The notes beneath the pieces were generated by a model. The model had not been told where the DNA came from and searched no databases. It saw only the letters and a list, made by a program, of their open reading frames with translations. A program made the translations under genes and the position numbers. A stretch of 58,299 bases of DNA, taken from the NCBI GenBank assembly GCA_021811565.1, contig JAJZOL010000243.1, positions 1-58,299 of the forward strand, read 5' to 3'. Below, piece after piece: positions 1 to 58,299 of the stretch (position 1 is its first letter; every line of letters begins with the position of its first letter). Source of the DNA: a bacterium (lineage in GTDB: Bacteria > Armatimonadota > Chthonomonadetes > Chthonomonadales > CAJBBX01).

Positions 1-1619
1 CTTTAGGGGAAAATGACAGGATCGAACTGCCCCTTATGTCTTGGGATGGGCAAGCTGTTGGCGTCATAAACATCAAAAATGATGATGCTTTATTCAAAAA
101 CTATTTTACCTTTATCCATCTCGCGTTTCTGTTCTCCGTGATAGGGTGTATCCTTTTGCTGTGCGCGGGACTCTATTTCCTCATTATCTGGTTCTATATC
201 CCCATGAATAAGATTGCCAAGTGTCTGGATAACCCAAACATACGCGAAATCGATTCCCTTGCCGAATCAGGAAATGAGATGGGGCACATCGCCAAAATGC
301 TGAAGGAAAACATCGAAAAACGTATTGCATTGGAAAAAGAGGTGGAGAACCGTGCCATTATGGAGGCTAAATTGAAGAACACCCAGGAGGAGTTGGAGGC
401 AAGGGTGCTGGAGCGGACATCAGAATTAACAGTCTCGCATGAGATGCTGGAGGCGAAAATCAAGGAGCATGAAGAGGCGGAGAGAAGTGTGCGCGTTCTT
501 TACATGCAACAGGAAAGACGATTACGACACATGGATGTATTAAGAAAGCTGGATAGTGCGATCGCTTCCCAAAAGGAACTCAGGTTAATTCTGGACACTG
601 TGTTAGATGAGATCATTAATCAGCTACGCGTTGACGCCGCTGGAATAATGAAGCTTGACGATGAAGACAATGCGTTGCGATACGTAGTGTCAAAGGGGTT
701 CCGGTATGAAGATACCAACCAATTAGTGGTTCCATATGGAGAAGGACACGCAGGTAGAGCCGCAAAGGAAAGAAGAACCATCCAAGTACCGTTTCTGACC
801 CTCGATCCGAATTCATCATTTCAGTTGCCTGTCATTGAAAAAGAGAGGTTCGTCTCATATTTCGCCGTTCCTATCGTTGCACGGGATAAGGTATACGGCG
901 TGGTAACCGTATTCACACGCGAGCCATTGGATGTGGCATCGGAATGGATTGATTATCTACAGACACTTGCGGGTCAAACCGCTATCGCCATGGACAGCGC
1001 AGCGATGTTTGAGGAATTGAAACAAGCGAACAGAGAACTGACAGATGCATATAACGCCACCATTGAAGGATGGTCCAAGGCGTTGGAATTTCGGGATAGA
1101 GAAACAGGCGGTCATTCCCAACGGGTGACGGATATGACGATAAAAATCGCTGAGGCGATTGGCATGTCCATCAATGATATCGCCCACCTTAGCCGTGGCG
1201 CCATGCTGCACGATATCGGCAAAATGGGAATTCCGGATAGTATTCTGCTTAAACCAGGAAAGCTGACGGAGGAGGAATGGGAGATCATGCGCACTCATCC
1301 GCAAATCGCATATGATCTTCTCGCACCCATCAAATTCCTTGAGCGTTCGCTGGATATTCCGTATAGTCACCATGAAAAATGGGACGGCACCGGATATCCC
1401 CAGGGATTGAAAGGGGAGAATATCCCGCTTGGCGCGAGAATATTTGCCGTTGCGGATGTATGGGATGCTCTCAGATCGGATCGCCCCTATAAAAAAGCGT
1501 TTCCGTTCGAGAAAGCCTTGGAGTGCATCCGCGAAGGTGCCGGCAGCCATTTTGACCCTGCGGTTGTGGAGGTATTTTTCGAACTGTTCGAAAAGGAAGT
1601 GGAAAAGCTCGCCGCATAG
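1..1619 (+). CDS. HAMP/GAF/HD-GYP domain signalling protein (probable c-di-GMP phosphodiesterase), 5' truncated by window edge
   Basis: HD-GYP motifs HDIGKMGIPD..LLKPGKLTEEEWEIMRTHP and HHEKWDGTGYPQGLKGENIPLGARIFAVADVWDAL; TM segment, HAMP-like and GAF-like regions. The frame stays open upstream of the first ATG (36) to the window edge. Confidence 0.88.
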   Translation, partial: LGENDRIELPLMSWDGQAVGVINIKNDDALFKNYFTFIHLAFLFSVIGCILLLCAGLYFLIIWFYIPMNKIAKCLDNPNIREIDSLAESGNEMGHIAKMLKENIEKRIALEKEVENRAIMEAKLKNTQEELEARVLERTSELTVSHEMLEAKIKEHEEAERSVRVLYMQQERRLRHMDVLRKLDSAIASQKELRLILDTVLDEIINQLRVDAAGIMKLDDEDNALRYVVSKGFRYEDTNQLVVPYGEGHAGRAAKERRTIQVPFLTLDPNSSFQLPVIEKERFVSYFAVPIVARDKVYGVVTVFTREPLDVASEWIDYLQTLAGQTAIAMDSAAMFEELKQANRELTDAYNATIEGWSKALEFRDRETGGHSQRVTDMTIKIAEAIGMSINDIAHLSRGAMLHDIGKMGIPDSILLKPGKLTEEEWEIMRTHPQIAYDLLAPIKFLERSLDIPYSHHEKWDGTGYPQGLKGENIPLGARIFAVADVWDALRSDRPYKKAFPFEKALECIREGAGSHFDPAVVEVFFELFEKEVEKLAA

Positions 1620-1646
1620 GGCTTCTTGGCGTCCATTTCAGGTCAA

Positions 1647-2624
1647 TCAGAGAGATTTTGATAACGTAATGGTGAGGATTCGATCCAATAAATCCGGAAA
1701 AGCGATGCCCGCTGATTTCGCCGCATCAGGCAGCAGACTCATCGGAGTCATCCCAGGAATCGTATTTATCTCCAACACAATCGGCTGTTCCTCGCAAACG
1801 ATCATGTCCACGCGAGAAACCCCGCTGCACCCAATGATTTGATGGGTTCGTATTGCGTAGTCCCTGGCGATATTCGCCGCTTTCGAGGAAATTCTCGCCG
1901 GAATAATGTGACTGCTACCACCCTGAGTATATTTCGCCTCGTAATCGTAAAAACCCTTTGCCGATTGGATTTCGATTATTGGCAGAACTTGAGGTTTTTC
2001 ATCGCCTAAAAGTCCCACGGTGATCTCCACTCCGGCGATGTACTTTTCCAGAAGCGCAGTCTGATCGTATACCCACGCCTCTTGAATAGCATTGAGCAGA
2101 AGGTCCCCGCTGTTCACCCGTGAGCAACCAACCGTACTTCCCTGTGAGTTTGGTTTCACTATAACCGGAAATCCGATTTGTCTTTCCACTTGAGCGGATA
2201 TTGTAGAAAGATCGGATCCCCTCGAACAGACGATATCCTCTGGCGTTGGAATATTCTCCATTCTCAAAAGCTTTTTCGTCATCGCCTTGTTCATGGCAAG
2301 CGAACTTGCCAATACGCCAGAGCCCGTATAAGGAATGCCCGCCAGCTCCAATAACCCTTGAATCGATCCATCCTCCCCTCCCTTTCCGTGGAGAGCGAGA
2401 AAGACCACGTCAGGAATGCCGTATATCGGGTTTAATAATAGGGTGTTCAGATCACAAGAATTTACACCCACATCCTTGGCGTGCGCAAGAATTGCGGTGT
2501 CTACTGCATAAGCGATATATTTGTCTTTGTTCAATGCTGCGAGGATTTGATTGCCAGTTTGAAGAGATATCTCTCTTTCGGTGGATATTCCACCCATGAA
2601 AACGGCTACTTTTATTTTACTCAA
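1647..2624 (-). CDS. ddl: D-alanine--D-alanine ligase
   Basis: MGGISTEREISL N-terminus, ALHGKGGEDGSIQGLLELAGIPYTGSGVLASSLAMNK, VLEINTIPGMTPMSLLPDAAKSAG; ATP-grasp ligase signature. Confidence 0.95.
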   Translation of the reverse strand: MSKIKVAVFMGGISTEREISLQTGNQILAALNKDKYIAYAVDTAILAHAKDVGVNSCDLNTLLLNPIYGIPDVVFLALHGKGGEDGSIQGLLELAGIPYTGSGVLASSLAMNKAMTKKLLRMENIPTPEDIVCSRGSDLSTISAQVERQIGFPVIVKPNSQGSTVGCSRVNSGDLLLNAIQEAWVYDQTALLEKYIAGVEITVGLLGDEKPQVLPIIEIQSAKGFYDYEAKYTQGGSSHIIPARISSKAANIARDYAIRTHQIIGCSGVSRVDMIVCEEQPIVLEINTIPGMTPMSLLPDAAKSAGIAFPDLLDRILTITLSKSL

Positions 2625-2840
2625 TGAAAACCTCTAAGGTTATAACTCCAGTTAGAAATGCCTTGCGTATTTGTACTTCATAGGTTACACGACACGGGTC
2701 ACAGATGGATAATATGGCATGCGTTTGATGGGAGTTTCACTGCGGGAAACATAAATGACCATATCTCTAATATTAATAATTCTACCCGCTTTTAATAATG
2801 TCGTGCCATACGAAAAGAGAGAAATGGGGACGTATCGCAT

Positions 2841-4232
2841 ATGAAAGAACTTAGCCTTAAGGATATTGCCTCGGCAATACAAGCCGATGGAGATTTCGAT
2901 TCGAATGTATATGTCAAAGGTATCTGCACTGACACCCGGAAACTCATACCAGGGGATATCTTTATCGCCCTGCATGGTGAAAACGGCGATGGACATCAAT
3001 ACCTCCAGAAGGCGGTTGAATCCGGAGCGGTTGCCGTCATCGTGGATCATCTCGACCCGAATGCGGATATTCCCAAGATGGTGGTTTCGGATACTCTGAC
3101 AGCACTTTCTGACCTGGCGTCATATTATCGGTCTTTGTTTAATATTCCCTTTGTGGGCGTGACGGGAAGCGTCGGCAAAACATCCACTCGTGAGATGATT
3201 GTTTGCGCCATTCAAGCGAAATACTCCGTCCTCACCAATGAAAAGAATTACAACAACGAGATTGGTGTTCCTAAAACCCTGTTTCGGTTGGAAGAGGAAC
3301 ACCAATGCGCGGTTATCGAGATGGGGATGCGCGGAAGGGGGCAAATACGAAGTCTTTCTGAGATCGTCAGACCTCAAATTGGAATTATCACGAACATCGG
3401 ACTCTCGCACATTGAATTGTTGGGTTCAAGGGATGCGATAGCATCCTCAAAGGCTGAGCTTATCAAATCCCTTCCAGAGGATGGTTTCATCATTCTTAAT
3501 GCGAACGATGATTATTGCGAAATGCTGGCTAAGGGAGCCAAGTGCCATGTGGTAACATATGGCATTGATAAGCGCACCGACTTTTACGCCACGAATATAC
3601 AGTTCAATTCCGAAGGTCACCCCGAATTTCAAATTAACGGGCACCCAATACGGCTGGAGGCGACAGGTGTGCATCATATTATCAACGCCACCGCCGCATG
3701 CGCCGTTGCATCCACTCTTGGCGTACCAATTCAATCAGCGATCGGGAAATTGGAAGAGTTTCGACCGCTTTCCATGCGAATGGAGCCGATCCACTTGAAA
3801 AACCATGTGACACTATTGAACGATTACTATAACGCAGCCCCAGACTCCATGCGCTCCGCACTGGAAACTCTGGCTATCATATCGCAAGGAAGGCGCCGAA
3901 CCGTTGCGATTTTAGGAGATATGAAGGAGCTTGGCGTTTTCAGTCTCGAATCTCACCAATTTGTCGGGGAGATGGCGACACATAACCGGATCGACGCGCT
4001 TATGTGCGTTGGAAATGAGGCGAAGGAGATCGGACGCGTTTACGAAAACAATCTCGGACCTAACAAGGTCTGTTATTTTTCCGATTCAAATGAGGCTGCG
4101 GATCATATCATTGATCTTATCCATGAAGGGGATGTAGTACTCATAAAAGGCTCTCGTGCTATGCAAATGGAGACGATCGCCGATACACTCATCTCCAAGT
4201 GGGAGACGGAGGAGTTCTCCGCCCCCGCGTAA
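2841..4232 (+). CDS. murF: UDP-N-acetylmuramoyl-tripeptide--D-alanyl-D-alanine ligase
   Basis: GVTGSVGKTSTREM P-loop, NNEIGVPKTL, NDYYNAAPDSMRSALE, AILGDMKELG, VLIKGSRAMQME. Confidence 0.96.
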   Translation: MKELSLKDIASAIQADGDFDSNVYVKGICTDTRKLIPGDIFIALHGENGDGHQYLQKAVESGAVAVIVDHLDPNADIPKMVVSDTLTALSDLASYYRSLFNIPFVGVTGSVGKTSTREMIVCAIQAKYSVLTNEKNYNNEIGVPKTLFRLEEEHQCAVIEMGMRGRGQIRSLSEIVRPQIGIITNIGLSHIELLGSRDAIASSKAELIKSLPEDGFIILNANDDYCEMLAKGAKCHVVTYGIDKRTDFYATNIQFNSEGHPEFQINGHPIRLEATGVHHIINATAACAVASTLGVPIQSAIGKLEEFRPLSMRMEPIHLKNHVTLLNDYYNAAPDSMRSALETLAIISQGRRRTVAILGDMKELGVFSLESHQFVGEMATHNRIDALMCVGNEAKEIGRVYENNLGPNKVCYFSDSNEAADHIIDLIHEGDVVLIKGSRAMQMETIADTLISKWETEEFSAPA

Positions 4233-4290
4233 CTCTGAATGAGCGCTCGTATGATTTATGCATTCATATGACGCCATGGGTGACAGGGAT

Positions 4291-5274
4291 TCATTGTTTG
4301 GTGGTTTTTAACTCTTTTCTCACGCCAAGGTATTTCAGGAAAAATCTCCTTGCGTTGAAAACAAGCGCATCGGGTGAGAGTATATGACCGGAGTTGAACC
4401 ACACCAACTGCTTAGGTTTCTTGGCGGCGTTGTACAGCGCATAAGTGGCGAATCGCGGGATTAACTCATCCCGCTTGCCTGCAAGCATTAGTAGAGGGTG
4501 AGGCGCGAAGTCACCAATAAAATATATCGGATCGGTGATTTCGGAGTTTACAACCATTGCTCTGCGGATTCCCTTGTGCAGAATTCCGAGATGCTCCGCC
4601 CACTTTACAAAACCGCCTCCCCCAACCATCAGACATCCTGCGGTGATTCGATGCTCCACACCAAGGAATGTGCCGCCCACCATGGATCCCTGACTGAATC
4701 CGAGAAATCCGATATGTTTTTTATCTATATCCTGACGAGAATAGAGGAAATCCACGGCTCTTCTCAGATCAATCACTGTCTGTATCCATGCGTCGCGCAT
4801 GGAGGGATTATAAACATATTCGAAATCTCCGCTCATTCCCTTCCGCGCACGCTCTCCATGGTATTGAGCGTCAATTGAAATGGTTGCATATCCCAAAGTA
4901 GCCATCATATCCGCGGCGATTCTTACATAGGAGGAATCCTTGTTTCCACCCGATCCCGCTAGTAAAACTACAGCGGGATAAGGAGGGGCGAATTTAATGG
5001 GAGTAGCGAAAATCGCGGTCACTTTTTCATCATGCATACTGTTGTAGACAAGATGATAACGCGTGCGAATCGCCGCTAATTGCGGAGAAGGTTCATTCAT
5101 TTTTTCGAGCACCGGATCAAGAGGAAGCTTGGGGTTATCCGCATACAACGAAAGACGGATATCGTTGATTGTGACCGGAGCATTCCATGATTGTGCGGCG
5201 TATGTGCGCATAGGAAGGAGAAGGGTTATCAGGAGGAAGACGCCATAACTTATGTGACGATGTTGCAATTTCAT
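4291..5274 (-). CDS. secreted alpha/beta hydrolase (dienelactone hydrolase/acetyl xylan esterase-like)
   Basis: Signal peptide; VVLLAGSGG, GFLGFSQGSMVGG nucleophile elbow, HPLLMLAGKRDELIPRFAT, SGH near the C-terminus. Confidence 0.8.
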   Translation of the reverse strand: MKLQHRHISYGVFLLITLLLPMRTYAAQSWNAPVTINDIRLSLYADNPKLPLDPVLEKMNEPSPQLAAIRTRYHLVYNSMHDEKVTAIFATPIKFAPPYPAVVLLAGSGGNKDSSYVRIAADMMATLGYATISIDAQYHGERARKGMSGDFEYVYNPSMRDAWIQTVIDLRRAVDFLYSRQDIDKKHIGFLGFSQGSMVGGTFLGVEHRITAGCLMVGGGGFVKWAEHLGILHKGIRRAMVVNSEITDPIYFIGDFAPHPLLMLAGKRDELIPRFATYALYNAAKKPKQLVWFNSGHILSPDALVFNARRFFLKYLGVRKELKTTKQ

Positions 5275-5534
5275 ACCTCAAAACATTTTGTTATGCATTA
5301 TACGCTAACAACTCCATCGATTGCAAAAAAAGGAGATGGAACGCCAATAACCGGCGATCGTAGACCTCACTTTGGCACTGGCTGTAATAATGCAACGCAT
5401 TTTTCAAACTCAAGTATATCGACACATCCTTCTGTTGTGAATATAATGAAGCATGTATTATAAATATCGTTGATTGAGGATCATGATATTCGTCTTATCC
5501 AAATTGCAGTAATCAAGATTACCGGAGATTTCAT

Positions 5535-7841
5535 TTGAAACTAACACGCAGACATTTTCTCAAGGCTTCCGCCGCATCCATATTCCTCTCCAAACGTTAT
5601 AAACCTCTTCCTCCCACGACTTTGCCGCCGCCCAATTACGAAAATACTTTTTACATGCTTCCTATCTTTGAAAGCTGGCATGTCAGGCAACCATCCGACG
5701 AACTCATTCGAACGCATGAGGCGCGAAAAATGATACGGAAGTTGGGACATCAACGCCCATACATGAGGCTTGGTTTCGCCATTATCTCCGATGGGAACGA
5801 AAATGCCACATTCGCGCTTGCCCATAAATTAGGGATATGCCTTGTATTGCAGGGAGGCGCAACAGACCATCATATCGCGGAATGGGGAGGAGAGCAATTA
5901 ATAACTGGAACGAATGGGGATCGACGCAACGCACAATGGCTAAATGACGGCGCTTACATCGCCATTACCGCCGCTCCTGGTTTTCGTTTACGCTCCTGCC
6001 TTTCCATCTATTGCAATGAGATGCATGAACAGCGGAGGAAAAATGATTATTCGAGGGCTTTGCATGTATCTGCCGCGATGAAACGCTATCCCGACACTGT
6101 AATCGCTACCAGCGGTCCGATCGAGGTTGAAACTCAGATGGATGACAGACGATTCGGGGATTACAGTCCATATTCCATTGCTGAATTTAGAGATTGGTTG
6201 ACGCATCGAAAAATCTATGATGATAAAAAAGGGACAAGGCGGGGACAGGGATTCCCCGGTGGAGAGCGATGGGTGAACGATCCATCCCCGGCATCTCACA
6301 TCGGAGCCGGTCCCTCATTCAACGATTATTTCGGTACTTCCTTCACAACCTGGTCGTTGGCGTATTGGGATTTGGATGTCTTTACAGATCCGTTGCCTAC
6401 TGAATCCAACGGTATGCCACAACATGGCGAAAGGGGATACACCGGGGTAGGGTTCGATGCACCACGCGCGGAGGTATTGAGTAATCCATTCTGGAAAGCT
6501 TGGAGCAACAGCGATTTGAAGCATCCTGGTTTTCGTCAGATACTCGTTAGGAACTGGGTATCCGACGCAACCCGCTGGCTAAATGAATCAGGAGTGCCCA
6601 AAAAGCGGATATTCAGTCACCAGGTTCCAGGACAATCTTACGGCGATCTCAGATTGATGCTCGGAGCAAGTCCTGCTTGGACTGCAGACACCCCCGATGG
6701 GTCCATCGGCATCACTACATATTTCGGAGCCGCAAGTGACACCTCGTCGTTCGCCCAAATCACTGAATTAAATCCGAATTGGGGGATATTCGAATACCAC
6801 CCTTATCCCATCAACTCACTTGAGGCACCTCCAAACGCATACTCACACAGCCTTGATGTTTGCATTCGTTTCCGATCTCATATTCTCACACCGATTTCCT
6901 GGGGGGATTCACGGAATAAGGACGCGAAAGATTTCATCGTAAGCAAAGGTCCCTTTGCTGATGCGATTCACTCTCTCTTTGTCACTCTTCCCGATCGACC
7001 ATACGACGATCGTTCTTCGAGACATTATGATCCACCATCGGTCAAAGGTGTAAAAATATCGCATTCCGGTTCAAACCTCATCCTGTCATGGTCGCCTCAT
7101 GTTTGGTCAGGGCATCATTGGCGATGGGATAATCTTCAAGAATTTCAAGGGTTTGAGGTATGGCTTGGGAAGCGAAAAATCGCTGAAACATTGGAATGTC
7201 AATTTCCGGTAGAAATCAGAGCCGACTATCAAATAAAGGTTAAATGGTCTGAGATTCCCGCCGTTCCACCCTCTCCTCAAAATATAATCGCTGACAATGG
7301 CATCGTGCGTTGGAATGAACCAGGAGGGTTGTTCCTCAAACAATTCCTACTTGAATACTCTACAAAGCCTGATATGCATTTATCCGAAAGTGCGGTCATT
7401 TTTGCGAACGAATTTCGGTTGCCAATAGGGAAGCGTGAGTATTATTGCAGAGTTTGTGCAATAAACGGCGATGGTGTTCGTGGGGCATTTTCCCCGATTG
7501 TTAAAGTTGTGATGCCTACTCAAACGGTTTCCACAATTCCTCGCGTTAGCAACGTCTTGGCTTACGGCAAAAATATGACTGGAAAAATGCTTCTCACTTG
7601 GTCCGATACGGCTTCATCCGGGGAAAAGTGGAAGGATATGCCCGGGTTTAAAGCTTTTTGTGTCTACCATGGTGCGAATCGTAATTTCACCCCATCCAAG
7701 ACGAATCTTGTGGATATAATCAATCAGAATCGCTACATGGATGATCACTTCAACGCCGGAGAGCCATGGTATCGTGTCACTGCTTTGTTCCAGGACGGAC
7801 GAGAGAGTCCTCCCTCCGATAGTGTGTCGTATGTACCTTAG
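5535..7841 (+). CDS. exported protein with Tat-like N-terminus, glycoside-hydrolase-like N-terminal half and fibronectin-III-like C-terminal half
   Basis: MKLTRRHFLKASAAS twin-arginine motif; aromatic-rich TIM-barrel-like region; repeated beta-sandwich-like segments from about residue 500. Family not recognised. Confidence 0.6.
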   Translation: MKLTRRHFLKASAASIFLSKRYKPLPPTTLPPPNYENTFYMLPIFESWHVRQPSDELIRTHEARKMIRKLGHQRPYMRLGFAIISDGNENATFALAHKLGICLVLQGGATDHHIAEWGGEQLITGTNGDRRNAQWLNDGAYIAITAAPGFRLRSCLSIYCNEMHEQRRKNDYSRALHVSAAMKRYPDTVIATSGPIEVETQMDDRRFGDYSPYSIAEFRDWLTHRKIYDDKKGTRRGQGFPGGERWVNDPSPASHIGAGPSFNDYFGTSFTTWSLAYWDLDVFTDPLPTESNGMPQHGERGYTGVGFDAPRAEVLSNPFWKAWSNSDLKHPGFRQILVRNWVSDATRWLNESGVPKKRIFSHQVPGQSYGDLRLMLGASPAWTADTPDGSIGITTYFGAASDTSSFAQITELNPNWGIFEYHPYPINSLEAPPNAYSHSLDVCIRFRSHILTPISWGDSRNKDAKDFIVSKGPFADAIHSLFVTLPDRPYDDRSSRHYDPPSVKGVKISHSGSNLILSWSPHVWSGHHWRWDNLQEFQGFEVWLGKRKIAETLECQFPVEIRADYQIKVKWSEIPAVPPSPQNIIADNGIVRWNEPGGLFLKQFLLEYSTKPDMHLSESAVIFANEFRLPIGKREYYCRVCAINGDGVRGAFSPIVKVVMPTQTVSTIPRVSNVLAYGKNMTGKMLLTWSDTASSGEKWKDMPGFKAFCVYHGANRNFTPSKTNLVDIINQNRYMDDHFNAGEPWYRVTALFQDGRESPPSDSVSYVP

Positions 7842-7938
7842 GTATTTTTATACGAGCTAACAGTATGTATGTGGTATTATTGATTGAACATTCAATTAAC
7901 ATGATAGCATTGTCAAAAGCTGCAAATCTCAATACTGC

Positions 7939-9417
7939 ATGAGAGTACAGAACTTGAACATGAAATCCAAGGCGAAAATACTCATACCGGTTATCATTCT
8001 GATCGGGCTGATTGTTGGGGGGTTGTATCTGGATCACGAACGAGAGTTGGATAGGAGTCGGCTCTCGGGGTTTTTTGAAACGCTTCCCACGGAGGTCTCA
8101 TCGAGAGTGGGCGGGAGAGTGAGTCGTATCTTGGTACATGAAGGGGATCGCGTTCGGAAAGGACAACCTCTAATCGTTTTCGAAGCGAATCCCGCGATAG
8201 TGCAAACGGAAGAGTCACGTGCGTTGGTTAACGAGGCTCAGGCGAAGTGGGAGGAGATGCTTTCCGGGCCGAGACAGGAGGACATAGCCAAACAGCGTGA
8301 GGTTGTCAAGCAGACGCAAGCGAATTACCTTGAGTTGCTGCACGGTCCTAGGCCTCAGGAAATTTTAGTGGCACGGGCGAATCTGGCAGCCTCAGAAGCC
8401 GCTCTGCAAAAAACCATGAACGGGCCGCGAAAACAGGAGATTGATGCGGCTAGAGCCAATGAATTGGCTGCAAAAGCGCACTTGGATGCTCTCGTGAGGG
8501 GACCCACCCAGGAGGAACGGAATGAGTTGAATGCGGCGCTCTCCGCCGCGCTCTCGGACATGCAATTGGCTCAGAAAAACTACGAGAGAATGCAGGGATT
8601 ATACGTTCAGGGGGCGGTGAGCCAACAGGATTTGGACACCTCGCTTGCCGCTCTCCAAAAAGCGCAGGCAAATCGAGACCAGGCGGAACAGGCGTGCATA
8701 CGAGCCCGCAAGGGCACTACGAAAGAGGAGCTGGATCAAGCCCGGCAACTGTGGATGCAAGCCAAATATTCGTTGGACTTACTTCTAGCAGGGTCACGAA
8801 AGGAGGATATACAAGCGGCGAAAGATAATGTTAACTCAGCGCGGCAAAATCTCAGTTTGCTTCTTGCCGGAACTCGGAAGGAGGAATTGGTGGCTGCGAA
8901 AGCGAAGTGGAGAGAGGCTCAGGAGGGATTAAAGGAACTCTTGGCGGGGAACAGAAGGGAGGACATTCTCCAAGCGTATTTCGCGCTAAAAGCCGCAAAG
9001 GCTCAAGCGAAGTATTCCTCGCTTATCTCTGGCGAGCGAACGCTTTACGCCGACACAAATGCAATCGTTGATCGGAAATTGGTCTCGGTAGGGGATTTGA
9101 TATCGCCTGGCACACCTGTGCTGACGCTAGAAAATCTGGATGACATCTGGATTCGCGTCTACGTTCCGGAGAAAATTCTTTCCTTGGTTTCCGTAGGTTC
9201 ATCCGCTCTACTAAGAGTTGATGGAATCAATCAACACGTTCGCGCTCATGTTGAGAGCATCTCCTCAAGAGGGGAATACACTCCAGCCAATCTCCAAACG
9301 CCGGAGGAGAGGGGCAAACAGGTGTTCGGTGTTCGCATTAGATTAAACCATCCGGATTCAAGAATCAAGGCGGGCATGTACGCGACGGTGATACAACTGG
9401 GAAAGTGGCGTTATTGA
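7939..9417 (+). CDS. HlyD/YbhG-type membrane fusion protein (periplasmic adaptor)
   Basis: N-terminal TM; lipoyl half motifs VSSRVGGRVSRILVHEGDRVRKGQPL and ADTNAIVDRKLVSVGDLISPGTPVLTLEN; long coiled-coil hairpin with LLxGxRxEDI repeats. Confidence 0.92.
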   Translation: MRVQNLNMKSKAKILIPVIILIGLIVGGLYLDHERELDRSRLSGFFETLPTEVSSRVGGRVSRILVHEGDRVRKGQPLIVFEANPAIVQTEESRALVNEAQAKWEEMLSGPRQEDIAKQREVVKQTQANYLELLHGPRPQEILVARANLAASEAALQKTMNGPRKQEIDAARANELAAKAHLDALVRGPTQEERNELNAALSAALSDMQLAQKNYERMQGLYVQGAVSQQDLDTSLAALQKAQANRDQAEQACIRARKGTTKEELDQARQLWMQAKYSLDLLLAGSRKEDIQAAKDNVNSARQNLSLLLAGTRKEELVAAKAKWREAQEGLKELLAGNRREDILQAYFALKAAKAQAKYSSLISGERTLYADTNAIVDRKLVSVGDLISPGTPVLTLENLDDIWIRVYVPEKILSLVSVGSSALLRVDGINQHVRAHVESISSRGEYTPANLQTPEERGKQVFGVRIRLNHPDSRIKAGMYATVIQLGKWRY

Positions 9418-10368
9418 ATGCAAAGCGAATACGCGATAGCCCTAAAGGAACTCACCAGGCGTTTCGGGTCTTTCACCGCTGTCGATCGTCTCTCATTTAA
9501 CGTTTCCAAAGGTTCCATCTTCGGTTTCCTTGGTCCTAACGGCAGCGGGAAAACCACCGCAATTCGGATGCTTTGCGGTCTTCTTCAACCTACATCGGGA
9601 GTAGCGTATGTGAACGGATACGATATCCGGACCGATACGGAAGGGGTCAAACGATCCATTGGTTACATGAATCAATCCTTCAGCCTTTACAGGGACTTGA
9701 CAGTAAATGAGAATCTCAATTTCTTTGGAAGCATATACGGTTTGAAAGGCACCCAGTTAACTCAAAGAAAGGATCGAGTGATTCACCTAACCGGTCTGGA
9801 GCCATATTTGGAAAGAGAGAGTGGCAACCTTTCCGGGGGATGGAAGCAACGCCTCGCGATATCAGTCTCGATGATTCATGATCCCGATATCATATTTCTG
9901 GATGAACCAACATCGGGCGTTGATCCCGTAGCTCGCAGGGATTTATGGGATCTTCTTTTTGATCTTGCCGGCGATGGGAAGACACTTTTTGTTACGACTC
10001 ACTATATGGATGAGGCGGAAAGATGCAATCACATCGCTTACATCTTTTTATCCAAATTGATTGCGTTAGGAACGCCGATGGAGCTCAAAGCATTGCCGGA
10101 GGTAACGCCGGAAGGCACGCACCGCATTTCAGTCGTGGTGGAGTACCCGCCAGCAGCATTGGCGGTTATCAAAAAGCTACCCTTTGTCTTGGACGCCACG
10201 ATGGTGGAATCGGAATTGCACATACTGCTTCCTTCCGACCATGGCGATGAGGAGGTGGGGGAGGCTCTGCGTGAGAGCGGATTTGGAAAATGTTCCGTGC
10301 GTGATATCGAGCCCTCTCTGGAGGACGTATTCGTCTCAATCACTAGGAGGCTTGCAAGCAAATCCTGA
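9418..10368 (+). CDS. ABC transporter ATP-binding protein (ABC-2/YbhF type)
   Basis: Walker A GPNGSGKTT, signature LSGGWKQRLAIS, Walker B IIFLDEPTSGVDP; starts directly after the TGA of the adaptor gene. Confidence 0.95.
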   Translation: MQSEYAIALKELTRRFGSFTAVDRLSFNVSKGSIFGFLGPNGSGKTTAIRMLCGLLQPTSGVAYVNGYDIRTDTEGVKRSIGYMNQSFSLYRDLTVNENLNFFGSIYGLKGTQLTQRKDRVIHLTGLEPYLERESGNLSGGWKQRLAISVSMIHDPDIIFLDEPTSGVDPVARRDLWDLLFDLAGDGKTLFVTTHYMDEAERCNHIAYIFLSKLIALGTPMELKALPEVTPEGTHRISVVVEYPPAALAVIKKLPFVLDATMVESELHILLPSDHGDEEVGEALRESGFGKCSVRDIEPSLEDVFVSITRRLASKS

Positions 10369-11468
10369 TGAAGAGCTCATGGAAAACATCATTTTACGGT
10401 TTTGGCAGCATTGCCAGAAAAGAGATAATACATCTCTCACGTGACAGAACAACGCTCTTCATCGCTATGCTCATCCCTGTCATTCAACTGACGCTTTTCG
10501 GTTTCGCTATCAATTTCGACGTGCGTCACATTCGAACCGTCGTGTTAGATATGGATCGCAGCAATGACAGCCGACAATATCTTCAATCACTGCACAATAC
10601 TCAGTACCTGGATATCATCGGGACCGCCAGCACTCCGTCGGAATTGGAAAATGATATGCGTTCAGGTTACGCTCGTGTGGGAATCATCATTCCGCCGGAT
10701 TTTTCTCGAAAGTACGATTCAGGGCAGGTACCGGAGGTCCGTGCCCTCATCGACGGATCGGACAGTACTGTTGCGCTTCGCGCGCAAATCGCATTCAACA
10801 AGCCACCACCCATTCCGCCAAGCGGATCCGTAAACGTCCGTTTTAATATCCTCTACAATCCGGATATGCGCACCGAAACCTTCATGATTCCCGGACTCAT
10901 CGGGGTCATTATGCAGATTGTCACGATCTCGCTCACGAGTTTCAGCTTGGTGAGGGAGAAGGAGAATGGCACGCTCGAGCAGTTAATGGTGACACCAGTG
11001 GGAAGACTAGGAATGATGATAGGGAAATTATTGCCTTATGCCACATTGGCGTTAATTGAAATGGTTGGGGTGATCTTTCTGGGCAAAACAATCTTTGATG
11101 TGCAGCCAGCGGGGAATGTGCTCCTTCTGCTGCTACTCTCCATTCCCTTTATTGTATCCACATTGTCGCTGGGATTGCTGATAAGCACCATCGCAAACAA
11201 TCAGGCGCAAGCCATGCAACTGACCATGCTCATCACACTCCCTACGATCCTTTTAACCGGATTCGTCTTTCCGAGACAGACCATGCCTGGGATTCTCTAT
11301 TTGCTTTCTTATGTGTTCCCCGCCACATTTTTTCTTGAAATCTTGCGAGGGATGATCGTGAGAGGGGCGGGAGTGATGGATTTATGGCAAGACTGGACCG
11401 GATTGATTGTCATCGCTACGGTCTTACTTACTCTCGCCACCTCGCGGTTTCGGAAGATATCGGGATAA
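10368..11468 (+). CDS. ABC-2 type permease (YbhS/YbhR-like)
   Basis: KEIIHLSRDRTTLFIAMLIPVIQLTLFGFAINFDVRHI; REKENGTLEQLMVTPV; multiple TMs; TGATG overlap with the upstream NBD gene. Confidence 0.95.
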   Translation: MKSSWKTSFYGFGSIARKEIIHLSRDRTTLFIAMLIPVIQLTLFGFAINFDVRHIRTVVLDMDRSNDSRQYLQSLHNTQYLDIIGTASTPSELENDMRSGYARVGIIIPPDFSRKYDSGQVPEVRALIDGSDSTVALRAQIAFNKPPPIPPSGSVNVRFNILYNPDMRTETFMIPGLIGVIMQIVTISLTSFSLVREKENGTLEQLMVTPVGRLGMMIGKLLPYATLALIEMVGVIFLGKTIFDVQPAGNVLLLLLLSIPFIVSTLSLGLLISTIANNQAQAMQLTMLITLPTILLTGFVFPRQTMPGILYLLSYVFPATFFLEILRGMIVRGAGVMDLWQDWTGLIVIATVLLTLATSRFRKISG

Positions 11469-11472
11469 ACGA

Positions 11473-13311
11473 TTAATCTTCTTTGGGATAAACCACCTGC
11501 AGATGCAACTCCTCCAACTGTTTATCGTCGACCGGAGACGGGGCGTCCATAAGCGGATCGCTTCCGCCGCCGATTTTGGGAAATGCTATCACTTCCCTAA
11601 TATTGTCTGTGTCCATTAGGAACATCAACAAACGATCTATTCCTGGAGCAATACCGCCATGTGGCGGGGCGCCGTACTGAAACGCCTCAAGCATGTGACC
11701 GAAACGCTCCCTCTGGACTTCCTCGGATATGCCTAGGAGATCAAAGACCTTGCGTTGAATGTCCGAACGATGAATTCGAATGGATCCTGATGCCCACTCG
11801 GTCCCGTTGCATACCAGATCATAGCACACAGCGCGCACCTTGGCAGGATCTCTTTCCATAAACTCAATATCCTCTGGATGCGGCATGGTGAAGGGATGGT
11901 GCATAGCGTCCCAGCGTTTCTCCTCTTCATTCCATTCGACCAGCGGAAAATCCGTTATCCAACAAAAATGCAATACATTGGGATCGGCAAGCTGCAGCCT
12001 TTTACCGATCTCGTTACGCAACCTGCCGAGAACGTTCGCGACAACTTCGCTCTTATCGGCGCTGAACGCAACCAAGTCTCCGGGTTGGGCTTCGCATGCA
12101 CGAAGAATTCCAATCAACTCCTCCTCGGTAAGAAACTTGCCGATAGGGCCACGCACCATCAGTTCTCCAGCTTTTATGCGTTGGATCGACGCTCCACCCG
12201 TTCCAAGATTCTCCACAAGAAGATACGCAAGCCCCTTGGCGCCAAAGTTTTTGGCAAAAACAGTGAGATCGTCGATCTCTTTGCGGGATAACGACGCGCC
12301 TTGAGGATATCGCAGAGCTTTAACCTGTCCTCCGGAAGCCAAAGCCGATTTAAAAACTCCGCATTCCGTTTTACTTAATATATCACCCAAATCTATCAAT
12401 TCCAGCCCGAATCGGAGATCCGGCTTATCGTTGCCGAATCGTCTCATGGATTCATCATAGGTAAGCCTAGTGAAGGGTACGCTTCCCAGCCGTTTGGAGG
12501 ATAGCTTTTGAATGATTTCAATTGTGAGCCCCTCCGTTATTTGAAGGATATCCTCCTGGGTTACATAAGACATCTCCAAATCGAGTTGCGTGAACTCCGG
12601 CTGTCTATCCGCGCGCTGAGCTTCATCGCGAAAACAGCGAGCAATCTGATAATATCTTTCGCAACCTGCCACCATCAGTAATTGCTTGTATTGCTGAGGA
12701 GACTGGGGCAAGGCGTAAAACAAACCGGCTTCCAATCGGTAAGGAACAAGGTAGTCTCTCGCCCCTTCGGGAGTGGATTTGGTAATAATGGGAGTTTCAA
12801 TTTCGAGGAAGCCATGTCGGTTCAGATATTCGCGTATAAGATTCACAACATCGTGCCGAAGTTTGAGCATCGCCTGCATCTTGGGTCGGCGTAGATCAAG
12901 ATATCTGTACTTGAGACGCAACTCCTCGTTCACAGACGCCATTTGCGTTTCATCGCTTAACTGAAATGGCAACGGCTGACGGCTTGGGTTGAGGATGATC
13001 ATGTTATGGATATGGACCTCCACATCTCCCGTGGCGAGATTGGGGTTCTCCATGCCATCCATTCTTCGTTTTATTTCGCCCGTTACTGAGACGGAACATT
13101 CAGGACGGACGGACGATGCAAGCAGCACCATATCAGCCGATTCGGATGCATCCGCCCTAACCTGCACCATCCCCGTTCGATCACGCAAGTCGATGAAAAC
13201 CAAATCACCGTGATCACGCACGCTATTCGCCCACCCATTAAGAGTTACAATCTGTCCTATGTGTTCGGCGCGCGGGGCTCCGCAATAGATCGTTCTCTGC
13301 CAAGATTCCAA
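11473..13311 (-). CDS. aspS: aspartyl-tRNA synthetase
   Basis: RTIYCGAPRAEHIGQIVTLNGWANSVRDHGDLVFIDLRDRTG; FRDEAQRADRQPEFTQLD; GIAPGIDRLLMFLMD. The ORF track extends to 13407; an AAAGGAG precedes a TTG start near 13311. Confidence 0.95.
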   Translation of the reverse strand: MESWQRTIYCGAPRAEHIGQIVTLNGWANSVRDHGDLVFIDLRDRTGMVQVRADASESADMVLLASSVRPECSVSVTGEIKRRMDGMENPNLATGDVEVHIHNMIILNPSRQPLPFQLSDETQMASVNEELRLKYRYLDLRRPKMQAMLKLRHDVVNLIREYLNRHGFLEIETPIITKSTPEGARDYLVPYRLEAGLFYALPQSPQQYKQLLMVAGCERYYQIARCFRDEAQRADRQPEFTQLDLEMSYVTQEDILQITEGLTIEIIQKLSSKRLGSVPFTRLTYDESMRRFGNDKPDLRFGLELIDLGDILSKTECGVFKSALASGGQVKALRYPQGASLSRKEIDDLTVFAKNFGAKGLAYLLVENLGTGGASIQRIKAGELMVRGPIGKFLTEEELIGILRACEAQPGDLVAFSADKSEVVANVLGRLRNEIGKRLQLADPNVLHFCWITDFPLVEWNEEEKRWDAMHHPFTMPHPEDIEFMERDPAKVRAVCYDLVCNGTEWASGSIRIHRSDIQRKVFDLLGISEEVQRERFGHMLEAFQYGAPPHGGIAPGIDRLLMFLMDTDNIREVIAFPKIGGGSDPLMDAPSPVDDKQLEELHLQVVYPKED

Positions 13312-13423
13312 AACGATGACTCCTTTAATATAAATAGCCCATGCGGCTGCAAAATTCCCTGGGAATTCCAAACTGAGATCAAAATCCCCCACGTTTGAAC
13401 AACGCAATCGATTTATCTCTGAT

Positions 13424-13511
13424 CAGGTAATTGCAAAATTCGTTTGAAGGTGTTTAGCCGAGCTTGAAATGAGCGATAATAGCCTCATTTTCTGAATTTT
13501 GCAATTACCTC
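13424..13511 (+). repeat. Family B palindromic MITE-like element, copy B1 (TSD TGAT)
   Basis: CAGGTAATTGCAAAATTC...GAATTTTGCAATTACCTC; internal GAAATGAGCGATAATAGCC shared with B2 and B3; flanked by TGAT (13420-13423 and 13512-13515). Confidence 0.9.
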
Positions 13512-13604
13512 TGATAATATTACTTTAAATGCTTAATGATGAACGGCTCAACGGTATTCCGTATAAGTCCTCAATGCAAGGTCAGTTCCGCAATTGGATG
13601 ATAA

Positions 13605-14111
13605 TCACTGTTCCTCAAGTTCCTCATGAAGAACATCGTTTCTTATGACAGGCGGTTCCCCTTTTATATGTTGGTATAGTTCTGCGAGAACCTCCGTGGC
13701 GTGCAGGGACTTCCATGGAGTGTAAAGTGCCATATCATACAATTCAAATGCCGCCTTAGCGTCCTCTTCAGCATCAAAAACGCCAATGATATATACGCCT
13801 TGTGGACGAAATCGTTGTGCCGCCTTGAAAAACCCCAATTCTCGGTTTCTGCCGAAATCATCTGACAGCACGAGTATGTTCGTCTCGTGTTGATTAAGTA
13901 TACCGATGGGGTCCTCCTTATTTAGCAGACTGCGCACCTCCCAATGGAACATGGATAGTGCTCGAAGCATTCGTGTGCGAAACTTTGGTCGATGTATTGC
14001 GACCAAAACTTTAAAAGGTTTTGGTTTGACAGCCACGCCCCCTTCGAGTGCGGCTTTTCTTCTTGCAGCGGCTCGGCTCGCCCTTAAACCTCTTTCCTTT
14101 GCATTATGCAT
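13605..14111 (-). CDS. degenerate receiver-like (pseudo-REC) domain protein
   Basis: FKVLVAIHRPKFRTRMLRAL...NILVLSDDFGRNRELGFFKAAQRF...GVYIIGVFDAEEDAKAAFELYDMALYTPWKSLHATEVLAEL fits CheY-like secondary-structure order but lacks the acidic pair. Confidence 0.6.
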   Translation of the reverse strand: MHNAKERGLRASRAAARRKAALEGGVAVKPKPFKVLVAIHRPKFRTRMLRALSMFHWEVRSLLNKEDPIGILNQHETNILVLSDDFGRNRELGFFKAAQRFRPQGVYIIGVFDAEEDAKAAFELYDMALYTPWKSLHATEVLAELYQHIKGEPPVIRNDVLHEELEEQ

Positions 14112-14115
14112 CGTA

Positions 14116-15447
14116 TCATCCTTTATATTCTTCGTCCTGGCAATTTACGCCGAGTGATTTGGTTAGTTCTCGAAAGTATTGAACAACAGAGGAAATTGGA
14201 ATAGTAACTTGATCTTTTTCACCGGTCATTTTTTTCACCACGGCTTCACCGTGTTCAATTTCATCAGGTCCAATGATAAGCATATATTTTGCGCCTAATT
14301 TATCCGAATGTTTCATTTGCAACTTCAATCTTCTCTGGGAGTAGTCCGTATCGGTTGAGATGCCAGCCCGTCGTAGTTCATGTATTAGCTTGGCGGCGGT
14401 ACGTTTTGTTTCGTCCCCCAGAGCCGCTACAAACACCATAGGGGACTCGTCCTTCATTGGCAAGTCAATCCCAAGCTGATCCAACGCAAGCAAACATCGC
14501 TCCGTCCCTATGCCAAATCCGATGCCAGGGGTTGGCATGCCACCAATCTCCTCAACAAGGCCGTCGTAACGCCCCCCTCCGCCAATTGCGTTTTGAGCTC
14601 CCAATGCGGGACAGACGATCTCAAAAGCGGTTTTCGTGTAATAATCGAATCCTCTCACGAGATTGGTGTCTATAACATACTGAACGGATAACGCATCAAG
14701 ATAACTTTTTAATGTTTCGAAGTGCTCCCGACACTCCTCGCAGAGGTGATCAAGGAGGATGGGAGCCCCTTCCAATGCGCGTTTGTCTCTTTCATCTTTG
14801 CTATCAAGCATGCGCAAGGGATTCACATCAAAACGCATTCTGTTATCTTCGCTCATCATATCCAAACGCGGGCGGGCGAACTCCAGCAAGGCTTCACGAT
14901 ACTTCGGACGGCAAATAGGGCATCCGACGGAATTTAGTTTCAGTTCGGTTGAGGGGATTCCCAAACGTTCGTAAAAACCCATCGCGAGCGTGATAATTTC
15001 CGCATCGAGCGCGGGATCCTTCGAGCCTATGGCCTCGACACCGGTTTGTTGGTGCTCCCTGAAACGTCCTTTTTGCCCCCGCTCATACCGATAGATGGAG
15101 GCGATATAATAAAGCTTGACAAGCGAATTATCGACGTGTAGATTGTGCTCCACATAAGCTCTAATTGCCGGCGCCGTTCCCTCGGGACGCAAAGTCATGC
15201 TTCTTCCGCCGCGATCGATGAAGGAGAACATCTCCTTGCTCACGATGTCGGTGCCTTGTCCGATGCTTCTCAAAAACAGCTCGGTCTGCTCCATCACGGG
15301 GGTGCGGATTTGTTTGTATCCGTACAAGAGGCAAATATCCTCGAAAATACGTTCCAGCGTCCTCCATTTGGAGCTATACAGCCACTTGTCCTTCGAAGGC
15401 TCAAAGGGCAGTACATCATGCATATAGGGTGGCGCGGAGTATTTCAT
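14116..15447 (-). CDS. hisS: histidyl-tRNA synthetase
   Basis: Motif 2 LRPEGTAPAIRAY; RGFDYYTKTAFEIV; GGGRYDGLVEEIGG; GIGFGIGTERCLLAL. Confidence 0.96.
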   Translation of the reverse strand: MKYSAPPYMHDVLPFEPSKDKWLYSSKWRTLERIFEDICLLYGYKQIRTPVMEQTELFLRSIGQGTDIVSKEMFSFIDRGGRSMTLRPEGTAPAIRAYVEHNLHVDNSLVKLYYIASIYRYERGQKGRFREHQQTGVEAIGSKDPALDAEIITLAMGFYERLGIPSTELKLNSVGCPICRPKYREALLEFARPRLDMMSEDNRMRFDVNPLRMLDSKDERDKRALEGAPILLDHLCEECREHFETLKSYLDALSVQYVIDTNLVRGFDYYTKTAFEIVCPALGAQNAIGGGGRYDGLVEEIGGMPTPGIGFGIGTERCLLALDQLGIDLPMKDESPMVFVAALGDETKRTAAKLIHELRRAGISTDTDYSQRRLKLQMKHSDKLGAKYMLIIGPDEIEHGEAVVKKMTGEKDQVTIPISSVVQYFRELTKSLGVNCQDEEYKG

Positions 15448-15695
15448 GCGACATCTCTCCAGGATATTGATATTTGATATTGTACCGGTATAAGTTCCAT
15501 TGGGTCAAATGAGCGGTTGCAGAAGAGGGGTGAGTGCATGAGGGGGTTCAGTCATAATCGGAAAAGCTTATATCCTATCTCTTCGGAAGTCAATGGGAAA
15601 AAGTGTCCTTCGTCTCCCTGCCATTCCGTAGTGTGACACCCAATATTCGATACAATGAACCTCCGCCAGGGTTGGAAACGCCTCGCCTCAAGAGA

Positions 15696-16448
15696 TTAAT
15701 GAGACATGGATTCCATGATTTCATCGGGGATGTCGAAATTGGAGTAGACATTCTGAACATCATCGTGCTCTTCCAACTGCTCAATCAATGCAAGTACCTG
15801 ACTCGCCTCTTTTGCGTTGACAGTAACCGTGGAGGCGGGCAACATGGTTCTCTCGGATTCCAAAATTGAGATGCCCGCTTTTCTTATGGCGTCTTCCACA
15901 AACGGCAGGTCACCAGGAGTCGTGTAAACCTCGAAAACATCTTCGGTTGTCTTTACATCCTCGGCGCCCGCCTCCAAGGCCAACACAATCAAACTATCCT
16001 CATCCGTCGCATCTTTGGGGATTGTGATTAATCCTTGAGGGGAGTTGAACATGTACGCAACGGATCCACTCTCTCCAAGTCTGCCTCCGCGTTTCGTGAA
16101 AATGCTGCGAATATCCGCTACCGTGCGATTTTTATTATCCGTCGCACACTCCACTAAAATCGCAACTCCGCCCGGGGCGTAGCCTTCGTATACCAACTCT
16201 TCAATCATAGCCCCTTCGATTTCGCCGGTTCCACGCTGGATAGCGTTTTTAATCTTATCGGCGGGCATGGAGTTTTCCTTGGCTTTCTGTATGGCGAGTC
16301 GAAGGCGCAAGTTGGCATCCGGATTACCGCCGCCACTCTTCGCGGCAACAATGATCTCTCTCGCCAGTTTCGTGAATTTGGCGCCGCGTTCGGCGTCCAT
16401 TTTTCCTTTCTTCAGGCGAATATTATGCCACTTGGAATGTCCGGACAT
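15696..16448 (-). CDS. YebC/PmpR family protein
   Basis: MSGHSKWHNIRLKKGKMDAERGAKFTKLAREI; GGGNPDANLRLRLAIQKAKENSMPADKIKNAIQRGTGE. Confidence 0.96.
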   Translation of the reverse strand: MSGHSKWHNIRLKKGKMDAERGAKFTKLAREIIVAAKSGGGNPDANLRLRLAIQKAKENSMPADKIKNAIQRGTGEIEGAMIEELVYEGYAPGGVAILVECATDNKNRTVADIRSIFTKRGGRLGESGSVAYMFNSPQGLITIPKDATDEDSLIVLALEAGAEDVKTTEDVFEVYTTPGDLPFVEDAIRKAGISILESERTMLPASTVTVNAKEASQVLALIEQLEEHDDVQNVYSNFDIPDEIMESMSH

Positions 16449-17074
16449 GCGTGGGAGGCTCCTTTCAGGACTCGGATGGAAATCTAAGATTGGTCAGGAA
16501 TGAGAAATACGGATTTCATTACAACCTATGTACCAAAGATGTAATAAGACTAATTCCACAATTGCTTACATTATAGCATATTTCGCGAGTACGTTAGCCC
16601 CCTATTTCGAAGAGGGTGTGACCCAAATCATGCGGAGAAATACACGCCGCACACCTTGTCTCGCATTTCTTAATTATATTTGTGCGTTCATGAGGAGATT
16701 TCTCCTCCTCCGCTTCACCGTACCTCCCAGCTCACCTGCAAGATGAGCGGCGCGTAAACAAAGCATGGATACAGCGCCGTTCCCGCCCACATCATGCCCG
16801 GCGTCCTCATATCCCTATTCAAAACATGAAGTACGCTTCTTGCCCCGTCATCGTCAGGAAGCATCTCTCTCGCCTTTTTGCATCCCCTTGATCAAATGCG
16901 TGTTTTTCAACAGCGAGGCTGCTTCGCGCCAAATAAAAAGGAAACTCTCTTTTTTTACCAAACGAACCCAAGGATTCTCCGGAGAAGTGAGACCTCGCAC
17001 GACCGGGATGAGTGAAGCGATCTTATCCGATTCATTTTCCATCCATAGGTATGGTTGCAGCCTGTTTTACTCTC

Positions 17075-17118
17075 GGGTATGCCGGGTATCGGGTGTCGGG
17101 TATCGGGTATCGGGCATG
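17075..17118 (+). repeat. Heptamer array (CGGGTAT variants) inside repeat unit 1
   Basis: CGGGTAT-gc-CGGGTAT-CGGGTGT-CGGGTAT-CGGGTAT-CGGGCAT read directly. Confidence 0.9.
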
Positions 17119-17345
17119 TCCGGAAGTCCTTCAATTTGCCGATTAAGCGCTTGCGTCCCCTTCGTCAAATGCGTGTTTTTCAACAACGAGGCGGCTGCGC
17201 CAAATAAAAAAGGAAACTCTCTTTTTTTACCAAACGAACCCAAGGATTCTTCGGAGAAGTGAGACCTCGCACGACCGGGATGAGTGAAGCGATCCTATCC
17301 GATTCGTTTTCCATCCATAGGTATGGTTGCAGCCTGTTTTACTCT

Positions 17346-17389
17346 CGGGTATGCCGGGTATCGGGTGTCGGGTATCGGGTATCGGGCAT
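17346..17389 (+). repeat. Heptamer array (CGGGTAT variants) inside repeat unit 2
   Basis: Same six-heptamer array as 17075-17118. Confidence 0.9.
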
Positions 17390-17886
17390 ATCCGGAAGTC
17401 CTTCAATCTGCCGATTAAGCGCTTGCATCCCCTTGGTCAAATGCGTGTTTTTCAACAGCGAGGCGGTTGCGCCAAATAAAAAAGGAAACTCTCTTTTTTT
17501 ACCAAACGAACCCAAGGATTCTCCGGAGAAGTGAGACCTCGTACTACCGGGATGAGTTAAGCGATCTTATCTGATTCGTTTTCCATCCATAGGTATGGTT
17601 GCAGCCTGTTTTACTATCGTTTTTTCGTAAGGCGAGATCAAGCAACATAAAATTCATTTACTCCGTGAGCAACTGGATAGCGAGGAAGGCGCTTAGAAAG
17701 ACCATATCGCTTCTTTATATTAACCCTCGGACCGTAACGGCATATCAACTTAAAGTGAGGATGATAGCCAACCTATCAAAAATGGCGCACCGCGCATTAG
17801 AGGATGGCGACATATTTGCAATTTGCGGTGCCATTCAATCCTCTTCGTACTGAAGGTAAGCTTCCTGTTTTGGTTTTTTGACTATA

Positions 17887-17975
17887 CAGGTAATTGCAAA
17901 ATTCGATTTCAAAGTATTTCATCGAACGTGAAATGAGCGATAATAGCCACATCTCCTGAATTTTGCAATTACCTC
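17887..17975 (+). repeat. Family B palindromic MITE-like element, copy B2 (TSD TATA)
   Basis: CAGGTAATTGCAAAATTCGATTTC...CTGAATTTTGCAATTACCTC; TATA at 17883-17886 and 17976-17979. Confidence 0.92.
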
Positions 17976-18129
17976 TATATTAACCATTACGACAGGAGAC
18001 TTTTGTATTGCTTCCTTTGTGTATAATCTTTTGCGTTTATTTTATATAGTCTATATATATACATATGTGAATCCACCAGATTTGAGTCGCACGGGTTCGA
18101 AGATGACGATAGAGCTTCCGCGTAATGAT

Positions 18130-18750
18130 TTAAGACGTCTTCCCATCGCCTTTTGACTTCGATTTTCTGATGCTTGTTTCCGTGCCTTCCCGCAACCTTT
18201 TGAGATTTGATCGGTGCCTGTACAGAATAAGAAGCGACCCGGCTATAGCGATGGATAATCGCGGCGTATCATGAGGATTAAATACGATTATGAACGGAAC
18301 CGACGCTAGGGCGGCGATTATGGAGGAAACGGAAACATATCCCGTGATCGCCAGCAAAACGCCCCATAAGGCGAAACACGCTATGGCGGTCTGCCAGGAT
18401 AATCCAAAAAGAACGCCCAACCCTGTGGCAACGCTCTTACCACCCTTAAAACCAAGGAAGGGGGATAGGCTGTGCCCGAAAATGGAGCATAACCCTGAAA
18501 GCACCTGCCAGGTTGAAGCGGTGTGCATAAAATGAGCCGCGACGAAGGGCGGAAGGAAACCCTTCAACACATCGAGCGTGAAAACCAATACCCCCGCAGG
18601 CTTGCCAACGACTCTATAGACGTTCGTGGCACCGATGTTACCGCTTCCGTGCTCTCTTACATCAATACCGACCCACCATTTGGCGATGAGCAAACCGAAC
18701 GGAATTGCGCCTAACAGATAGGAGCCAATCAAAAGACCGACAATGATCAT
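18130..18750 (-). CDS. plsY: glycerol-3-phosphate acyltransferase
   Basis: GSYLLGAIPFGLLIAKWWVGIDVREHGSGNIGATNVYRVVGKPAG; FKGGKSVATGLGV. The ORF track extends to 18804. Confidence 0.95.
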   Translation of the reverse strand: MIIVGLLIGSYLLGAIPFGLLIAKWWVGIDVREHGSGNIGATNVYRVVGKPAGVLVFTLDVLKGFLPPFVAAHFMHTASTWQVLSGLCSIFGHSLSPFLGFKGGKSVATGLGVLFGLSWQTAIACFALWGVLLAITGYVSVSSIIAALASVPFIIVFNPHDTPRLSIAIAGSLLILYRHRSNLKRLREGTETSIRKSKSKGDGKTS

Positions 18751-18882
18751 GATAACCGTCACCAACGAAAATAAAAAAATCAATCGAATGCAAACTGAAA
18801 ACACTCATTTGGCTTGATGTGAATGCGCCGAACGAATTATTCACAGATGTTTGAATTAAGTATACTTCACGCACTCAATAAT

Positions 18883-20013
18883 TTACGGAAGTATCCTGAT
18901 GAAGACATCATTCGAATAGAGTAAACCCCTGTGTGTTAACCGGAAAGTGTCTCCATCCAACTCAGCCAACCCCTCGCTGATGAGTTCTCCAATCAACCCC
19001 GAATATCGTTGAAAAGGATCAATGGAGAATCGGTCTTGAATGGATTTTAGCGACACCCCGCTTCGAAGTCGAAGTCCAAGTATCAAAGTCTCCGATAGCG
19101 CATCCGCAGGAGAAAGAGTCTCTTCCTGTATTGCGAGAGGCTCCCTTTCATTCACCTTTCGTATGTAAGCCGCCGGGCGTTTTTCATTCATCCATCTGCG
19201 ACCACCTAAGTACGAGACGGCACCGGGGCCAAATCCAAGGTAATCCTCGTTCAGCCAATAGGTCAAATTATGCCTCGCTTGTTTCCCATGGCGACAAAAA
19301 TTTGAGACTTCGTAGTGCTCGTAACCGGCTTTGGTTAGTTGTTCGATCGCCATTTCGTACATCTCCAATTCAGTATCTTCGTCCGCCTGATGCAGTGTCT
19401 GGTTTCGATGCATCCTTTCAAACCTCGTTCCCTCCTCAATGCTCAAGGCGTATGTGGACATATGCTCGGGATTTATGTCGATGGCATTTAACAATGACAC
19501 CCTCCAATCTTCCAGCGATTGTTCCGGAAGTGAGAAAATCAGATCAAGGTTTATGTTATCGAATCCTGCGTTCCTGGCATATGCGATAGCCGCGATGGCA
19601 TCTTCGGAGGTATGTTGACGTTCCGCAATGCGGAGTATTCTATCGTCGAAAGACTGCACGCCAATGGATAAGCGATTGAAACCCCCTTGGCGCATCCCAT
19701 CAAATCGCTGCCTATCGGAATTGGCAGGATTGCTTTCAGAAGTGATCTCCGCATCCTTAGCGAAAGGCAAAACATCTCTGACTGCATTGAGAATCGAATT
19801 TAGCTGCTCAGCCTTTAAATATGTGGGGGTTCCCCCCCCGAAAAACACGGAAGCCACCTCTCTCTCTAACCCGCGCACGCCTTGAATCTCCCGTTGAATG
19901 GCCTCGCAGAAATCCCTCGTCAGGAAATCCAAGCCAGCGTACGAGTTAAAGTCACAGTAGGAGCATTTATGGATGCAGAACGGGATGTGAATGTAGACAG
20001 CGATCGGATTCAT
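18883..20013 (-). CDS. hemW: HemW-like radical SAM protein (coproporphyrinogen III oxidase-like)
   Basis: AVYIHIPFCIHKCSYCDFNSY CxxxCxxC; FFGGGTPTYL; ISIGVQSFDD-like RLSIGVQSFDDRIL. The ORF track extends to 20082; the start is likely MNPIAVYIHIPF. Confidence 0.93.
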   Translation of the reverse strand: MNPIAVYIHIPFCIHKCSYCDFNSYAGLDFLTRDFCEAIQREIQGVRGLEREVASVFFGGGTPTYLKAEQLNSILNAVRDVLPFAKDAEITSESNPANSDRQRFDGMRQGGFNRLSIGVQSFDDRILRIAERQHTSEDAIAAIAYARNAGFDNINLDLIFSLPEQSLEDWRVSLLNAIDINPEHMSTYALSIEEGTRFERMHRNQTLHQADEDTELEMYEMAIEQLTKAGYEHYEVSNFCRHGKQARHNLTYWLNEDYLGFGPGAVSYLGGRRWMNEKRPAAYIRKVNEREPLAIQEETLSPADALSETLILGLRLRSGVSLKSIQDRFSIDPFQRYSGLIGELISEGLAELDGDTFRLTHRGLLYSNDVFIRILP

Positions 20014-20097
20014 GTTTTTTTGCGTGCGCCTCATATATGAATGCGGGGAAAGGCAAGCCATCAAGAGTGCAAATTCCGCCATTTACTAACAATAGAG

Positions 20098-20216
20098 GAG
20101 TGTGTTGCACAAATGTATTTGAACCGCACACTGATACAATATATGCATATTCAAGCCATTATATTACCAATATATTGTATGTGCACTGATTCTGATTATA
20201 TTTATGCAACACACTC
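20098..20216 (+). repeat. Family A MITE-like element, copy A1 (119 bp, TSD AGAG)
   Basis: Terminal inverted repeats GAGTGTGTTGCAyAAATrTA; flanked by AGAG (20094-20097 and 20217-20220). About 94% identical by eye to the reverse complement of 51921-52039. Confidence 0.92.
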
Positions 20217-20217
20217 A

Positions 20218-20306
20218 GAGGTAATTGCAAAATTCAGGAAATGTGGCTATTATCGCTCATTTCACGTTCGGTGATATACTTGGAAATTGAATTTTGCAAT
20301 TACCTG
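20218..20306 (-). repeat. Family B palindromic MITE-like element, copy B3 (left end abutted by A1; ancestral TSD AATA)
   Basis: GAGGTAATTGCAAAATTC...GGCTATTATCGCTCATTTC...GAATTTTGCAATTACCTG is the reverse complement of the B2-type sequence; AATA at 20091-20094 and 20307-20310 bracket A1 plus B3. Confidence 0.9.
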
Positions 20307-20445
20307 AATAAGCTGGATTTATTATGTTATTTTACTTCAATATAATGCACGGGGAAAGCCATGAATGCAAAACTGATGTATAATAAAGGATACTTATCCG
20401 ATATATTCAGTCACATATGGCTTTGGCAGGAAAGCGAGATAGAAA

Positions 20446-22029
20446 ATGGCGAACAAGGTGGAACAACTCAAAAAAGAAAAGGATGGATTAGATTTATTTC
20501 CGGATATTCTGCGCTATAGCAAGCTTGGTTACGAATCAATTCCATCAGATGATCTTGCAAGGATGCGATGGTTCGGCATATATGAACAGAAACCGCGAAA
20601 CGGGCATTTCATGATGCGGGTGAAAATTCCCGGCGGGGCGATTAATTCCAATCAATGGAGAACTTTGGGGGAAATTTCACGTGATTTCGGCGGCGGCATA
20701 GCGGATATCACCACCAGGCAAAATGTGCAGTTTCATTGGATCACTATAGAGGTCATCCCGGAGATTATCCATAGACTCAACTCCGTTGGCATCACAACAT
20801 TGGGCGCTTGCGGCGACATTCCTCGAAACATTGCGGGATGTCCCGTAGCAGGCATAGACCCGGATGAGCTTTACGATTGCACGAAGATAATTGAGGAAGT
20901 GAATCATTTCTTCGTGGGAAATAAAGATTTTTCAGATTTGCCTCGCAAATTCAAAATAACCATTGCGGGATGCAGGCATCAATGCCATCAGCCGGAAATT
21001 AACGACATAGGCATATCCGCCGTAAGGAAACCAAATGGGGATATTGGCTTCGAAGTCAGAGTGGGTGGCGGTCTTTCCACACAGCCACGCTTCTCGCGCA
21101 AATTGGATGTCTGCCTGAAACCTGATCAGATTAAAGATGCATGCCGGGTGATTGCGGAGATATTTCGCGATTACGGTTACAGGGACAGACGAAATCACGC
21201 GCGCTTGAAGTTCCTTGTGGATGACTGGGGCTCGGAGCGTTTCTTGGACAAGATGATCGAAAAACTGAGTTGGAAGCCAGATCCGGCTGTGGATTCCAAT
21301 TCACCAAAGCGAATTTATGCAGACCATATAGGGGTGCACACGCAAAAACAGCACGGTCTTCATTGGATAGGGGTTGCGATCCTTACCGGACGCATGACTT
21401 CCGAGCAGATATTAAAAACGGCAGCGATTGCGGAGAAATACTGCGATGGATCACTACGCACTACAAACCAACAGAATCTCCTGCTAACGAATATCACTGA
21501 AGACGATCTCACAGATGTTCAAACCGAGTTGGAGGCTGTGGGTTTGAATTGGGATGTGTCCAAATTCCGCCGATCCGCCCTTTCATGCACGGGAACGGAG
21601 TTTTGCAACCTCGCAATCACCGAGACCAAGCTCCGTTTGAAGGAGATAATCGGCTATTTGGAGGATAAGTTGGATTGGGACGAGGACATACGTATCAATT
21701 TAAACGGGTGTCCTAACGCTTGCGGACAGCATCACATCGGCGACATCGGTTTGCAAGGCGCATTAACAATTGTCAATGGAACCAAGACCGAAGCCTATGA
21801 TATCTGTCTCGGGGGAAGGTTAGGAAGCAATGCAAAGTTTACCAGACCCATTAGACGAAAGATCCCTGCGGATAATGTAAAATATGCTTTGGAGAACCTC
21901 CTTCTAACCTATCAACATGAGCGAACGGAGAATGACACTTTCTCCGACTTCGTGGATAGACATACGGATGATGAGTTGGGACAATTTTTGGGAGATAACA
22001 TCGGTGTGGTTTTAGCGGAAGAAAGTTGA
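20446..22029 (+). CDS. ferredoxin-dependent nitrite/sulfite reductase (siroheme, 4Fe-4S)
   Basis: TTRQNVQFHWI; ACGDIPRNIAGCPVAG; siroheme/4Fe-4S motif SCTGTEFCNLA...NLNGCPNACGQHHIGDIGLQG. Confidence 0.92.
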   Translation: MANKVEQLKKEKDGLDLFPDILRYSKLGYESIPSDDLARMRWFGIYEQKPRNGHFMMRVKIPGGAINSNQWRTLGEISRDFGGGIADITTRQNVQFHWITIEVIPEIIHRLNSVGITTLGACGDIPRNIAGCPVAGIDPDELYDCTKIIEEVNHFFVGNKDFSDLPRKFKITIAGCRHQCHQPEINDIGISAVRKPNGDIGFEVRVGGGLSTQPRFSRKLDVCLKPDQIKDACRVIAEIFRDYGYRDRRNHARLKFLVDDWGSERFLDKMIEKLSWKPDPAVDSNSPKRIYADHIGVHTQKQHGLHWIGVAILTGRMTSEQILKTAAIAEKYCDGSLRTTNQQNLLLTNITEDDLTDVQTELEAVGLNWDVSKFRRSALSCTGTEFCNLAITETKLRLKEIIGYLEDKLDWDEDIRINLNGCPNACGQHHIGDIGLQGALTIVNGTKTEAYDICLGGRLGSNAKFTRPIRRKIPADNVKYALENLLLTYQHERTENDTFSDFVDRHTDDELGQFLGDNIGVVLAEES

Positions 22030-22062
22030 CATCCCCATAAACGCATTTCGTTTGGACTGCAA

Positions 22063-22092
22063 GCAGGCGCACGTGGCGAACCGTGCGCCTGC
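22063..22092. other. Perfect 10-bp stem hairpin
   Basis: GCAGGCGCAC-gtggcgaacc-GTGCGCCTGC; immediately followed by TGGTATAATATG. Confidence 0.7.
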
Positions 22093-22181
22093 TGGTATAA
22101 TATGCTCCTTAGTTGCCTCTTGCAATCAAAGCGTACATCCTTCTCTTTTCACCACGACCGATGCATGGTAAAATGAGTATT

Positions 22182-24116
22182 ATGAGTTTGCTGACAGTTA
22201 CAAATGTGGAGAAAAGTTTTGGCGTTGAGAGCATTCTAAAGGATGTCAGTTTCCGTTTGGAATGGGGCAGGAAAATGGGATTGGTAGGCAGGAACGGCGT
22301 GGGGAAAACCACTTTGCTGAAGATCCTGTGCAATCTCATGGAGACGGACAAGGGGTCGATTCAGTACACCCGTGGCATTCGTTATGGTTATCTTAGCCAG
22401 CAACCCATAAGAGATGAGGAGGGGACCGTTTACGAGGCTGCAAAACAAGCGTTTGCTCCCGTTTTACAGATGGAGGAACGTTTGAGGCTTTTGGAGATGA
22501 GGATGCACGACGCCCATGAAAGCAAATCCTCACTCTCCTCCATAATGGAGGAGTATGGTCTTCTCCGCGAGCGTTTTGAATGGATGGGTGGATATGACAG
22601 CCTGAGGGATATCGAACATGTTCTCCGGAGTTTCGGATTTAGGGAAGAGGACCTGTCCAAAAGGGTGTCCATTCTCTCCGGAGGTGAAAAGACACGTCTC
22701 GCAGTGGCGCGTTTGTTGCTATCCTCCCCGGATATTCTTATCTTGGACGAACCTACGAACCATCTTGATCTAGGGGCGACGGAATGGCTTGAGAGTTTTC
22801 TACGCCAGTTTGGAGGCGCGATATTACTCGTATCGCATGATCGCTTTTTTCTGGATGCGGTGGTGAACTGCGTCGGGGAGCTTGATAATGGCTCCATCAC
22901 GATCTATTCTGGCAACTTCACCGATTTTTGGAGACAGAGGGAGGAGAGGAAAAAACGCCAGGAGGAGTTATACAACCGACAGCAGGAGGAAATTGCTCGG
23001 CTTGAGGAGTTTTGGCGCAGAAACAAGGCTGGTCAGAACCGGAACATGGCATGGAGCCGATTGAAAGCCGCAAATCGGTTGAGAGAGAACGCAGTCGATA
23101 GACCCATGGAGAGCAAGACATTAAATCTGAACCTCAAGGGGCGATGTCGTAGCGGCAATGATGTCATAGTCTGCGAGCGTCTCTCCAAAGTCATTGGCGG
23201 AAAAACGCTCTTCAAAAATCTATCATTTATCGTCAAAAGGGGCGACAAGATCGGAATCATTGGCTCAAACGGATCCGGCAAGACAACATTTCTTCGAATA
23301 CTATTGGGTGAGGAAGCACCGACATCCGGATCGGTAAGGCTTGGGGCAAACCTGTCCATCGGGTACTTCGCTCAGGAGACTTCTTCTCTGAACCTAAGTA
23401 GCAACGTGCTGGAATCCGTAATGGATATCTCGGATATGGACGTGGGCGAGGCCCGAAACTATCTCGCCCGCTTCCAATTTAGAGGCGATCAAGCCATGCG
23501 CTCCGTGGACAGTCTGTCGGGCGGAGAAAAAAATCGTCTGGCGTTGGCGCAAATCATTCTTATGAATCCAAATCTTTTGGTGCTTGACGAGCCAACCAAC
23601 CATCTCGATATCGATTCCAGAGAAGCTCTTACGGAGATGCTTAAGACATATGACGGAACGCTGGTCTTGGTTTCGCATGATCGTTATCTGCTGAATCAAG
23701 TGACACATCAAACACTGGAAATATCAGATGGAGTCGCCACGTTGTTCGATGGCTCCTATCAGAGCTATATCGAGCACCGAAATCGACTCAGTGCGGATGC
23801 AAATCGGGATCCTCGCAAGAAATCGGTTGCCGCCGAACAACCGGACGATTCGGACAAATCTGATAAGTTGAATGTTTTTCAGCTCTCCCGTGAAAGAAAA
23901 AAAGCGGCGAAGGATGTCACGAATCTGGAGGAAAAGGTGTCTCAATTGGAGGAGGAGCAAAAACGGATTGAGAGTATCCTCTCCTGCCCGGAGCCCAATA
24001 CGGATATGGTTCAATTATCCCAAAAGTATGAAATCATACAAATCGAATTGACGAAGGCGTTGGATGAGTGGGAATGCGCCATTCATCACGCATCGGAATT
24101 AGGCGCGAAGGTGTAA
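22182..24116 (+). CDS. ABC-F family ATPase
   Basis: Two NBDs: GRNGVGKTT/LSGGEKTRLAVARLLL/LDEPTNHLD and GSNGSGKTT/LSGGEKNRLALAQIIL/LDEPTNHLD, no TMs. The ORF track start is 22113; the likely start is MSLLTVTNVEKSFG. Confidence 0.93.
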   Translation: MSLLTVTNVEKSFGVESILKDVSFRLEWGRKMGLVGRNGVGKTTLLKILCNLMETDKGSIQYTRGIRYGYLSQQPIRDEEGTVYEAAKQAFAPVLQMEERLRLLEMRMHDAHESKSSLSSIMEEYGLLRERFEWMGGYDSLRDIEHVLRSFGFREEDLSKRVSILSGGEKTRLAVARLLLSSPDILILDEPTNHLDLGATEWLESFLRQFGGAILLVSHDRFFLDAVVNCVGELDNGSITIYSGNFTDFWRQREERKKRQEELYNRQQEEIARLEEFWRRNKAGQNRNMAWSRLKAANRLRENAVDRPMESKTLNLNLKGRCRSGNDVIVCERLSKVIGGKTLFKNLSFIVKRGDKIGIIGSNGSGKTTFLRILLGEEAPTSGSVRLGANLSIGYFAQETSSLNLSSNVLESVMDISDMDVGEARNYLARFQFRGDQAMRSVDSLSGGEKNRLALAQIILMNPNLLVLDEPTNHLDIDSREALTEMLKTYDGTLVLVSHDRYLLNQVTHQTLEISDGVATLFDGSYQSYIEHRNRLSADANRDPRKKSVAAEQPDDSDKSDKLNVFQLSRERKKAAKDVTNLEEKVSQLEEEQKRIESILSCPEPNTDMVQLSQKYEIIQIELTKALDEWECAIHHASELGAKV

Positions 24117-24142
24117 TTCCTTCCTGAATGATCTGGTATCGC

Positions 24143-25264
24143 ATGAATATCCTGCAAGTTATATCAAGTTCAAAAACTTCCGGTGCGGAAAAGCACATGG
24201 TCGTGCTTAGCGAATGGCTCCAAAAGCTTGGGCATAATGTGCTAGTCGTATGTCCGCCGGGAGAGTGGCTGCACGAACAGTTGCGAGCGGCGGGAATCGC
24301 CTCCGTGGAGATGCCTCTTCATGGTGTGAAACCGATTTTTCAACTGAGCCATCTGGCGCGCGAGAAACGGATTGATATCATCCATACCCATCTAACCCGC
24401 GCCACCTACATCGGCTATTTTGCAGGATTTCTGGCGAGGGTTCCTGTCATCTCCACCGTACACGTCCTCACGAGAGATTTCGCATACAGATATCTTCCCA
24501 AGCACAACCATTGGCTCGTGGCGGTTTCGGAATATTTGAGGCAGGCTATTATAGCAAGGGGATATCCCTCCAGCCGTGTTCAAACCATCTATAACGGCAC
24601 GGATTTCCTTGAGGAGGAGATTACTTGCAAAGATATGAACCTGTCCCCGCATGATATGGTCACGCCCGCCGTCTCCCTTTGCCTCAGAGCCGAACTTGGA
24701 TTACCTGCGGATGCAGAGTTGATTGGGCAATTCGGACGCGTAGACAGCTTCAAAGGCGCTCCGTTGCTCGTGAGATCCATCAAGTCGGTGGTGGAGAAAA
24801 GAAAGCGAGCTTTCTTCGTTTTTGTGGGATATGCGGAGCCTGGCATTCAGCAGGCTCTTTGGGAATTGGCGGCGCAGGAGGGGGTGGAGGATCGTCTTAG
24901 GTTCATGGGAGTGAGAGATGATGTGCACCGACTGATGGAGGCGATGGATATCATCACCGCCCCATCGCTAACCGAGACTTTCGGGATGGTTATCATCGAA
25001 GCGATGGCTTCCGGCAAGCCGGTTATCGCCACTCGCGCCGGTGGCATTCCTGAGATAATCGAGGATCATCATACAGGATTATTGGTTGATCGCGACCCGA
25101 AGTCGTTGTCCGAAGCCATTCTATTTCTTCTTGAAAACTCAAGTCTCCGCAAGGAAATGGGGAATGCGGCGATAATAAGAGCGCGTGAGCATTTCACCGC
25201 TCAGCTAATGGCGCAAAACATTTTGAACTACTACCAAGGGGTATTAGATCATTGCCGACCCTGA
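24143..25264 (+). CDS. glycosyltransferase family 4 protein
   Basis: MNILQVISSSKTSGAEKHMVVLSEWL; IIHTHLTRA; PSLTETFGMVIIEAMASGKPVIATRAGGIPEIIED. Confidence 0.93.
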   Translation: MNILQVISSSKTSGAEKHMVVLSEWLQKLGHNVLVVCPPGEWLHEQLRAAGIASVEMPLHGVKPIFQLSHLAREKRIDIIHTHLTRATYIGYFAGFLARVPVISTVHVLTRDFAYRYLPKHNHWLVAVSEYLRQAIIARGYPSSRVQTIYNGTDFLEEEITCKDMNLSPHDMVTPAVSLCLRAELGLPADAELIGQFGRVDSFKGAPLLVRSIKSVVEKRKRAFFVFVGYAEPGIQQALWELAAQEGVEDRLRFMGVRDDVHRLMEAMDIITAPSLTETFGMVIIEAMASGKPVIATRAGGIPEIIEDHHTGLLVDRDPKSLSEAILFLLENSSLRKEMGNAAIIRAREHFTAQLMAQNILNYYQGVLDHCRP

Positions 25265-26814
25265 AGGAAGAAAAGGGAAATACACGTTACGTTACATACT
25301 CCATATTCGTAATTCTTTTTTCCTTTCTTCTTCATCTCTATCTAGCAGTCCATCTTCCACTTGATCCCGATGAAACCTATTACTGGGAATGGAGCAGGAG
25401 GCTGGCGTGGGGATATTACGATCAAGGGCCGGCGATCGCCGCGCTGATCCATATCTTCTGCGAACTATTTGGCGACACAGCTCTGGGCGTTCGGGCAGGC
25501 ATTATTCTCTGCATGCTGGGAGTGCAAATATATCTATTCCTATTGGCGAAAGCCATTTATGACTCGCGCATCGCATTTTGGTCCGTTCTTCTCATTAGTT
25601 TTACGCCTCTCGCCACGGTGGGCGGATTCGTATCCACATACGACACATGCCTCATTTTTTGCTGGGCGGCATGTCTTTACCATACCTATGCCGCATTATT
25701 CGAAGGGGGTAAAACGCAATGGATACTGGCGGGAATCGCCTTTGGAATCGGGATGCTGAGCAAGGATTCAATGGGTCTGTTCGCGGTCTGCCTGTTATGC
25801 TTTTTGGCTATCCAGCCGACAATGCGACATTGGCTTGCCAGACCGGAACCCTATATGGCGTTTATCCTTGGTATTGTCATTTTTTCCCCCAATCTCATGT
25901 GGCAGTCTCAGCATCAATGGATGACATTTTCTCATCTCATCCATATATCCCGAACAAGTCAGGCGAATCACTTCCTGCGGGAATTCGGTGATTACGCAGG
26001 CTCTCAGGCGATTTTGCTCACTCCCTTGTTGTTCATTGGATTTTTGTATTCGGGAATCATTGCAAGTGTTCATTGGAGGAAAGACGAGAACATCAAAGAG
26101 TTTTATCTCGCATGTTTTTCGATTCCGGTGCTTCTGTTTTTTACGCTCCTTGCGGTAAAATCGAAGGTGCAGGGTAATTGGGCCGCTTGCGCATGGCTTA
26201 CTCCGGCGATCTTATATTCCGTAGCTACGCTTAAAAGCGAACCACACCGCAAATATAATCCGATGCGATCTCGTGGGTTTATGGTAACAGCCTTCTTCGT
26301 ATCATTTGCTATGACGATCCTGGCGGCATTTCCACGAATCCGTTCGATGGCAGGCGTGAAGCTTCCCATGAAGATGGATAAAATCAACAAAATGTATGGT
26401 GGTACCGAATTGGCTCATGCCGTATCGAAGCAAATCGATGCAATGCAAACTGTGACCGGGCGAACACCGGTTATCGGAGCCGCCACCTATGATATCGCCA
26501 GTAGATTGGCATTCTATTTGCCAAGCCATCCCCATACACGCTGTTTTTTCCTTTCCACCAGAGCGAACAGTTATTTGCTCTGGAACGATGAATCGGGTCT
26601 AAAACCTGGTAGGGACGCCGTAGTTGTGGATAATTTATCGCCGTCAAACCCTAAATTTCCCCCATACCGCGCCATATTCAAGAGGGTTGTATTGGTGAGG
26701 AGACTTGAAATATATCGCAAGCCATGGTATGTGAAACCGATTGAAACCTATTATATCTATCGCTGTTTTGATTACAAACCCAATCCTGCAGTTGAAGTGA
26801 CTAAAGGAGGATAA
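25252..26814 (+). CDS. GT39/ArnT-like integral membrane glycosyltransferase (PMT_2)
   Basis: LPLDPDETYYWEWSRRLAWGYYDQGPAIAALIH acidic loop motif; GMLSKDSMGLF; many TMs. Confidence 0.88.
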   Translation: MPTLKEEKGNTRYVTYSIFVILFSFLLHLYLAVHLPLDPDETYYWEWSRRLAWGYYDQGPAIAALIHIFCELFGDTALGVRAGIILCMLGVQIYLFLLAKAIYDSRIAFWSVLLISFTPLATVGGFVSTYDTCLIFCWAACLYHTYAALFEGGKTQWILAGIAFGIGMLSKDSMGLFAVCLLCFLAIQPTMRHWLARPEPYMAFILGIVIFSPNLMWQSQHQWMTFSHLIHISRTSQANHFLREFGDYAGSQAILLTPLLFIGFLYSGIIASVHWRKDENIKEFYLACFSIPVLLFFTLLAVKSKVQGNWAACAWLTPAILYSVATLKSEPHRKYNPMRSRGFMVTAFFVSFAMTILAAFPRIRSMAGVKLPMKMDKINKMYGGTELAHAVSKQIDAMQTVTGRTPVIGAATYDIASRLAFYLPSHPHTRCFFLSTRANSYLLWNDESGLKPGRDAVVVDNLSPSNPKFPPYRAIFKRVVLVRRLEIYRKPWYVKPIETYYIYRCFDYKPNPAVEVTKGG

Positions 26815-26837
26815 CGCACATTGGTTAGAAATAGACA

Positions 26838-27560
26838 ATGAAAAAAAAATCCATCTCTGTTCCAGTTCTGATGTATCACAAAGTTGGAGAACCCACCGTT
26901 AACAAAGTCTTAAACGTTAGCGAGAGTGATTTTCGCAGGCAGATACGTTTTTTGCATGGTCTGGGTTACGAAGCAGTAACATTCGCCGAAACTGTGGCAG
27001 GAGTGTACGGTGACACTCCTCTTCCCAAAAAACCTCTGTGCCTTACTTTTGATGATGGTTACCAAGGTCTTATGAAGCACGCTAAACCTATTCTGGATGA
27101 GTTTGGTTGGAAGGCGACCCTTTTTATACCTACCAAATGGACCGGTCAGATGAATTACTGGTGTCAGCACCATGAGAAACCTCTGTCTCAACTCATCGGA
27201 TTGGATGACATCGGGGAGTTGCATAAACAGGGATGGGAGATAGCCGGTCATACTCACAGCCACGTTCACTTGGACAGGATTGGAATTGAGGAGGCGGAAA
27301 AGGAGATAGCCTTCGGAACTTCAGGCATCAAGGGGATAATAGGGCGGGCGCCACTTACATTCTGCTATCCGTATGGAGGCTTTAATCAGGATACGATTGC
27401 ATTAGTGAAAAAATACGGATATATTGGAGCTTGCACAACCAAAAGTGGAATTGCCAAGAAAACCGGGGATCCTTATCTCATTCCTCGAGTTAAAATCGCA
27501 ACGAGAGACGGAATAGCCGGTCTCATTTATCGCATATGGATACGCCCGCTATTAGGTTGA
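26838..27560 (+). CDS. polysaccharide deacetylase (NodB family)
   Basis: VPVLMYHKVGEP; CLTFDDGYQGLM; EIAGHTHSHVHLDR; FCYPYGGFN. Confidence 0.93.
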   Translation: MKKKSISVPVLMYHKVGEPTVNKVLNVSESDFRRQIRFLHGLGYEAVTFAETVAGVYGDTPLPKKPLCLTFDDGYQGLMKHAKPILDEFGWKATLFIPTKWTGQMNYWCQHHEKPLSQLIGLDDIGELHKQGWEIAGHTHSHVHLDRIGIEEAEKEIAFGTSGIKGIIGRAPLTFCYPYGGFNQDTIALVKKYGYIGACTTKSGIAKKTGDPYLIPRVKIATRDGIAGLIYRIWIRPLLG

Positions 27561-27573
27561 AATATCCCATTCT

Positions 27574-28917
27574 TCATGCCGTGGCACGGATTAGGTCGCA
27601 TAGGGAATGAACAACCTCCTCCACGCGTTCCGCATCCGTATCTTGCGCCATGACGCGAACAAGCGGTTCCGTTCCCGATGGTCTAACGGAAAGCCATTCG
27701 GGTCTGGTTAATTTCGATCTCGCATCGGAAATGGCCTTTTGAATCACAGGATCCGATTTCCACGCCAATCGATCTTTCACTCGCACATTTTTCAGCAACT
27801 GCGGACAAGTTCGCACAACGGAAGCAAGCTCGGACAATGGTTTCCCTTCGTTGCGCATCACCTTCAATATCTGTAAACCTGTCACCATGCCATCTCCAGT
27901 CGGAGTTAAATTCGGTAGGAGAATATGTCCGGATTGCTCTCCGCCTATGAGGGCGTGGATGCGATGCATCTCCTCCGCCACATAACGGTCGCCCACATCC
28001 GTGCGTATCAGTTGAATGTCCGCGTTGTTCAGCGCGACTTCCAACCCCGCATTACTCATCACCGTTGCCACAACGGCGGCGGGGTTTAAGACACTCCTTT
28101 TCTTCATGTTGAGTGCACAAATCGCCATCATTTTGTCGCCATCAACGATGTCGCCGTTTTCATCGCACATCATGACTCTGTCGCAGTCCCCATCAAATGC
28201 CAAACCCGCATCCGCGCCAAACTCCTTCGTCTTTTGGCAGAGATGCGCTGGATGAGTGGAGCCGCAATCCAAATTGATATTCACCCCGTCAGGTTCATGA
28301 TGAATTACGCAGACATCCGCGCCAAGTTCTGAAAAAAGCTTCGGAGCAATATCATACGCAGCCCCGTTTGCGCAATCCAAAACGATCCGCAGACCCTTAA
28401 GTGAGAAATCCGCAGTACTCAATAGTAATTCGAGGTATTCCTCGCGCATGCTTTCATCTTGGCGGGGGACGCCTATGTTGGCGGCGGAAGGGCGAGGTAG
28501 TGTCTCCCATTGGCTCATGGCGTTCTCAATTTCCTCTTCGACTTCATCGCTGAGCTTCCTGCCATCATTGCCAAAGAATTTGATCCCGTTATCCTCGTAT
28601 GGGTTGTGCGAGGCGGAAATTACCACTCCCGAAACGGCTTTGTGTCGCAGTGTGAGCCTGGCGACCGCAGGAGTCGGAATTACACCAATACTGATAGGAA
28701 TAGCCCCCATGCTGGATAATCCTGCGTTCAGTCCGGCTAAGAGCATCAGTCCTGAGAGGCGAGTGTCTCTGCCCACAAGAAAATGACGCTCCGAGGAATG
28801 ACGCCCCAACACATAAGCCGCCGACATGCCAAGAACCATCGCCACATGAGGGGTTAAAGTTTCATTCGCCACTCCACGAATGCCGTCTGTTCCAAACTTT
28901 GGGAAGGGTGCGCTCAT
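27574..28917 (-). CDS. glmM: phosphoglucosamine mutase
   Basis: FGTDGIRGVANETLTP; GVVISASHNPYEDNGIKFFG; AFDGDCDRVMMCDENGDIVDGD; VRPSGTEPLVRVMAQ. Confidence 0.96.
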   Translation of the reverse strand: MSAPFPKFGTDGIRGVANETLTPHVAMVLGMSAAYVLGRHSSERHFLVGRDTRLSGLMLLAGLNAGLSSMGAIPISIGVIPTPAVARLTLRHKAVSGVVISASHNPYEDNGIKFFGNDGRKLSDEVEEEIENAMSQWETLPRPSAANIGVPRQDESMREEYLELLLSTADFSLKGLRIVLDCANGAAYDIAPKLFSELGADVCVIHHEPDGVNINLDCGSTHPAHLCQKTKEFGADAGLAFDGDCDRVMMCDENGDIVDGDKMMAICALNMKKRSVLNPAAVVATVMSNAGLEVALNNADIQLIRTDVGDRYVAEEMHRIHALIGGEQSGHILLPNLTPTGDGMVTGLQILKVMRNEGKPLSELASVVRTCPQLLKNVRVKDRLAWKSDPVIQKAISDARSKLTRPEWLSVRPSGTEPLVRVMAQDTDAERVEEVVHSLCDLIRATA

Positions 28918-29603
28918 TCTTTTACCGCCACCCTCACTTGAGCGGGGCGCAACACCCGTCCCTTTAACATATACCCTTTCTGCATTTCGTCAAGAATTGT
29001 GTTTTCATCGTGCTCCTCATCCTCAACACGAATTATGGCTTCATGGAGGTTTGGATCGAAAATCTTACCCACGGATTCAATTGGTTCCACGCCACACTTG
29101 GAAAGAAAATCCTGCATCTGTCTCATTATCAGCGTCACGCCGTTTGACAAGGCTTCGAACCCTTGATTTTTCTCCGCAGAGGCGATCGCTCTTTCGAAAT
29201 TATCCACGATCGGCAGCAGGGATCGAAGAAGCTCCGAATTGGCGAATGAGATCGCATCCTTTTTCTGCTCCTCATTGCGGCGACGGAAGTTTTGGAAATC
29301 CGCCATGGTTCGCACGTAGTGGTCATGCTCCGTTTTCACCTCCTTTTGCAATTCGCTAATCTGATTGTTTAAATCTGCGATCTGACTTAAAAGATCATCT
29401 ATGATGTTCTGGTTCACATCCTCGGATGGTACCGTGTTCTCATCATCTTCAGGCTTCTTCGCAGGCTTCTCCGCAGTCTCCTCCTCAACCGAGAGTGGTC
29501 CATCATTCGATGATATCGCTTCCTGCGAAATCTCCACGGACGCTGCAGGCTCCGGCTCTTCATGATTATCCTTATGGGTATCTTGCTTTGTATGATGAGT
29601 CAT
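28914..29603 (-). CDS. grpE: nucleotide exchange factor GrpE
   Basis: YVRTMADFQNFRRRNEEQKKDA; LLPIVDNFERAI; GVEPIESVGKIFDPNLHEAI; MLKGRVLRPAQVRVA. 4-bp overlap with glmM. Confidence 0.95.
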   Translation of the reverse strand: MTHHTKQDTHKDNHEEPEPAASVEISQEAISSNDGPLSVEEETAEKPAKKPEDDENTVPSEDVNQNIIDDLLSQIADLNNQISELQKEVKTEHDHYVRTMADFQNFRRRNEEQKKDAISFANSELLRSLLPIVDNFERAIASAEKNQGFEALSNGVTLIMRQMQDFLSKCGVEPIESVGKIFDPNLHEAIIRVEDEEHDENTILDEMQKGYMLKGRVLRPAQVRVAVKE

Positions 29604-29687
29604 GATTCAACTCCTTTTATGGTCTGAAAATTCAGCACTACGTTTGTTACATGAATTCCCGTAGAGACTGTAAAACTGAAATACCAC

Positions 29688-29707
29688 CGTGCCATCGCCA
29701 TGGCACG
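29688..29707. other. Perfect hairpin CGTGCCAT-CGCC-ATGGCACG in hrcA-grpE spacer
   Basis: 8-bp perfect stem, 4-nt loop read directly. Confidence 0.65.
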
Positions 29708-29717
29708 ATATGCATGC

Positions 29718-29748
29718 AAAAGGGTTCAGCACATCAAACGCTGAACCC
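29718..29748 (-). terminator. Candidate Rho-independent terminator downstream of hrcA
   Basis: Minus strand: GGGTTCAGC-gtttgatgt-GCTGAACCC-TTTT, starting a few nt downstream of the hrcA stop; 9-bp perfect stem. Confidence 0.6.
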
Positions 29749-29756
29749 AAGCTTGC

Positions 29757-30785
29757 TCAATCCAAAACGGTGCGTGACAGCATATTTGACAATTGGCGCG
29801 ACATCGTATCCACTGCCGCGACGGCGCGATCATAATGCATCCGCGTGGGACCCAATACTCCCAAATAACCCGCTGTTCGTTCACGAATGTGATAACTGGA
29901 AACCACAAGGCTGCATTCCGACATGTACATGACATCCGTTTCATCGCCAATGAATATGGTCACACCTTGATTGGAGGGTATTCGCAGAAAAACCTGCCAA
30001 AGAATGCTGCGCTGATCAAGCAGGTTCAGAAGTTGCTCCACTTTCATAACGTCGTGAAACTCTCTTTGGCGTAATAAATTCACTGCGCCTTCAAGAAAAA
30101 CTTTATCATTTGACAAGCGAGTTGTCATTTCCTGTATGAACTGTTGAATCGCTGATAGGATTTTCCCATCTGCAAGGATATCATTGGACAAAGTAACCAA
30201 GTCCATTTTCGCAATATCCTTTAAATTGCGCCCGGAGACATTCATGTTCACTATGTTTGTGATTTTCTGAAGTTGTGAATCCTTAACCGCTTGATCCACT
30301 TCTATCAAATGGTGTTCGATATGCCCTGTTTTGAAGAGTGTCACAAAAAGTATGTGATGTGTACTGGCCGACGATAAGAAAATCCTTTGCACTGATGCTT
30401 CCGATATGGAGGGAAAGATCGCTACAGATGGATATTGAGTCATATACGCGAGAAATTTGCACGTTAGCTGGATCAACTCCTCCGCCTCGATGGAAGAATC
30501 ATCAAAAGCACGAAAAGATTGCGTGACTTCTTCGTCAATCACAACCGGCTTCATGAGACAATTCACGTAGTATCGATAACCTAAATTGGATGGGATGCGT
30601 CCAGCTGATGTGTGAGGTTGAATCAAATACCCCATATCCAGCATTTCAGCCATCTCATTGCGTATCGTGGCGGACTTACATCCGAAGTCATAATGTGACA
30701 CCAGCCAGTCAGAACCAATTGGAGAAGCTGTCTCCACATAATCATTGATTATGGCTTGTAGAATCTGTCCTTTCCTATGATCCAT
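29757..30785 (-). CDS. hrcA: heat-inducible transcription repressor HrcA
   Basis: DHRKGQILQAIINDYVETASPIGSDWLVSHYDFGCKSATIRNEMAEMLDMGYLIQPHTSAGRIPSNLGYRYYV; VLGPTRMHYDRAVAAVDTMSRQLS. The ORF track extends to 30878. Confidence 0.95.
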   Translation of the reverse strand: MDHRKGQILQAIINDYVETASPIGSDWLVSHYDFGCKSATIRNEMAEMLDMGYLIQPHTSAGRIPSNLGYRYYVNCLMKPVVIDEEVTQSFRAFDDSSIEAEELIQLTCKFLAYMTQYPSVAIFPSISEASVQRIFLSSASTHHILFVTLFKTGHIEHHLIEVDQAVKDSQLQKITNIVNMNVSGRNLKDIAKMDLVTLSNDILADGKILSAIQQFIQEMTTRLSNDKVFLEGAVNLLRQREFHDVMKVEQLLNLLDQRSILWQVFLRIPSNQGVTIFIGDETDVMYMSECSLVVSSYHIRERTAGYLGVLGPTRMHYDRAVAAVDTMSRQLSNMLSRTVLD

Positions 30786-30901
30786 TGCTATCATCCCCGG
30801 AAAACAAGGGTGTATAATAAAGATAATTGCAAATATCCCTGCATAAACGCAAGCAATTTCAATAACGGCGTGAGCCAAGATTTTATGATTCCCACTGTTT
30901 A

Positions 30902-30925
30902 TTATAATCCTCTTGGGGGTTATAA
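30902..30925. promoter_or_regulatory. Imperfect palindrome TTATAATCCTC-tt-GGGGGTTATAA in the hrcA/rhomboid divergent intergenic region
   Basis: 11-bp arms, 9 of 11 positions complementary; operator-like but not CIRCE. Confidence 0.4.
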
Positions 30926-31040
30926 GTCAACCGATGGGTAAGGAGGTGGCGATCCACTTCTCATATGCTGGTTGCCACACCAACGGCTTTTTCGTATATA
31001 ATAATGCATTCAAGGATTAAAGAGAGCGATCTGTTCATCA

Positions 31041-32273
31041 ATGCTGCTTCCCTATTCAAGTGACCGTCCGCCTCGGAATGTACCCATAACGGTCATAATT
31101 CTCATTCTGTTTCATTACTTGCTATTTGGCGTCTTTGCGATCTTCTGGAAAATAACAAATGGGAACTCCCTGCTTGTTCTTTTCACGAACCTATGCTTGG
31201 TGCCATATCAGATGCATTGGTACTCGTTCATTACATATGGCTTTTTGCATGAGGATGTATTTCATCTCTCAGTCAATATGCTATTCCTGTGGGTTTTTGG
31301 AAGCAGTGTGGAGGACGCAATAGGCTGGTTGAAATTTCTACTCTTTTACCTATTAGCGATGATCGTCACCGGCGCGATTCAAGCGGTCATTGTATTAATG
31401 ATTCCCGGTACCGACCATATGATGCCCATTATCGGAGCCTCCGGTGCAGTTTCAGCTTTGATGGGTTTATATGCTGTAAGATTTTACCGTTCGAAAATTC
31501 GATTTGTGGGCGTTCCATTTCAAATACCCGCCATTCTCGTATTGGCGATTTTTCTTATCTCTGAGATGACAATGGCGGCTCTGTCGCTGCATCACGAATT
31601 CAACCAACTCTTCAATGCTGTGGCGCATTGGGCGCATATAACCGGTTTTCTTTTTGGCATACTTGCGGGACAAGCGTTTCATCTTTATCACGAAGGGCGG
31701 AGAGATTACGTCACAACTTCCGCTGAAAAGGACATGATACGTGGTTCACATGTCTCTGCGGCCATGAAATGGGATCATCTCCTTTCACTTCAACCGGATA
31801 ATCTCAAGGCGCTAAAGGAATCGGCTCGTTGCTGGATTCTCGCCGGGGAAAGGGAGCCAGGGTTCCAAAGATATGGGCGTTTATTGAGCGCCCTGCTGAA
31901 AGAAGGAAATCAAAAGGAGGCGTTGGCTATTTACTCAGAGATGCGAAACATAGAACCGTCGCTTATCCTCTCTCCCCCGGAAACACTCAAAGTCGCCTCA
32001 TGCATGGAGGAAAACGGGAATTGGAAAGCCAGCTTGGAGATTCTGCAGGCTCTACTGGATTCAACACCATCCTCACCTGAGACGGAGATGGTGCGTTTGC
32101 GCATTGCGACCCTTCTGACGAATAGCGGTTCACACAATCTGGAAGCGGCTGAGCGTTTGGCGGATTTCATCTACGATTATCCGGACAGCGATTTCAGAGG
32201 GTATGCGGATCGTATGTTAAATCAAGTGCGAGAGAGGCTTCACGCCGAAAATGAGATGTCCGATGAGGGCTGA
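31041..32273 (+). CDS. rhomboid family intramembrane serine protease with C-terminal TPR-like helical extension
   Basis: GFLHEDVFHLSVNMLFLWVFGSSVEDAIG; IGASGAVSALMGLYAVRF; AHWAHITGFLFGILAG; C-terminal helical repeats. Confidence 0.9.
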   Translation: MLLPYSSDRPPRNVPITVIILILFHYLLFGVFAIFWKITNGNSLLVLFTNLCLVPYQMHWYSFITYGFLHEDVFHLSVNMLFLWVFGSSVEDAIGWLKFLLFYLLAMIVTGAIQAVIVLMIPGTDHMMPIIGASGAVSALMGLYAVRFYRSKIRFVGVPFQIPAILVLAIFLISEMTMAALSLHHEFNQLFNAVAHWAHITGFLFGILAGQAFHLYHEGRRDYVTTSAEKDMIRGSHVSAAMKWDHLLSLQPDNLKALKESARCWILAGEREPGFQRYGRLLSALLKEGNQKEALAIYSEMRNIEPSLILSPPETLKVASCMEENGNWKASLEILQALLDSTPSSPETEMVRLRIATLLTNSGSHNLEAAERLADFIYDYPDSDFRGYADRMLNQVRERLHAENEMSDEG

Positions 32274-32461
32274 GGGTATGTGTGGCATGGAACTTCTTTT
32301 TTGACGAGGCTTCTTTGGGTTCACGGGCAATCAAGCTTTATTTTGCAAAGGTCAGCGGTTCCAAGTCAATTGTGCGAGCAATTGCACGAAATTTTACGTA
32401 GATTCATTCATAAGGTTAAGCTCCAACACCGCCTTCATGAAAACACAGGGAGATTGTATTT

Positions 32462-33463
32462 ATGCATAAAATCACTTTAATTCCAGGGGACGGTATCGGT
32501 CCCGAAGTCAGCAACGCGGTAGTCCAAATCATGGAACATGCGAATGTGGATATCGATTGGGAGAGGATGGAGGCTGGAGCTGAAGTGATGCAAAAACACG
32601 GCACCCCGGTCCCCGATCAGGTCATCAACTCCATATCCCGCAATCGCGTTGCGTTGAAGGGACCCATCACCACCCCTATCGGGAGCGGCTTTGCCAGCGC
32701 GAATGTCACCCTAAGAAAAAGGTTGAGCCTTTACGCCAACGTGCGTCCGGTAAAGAACATTCCTGGAATCAAGACGCGTTTTGATAACGTGGACATCGTG
32801 ATTCTTCGTGAAAACAGCGAGGATCTGTATTCAGGTTTGGAGCATGTGGTGATTCCAGGCGTTGTGGAGAGTCTTAAAATCATCACCGAGGTTGCCTGCA
32901 TGCGGATCGGGAAATTCGCTTTTGAGATCGCAAGAGAATGGCATAGGAACAAAGTAACCGCAGTGCACAAGGCGAACATCATGAAGATGGCGGACGGCTT
33001 GTTCCTTGAATGCATGCGTAAATGCGCCAGAGATTATCCCGAGATTGAATATGAAGAGCTTATCGTCGATAACACCTGCATGCAATTGGTTACCCGCCCT
33101 GAGCGTTTCGATGTGATGGTCATGGAGAACCTCTACGGCGATATTATCTCCGATCTTTGCTCAGGACTTGTGGGGGGGTTGGGGGTAACGCCAAGCGGAA
33201 ACTATGGAGCCGGTGGAACCGCTATGTTCGAGGCGGTTCATGGATCCGCGCCGGACATAGCAGGAAAAAACTTGGCGAACCCGATCGCCATGATCCTCTC
33301 AGCGGTTTTAATGCTGCGGCATATCCATGAAACAGAGAAGGCGGATATGATTGAGAAAGCGGTTCATGCGGTATTGGAGGAGGGCAAGTTCCTAACTCGC
33401 GATTTAGGGGGCGTTGCAACCACGACGGAAATCACAAACGCTATTATTGATAAAATGGATTAA
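32462..33463 (+). CDS. NAD-dependent isocitrate/isopropylmalate dehydrogenase family protein
   Basis: ITLIPGDGIGPEVSNAV; LRENSEDLYSGLEH; MENLYGDIISDLCSGLVGGLGVTPSGN; FEAVHGSAPDIAGKNLANP. Confidence 0.94.
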   Translation: MHKITLIPGDGIGPEVSNAVVQIMEHANVDIDWERMEAGAEVMQKHGTPVPDQVINSISRNRVALKGPITTPIGSGFASANVTLRKRLSLYANVRPVKNIPGIKTRFDNVDIVILRENSEDLYSGLEHVVIPGVVESLKIITEVACMRIGKFAFEIAREWHRNKVTAVHKANIMKMADGLFLECMRKCARDYPEIEYEELIVDNTCMQLVTRPERFDVMVMENLYGDIISDLCSGLVGGLGVTPSGNYGAGGTAMFEAVHGSAPDIAGKNLANPIAMILSAVLMLRHIHETEKADMIEKAVHAVLEEGKFLTRDLGGVATTTEITNAIIDKMD

Positions 33464-33523
33464 AAGTTCTCATATTGTTCGGTATTTGCTTCAATAGCAT
33501 CCAAGGATTGCTTGCATGTCTTT

Positions 33524-34738
33524 CTAATGTGTGTTTTTAAAAACCTTGACCGACAATTTGACAGTATGATTCATTTTCCCTGGTGATGCCCACACCAAAG
33601 CACTATTTTTAGCGGACCAATCCACATCCGGGGTTTTAACGTTGCAGATGTTGCTCACTTTTTCGTTTCGCGGATTAATTGCAACTGCTTCTATGTTTTC
33701 ATGACTCTTTCGTAGAGCCCCAATAATATTTGATGCAAGAAAGGCGCATCCGAAATAACCGGAGTTGTCAGCAGGGGACACTCTTTTGAATTTTCCTGTG
33801 GAGAGTGTGACTATCCATAGCGAGTACGAACGAGCATTCAATGGATCGTTCGCGAGAGTGAGCAGAATACTCTTCCCATTAGGATTCCAAGTGATACCGA
33901 CAATTCGATGCGGTAATCCGTCTGGAATGGAGAATCTCTGAAATTTCGCATAACTGACGGGAACGACATACAACTCCTCCATCTTTTTACAGGTAAGGCT
34001 TCGCAGTACCCCTTGACGGTAAGCCAGACGATTTCCATTCGGTGACCATGAAGGAAAATCCGTGTCTGCATACCGATCATACAAGGGAGTTGCGTCATCG
34101 GGATTGGTTATGGGAAACTCACGCAGGAACATATCGGATTCGTCTTGTTTGCCGTCACCCATGAACGCGAAATGACGCCCATCGGGAGAAAACGCAATGG
34201 ACCTGTAATAAGTGAGGGTGCCTTTGAAATCATGTCCGTGCAATGCGAGTGGCGTGTTCAGATCGCCGGACAAGGATACGCGATAGAGGTTTACGCATCG
34301 CACCTTTTCCCCGCCTATTTTATTCCAATTTCCCACTTGATAAGCGATGGATTGGTCGTTCGCGCTCCAAGCGGGTCCCTCCCTTGCCATCCATTGCGCA
34401 TAATCCGGTCTGAATTCACGATTGCGATCCAACTCAAAGGGAGGGGTGAGGGGAGTCGCCTTACTCAGCGATGCGTCAGTTAAATACAGCCTCATGAAGC
34501 CATTTTCGTATTGACGAATAAAACAGATGAATTTCCCATTATGTGACCATCTTGGTGCAATATCCTCGTAGGGAATGTTAGATAGATTGATAGGGACCTC
34601 AACCTTTTCCCCACAGGATGTTAGTCCGCATAACAAGAGAGCCATAACGACCATCGCCCCAAAACGTAGTATGGGTTTGCAGATTCGATTGGCTCTCTTT
34701 ATTAAACGGTCATAGCTATGCTGGACGGAACACTCCAT
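33524..34738 (-). CDS. TolB-like beta-propeller (PD40) lipoprotein
   Basis: Lipobox LLLCGLTSC; repeated PRWSHNGKFICFI, IAFSPDGRHFAFMG, PSWSPNGNRLAYRQG, ITWNPNGKSILLTL blades. Confidence 0.85.
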   Translation of the reverse strand: MECSVQHSYDRLIKRANRICKPILRFGAMVVMALLLCGLTSCGEKVEVPINLSNIPYEDIAPRWSHNGKFICFIRQYENGFMRLYLTDASLSKATPLTPPFELDRNREFRPDYAQWMAREGPAWSANDQSIAYQVGNWNKIGGEKVRCVNLYRVSLSGDLNTPLALHGHDFKGTLTYYRSIAFSPDGRHFAFMGDGKQDESDMFLREFPITNPDDATPLYDRYADTDFPSWSPNGNRLAYRQGVLRSLTCKKMEELYVVPVSYAKFQRFSIPDGLPHRIVGITWNPNGKSILLTLANDPLNARSYSLWIVTLSTGKFKRVSPADNSGYFGCAFLASNIIGALRKSHENIEAVAINPRNEKVSNICNVKTPDVDWSAKNSALVWASPGKMNHTVKLSVKVFKNTH

Positions 34739-34747
34739 AGGAATCTG

Positions 34748-36262
34748 TTAACCCGCAATCTTTTCCAATTCATGCAGGGAGGAATCCTCGATATCCTTGT
34801 GGAGGCTATTGCCATGCGAATCCATCGTCACTACAGCGATAAAGTCTTTCGCTTGTAGATGCCACATCGCCTCCGGTACGCCAAACTCCTCGAGGAAATC
34901 CACTCCGATGACATCGGGAATGCTTTGCGCGTAAAACTGAGCGGCTCCTCCGATTGCGTTCAAGTAGATCGCCCCGACATCCTGCAGGGCTTTCAGCGTT
35001 TTAGCTCCCATGCCGCCCTTGCCGATTACCACCCGAATGCCGAACTTTTTTAGAATATCCGCCTGATACGGCTCTTCGCGTATGGAGGTGGTGGGTCCTG
35101 CTGCGTTCACGTGCCATTTTCCATTTTCATCCTTCACCATCACCGGACCACAATGGTAAAGCGCCGCACCCGCCAAATCCACGGGAGAATCATGAGATGT
35201 AAGATATTTATGAAGCGCGTCTCTGCCAGTGTGCATCGGGCCGCTAATGGATACAACATCCCCAACTTTCAATTTTCTCACCTGTTCCTCGGAAAGCGGT
35301 GTCGTAAGGTGTATCTCCGTTCCAGTGAGGATACGTTCATCAGGTCTCACCATTGAGTTAGGTTTTGATTCCCTGAATATCCACTCTCTTATTTCAAAGG
35401 TGTTCGGATCCATTTTTACGCCCATCCGCCTATACGCCCAGCAGTTATAAGCCACCGATACGAAAAAGCAGGCGGGCAATCGGTTCAGTGCGCCTATCTT
35501 GCAGCCCAGCAGTGTCACGTTTCCTCCAAAACCCATAGTTCCGATACCAAGCTTGTTCGCCTCCTCCATAATCGTGGATTCAAGTTTGGCGAGTTCAGGT
35601 ATTGGGTTAGTATCATTCATGGAACGTAATAATTGCTCTTTGGCGTGATTGTATCCACTGGTTCGATCACCGCCAACGCACACACCCAATATGCCCGCAC
35701 TGCATCCTTGCCCCTGGGCTTGATAGACTGCGTGCAGAATGCATTTATGAACTCCGTCAAGATCGCGGTTCGCTCTGCCTATACCCTCCAATTCACAGGG
35801 AACGGAATACTGTATATTTTTGTTCTCGCATCCCCCGCCCTTCAATAGGAGCAATATTTCAATCTCATCATTCTCCCATTGCTCGAAATGCACGACCGGC
35901 GAGCCCGCTCCGAGGTTGTTTCCGGAGTTTCTGCCAGTAATGCTATCCACGGAGTTTGGGCGCAATTTTCCTAGGCGGGTCGCTTCATTTATCGCCCAAT
36001 GGATTGCATTCTTCATCTCGATCTGATTTGTTGCTACCGGACAATGGATGAAGAATGTGGGCATACCCGTATCCTGGCAGATGGGAAGTTCACTATTGCA
36101 CGCCATATCTATATTTTTATTGATGATGGACATCGCCTGTCCTGACCTGGAACCTTGTTTCTCCAATAACGCCGCCTTGGATATGACTTCACGCACATCG
36201 GATGGAAGATTTGTGGATGTTTGAATTACCAGCTCGAGGATGTTGGCTTGCAGTGAGTTCAT
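34748..36262 (-). CDS. class I (4Fe-4S) fumarate hydratase, fused alpha-beta
   Basis: LPICQDTGMPTFFIHCP; GCSAGILGVCVGGDRTSGYNHAKEQLLR; GTMGFGGNVTLLGCKIG; GPMHTGRDALHKYL; GKGGMGAKTLKALQDVGAIYLNAIGGAAQ. AAGGAG precedes the start at MNSLQANI; the ORF track extends to 36382. Confidence 0.94.
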   Translation of the reverse strand: MNSLQANILELVIQTSTNLPSDVREVISKAALLEKQGSRSGQAMSIINKNIDMACNSELPICQDTGMPTFFIHCPVATNQIEMKNAIHWAINEATRLGKLRPNSVDSITGRNSGNNLGAGSPVVHFEQWENDEIEILLLLKGGGCENKNIQYSVPCELEGIGRANRDLDGVHKCILHAVYQAQGQGCSAGILGVCVGGDRTSGYNHAKEQLLRSMNDTNPIPELAKLESTIMEEANKLGIGTMGFGGNVTLLGCKIGALNRLPACFFVSVAYNCWAYRRMGVKMDPNTFEIREWIFRESKPNSMVRPDERILTGTEIHLTTPLSEEQVRKLKVGDVVSISGPMHTGRDALHKYLTSHDSPVDLAGAALYHCGPVMVKDENGKWHVNAAGPTTSIREEPYQADILKKFGIRVVIGKGGMGAKTLKALQDVGAIYLNAIGGAAQFYAQSIPDVIGVDFLEEFGVPEAMWHLQAKDFIAVVTMDSHGNSLHKDIEDSSLHELEKIAG

Positions 36263-36507
36263 TTCAAGCTCCTTTGAGATGACATAAGATATTGCAAATA
36301 TATGAAAAGAGAGTTGTGGCTCATTTGAGTCGCAATCAACGCTCGTCTCTGAATTTCGCTGATGCCTGATTTGATATACCATTCAAAGAGGAATGATAAA
36401 TCCCTAAAAGATCAGGTAAGTGTTAAATTCCGCATAATGAAATTTCCAAACATAAACTGACCGATCAGAATATCCTCTTTCGAAAACCGGAATCACAGCG
36501 GATGAGT

Positions 36508-37245
36508 TTACTTGACGCTTTTTTGAATGTCGTGCATTGATCTCCCGAATCTCAGCCTCCATGGCATTATCATAGATTCGATCATAACCTTGCGGGAAAT
36601 CTTAGACTTGCCCAATCGTCTATCCGTGAACACAATAGGACTTTCAACAATTTTCAAACCCATGTGGAACGCCACAAAGGTCATTTCCACTTGGAAGGCG
36701 TAACCGTTCGAATGGATGCGCTCCAAGGGAATTCTATTCAACGCCGCTCGTGTGTAGACACGGAATCCACTGGTGGCGTCCGTAACCCGTAACCCGGTAA
36801 TACTCGCCACATAAGAGTTTGCAAAACGGCTAAGCAAATAGCGATGATAGGGCCAGTTCTCCACTCCTCCATCGGGACAGTATCGCGATCCTATAACCAA
36901 ATCATACTCCGCCGCTTCGGAAAACATTCTCGGAAGATATTTCGGATCGTGAGACATATCGGCATCCATCTGCGCCACTCGGTCGTAATCCTGTCGCACA
37001 GCATGAATATATCCGTCCACATAACTGCGACCCAATCCCCGTATTCCCGTGCGGTTCATCACGCTGATCCTTGGATCATCCTTGTAAGTGTTCTCAACTA
37101 CGCTGGATGTACCGTCAGGAGATTGATCATCCACCACAAGGATATCCGTAGAGGGAATCTCCTCCAAGAGCCTTTCAATGAGAGAGGTGATGTTTTCCTT
37201 CTCATTATAGGTGGGGATGATGATCAATTGTTTGTTTTTAGCCAC
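36508..37245 (-). CDS. polyprenol monophosphomannose synthase-like GT2 glycosyltransferase
   Basis: IIIPTYNEKENITSLIERLLEEIPSTDILVVDDQSPDGTSSVV; QMDADMSHDPKYLPRM; DATSGFRVYTR; FTDRRLGKSKIS. Confidence 0.93.
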   Translation of the reverse strand: MAKNKQLIIIPTYNEKENITSLIERLLEEIPSTDILVVDDQSPDGTSSVVENTYKDDPRISVMNRTGIRGLGRSYVDGYIHAVRQDYDRVAQMDADMSHDPKYLPRMFSEAAEYDLVIGSRYCPDGGVENWPYHRYLLSRFANSYVASITGLRVTDATSGFRVYTRAALNRIPLERIHSNGYAFQVEMTFVAFHMGLKIVESPIVFTDRRLGKSKISRKVMIESMIMPWRLRFGRSMHDIQKSVK

Positions 37246-37377
37246 GAAAGCTCCTGTCGAATATCCGGTTTAATATTGACACTTTACAATTGCACTCGCC
37301 GCGTTATCCGAGTAAAAATCAACGTAACGACATGCCTGTCGAACATCGGAGTGGACTGCGCATAGACAATCCGTCCT

Positions 37378-38565
37378 CTATTTATCATTCCAAAGTCTCT
37401 TTCCCAATTCGCCTGCCAACGCTAGGTGTGTCTCCTTAAGCAGGGCAGGAATCGGCAGATTCAGCGGGCAGCGTGGCAAACACTCACCGCAATTGGTGCA
37501 AAAATCCCCTTGCGTGCCAGGGAACCAGTGATCCGCTCCTCCCACGCGCTTTCCGGTTGCAGGATCATGCTGGGCAAACATTTTATACCGGTATTTTCCA
37601 AATTCCACCATATCATAAGAGATCGTCATATTACGTAATCTCAAAATTTCGGGAATGTGCACTTCTTCTGGACATGGTAAGCAGGCATGACAGAAACTGC
37701 AGTAGGTGTCGCCGAGTATCTCCAAAGCGGCGTGCAATCGCCCGAAAATCTCCTCCTCCTGCGGGGTTAACGGTCCTTCCTTCTCCACCCCGGGAAGATG
37801 ATCGTCAAACTCTTCTGCTTTTGCCGCGCCAAGGGAGAGCGTGTGCACTTTTTCCTGAGATAAAAGCCATCGTTGATTCATTTGAATTGGGGAATAGGGG
37901 GCACACAGGTCTACAAGCTTTTGAGGTGGGTTAAAAAGCAACCCTCCTTTGTCCGTGGGGGATATGATGAAGACACCCATATCCTTTTCCGTCGCCAAAT
38001 CCACCGCAGGGCGGTTGTATTGATTGAAATAGTAGTAATGCAGGTTAACGGACTCGAAAGCATCCGTGTTGATGGTATTCATGATCACCTGCAATGGACC
38101 ATGCGTCGAAAAGCCTATGTGACCAATGATCTTTTCATCGATCGCCTTTTGAACGGCATCCATGCAACCGCCTTTTTTCATCGTTAAATCCAATAATCCC
38201 TGGGTGTTAATTCCATGTACGTCTAGGATATCCACATAGTCTACATTCATCCGAGTCATCGAATCTTCCAGATTTTTACGAAAATCCTCAGCGGTTTGTG
38301 TGGGACCGATCTTCGTGGTTAGGATGAATTCCTCTCTTTTAATCAAGCCATCCGCTAAGGCGCGACCAATCAGGCTCTCACTTGAACCGTAGCCTCTTGC
38401 CGTTTCAATATGGTTAATACCGAGATCCAAACCTCTTCTCAAGGTCTTGGAAACACGCTCATGATGAAGAATTGGGTCTTCACCCTGCTCCTCTGGAATT
38501 CGCATGGCGCCGAGGGTCAGGACGGATATTTTGAGTTCGGTTTTGCCGAAACGACGAAGATACAT
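37378..38565 (-). CDS. aldo/keto reductase with C-terminal 4Fe-4S ferredoxin-like domain
   Basis: MYLRRFGKTELKISVLTLGAMR; HIETARGYGSSESLIG; CSFCHACLPCP and CTNCGECLPRCPLNLPIP. Confidence 0.9.
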   Translation of the reverse strand: MYLRRFGKTELKISVLTLGAMRIPEEQGEDPILHHERVSKTLRRGLDLGINHIETARGYGSSESLIGRALADGLIKREEFILTTKIGPTQTAEDFRKNLEDSMTRMNVDYVDILDVHGINTQGLLDLTMKKGGCMDAVQKAIDEKIIGHIGFSTHGPLQVIMNTINTDAFESVNLHYYYFNQYNRPAVDLATEKDMGVFIISPTDKGGLLFNPPQKLVDLCAPYSPIQMNQRWLLSQEKVHTLSLGAAKAEEFDDHLPGVEKEGPLTPQEEEIFGRLHAALEILGDTYCSFCHACLPCPEEVHIPEILRLRNMTISYDMVEFGKYRYKMFAQHDPATGKRVGGADHWFPGTQGDFCTNCGECLPRCPLNLPIPALLKETHLALAGELGKRLWNDK

Positions 38566-38812
38566 GGGATTCTCCTTGATGATGATAACATCATCTTATT
38601 TTAATCGTGTGCGCTGAAGCAGTCAAGTTTTGACGATTTGTCCGCTCGTTATCGCATAGCATCTATCATGGTTGACGATTTTCGATCAGGTATATTAATT
38701 ATGTACTTAAAGCGATTGCATGGTGAATCGCATTGCCCCTTTTTAAGCTTTGATTTGATCCGGACCAATAATGCAGGTCAGTATACTTTGTTGCATTTGA
38801 ACAGAGGAGGAT

Positions 38813-40183
38813 ATGAACTTATATCATAATAGTGAGAATTCCAACATGGATCGGTTTTCAAAATCCTTCCCCGTCACAGGCTTAATCGATGCGCTCATGC
38901 TGCTACTCGCTTGGGCGTATCTCCATATCACTCACTCGCTTACGGTTCAAAAAGACGCATTTATGCTCATCGCCACAATCATATCAGTTTTCGCCTATCT
39001 TTGCCTTTTATATGCGAGAAACATATGGTCATCCCACATCGTCTTTACGATCTACGCCATTACCCTGACTTTGAGATCTTTATTACTCTGTCTACCCATG
39101 ATGATAAATCAACCAATCAACATATGGCTGTTTTCCTTCTTCATTCCAATCATCCTCATTCAACTGATCATGACTCCTGAAAAGACGAAAGGCGGGTATG
39201 CATTCATCGCGATAATAATATGTTTTCTAATTTTTTTTCACCCCAACTTTTTGACCGCCTCTCATACGCTCTGGAAGCCTCAAATTGCTCAGATGATATA
39301 CGTTTTTACGCTCCTGACACAGGCTGGTGTTTTTCTTGGGGCTTACGTCCAAGACCCTAATCCGTCATTTATCCGAATCCCTTCTGGTGCGCAGCCTGCG
39401 GTTACAGGCAAGACCCTGACATCCGGAGAGATGGCTCTTGCGTTAGGTTTGACGATGCGGGTTGGGCGTATGATGCTCGAATCGGGAGCCGCAAGTTTCC
39501 GCACCGAACAGGCGATGCAGAGGGTCGCCGCAGCCTTGGGGGTTGGCAGAATGGAAACCTACCTCACGCCTAACGGTATTGTTGGCTCAGCGTATTCCGG
39601 ACAAGAGCATCGCACACAGGTTGCAAGGATATCGAGGCTTAGCGTTGCCATGAACAGAGTGACAGCCTTGGAAAATTACACGCATCATCTGGCACCCGAC
39701 ACGCATCCGGAAGAGATAAGACAGTTTCTCTCCAACTTGGAGGGGGAAGGCGCTGCTTACTCCAAAATGGTTTATGTCTTTGCGGCAGGAACCGCATGCG
39801 GAGCCTTGGCGGTGGTGCTTGGGGGAGGCATTTGGGAAATAATCGCGGCGGGAGTTGGGGCTGGAATCTCACAGATGCTGAGGATCAAGTTAACCGAGAT
39901 GCGAATGAACCCCTTCCTATTAACGACTCTATGTTCCTCATTGGCTACGGCAGTTTGTTTACTGCTTGTCGTTGTTATTCACCCTGTACATCCCAAAGCG
40001 GCGATCGCAGCTTCGGTGTTGTTTTTGGTTCCTGGTGTACCTTTGGTGACCTCCATCGTGGATCTATCCAGGCTGGACATACTTCCAGGTGTGAATAGGG
40101 GTATGCTTGCCTTAATGCTTTTCATCGGAATTGCGATAGGCATGCTGGTCATCTTGGGTTTGACAGGTTATAATCTCTTTTAG
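38813..40183 (+). CDS. ThrE-type threonine/serine exporter, N-terminal (DUF1212-like) component with extra N-terminal membrane domain
   Basis: ALGLTMRVGRMMLESGAASFRTEQAMQRVAAALGV...TPNGIVGS...; multiple C-terminal TMs; about 180-aa hydrophobic N-terminal extension. Confidence 0.82.
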   Translation: MNLYHNSENSNMDRFSKSFPVTGLIDALMLLLAWAYLHITHSLTVQKDAFMLIATIISVFAYLCLLYARNIWSSHIVFTIYAITLTLRSLLLCLPMMINQPINIWLFSFFIPIILIQLIMTPEKTKGGYAFIAIIICFLIFFHPNFLTASHTLWKPQIAQMIYVFTLLTQAGVFLGAYVQDPNPSFIRIPSGAQPAVTGKTLTSGEMALALGLTMRVGRMMLESGAASFRTEQAMQRVAAALGVGRMETYLTPNGIVGSAYSGQEHRTQVARISRLSVAMNRVTALENYTHHLAPDTHPEEIRQFLSNLEGEGAAYSKMVYVFAAGTACGALAVVLGGGIWEIIAAGVGAGISQMLRIKLTEMRMNPFLLTTLCSSLATAVCLLLVVVIHPVHPKAAIAASVLFLVPGVPLVTSIVDLSRLDILPGVNRGMLALMLFIGIAIGMLVILGLTGYNLF

Positions 40184-40191
40184 GGAAAATC

Positions 40192-40647
40192 ATGCAGATA
40201 ACGGACGCGATAATATTATGGCTGGTAGGATTCATCGTAACCCTAGGGTTTGCAGTGCTTTTTAATGTGCCTAAAAAAGCGCTTATGAGCGTCTCCGTCA
40301 TTGGAGCGTTTGGATTACTGTTACGAGGTGTCATGAAAGCGGATGGAGTCATTCTGGAGTTGGCTACTCTCTGCGGCTCGCTTTTTATTGGGTTGGCTGG
40401 ATTTTGGCAAGCACGCAGGATAAACACTCCACGCTTGGTTTTCACCATTACCGGTATCATCGCCATGGTTCCCGGAGTGCCCGCTTATGAGATGCTTCTC
40501 TATTTTCGGAACTATGATGTCTTGCAGGGGATGCAGAGCGGATTTAAAGTGGCTCTAATCACAGGTGCGATTGCTGGAGGATTATCACTTGCAAGGGCGT
40601 TAACGGAGTTGGAATGGAGAACCGTCGAAGAGCATGCGGACGATTAG
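40192..40647 (+). CDS. threonine/serine exporter, C-terminal (ThrE_2/DUF3815-like) component
   Basis: Small all-TM protein, FNVPKKALMSVSVIGAFGLLLR, IIAMVPGVPAYEMLLYF; immediately downstream of the DUF1212-like gene. Confidence 0.82.
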   Translation: MQITDAIILWLVGFIVTLGFAVLFNVPKKALMSVSVIGAFGLLLRGVMKADGVILELATLCGSLFIGLAGFWQARRINTPRLVFTITGIIAMVPGVPAYEMLLYFRNYDVLQGMQSGFKVALITGAIAGGLSLARALTELEWRTVEEHADD

Positions 40648-41807
40648 GTTCTCAACCTTATTACATGCTCCTTAAGCGTTTCGGTTACCATTTCTAATTG
40701 CCGCCATGTGGTCTCTTTACCAAGACTAAAACGAATCCCGGACGATGCTTCCTCCTTTGAAAGCCCTAATGCGATCAGCACATGCGAAGGCTCGATGGAA
40801 CCGGAGGAGCATGCGGAGCCCGATGATGCGGCGATCCCGTTCTGATCCAAAAGCATGAGCAAGGTCGTCCCACTTACGCCCTTCACACTGATATGAACAT
40901 TGTTCGGCAAGCGATGCTTGCGATGCCCGTGAAGCTTGATATCAGGGATTTTTTCAAATAAAAGTTGAATAAAACGATCGCGTAATTCCGTCAAACGTAA
41001 ACTCTCCGCCTCCCTTTCATCGGAAAGCAACTCACAAGCCTTGCCAAACCCCACGATCCCCGCGACATTCTCCGTTCCCGCACGTCTCTCTCGCTCTTGC
41101 GATCCTCCATGTATCAGGGCGTGGAGTTTCACCCCTTTGCGGATGTAGAGCGCGCCAACCCCCTTGGGACCATATATTTTATGCGCGGAAAAACTGGCAA
41201 GATCGCATCCAAGCCCGGATTTTGCATGTTGTCCTCCGAGATGGATCGGCAAATGGACGAAGCTCTGGACGCTATCCGTGTGAAACAGAGAGCCGTTTTC
41301 ATGTGTGATTCTCGCAAGTTGAGCTATATCCTGAATTGCACCTATTTCGTTATTAGCGTGCATTATGGAGACCAAGGCGGTGCGCGGGGTTAAAGCGTTA
41401 AGCAAATCATTCGGATCTATACATCCGTCTCCATCCACGGGCAATATCGTTAATTCAAACCCCAATTCCCTAAGCCAGAGCGCTGTGTGAAGCACTGCAT
41501 GATGTTCAATGGCTGAAACAATTAAGTGATTTCGATCCTTATGTGAGGCAAGCATTACGCCAATGATCGCCTGATTATCCGCCTCTGTGCCTCCGGATGT
41601 GAAGCATATCTCGCCATATGCCGCATGCAAGGATTCCGCAATTCGATCCCGCGCAGTATCCAGCGCCATCTTAGCCTCGCGTCCAATGAAATGCTGACTG
41701 GACGGATTGCCGAAACTGGATTGCAAGTATGGCTCCATCTCCTCAAGGACTCGCGAGTCCAAAGGGGTTGTGGCGGAATAGTCCAAATAGATACGATTGG
41801 GTGTCAT
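40644..41807 (-). CDS. cysteine desulfurase (IscS/NifS family)
   Basis: IYLDYSATTPLDSRVLEEM; FTSGGTEADNQAI; HTDSVQSFVHLPIHLG; SFSAHKIYGPKGVGALYIRKG; GIAASSGSACSSGSIEPSHVL. Confidence 0.95.
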   Translation of the reverse strand: MTPNRIYLDYSATTPLDSRVLEEMEPYLQSSFGNPSSQHFIGREAKMALDTARDRIAESLHAAYGEICFTSGGTEADNQAIIGVMLASHKDRNHLIVSAIEHHAVLHTALWLRELGFELTILPVDGDGCIDPNDLLNALTPRTALVSIMHANNEIGAIQDIAQLARITHENGSLFHTDSVQSFVHLPIHLGGQHAKSGLGCDLASFSAHKIYGPKGVGALYIRKGVKLHALIHGGSQERERRAGTENVAGIVGFGKACELLSDEREAESLRLTELRDRFIQLLFEKIPDIKLHGHRKHRLPNNVHISVKGVSGTTLLMLLDQNGIAASSGSACSSGSIEPSHVLIALGLSKEEASSGIRFSLGKETTWRQLEMVTETLKEHVIRLRT

Positions 41808-41809
41808 GC

Positions 41810-43699
41810 CTACATACCCACTCCCGCATCGGACATATCCTCCGATTGATAATAGAGGAACATTGTCTGAGCGAGCATCTTTTCGGGGGTGGAAAAAGAG
41901 ACATTAACACTTACCGAGAGATAGGGGCGAATATTTTGTTTCGTAATCGTCGGATCGGTTTGCTGGAAATAGGTCAATGCTTGATCTTGACTCTGATTCT
42001 CGATGAAATTCATCACTCCCTCCTTACGATAACCCCAGCCAGGTGTTTGACCGATGACGACGGAGCACACAGCATGATCAAGATCACTGGGTGTGATGGT
42101 GATATCATCGGAAACGGTGTTACACGCCAAGGCAAATAGGTTTTGCTGGGAGGGAGATAGGGAACTATATGCCAGCCCTGTGGTCTTCATCTCATTTCGT
42201 TGAGATCCATTCAACGCATGCCAAAATTTCAAAACAGGACGAACCGAATCCAGCACCTCCATATGAGGCACGATGGGCCATTGCAACACCATTTTTTTCA
42301 GTGTGGCGTATTGCAAGTCAGGAAGACTACACATATCCGCGAACGTATCAATGTTCCAACTCTCGTTTTGATCTTCTTTTACCCACCGTTTTACCTCCTC
42401 CGCAGGGGGTTCTTCGGCGGTTTTTAGCGCATAGAGGGGACTTTTCACAAAAACAAACGGCGGATTGAGCGTTGCCTCATGGTTCGTGGAAACCGCTAAT
42501 TGAGTGAGGATTGTGGAAACAGCCTCGTTTTGAAAATTAGGCGGAGGCAAAGTGGAATCCCAAAAGGAATCCGCGATAACATTGACAGGATGCACTTTGT
42601 CCAACTCAAGCAACTCATCTCCGAGGCTTACGCGGGTTTTATTGGATGCAGAGGTCAAGGAAATTTTGGCATCCAATTCCGGGCTTTTCAATGGGGGTGG
42701 GGTGGATTCCTTTACGTTTTCCACAGAACCGTAAAACATGGGGCTTGGCAACTGTCCTCGCTGCATGTTTGGGGCGTATTCCCCCAAATCGCTTACCAAG
42801 GTTGTATACCAGTGAAGGGTTTTGCTGTTAGGAGAGAAGTTTTCAAAGGAAATGGACAGGTTCACGTACTCTTTTGCGGGTTTTGCACCTTTTACATCCG
42901 GAGGAGTGAATGGATCCGATTGAGCGAAAGGATAACCCTCAATGACGCTTAGCGGAATATCCGAAACCTCCTGAATATAATGCCTTTGAAAAGTGACGAA
43001 GGGGACATGAAATAATCCGCTCAGTTGGTTTGTCGTAAGGGTGCAAAGAAAACGATAAACGAATCGCAGCCCGGGAGTGTCTTGCAGCATATTTCTAATC
43101 ACAGCCATCTCCAGCCTGATCTGTCTGGCTTGAGAGGGAGTTTGTGCCGAAAGTAGTTGCACATTCAGAGAATTTAACTCCGGCAGAAGCTGGCTGTCGG
43201 GGTATTTGTCCACTTCCCGAAACACTCTTAACTCCTCCTGCAAAGCATCAATCGGCTGACTGATAATACCCGCCTCCTCCTTAGCCAATTCAGCAGCCTG
43301 AACCTGCTGTTGTTCTGATGTTTGAAAAAGACGATAGGATATTCGTTTTCCCATCGATTGCCTTTCCCAAGTGAAGTGGAAAAAGGCGGCGATGGATTGC
43401 AGGATTTGTCCCAGAGGGAGATTATGGACGATTAGTGTGAAATGAACATCGGTAACCGATTTGTCAGGGAAGAATTCGATGCCTGAAGTCTCCTCCAGAT
43501 CCGCAAGAAAATCCAGCATGGATTTATCATGGAAAGCGAATGACTTGGGAGACTCCATTCGCACATCGCCCTGAAACGGGTTTGCGGATGTTGTTGAACC
43601 GTTCGCCAGCGCCCTCGCGAAGCTGGAATTCAATCCGCCAAGCACAAGAAACAAAATAATCCAGCAGATCGTGCAGGATTGGGAAAGCTTTGCTATCAA
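41810..43699 (-). CDS. secreted protein with STN (secretin/TonB N-terminal)-like domain, function unknown
   Basis: Signal peptide-like N-terminus; FAFHDKSMLDFLADLEETSGIEFFPDKSVTDVHFTLIVHNLPLGQILQSIAAFFHFTWE resembles an STN fold; no secretin or TonB-barrel segment seen. Confidence 0.6.
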   Translation of the reverse strand: MIAKLSQSCTICWIILFLVLGGLNSSFARALANGSTTSANPFQGDVRMESPKSFAFHDKSMLDFLADLEETSGIEFFPDKSVTDVHFTLIVHNLPLGQILQSIAAFFHFTWERQSMGKRISYRLFQTSEQQQVQAAELAKEEAGIISQPIDALQEELRVFREVDKYPDSQLLPELNSLNVQLLSAQTPSQARQIRLEMAVIRNMLQDTPGLRFVYRFLCTLTTNQLSGLFHVPFVTFQRHYIQEVSDIPLSVIEGYPFAQSDPFTPPDVKGAKPAKEYVNLSISFENFSPNSKTLHWYTTLVSDLGEYAPNMQRGQLPSPMFYGSVENVKESTPPPLKSPELDAKISLTSASNKTRVSLGDELLELDKVHPVNVIADSFWDSTLPPPNFQNEAVSTILTQLAVSTNHEATLNPPFVFVKSPLYALKTAEEPPAEEVKRWVKEDQNESWNIDTFADMCSLPDLQYATLKKMVLQWPIVPHMEVLDSVRPVLKFWHALNGSQRNEMKTTGLAYSSLSPSQQNLFALACNTVSDDITITPSDLDHAVCSVVIGQTPGWGYRKEGVMNFIENQSQDQALTYFQQTDPTITKQNIRPYLSVSVNVSFSTPEKMLAQTMFLYYQSEDMSDAGVGM

Positions 43700-43824
43700 T
43701 TAAATCCTCCGGATGATTGCAAATCCCGACATTGCGTCACATGACGCTTTTGTTGAAATGAAATCACCATATTACGCTTTTCAGTATGTGAAGATTGATG
43801 AAATGCTCATCCAATCTCCCTTTG

Positions 43825-44595
43825 TTATATCACAAGATTCAGCGCCGCAATACCGGCGAGGATCAAAACGGTTGCATTGAAAGTTTTCTGAGGAATAATG
43901 GGAAGGAGCCATTTGCCAAATAGAATGCCAACGCCAACGAGAGGAAACATGATAAGATCAAACCTGAGGGATGCTGTGGTCATCATCGGTGAATGAGGCA
44001 GCACGTATGTCAATCCGATATATAACGGAAGTTTCGTTACGTTCACCATAAAAAAGAACCATGCGCTTGTGCCCATAAACTCTTCCTTGGACATATCCAT
44101 CGCCTGCAGATAAAGAGTCATTACCGGACCCGCCGCGTTGGCAACCATTGTTGTAAAACCAGCCGCGCCTCCCGCGCCCGCGATGGAGGCGATGGAATGA
44201 GGAGTTAATCTCTCACCGAATTTTTGTCTTACAAGATGCAGCGCGAGCATAATAAGTACAATGGAGCCGATGATCACATCCATAATATCCTTGTGATGCG
44301 GCGCCTTCGGGGGGGTTTTTAGAAACAGGATGGTTCCTACGACGAACCCAGTGAAAACCCAAGGAATCAATTTTAGAAGCTTGTCCCATTGTGCATGTCG
44401 CCGATAGTAAAGCACGGCGAAAATATCTCCGAATATTAGCATCGGAAGCATTGCGCCAGCCGCCAATCTGCCACGGAATATGACAGCGACGAGCGGGACA
44501 ACTAGAATCCCCGCACCCGGAAGCCCGGTCTTGGAGAATCCAAGCAAAACAGCTGCAGCGACGCCGAAAAACCATTGTATTGTTGTTAAACTCAT
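43825..44595 (-). CDS. sulfite exporter TauE/SafE family membrane protein
   Basis: FFGVAAAVLLGFSKTGLPGAGILVVPLVAVIF; GAGGAAGFTTMVANAAGPVMTLYL. Confidence 0.9.
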   Translation of the reverse strand: MSLTTIQWFFGVAAAVLLGFSKTGLPGAGILVVPLVAVIFRGRLAAGAMLPMLIFGDIFAVLYYRRHAQWDKLLKLIPWVFTGFVVGTILFLKTPPKAPHHKDIMDVIIGSIVLIMLALHLVRQKFGERLTPHSIASIAGAGGAAGFTTMVANAAGPVMTLYLQAMDMSKEEFMGTSAWFFFMVNVTKLPLYIGLTYVLPHSPMMTTASLRFDLIMFPLVGVGILFGKWLLPIIPQKTFNATVLILAGIAALNLVI

Positions 44596-44763
44596 TAAAT
44601 ACCCTTTTGGTATAGCTGTTTCGATAATGCTTGAAGGGCGATCACAAAGTGAGACATTGAAAAATCACGCATTCTCGTCTCATTGGATTATGCACAAACA
44701 CCAAGCACGCATGGAGAGATGCTTGCAATGACGGAACTGGAACTCATAACATGGCTGAGCCAT

Positions 44764-45426
44764 TTAAGCTTTTTCGCTTGAGACTTCCGGCTCAGGGCGA
44801 AGATGATGCCATAGCCACACGATGAAAAGTATCAATAATACGGCAAGAATAAGCGCATCAGCTTTGTGAAAATAGGTTTTCAATATATCCCACTGCTGCC
44901 CGAGTTTCATTCCAATCCATGCCAGAAAATAGCACCAGGGGAGGGAGCCGATGAAGGTAAGTGCGATGAAGGGACCGAACTTCATTTTGGAGACGCCAGC
45001 AGGCAGAGATACGAACGTCCTGACGACGGGAAGTAATCTTGAAACAAATACCGCCCATCCACCCCACCTGGCGAACCAGACATCACCGTGCTGTATGTCC
45101 CGTTTTCGAATAAGGAGGTATTTTCCGTATTTTTCAACAAAAGGACGTCCGCCTATTATCCCCACCCACCATGCAAGCGCGGATCCAACCGCACAACCCA
45201 CAGCCCCCGCAAGCGCCACGAACAGAAGATTGAATGGTTGCATGGGAGGAGTCTGGTTGCTTGCCACAATGGCGACAGTCAACGCACCGGAGAAAGGCAT
45301 TATGACTTCGCTAGGCAGAGGAATACATGCGCTCTCTATCGCCATAAGAGCAATAATGCCAGGATATCCTAATGTTCTGATGACGTGCATAATCCACAGT
45401 GCGATAATTTCCGTTATGCTGTGCAA
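44764..45426 (-). CDS. DedA family membrane protein
   Basis: ESACIPLPSEVIMPFSGAL; GSALAWWVGIIGGRPFVEKYGKYLLI; ARWGGWAVFVSRLLPVVRTFVSLPAGVSKM. Confidence 0.93.
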   Translation of the reverse strand: MHSITEIIALWIMHVIRTLGYPGIIALMAIESACIPLPSEVIMPFSGALTVAIVASNQTPPMQPFNLLFVALAGAVGCAVGSALAWWVGIIGGRPFVEKYGKYLLIRKRDIQHGDVWFARWGGWAVFVSRLLPVVRTFVSLPAGVSKMKFGPFIALTFIGSLPWCYFLAWIGMKLGQQWDILKTYFHKADALILAVLLILFIVWLWHHLRPEPEVSSEKA

Positions 45427-45453
45427 CGTTGTCTCCTTCCGCAGGCGTGCGAA

Positions 45454-46647
45454 TCAATCATGGTGTTTTTTTTGTACAGCGGGGTACCGCTTGTTTCGTT
45501 CTTCGAGGACAGCTTCGTAAATTTCGATGACTTTCTCTCCCATGGATAATGGGGTGTATTTTTGCGCGTGCAGCAAGCATTTTTGCCGCATTCCTTCAAT
45601 TCTGGAAGGATTGTCAAGCAAGGAAACAATCGCCTTGGAAAACGCCTCAGCGTCGGACTTGGTGATAATGCCGTCCTCTTCATTGACAACGGTCTCGCAA
45701 GCACCGCCTTCGTCCACCACCACGCACGGAGTCCCGGCAGCACGCGCTTCAGCGATCACAAGCCCTTGAGTCTCGGTTGAGGATGGGAATATGAAGATAT
45801 CCGCCGTGGAGTAGAAGGGATCCAACTCCGCTCTTATCATTGGACCGGCAAGAATGATACGGTCGCCATCCGGAAAACTCTCAACGATTTTACGACACGC
45901 CTCATAATGAGGACCACCGCCGATTATTAGCAAATAAGCGTCCTTATGTTTTTTCGCGACCGCTTGGAAAGATTCCATGGCCAATTCAATATTTTTTTCC
46001 TGCGCTATTCTACCCACGTATAGAAGTAACGTTCCATCCATCGGGATATTAAACCTCTCTCTTGCATTCCGCCGAGACTGCTCATTCATATCCTCCTCAT
46101 GGGGCAGTGGCACCGCCGTTGGAATCACGGTAATCGGAGTCTCCACCTTGTATTGCCGCAACGATTGCTCCGCAATTCTCGAAGGCACAATGACATGACT
46201 GCATCGGTTGTAATATTCCGGTATCCACCATTCCAACAACCCCTCCACCGCTTGCTGCGGAAGAAACACCAGATAGTGACCGTAATGATTGTACAGGGTA
46301 TGGTAGGTTGATACGAGCGGAATGTTATCCTGCTTTGCGATGCGAGACGCCAGCAAGCCTAAAAAAAATGGGGTGTGCGAATGCAATATATCCGGAGCGA
46401 TACGCGTGAGATTGCGACGTAAATTGGGGAACCAAGGGTAGGAGAGAGGATAATTTGGATTAAAAGGCGTGCGAACGGATGGCACGCGTAAAATAAACGG
46501 GGAATCGTCCACGTAATCGGGATAATGGGGCGCCACCACCACTACTCTGTGATGATGCGCTCTTAATTCGTCTATTAGCGTGCGGACGGACGTGCTTACA
46601 CCGTTTTGAACGGGTTCGAAAGATTCGGAGAAGATGCCGATGCGCAT
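45454..46647 (-). CDS. glycosyltransferase family 4 protein (diacylglycerol/PIM glycosyltransferase-like)
   Basis: MRIGIFSESFEPVQNGVSTSVRTLIDELRAHHHRVVVVAP; ILHSHTPFFLG; LLYVGRIAQEKNIELAMESF; SSTETQGLVIAEARAAGTPCVVVDEGG. Confidence 0.93.
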   Translation of the reverse strand: MRIGIFSESFEPVQNGVSTSVRTLIDELRAHHHRVVVVAPHYPDYVDDSPFILRVPSVRTPFNPNYPLSYPWFPNLRRNLTRIAPDILHSHTPFFLGLLASRIAKQDNIPLVSTYHTLYNHYGHYLVFLPQQAVEGLLEWWIPEYYNRCSHVIVPSRIAEQSLRQYKVETPITVIPTAVPLPHEEDMNEQSRRNARERFNIPMDGTLLLYVGRIAQEKNIELAMESFQAVAKKHKDAYLLIIGGGPHYEACRKIVESFPDGDRIILAGPMIRAELDPFYSTADIFIFPSSTETQGLVIAEARAAGTPCVVVDEGGACETVVNEEDGIITKSDAEAFSKAIVSLLDNPSRIEGMRQKCLLHAQKYTPLSMGEKVIEIYEAVLEERNKRYPAVQKKHHD

Positions 46648-46684
46648 GGTGGTTTAATTTTAATTTCCTTGATAGGAGACGGGT

Positions 46685-47737
46685 CTATTGAGTATTTGAA
46701 ACGTGCATTTTACTGTGTGATTCTAAAAACGACATTATCTCAGCCATCTTGGTAGCCTCGCCTCCTTGAGCGAATTCAAGATGTGTGAGGTGATTTCCGG
46801 TTGTGACACCGCGAGCAACGTAGATGGGGGATTTCAGGATTCGCGAGGCGTCCATATGAGAAATTGTAGGATCGGTGAGCACTTTAATGCTTTGTATCCG
46901 TTGCTCTTTCAATTCACGGCTATATGCGGCGAAACTAGGATTCATGGATAAAAGGACTTCCAAGCGTCGAGGTGTTATTTCCCATAAATCAATCATTTTT
47001 ACGCGGATGTCTTTTCGCTGCCGACGTGCATTTCTGGTTGGTCTCGGGAAGTGAACCGTTTTGGGCTCAATGGGTTTCGGTTCCGCCTCGATCGTTACAG
47101 GTTCGGCGGCAATTATTTGAGTGGTGTCCAAGAGAGTGTCCGTTTCAACTACGGCGGCATCGGTATTGGAAGCGGCAACGAGGGTTGTTTCTTGATTCAC
47201 CTCAACGTCTTCAATGAGAGAGGAGGAATTCGGGATCATATCTGATTCACATGTCTCAGAAGACTGCGCTTCTTGAATCTCCTCATTCTTTTCATTTTCA
47301 TCCACCTGGGAAATTTCATCCAGCACCGCATTTTCCTGAACCGCGACGAATTGTTCCTCTTTAATATCCGGAACCGGCGACTCCTGCGGAGTAACGGTCA
47401 CAGTCGGAATATCCGCATGTGCGGCATTTCTAAACTGTGGCAGGTATTTGTCGATAGTGGGGACGTCCACGGATTCGGATAGGTTATCCAATACCGAGGA
47501 TTCTCCCTGTCGTATCGGAGTATTGGATCTGGGCTCTCGGTTTTGAGGGACAACAGCATGTTCCGCGACAGAACTAGTCTGTTGGGGTGGTTGACTTATG
47601 TCACTAACTGGAGATATCCGATCGCCGGATGTCACGGAGACAGCCGTATCAGCGGCTTCCTGCATCTCATCGGGGTTTTGTGCATCCAGAAATTGTGAAT
47701 CAAGCCATTTTTGCCACTCTTCAAAAAGCATATCCAT
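46685..47737 (-). CDS. hypothetical protein with long acidic low-complexity N-terminus and compact C-terminal domain
   Basis: Continuous 350-aa ORF; acidic Q/E/V-rich middle; C-terminal KDIRVKMIDLWEITPRRLEVLLSMNPSFAAYSRELKEQRIQSIKVL. Confidence 0.65.
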   Translation of the reverse strand: MDMLFEEWQKWLDSQFLDAQNPDEMQEAADTAVSVTSGDRISPVSDISQPPQQTSSVAEHAVVPQNREPRSNTPIRQGESSVLDNLSESVDVPTIDKYLPQFRNAAHADIPTVTVTPQESPVPDIKEEQFVAVQENAVLDEISQVDENEKNEEIQEAQSSETCESDMIPNSSSLIEDVEVNQETTLVAASNTDAAVVETDTLLDTTQIIAAEPVTIEAEPKPIEPKTVHFPRPTRNARRQRKDIRVKMIDLWEITPRRLEVLLSMNPSFAAYSRELKEQRIQSIKVLTDPTISHMDASRILKSPIYVARGVTTGNHLTHLEFAQGGEATKMAEIMSFLESHSKMHVSNTQ

Positions 47738-47943
47738 CTCCCAAGCCCATCAATTCAGACTACGATAAACACGGGCAATTGCAATATAGCCTATCAACGA
47801 AATTCAATACGCAGTACATTTGAAGGGATAGCTATTTTTCGGAAATTTGCAATCACCATAACAACAAGTTTATTTTACAACATGATACACCGATACCGCA
47901 TCCTGTTGGAAAGAATTACAGATCATGAACATATTGACCTCTA

Positions 47944-48960
47944 TCAGTAAATCAGCATGGCGTCGCCAAAACTAAAAAAGCGGAATTGATTCCTAACGGC
48001 GAATTCATAGGCGTTTCGAACATATTCCATTCCTCCGAAAGCCGATACAAGCATGAGCAGACTGGATTTCGGTAAATGAAAATTTGTCAAAATGGCGTCG
48101 ATAATCTTGAATTCGAAGCCAGGTGAGATAAATAACCTGGTCTCTTCGGTTTTCGACTCGACCACTCCGTCTGAAATCGCTGCGGATTCCAACGCTCTCA
48201 CCGTGGTGGTACCAATGGCTATAATCCTACCCGGAGCGTTATTAACGATATCCGCCGTCTCCTTGGAGATCGTGTACCACTCCCCGTGCATTTTGTGGAG
48301 TTCAATCACTCTCTCCTTCACCGGGCGGAAGGTGTCAACGCCGACATGGAGAGTGATGCGTGTCAGTTTGGCGCCCATGGCTTCAATTTCTTGCAGTATT
48401 TGACGGGTGAAATGCAAACCCGCTGTGGGAGCGGCGGCGGATCCGGGAAGATTGGAGTAGATTGTTTGATAGCGTTCCTCGTCCGCAAGATGAGAATGAA
48501 TATAGGGGGGCAAAGGTATTTGCCCCTGCCATAAGAGAGAGTCTCGCGCGTCAGCGTTCTCAAATAGCAGAATTCGTCCTCCATCCTCCGTCACTTCGAC
48601 CGATTGAGCCTTTACACGCTTGCCATCATTTAAAAGAATATCCACAAACCGTCCAATTTGCAGTCCTCTTCCAGGATGCACCATCGCCTTCCATCGATCT
48701 CGCTCGACGGGTTGTATGAGAAGTATTTCGGCATTCCCGCCGTTATCGCGCACGGCTTTCATTCGGCGAGCGGATACTCGCGTATCATTTATAACCACAA
48801 CATCCTCTGGGTGAATGTAATCCAGCAGATGCGGAAATGTCGTATCATTTGTCTCACCGTTTACGCGATTCAAACAGAGAAGACGCGATTCCCCTCTGGG
48901 TACGGGCGTTTGAGCTATTAATTCAACCGGTAAGTTATAATCGAAATCATCTAAAAGCAT
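47944..48960 (-). CDS. queA: S-adenosylmethionine:tRNA ribosyltransferase-isomerase
   Basis: DFDYNLPVELIAQTPVPRGESRLL; VVINDTRVSARRMKA; AAPTAGLHFTRQIL; ITLHVGVDTFRPVK; TNFHLPKSSLLMLVSAFGG. Confidence 0.96.
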   Translation of the reverse strand: MLLDDFDYNLPVELIAQTPVPRGESRLLCLNRVNGETNDTTFPHLLDYIHPEDVVVINDTRVSARRMKAVRDNGGNAEILLIQPVERDRWKAMVHPGRGLQIGRFVDILLNDGKRVKAQSVEVTEDGGRILLFENADARDSLLWQGQIPLPPYIHSHLADEERYQTIYSNLPGSAAAPTAGLHFTRQILQEIEAMGAKLTRITLHVGVDTFRPVKERVIELHKMHGEWYTISKETADIVNNAPGRIIAIGTTTVRALESAAISDGVVESKTEETRLFISPGFEFKIIDAILTNFHLPKSSLLMLVSAFGGMEYVRNAYEFAVRNQFRFFSFGDAMLIY

Positions 48961-49311
48961 ATTTTTAAGGGTATGTTGCAAATTTTCCGGCAATTGAAAC
49001 TATGCGTACGAGTGACACGGGCTCCATGATTGGGACTGCATTTGCAACCACCCAAGACGTTTTCAATTTTCCTTGAAACGTGCATTTGGATATTGGATGA
49101 ACAACTTTGAGGCGTCCTTCGAATGGAAATTCACTATCCCGAGGTAATTGCAAAGCTCATGAAATCGGTTTGATGCCGCTAACTTCCGCTTGGTAATACA
49201 CGTGATAGCGTCTTAGCGAAACCTTATCTAATATATTCGTTATATATTTTAGCGAGGAATGAAGCTGTCTGTCAATGAACTAAGGGGGATGGGAATGATG
49301 GTGACCACAAA

Positions 49312-49635
49312 TCAATCCTCCCAGTATAGTGCGCAGATGACACCATCGCGAATCACCACGGGGAGCGTTTGAAGGGAGTATCCGCATGCATTCAAGCATT
49401 CGCCAGTCTTAAGGTCAAATATGAGATGATGCCTCCTGCAAATCACTTGGCTGTCTTGAAAATGGCCGTGATCCAAAGGTTCGTTCTGATGCGGGCACAA
49501 TGAGGAAGATAGCATCAAATCGCCATTCTCATTACGATAAAGTATAAAATCCCCATCGCTATAAATGTTCACTAACATGGAGGAGTTATTTGGCATATCC
49601 TTGCACCCCGCAAGGGGTTTAAGAGCTTGTTTCAT
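49312..49635 (-). CDS. Rieske [2Fe-2S] domain protein
   Basis: CPHQNEPLDHGHFQDSQVICRRHHLIFDLKTGECL Rieske CxH...CxxH motifs. Confidence 0.88.
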   Translation of the reverse strand: MKQALKPLAGCKDMPNNSSMLVNIYSDGDFILYRNENGDLMLSSSLCPHQNEPLDHGHFQDSQVICRRHHLIFDLKTGECLNACGYSLQTLPVVIRDGVICALYWED

Positions 49636-49643
49636 GGCTGGAA

Positions 49644-50846
49644 TTACTTATCCTCTGGAAGCACATATTTGGGATCGTGAGACTCATCTCCGGAGTCATT
49701 ATATGAAACATTAAAGTTTCCCCCTTCATCCGTTTCTCTAATCAAAGTTTTCACCGATTGCACTTGTTCGGATGAAATAATCATACCGGACACGCCTAGG
49801 GATATCGCTTGAGTTATTATTGAGGCGGTTGGAAAGGGAGCAACCAGTTCCAAGGGGGTTAGCATGGATCGGCATATTGAACTTACTTGGCGTATCCATT
49901 CCTTTTCGCCATCTCCAAATTCCCTGGTATCGGAGCCGTCAATCACAATCCTGCTAATCGGATAACCGGTCAGATCATTATCGAGGATATCCCCAATCCG
50001 CAAATAAGCAGCCAGACGAACATCGGACACGAAATAATTGTCTGAAATTAATTCCCCGCTTAATTCACGCATGTATTGCTGAATATCGTGAAATCCCTCC
50101 AGTCGATATTTTCCGGGGAGGCACAAGGTTAATTCCGCTCGGGTTGCAACTTTGAGAAGCGCGGCGTAATCGAAAGCATCCCTGCCACCCATCACGGTAA
50201 TCGGTTTTCCGTCCGCCACCTCAGCCAAATAGATTAATTTCGACAACTGCTCCCTATCCGTGATCTCAAATGGGAGAAGGTCGGCTCCTGCAGATATGTA
50301 AAACGCATCCGCCCCATTGCGCTGCGCCTCTTCGAAATCGTCGATGGTATTAATCCGGGCGATAACCCGTATCTCCCTGCCATCAATGGTAACCGCAGGC
50401 TGATCCTGATAATCTAGATAAAACCGTCTTTTGGGACTAATGCGTTCTTTCTCTGATTGATAAGCGGCGATAGTCATCCCGTCGGGATTCACGAAAATGG
50501 CGCCATGGTCGCCGTCAATAAGGAGAAGGTCTCCATCCTCAATATTGACGAGCAGGTCAGGCACATTGATAATTGCCGGAACATTACCCGAGGGGGCTTC
50601 GATTGATGCGTGTTCCGCCACGATGCCAACAACATGCGCCCATGGGAACGTCATGACGCTTGCATATTCATAGTCCTTGGCCACAAGAATGACATCCATG
50701 GGTTCAAGTGGCGAATCGGAACAGGATTTCGCCAACATCTCAATCATTCTCGCAGGCAGAAGAGGAATTCCATTCGGAACGCGAATGACGCTTGCACTTC
50801 CAAAAGCGGCGCCGGGATAGAGAGATATTCCTTTAAGGCTTTTCAT
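49644..50846 (-). CDS. PTS Enzyme I/PEP-utilising family-like protein lacking HPr-binding domain (putative pseudoenzyme)
   Basis: [37 protein letters not shown] aligned with EI [44 protein letters not shown] aligned with [50 protein letters not shown] at the C-terminus. The ORF track extends to 50906. Confidence 0.75.
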   Translation of the reverse strand: [400 protein letters not shown]

Positions 50847-51116
50847 GATACAACGCCCTTTCCTATACCAAGTTCCATTACGCACTCCGATGTGAAAAAG
50901 TAGCATCGGTTTTTAAAGATCATATCCACGATAATTACATTACGCTAATTGCATGAAAAAGAAATGAAGACGAAGAGATTCGAGCAAAACTTGCTCATGT
51001 GGAAAAAGTAAGAATGATGAGCGACATCGAGGCTTACAGATGATACGACGGTATATTGCATAGTCATTCAAATGAAAAATCCTTAAAAACGATCCCGTTA
51101 GTCAGCTGGGTGCGTG

Positions 51117-51881
51117 TTATTGCAGGGTGGAGCCTCCTTGCTGAAAAATGGTGACATACCCTACGAACACAATAATGAATGCAGTCAACACCAATGCGAC
51201 CAAACCGTCACCGTAAGCTAGTCCGGTCATGCTTTTTGGCTTTGATGTCCAATCGGCGAAGGATGCACCCAGAGGTCGCGTCATGATATAAGCGAACCAG
51301 AAGGTGAGTATCTCGTTACACTTGAAGACCATTCTCATGATGCCGGGTATTGCGAAAACCACAAGGAATAACACACCTGAGGTTAGAAAACCCAAATGAA
51401 ACGTAAAGGCGGTGAGGTCACCCAAAGCCGTACCCAAGGCGAATGTGGTGACTACGGTTGCCCAATAAAAGAGCTCTCGTTTGAAGGTGTATATGCTGTG
51501 GATGGACAAAGTCCTTTCAGACTTGAACCATACTGAGAAAACAATGACGAGCAGCACGGCGAAGAAACTCGTTGATACCGCATAAGGAATGCCCATCACC
51601 ACATGCATGACATCCGCCACCATAGTCCCAAATAACGCCACCATGGCTGCGTTGAGCCAGTAAATCCACGGGATGAACTTTTTCACCCATAGCTGTAAAA
51701 CCATCGCGGCAACAAAACTAAAAAAACCAATGCCAACCGCCAAGTAAGGGTTCATATGAAACACAAGAAAATCCGATGCGGCTTCCCCCATGGCAGTGGT
51801 TAAAAGCTTGATGATCCAAAAAAAGACATCAACATTCGGAACTTTGACCCTTTGCTGGTCAAGTGCGATACTAGTTTGCAT
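51117..51881 (-). CDS. COG4705-like multi-pass membrane protein
   Basis: KVPNVDVFFWIIKLLTTAMGEAASDFLVFHMNPYLAV; ALGTALGDLTAFTFHLGF; AYIMTRPLGASFADWTSKP. The ORF track start at 51941 lies in repeat A2; the likely start is MQTSIALDQQRVK. Confidence 0.82.
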   Translation of the reverse strand: MQTSIALDQQRVKVPNVDVFFWIIKLLTTAMGEAASDFLVFHMNPYLAVGIGFFSFVAAMVLQLWVKKFIPWIYWLNAAMVALFGTMVADVMHVVMGIPYAVSTSFFAVLLVIVFSVWFKSERTLSIHSIYTFKRELFYWATVVTTFALGTALGDLTAFTFHLGFLTSGVLFLVVFAIPGIMRMVFKCNEILTFWFAYIMTRPLGASFADWTSKPKSMTGLAYGDGLVALVLTAFIIVFVGYVTIFQQGGSTLQ

Positions 51882-51920
51882 ATGGTTCCTAATCGTGGTT
51901 TTTAATAAACGATACTCATG

Positions 51921-52039
51921 GAGTGTGTTGCGTAAATACAATCAGAATCAGTGCGCATACAATATATTGGATATATAATGGCTTTAATATGCATATGTTG
52001 TATCAGTGTGCGGTTCAAATACATTTGTGCAACACACTC
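51921..52039 (-). repeat. Family A MITE-like element, copy A2 (119 bp, TSD CATG)
   Basis: Inverted copy of 20098-20216 (about 7 mismatches by eye); flanked by CATG (51917-51920 and 52040-52043). Confidence 0.93.
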
Positions 52040-52370
52040 CATGGATAGCAATTTCATTACGTATTCATATTCGGCAAATGTCTCCATTTTCCATGGGAAA
52101 CAAGCTTATAAAACATTAAGAAAACTCATACATTCAGCATATCACGCTGGAAGATTGCAATCCACGATATATCCACATAGAGCCGGGAACTGAATTATAA
52201 GGATTAAATAAAAACAAATAAAAGTGGCATGAAATTCAACAATCGCGGCTGGCGCAAATCCAGCAGAAACATATTCCACACTCGCAGGTATCGTCAAAGG
52301 ACTAAAACGAATGCAGTGCATGATGCTATAATTTATCAAACATCGCCATGCCGTTTCAAGGAGTGCAAAA

Positions 52371-53783
52371 ATGAGCAAGGACACTCAAGTTTTAAATGAT
52401 TTGGTGGACAAATATACCGAGCTAATGATTTCAAGTCTCTGTGAGTCTCTGCAAATCCCAAGTAAAAAGGAGCCTCCTTCAGGGGAAAACGCCCCGTTCG
52501 GATTACCAATACGTCGAGCGCTAGATCATACACTGAATCTCTGCCGTCAACTTGGATTTACCGTAAAAGACGTGGATGGATATGCAGGACATGCGGAATT
52601 CGGATTGGGGGAGGAGTATGTGGCAGCGATCGGACATCTTGATGTCGTTCCGGAAGGAGGAGGATGGACCAAGCCTCCGTTCGGAGCCGTGATCGAAAAC
52701 GGTTTCATATACGCACGCGGCTCCGCCGACGATAAAGGTCCCTTATATGCGGCGCTATTCGCAGCCAAGGCTCTGATGGATAGTGGTTTGCCGTTAAAAA
52801 GACGTGTGCGCATCATATTTGGATGTGACGAAGAGAGTGGTTTCGGATGTGTCGAATACTATTGGATTATAGCCAATGAGGAGCGGCCGGCTCTTGCATT
52901 CTCCCCCGATGCGGAGTTCCCCTTAATATATGCTGAAAAAGGCATCTCAAACATATATCTGGAGCGAGATATTCCGGTTCGCGAGGAGGGACTGCGCTTA
53001 GATAGCGCCAAGGGTGGAGAGCGCCCGAACATGGTACCCGATCATGCTGAAGCCATCATAAAGGGAAATCCCGATGAGCTTTATGAGGCGGCTGTAAAAC
53101 TTAATCAATTTTGGGACTCCAATATGAGTTATGCATTGGAACCCGATTGCATCAAAATAACTTGCAAGGGCAAATCCGCTCATGGCAGCACACCGGAAAA
53201 CGGGGATAACGCCGTGTCCCGCTTGATGAAGACCCTGCAAACTCTCAATCTCAAGGACGACAAGGAATGGATCCAAGCCACATTGGACACCGCCGACAGC
53301 ACTGGACGCAAAATTAGCTTGAATGGAAGCGATGAAGTGTCGGGCGAGTTGACATCCAATCTCGGCGTTTTTGAAATTAAGGACGGCAAGGCGCTCCTCA
53401 CCCTAAATATCCGCTATCCTGTAACTTGGGATCTTCAGGAGAAAATGAAGATAAGCTCGACGAAAATCGAGGGGATAGGATGGAAAGTGGCTCATGTCAC
53501 TGATAGCAAGCCGTTATACGTCCCGTTAGACGAGGAGCCCGTGAAATCTCTGCTGGAGATTTACAGACAGGAGACCGGGGATTACGAATCCAAGCCTATC
53601 ACGATGGGCGGTGGAACATACGCTCGCTCCACGCCAAGAACTGTCGCTTTTGGTCCTCACTTCCCGGGCGGGGAGGATGGCCCCGCACATGAAAGAGATG
53701 AGCGTGTTTCGATAAATAATCTCATCAAAGCCGCCAAAATCTACGCTCATGCGCTATATAAGCTTGCAAATGCGGAGGATTGA
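52371..53783 (+). CDS. M20 family dipeptidase (PepV-like)
   Basis: AAIGHLDVVPEGGGWTKPPFGAVIENGFIYARGSADDKGPLYAALFAAKAL; IIFGCDEESGFGCVEYY; GGTYARSTPRTVAFGPHFPG. Confidence 0.93.
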   Translation: MSKDTQVLNDLVDKYTELMISSLCESLQIPSKKEPPSGENAPFGLPIRRALDHTLNLCRQLGFTVKDVDGYAGHAEFGLGEEYVAAIGHLDVVPEGGGWTKPPFGAVIENGFIYARGSADDKGPLYAALFAAKALMDSGLPLKRRVRIIFGCDEESGFGCVEYYWIIANEERPALAFSPDAEFPLIYAEKGISNIYLERDIPVREEGLRLDSAKGGERPNMVPDHAEAIIKGNPDELYEAAVKLNQFWDSNMSYALEPDCIKITCKGKSAHGSTPENGDNAVSRLMKTLQTLNLKDDKEWIQATLDTADSTGRKISLNGSDEVSGELTSNLGVFEIKDGKALLTLNIRYPVTWDLQEKMKISSTKIEGIGWKVAHVTDSKPLYVPLDEEPVKSLLEIYRQETGDYESKPITMGGGTYARSTPRTVAFGPHFPGGEDGPAHERDERVSINNLIKAAKIYAHALYKLANAED

Positions 53784-53817
53784 GGCATCACATCAAATGA
53801 ATTCAGAATGATGCATG

Positions 53818-53898
53818 GGTGATTGCAAATCTTAAACTGATCGCTTGATATGATCCTGAAAGAGGGAATGCACCACAAGCATGATTTTTGCAATCACC
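53818..53898. repeat. Family C palindromic element related to family B (GGTGATTGCAAA ends)
   Basis: GGTGATTGCAAATC...GATTTTTGCAATCACC inverted ends 81 bp apart; no clear target duplication. Confidence 0.55.
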
Positions 53899-53951
53899 GT
53901 CTCTCGGAATAGTGCATTCATCTCCTTCAACGGTGGATCGCCCTTCAATTA

Positions 53952-54419
53952 TCAAACAGCTAATTTCACGAAGTAGTAGATCGGTATCGATATCACGCAG
54001 TTAAAAACGGATTCCTCTAAAGTCACCTTGACCCACAGTAAGGTGTTTGCCTGAGGCGCGAAAAGATAAAAACACATACCCGTTAAAAAGGTGCCTAAAA
54101 AGCAAACTCCTACAGCAATAAATACGTTATCTCGAAATACGTGTGGCTCCATGGCGCCGATGATCCAACCCGCTAACGAGCGAGTTACGATCAGGCTTCC
54201 GACATACATCCCCAGATACGCTGATTCCAAAACACCAGTCATAAATCCTAGCCATGCGGCAAAAGTGGCGTCCGTGAACAGGCTGCATGTAAGCAGACCG
54301 GTGAGCGCGATATTAGGTTGCGCCCCTCTGATAGCGAGATGCGAGGCGTATGCTTCATGGAGAAAGAAGAGAATGATCACGATTAAGGTCAAACGCAGGT
54401 TGCTTTTTGCGCCCTTCAT
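53952..54419 (-). CDS. mreD: rod shape-determining protein MreD
   Basis: Small hydrophobic protein, ANIALTGLLTCSLFTDATFAAWLGFMTGVLESAYLG; 4-bp overlap with mreC. Confidence 0.88.
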   Translation of the reverse strand: MKGAKSNLRLTLIVIILFFLHEAYASHLAIRGAQPNIALTGLLTCSLFTDATFAAWLGFMTGVLESAYLGMYVGSLIVTRSLAGWIIGAMEPHVFRDNVFIAVGVCFLGTFLTGMCFYLFAPQANTLLWVKVTLEESVFNCVISIPIYYFVKLAV

Positions 54420-55252
54420 GGGAGGATATACACCTCTTCCAAGCGATCAAAATCAACCGCAGGTTTTACAAGTATCTGGCGAGACGCAGTTGAAGGATCA
54501 TTTGTGATGGAAACCACCGTTCCAATAACCAACCCCTTGGGATAGACTCCCTGCGCACCTCCCAATCCGGAGGAGATCATCGTATCTCCGATGCGTATGT
54601 CCGCGTTTGGTCCAAGATAAGCAATGGATAACAGAGGTGTCCCATTACCCTTGCAAATACACTCCGCCCTTGAACTGGCGCGCTGCACCATCGCTCCTAT
54701 AGCCGAATTAGGATCCGTTAATAGGATCACGGAAGAGGTGGTCGGAGCAACATCGAACACATGTCCCACAACCCCCAAGGGCGCCACAACGACGCTGTCA
54801 GGTTTCACTCCATTACGGCTTCCCCTTGATATCACCATGGTTTCAAAATTAGGAATGGGGCGCATGGATAAAATGGTGGCAGGGATCTTATGCAAAGGAG
54901 GGGACATGGCGAAACCGAGTTCCGATTTCAGCCTTTGCGCATCAATCGCGTCCTCTTGCAATTGTGCGATCTGTGCTTGAAGATTTTCGTTTTGCAAACG
55001 CAGTGCCGCATACTTTCGCGAAAGAGAAGGACCTTGTATAATCCACCCGAACTCGCGATTCATCCAGTCCGTAGTGGCTACGAGGATGTGTATGATAGGG
55101 GACGTAACGGTGCGTACCGCTGCGGAAAGCGGGTCCGCTTTCCCATGGCGAGAAGCGTGATTATGCCATATCCCAAGCCCGATACCAAGTGCAACGCAAA
55201 AAATCAACGCCCACCAATGGTTACGATGATTGTTTTTCTCTTTGAGTAACAC
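54416..55252 (-). CDS. mreC: rod shape-determining protein MreC
   Basis: N-terminal TM, coiled coil, RGSRNGVKPDSVVVAPLGVVGHVFDVAPTTSSVILLTDPNSAIGAMVQRASSRAECICKG. Confidence 0.95.
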   Translation of the reverse strand: MLLKEKNNHRNHWWALIFCVALGIGLGIWHNHASRHGKADPLSAAVRTVTSPIIHILVATTDWMNREFGWIIQGPSLSRKYAALRLQNENLQAQIAQLQEDAIDAQRLKSELGFAMSPPLHKIPATILSMRPIPNFETMVISRGSRNGVKPDSVVVAPLGVVGHVFDVAPTTSSVILLTDPNSAIGAMVQRASSRAECICKGNGTPLLSIAYLGPNADIRIGDTMISSGLGGAQGVYPKGLVIGTVVSITNDPSTASRQILVKPAVDFDRLEEVYILP

Positions 55253-55275
55253 GATGTCACCTGGTCAGATAGGGT

Positions 55276-56322
<1,047 letters not shown>

Positions 56323-56493
56323 TTATCCTGATATATCATTGCAGTTTATGGAAGATTGAAGCGAGGAGAAAAACACAAAGGTAAACGTCCTCGGCTACGC
56401 CGTGCATCAACAAAATTATAGCATAATCCGTCCTTCTATCTTATGCTAGAAGTATGTCACAATAACAGGCAAGGAGTTTAGTGAGAGAGTACG

Positions 56494-57072
56494 ATGAGAT
56501 TAGAAGCGAAAAGCGTACAAATGGTGTTCAAGGACGTCCAAGTAGGTGATCATATCCTTTTGGACGAGGTTGCAGTACATGCAGAGGACTCATCGTTGTG
56601 TTTCGAAACCGGCACTGCGGTATCCTCGCGGAACACGAATATCCATGTAATCCTATCGGAATCACGCTTGAATAATTGGTTAACAAAAATAGCGTTTGGA
56701 AACGTGTGCAATCTTCAAATCACCTTAAATTCCCAAAGCGTCACCTTCAAAGGCGGATACGCCCTTTTTCGTTCCCTGAAAGCTCCTTTTCAGCTGGATG
56801 CGTTTCTTGAAATAGACAGCCCTTTCATGATTAAAATCAACCCCATAGCTTTGAAATGCCTTGGGTTTCAGCTACCTCAAAGCACGACCGAAATTATAGT
56901 AAAAAATATCAACATTAAATTAAAAGAGTTGCTTCAAGCGAAAGATTTGCCCGTACCGATAAGGATGACGAGCTTAGACATTCATCCGGGAAGATTGGAC
57001 ATCATTTGCGAGACAAGCATTGAGTTCAACACCTTGAAATCGAGCGCCCCCATAGCGGCGTTAAATTCTTGA
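56494..57072 (+). CDS. DUF2993/LmeA-like lipid-binding protein
   Basis: VTFKGGYALFRSLKAPFQLDAFLEID pattern typical of DUF2993; no clear TM. Confidence 0.65.
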   Translation: MRLEAKSVQMVFKDVQVGDHILLDEVAVHAEDSSLCFETGTAVSSRNTNIHVILSESRLNNWLTKIAFGNVCNLQITLNSQSVTFKGGYALFRSLKAPFQLDAFLEIDSPFMIKINPIALKCLGFQLPQSTTEIIVKNINIKLKELLQAKDLPVPIRMTSLDIHPGRLDIICETSIEFNTLKSSAPIAALNS

Positions 57073-57097
57073 TCATTTCCATCAAACGAGATCACGC

Positions 57098-57445
57098 TCA
57101 ATCCGTGAACTGCAGCAGTTGAAGGTAATTCCCCTCCGAATCATTGAAAGTCGCGACCTTGGCTCCTCCCACATCCGTGGGGGTCACAGAGAACACCACC
57201 CCTTTCGCCATCAAATCACGGAAGGTTTCCTCTATGTTATCGGTATGCAAAGTAATGATGACCGAGTTCATTCTCAGATCTTCCAGCCCAACAGGAATTT
57301 CCGACATCATCAATCCGATTCCCTCCGAGAAAAACGCCCAGTCTTCTTGCTCCTCCGCCAGATGCAACCCAAGCGCATCCCGGTAGAAACGCATCGCGCG
57401 ATCCATATCCCGCACCATCACGACACTGAAAATACGATCCATCAT
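57098..57445 (-). CDS. VOC family (glyoxalase/bleomycin resistance-like) protein
   Basis: MDRIFSVVMVRDMDRAMRFYRDALGLHLAEEQEDWAFF; VTPTDVGGAKVATFNDSEGNYLQLLQF. Confidence 0.92.
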   Translation of the reverse strand: MMDRIFSVVMVRDMDRAMRFYRDALGLHLAEEQEDWAFFSEGIGLMMSEIPVGLEDLRMNSVIITLHTDNIEETFRDLMAKGVVFSVTPTDVGGAKVATFNDSEGNYLQLLQFTD

Positions 57446-57945
57446 CACGGCGCCTGCGTTGGAACGGATGAATTCACACCTCGAACATATGTGGGTTGCG
57501 CCAACCAAGTGCCATTTATGCGTGATAAATTCAGTTTAGCGGATATTCCGAGAATCACGATCAATATCGCCAGCGTTAAAAGCAACCATCCACGGCGATT
57601 CTCCGACGCGGATTTGAAAAATGGCATTCGATGCCCGATGGACATGGAGATGATGAATGCGATCAACGCAAGGGCTATTTTCATCCCAAGGAAGATCATA
57701 TACATCTGATTGACGCTATGAATGAGGAAATAGACATTGCAAATTCCGGTCGCAATGGCTAGAAGCCAGAAAATACCCAGAGTGATGCCAAATCTCTTCC
57801 ATTGCTGCTTGATCATGGAGGTGACTTCCGAGTTTTCCTCGGGAATCTTTAAAGGAAGGATAAGAAAAGCGAAACCTGTCCCACCAATGATGGCGCTGAT
57901 ACTGAACAAATGAATCCATTTAACGACAAAAACTGTCCATTGCAT
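57445..57945 (-). CDS. small integral membrane protein (CopD/DUF2269-like, family uncertain)
   Basis: FVVKWIHLFSISAIIGGTGFAFLILP; four hydrophobic segments; stop overlaps the VOC start. Confidence 0.7.
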   Translation of the reverse strand: MQWTVFVVKWIHLFSISAIIGGTGFAFLILPLKIPEENSEVTSMIKQQWKRFGITLGIFWLLAIATGICNVYFLIHSVNQMYMIFLGMKIALALIAFIISMSIGHRMPFFKSASENRRGWLLLTLAILIVILGISAKLNLSRINGTWLAQPTYVRGVNSSVPTQAP

Positions 57946-58258
57946 ATTTCACCTCATATTTATTGGATTTATGGTGAATTTCCAGTCAGGTTATGATTTC
58001 GTATCACAAGTAACCACATTGCGATTAAATAACCATACGACAGAGTGGATGGATTGGTTCAACACCGCTTATATCATACCCATGATATCACCCTTAAGGC
58101 ATGAAGCGAGCGGCAACTTTATCAAGATTGATTTTCGTAAAACCAAATAAAAAGTGTCTAACACCGGTTTCAATCGCATCCATTAGATAGTCCGCCAATT
58201 TAAGGACTGAAGTGATGAATGGTGTTTGAAGCTATCAATTATGATTACGGAGGAATGA

Positions 58259-58299
58259 ATGTCAGCAAACCTATTCACCCCCCTTCAAATAAGGAAGGT
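58259..58299 (+). CDS. N-terminus of an Old Yellow Enzyme/NADH:flavin oxidoreductase family gene, truncated by window end
   Basis: GGAGG 5 nt upstream of ATG; reads MSANLFTPLQIRK, matching the typical OYE start (LFxPLxIRxxxLxNR). Too short for the ORF track. Confidence 0.5.
   Translation, partial: MSANLFTPLQIRK

Follow-up and report, generated by a model that had tools for sequence, protein, structure and literature searches.

Bacterial MITEs that are moved in trans by transposases of the IS5/IS1182 type are characterized by a short non-coding body, near-perfect terminal inverted repeats, duplications of fixed length, many copies and ends in common with a resident insertion sequence (IS). 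The two families described here, A and B, share these traits, with the common IS ends applying to B and probably also to A, and differ in the phylum of their host, Armatimonadota. A limited search of the open-access literature found no earlier description of either family.

Nests of small elements are likewise known. In pneumococci, BOX, RUP and SPRITE include small repeats nested in others (PMC3049150), in Haloquadratum MITEs and SMRs have inserted into PATEs, one class of host element being strongly preferred (PMC3119063), and in Coxiella IS1111 has inserted into QMITE2 (PMC10969869). The locus analyzed here, in which copy A1 of family A is combined with copy B3 of family B, resembles these nests in that one small mobile repeat lies inside another, and the nested insertion itself is ordinary in kind. 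Its unusual trait is a hotspot, a preferred point defined to the single nucleotide at the host MITE's terminal inverted repeat, which distinguishes it from the nests mentioned above, as do the ordinary 4-bp duplication and the preservation of the host element. In the inverted-repeat targeting of IS30 and IS911, too, insertion takes place beside another element's terminal repeat; this targeting is characterized by IR-IR junctions and strict orientation (PMC9333248). In contrast, family A occurs in both orientations, at both B ends and with 4-bp duplications, and its junctions are not of the IR-IR kind. The locus thus contributes two families of small mobile elements from Armatimonadota whose relative age is clear, an empty site that is proven, a probable parent IS for family B, and a testable case in which one mini-element employs another's end as its landing hotspot.

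The composite locus and its two repeat families

The window, a stretch of 58,299 nt from an uncultured bacterium of the Armatimonadota, carries a composite that is bracketed by AATA (20091..20094 and 20307..20310) and contains A1, which is in turn bracketed by AGAG (20094..20097 and 20217..20220); these duplications have no assigned strand. A1 (20098..20216, plus strand) is a MITE of 119 bp with three differences from the family consensus. Its ends form perfect 12-bp inverted repeats, GAGTGTGTTGCA on the left (20098..20109, plus strand) and TGCAACACACTC on the right (20205..20216, minus strand). B3 (20218..20306, plus strand) is an 89-bp MITE that differs from its consensus at two positions and is identical to a copy on contig C8. 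The left AGAG consists of the last base of AATA and the first three bases of B3, and the GAG of the right AGAG likewise represents the first three bases of B3. Since the duplicated GAG rebuilds these bases, B3 is still complete after the arrival of A1. The immediate flanks of B3, CTCA and AATA, do not match, but deletion of A1 and one AGAG in silico yields an intact B3 with AATA on each side, exactly the restored sequence that the earlier note had predicted; the positions it had given for AATA, AGAG, A1 and B3 are correct to the base. Further copies in the window are one of family A (51921..52039, minus strand) and two of family B, one flanked by a TATA duplication (17887..17975, minus strand) and one of 88 bp flanked by ATCA (13424..13511, minus strand).

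Sequence searches of the genome to which the window belongs (4.0 Mb, 248 contigs) revealed 23 copies of family A, at least 64 distinct copies of family B (sampled) and 126 exact matches to the B end. The ends of both families are fixed from copy to copy. A perfect 4-bp duplication flanks 19 of the 23 A copies, compared with a mean of 1.1 and a maximum of 6 duplications in 10,000 sets of shuffled flanks, which excludes an origin of the A duplications by chance; duplications of 3, 5, 6 or 7 bp were absent from the flanks of all 23 copies. This recurrence also upholds the assignment of AGAG as target duplication of A1. Of 64 B copies, 44 are flanked by perfect 4-bp duplications, among which AATA is the most frequent. 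The mean divergence from the consensus amounts to 3.4% for A and 6.3% for B (50 ungapped copies), and both elements fold into long hairpins (z about -6), as expected of inverted repeats. Family A is thus multicopy, 119 bp long and non-coding, with 12-bp perfect terminal inverted repeats and a 4-bp duplication; family B is multicopy with terminal inverted repeats and a 4-bp target duplication. A and B are two separate non-autonomous inverted-repeat (MITE) families. No Rfam match was found between positions 12500 and 22500.

Near contig ends, B copies at C102:19323-20315 and C173:13400-13879 have flanks that are mutually reverse-complementary or recur inverted, which probably reflects a fold-back of the assembly at the B hairpin.

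Candidate parent elements

The ends of B, including the asymmetry between a left GAG and a right CAG, recur on a 1.4-kb element of contig C211 (C211:38-1435). Its transposase comprises PF05598 (DUF772) and PF01609 (DDE_Tnp_1), both over cut-off. In addition, the NCBIfam models of IS5 and IS1182 match the two halves of the transposase, far below their cut-offs. The 1.4-kb element, the probable parent of B, can be classed as an IS of the IS5/IS1182 type that scores below the curated family-model cut-offs of IS5 or IS1182 proper. The C211 copy is not flanked by a clean 4-bp duplication. A related element with B ends, here with GAG on both sides, surrounds a transposase on contig C7 of G001, the only genome of the same genus among those compared. 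One in-frame TAG is present in the C211 transposase (C211:107-1225), and one TAG also in the copy of G001. Related ISs of other phyla have ends such as GAGCCTCTTGCAAAA; as read by eye, several are flanked by perfect 4-bp duplications (AGTA, TTAA, TCAA, TGTT) and others are not. A literature search with the literal end GAGCCTCTTGCAAAA returned no paper.

The ends of A also fit GAG-N4-TTGC. An IS end, GAGTGTGTTGCGCAAT, is located at three contig ends and shares its first 11 bases with A; these are fragments without a transposase in the pieces read. At two other contig ends the IS start is represented by GAGCCTGTTGCATAAA. In short-read assemblies, repeated ISs often lose their body. The IS that begins with GAGTGTGTTGCGCAAT is the likeliest driver of A, a candidate known from its end fragments. 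A second IS, with the end GAGCCTGTTGCATAAAT and an ORF starting ATGTCCTACAATTTCATTGA, is cut by the contig ends of C144 and C235.

Several other candidates were rejected. In an exact search with the 12-bp A end for an autonomous parent, all hits but one were situated inside A copies, and the exception (C121:3033), which lies inside an ORF, was taken as a chance match. Transposases that match PF01609 on C119 and C214 are not enclosed by ends of the A or B type, and the protein on C119 fits the IS1634 model. On C163 and C135, B ends that lie 1.1-3.2 kb apart belong to separate B copies, and host ORFs occupy the interval; for a pair of this class on C21 the mapping covered the B matches.

Family A at the ends of family B

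Four of the 23 A copies are located in or on a B copy, namely A1 and the copies on contigs C117, C70 and C57. On C117, A sits on a B end with the duplication CTCT, which is AGAG on the other strand, and removal of the 119-bp copy leaves B with TATA on both sides. On C70 it occupies the other B end between ACGG and ACAG, a duplication with one mismatch, and the outer duplication is again TATA. These two restorations were read from printed flanks, using the 119-bp copy for C117 and the ACAG copy for C70. The copy on C57 lies inside B and is flanked by TGAT. In A1, C117 and C70 the place of insertion is identical, comprising one flanking base and three bases of B, and the duplications of the three B copies hit at their ends all finish in ATA. 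This B-end position is a recurrent target of A and not the site of a single accident; it is hit more commonly than chance would allow, on the strength of three events that were recognized after the fact. Because A lands in either orientation, at either B end and with a normal duplication, the events look like insertion into a hotspot.

What creates the hotspot can be explained in two ways. The chances are about even that it reflects a plain effect of the target motif, with B ends offering A the combination of AT-rich intergenic DNA and AT-N4-AT. A weak palindromic preference for AT-N4-AT is common to the 19 other A sites and is partly satisfied by the B-end place; by this motif a typical B-end position outscores about 90% of non-coding positions, and AT is correctly placed at all three B ends hit. 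However, given a 10-fold motif advantage, 126 B ends and an assumed non-coding share of 12% as target space, the expectation is 0.06 hits versus the three seen (P about 4e-5, or about 0.002 if one hit defines the place), and three higher-scoring motif positions in the B-end profile received no hit. Alternatively, and here we are more tentative, the A transposase may recognize the terminal repeat of B, GAG-N4-TTGCA, which is common to both ends, and thereby place A at one fixed nucleotide. One MITE family would then home in on the ends of another while sparing the host MITE.

Order of insertion and gene context

Taken as a whole, the 220 bp are very probably made up by two successive transpositions, B first and then A. 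This order follows from the nesting of the duplications, from the presence of B but not of A in G001, and from the lower divergence of A. The earlier note had read the same order, A1 after B3, from the raw sequence, to all appearances correctly: the duplications, the empty site, the family ages and the three other cases of A in or on B all agree with it. The proposed succession draws on one empty allele and on internal logic.

The empty allele is found in G001, where the corresponding spacer contains neither A1 nor B3 and carries AATA once, reading ...CCATTTCCCAACAATAAACTGGATTT...; the two sides of the insert align with 88% and 92% identity. The single AATA, together with its restoration upon removal of A1, confirms AATA as the target duplication of B3, as had been proposed. 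Since the site is empty, both elements would have arrived after the split from G001, precise loss being less likely. B itself is abundant in G001, with at least 40 matches listed. Family A is absent from G001 and the other relatives searched, where a weak 22-bp match in G012 does not represent a copy, and none of 290 other genomes of the phylum contains the 16-bp A end. Of the two alleles that the earlier note had expected among relatives, the one with neither element is therefore present in G001, but none of the genomes searched showed an intermediate with B3 and no A1.

Contig C33 of G001 carries a B copy where the genome of the window is uninterrupted (C117:12178-12186), which indicates that B has been mobile either in both lineages or, since the split, in G001. 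As a B-without-A allele of the nested C117 locus this copy was rejected: the nearest B of G001 lies about 1.9 kb away, and there the present genome is uninterrupted.

It is very improbable that A1 was resident first and B3 then inserted beside it. The two elements abut, and adjacency by itself gives no order; however, it is the whole composite, and not B3 with its mismatched flanks, that is bracketed by the AATA found singly in the empty site, and the right AGAG of A1 would have to equal the B terminus by coincidence. Moreover, at two more loci (C117 and C70) A occupies the same place on B, and the outer TATA of B is intact once A is removed. Scarcely credible is a fixed A1/B3 repeat moved as a unit, which the earlier note had named as grounds for giving up its order: although A is arranged in this geometry on a B end at two other loci, 19 of the 23 A copies are without a B in the flanks examined (up to 1.5 kb a side), 16 of these 19 with a perfect duplication of their own, most B copies are without A, the window and C117 do not agree in how A is oriented to B, C70 involves the other B end, and the B copies of the three A-on-B loci differ in sequence.

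With B first and A second, the following course of events can be proposed. A B MITE would have entered AATA in the spacer once the species had separated from its sister, its transposition in trans being probably due to the transposase of the 1.4-kb IS5/IS1182-type element with which it has common ends. Subsequently, an A MITE would have inserted through a 4-bp staggered cut over A-GAG, the last duplication base plus the first three of B3, so that AGAG was duplicated and B3 remained intact. Family A probably uses a related transposase, as suggested by the GAG-N4-TTGC fit of its ends and by the genomic IS starting with the same 11 bases. B ends whose duplication finishes in ATA come close to its weakly preferred AT-N4-AT (AT-AGAG-GT), and this match, perhaps with an extra attraction to B ends, may give rise to the hotspot position.

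The insert is situated, as had been noted, in the divergent spacer between hemW and a nitrite/sulfite reductase gene, upstream of the probable start of the former and of the latter. The gene hemW (18883..20013, minus strand) encodes a radical SAM heme chaperone and matches TIGR00539 over cut-off. Its probable start is 20013 and not 20082, the start of the longest ORF, because, in comparison with G001, the latter is on the far side of a 1-bp indel. The reductase gene (20446..22029, plus strand) is NirA-like; its best NCBIfam model, ferredoxin-nitrite reductase, scores below cut-off. The DNA from the insert to the nirA-like start is conserved in G001, so that the core promoter of this gene probably lies outside the insert. 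A promoter scan gave no more signals than shuffled sequences, and any effect of the insertion on hemW or the nirA-like gene would be a matter of inference. Elsewhere in the window, a 272-bp unit is repeated in tandem between a yebC-like and a plsY-like gene (positions 16878-17750), the further copies matching the first at 97% and 62%.
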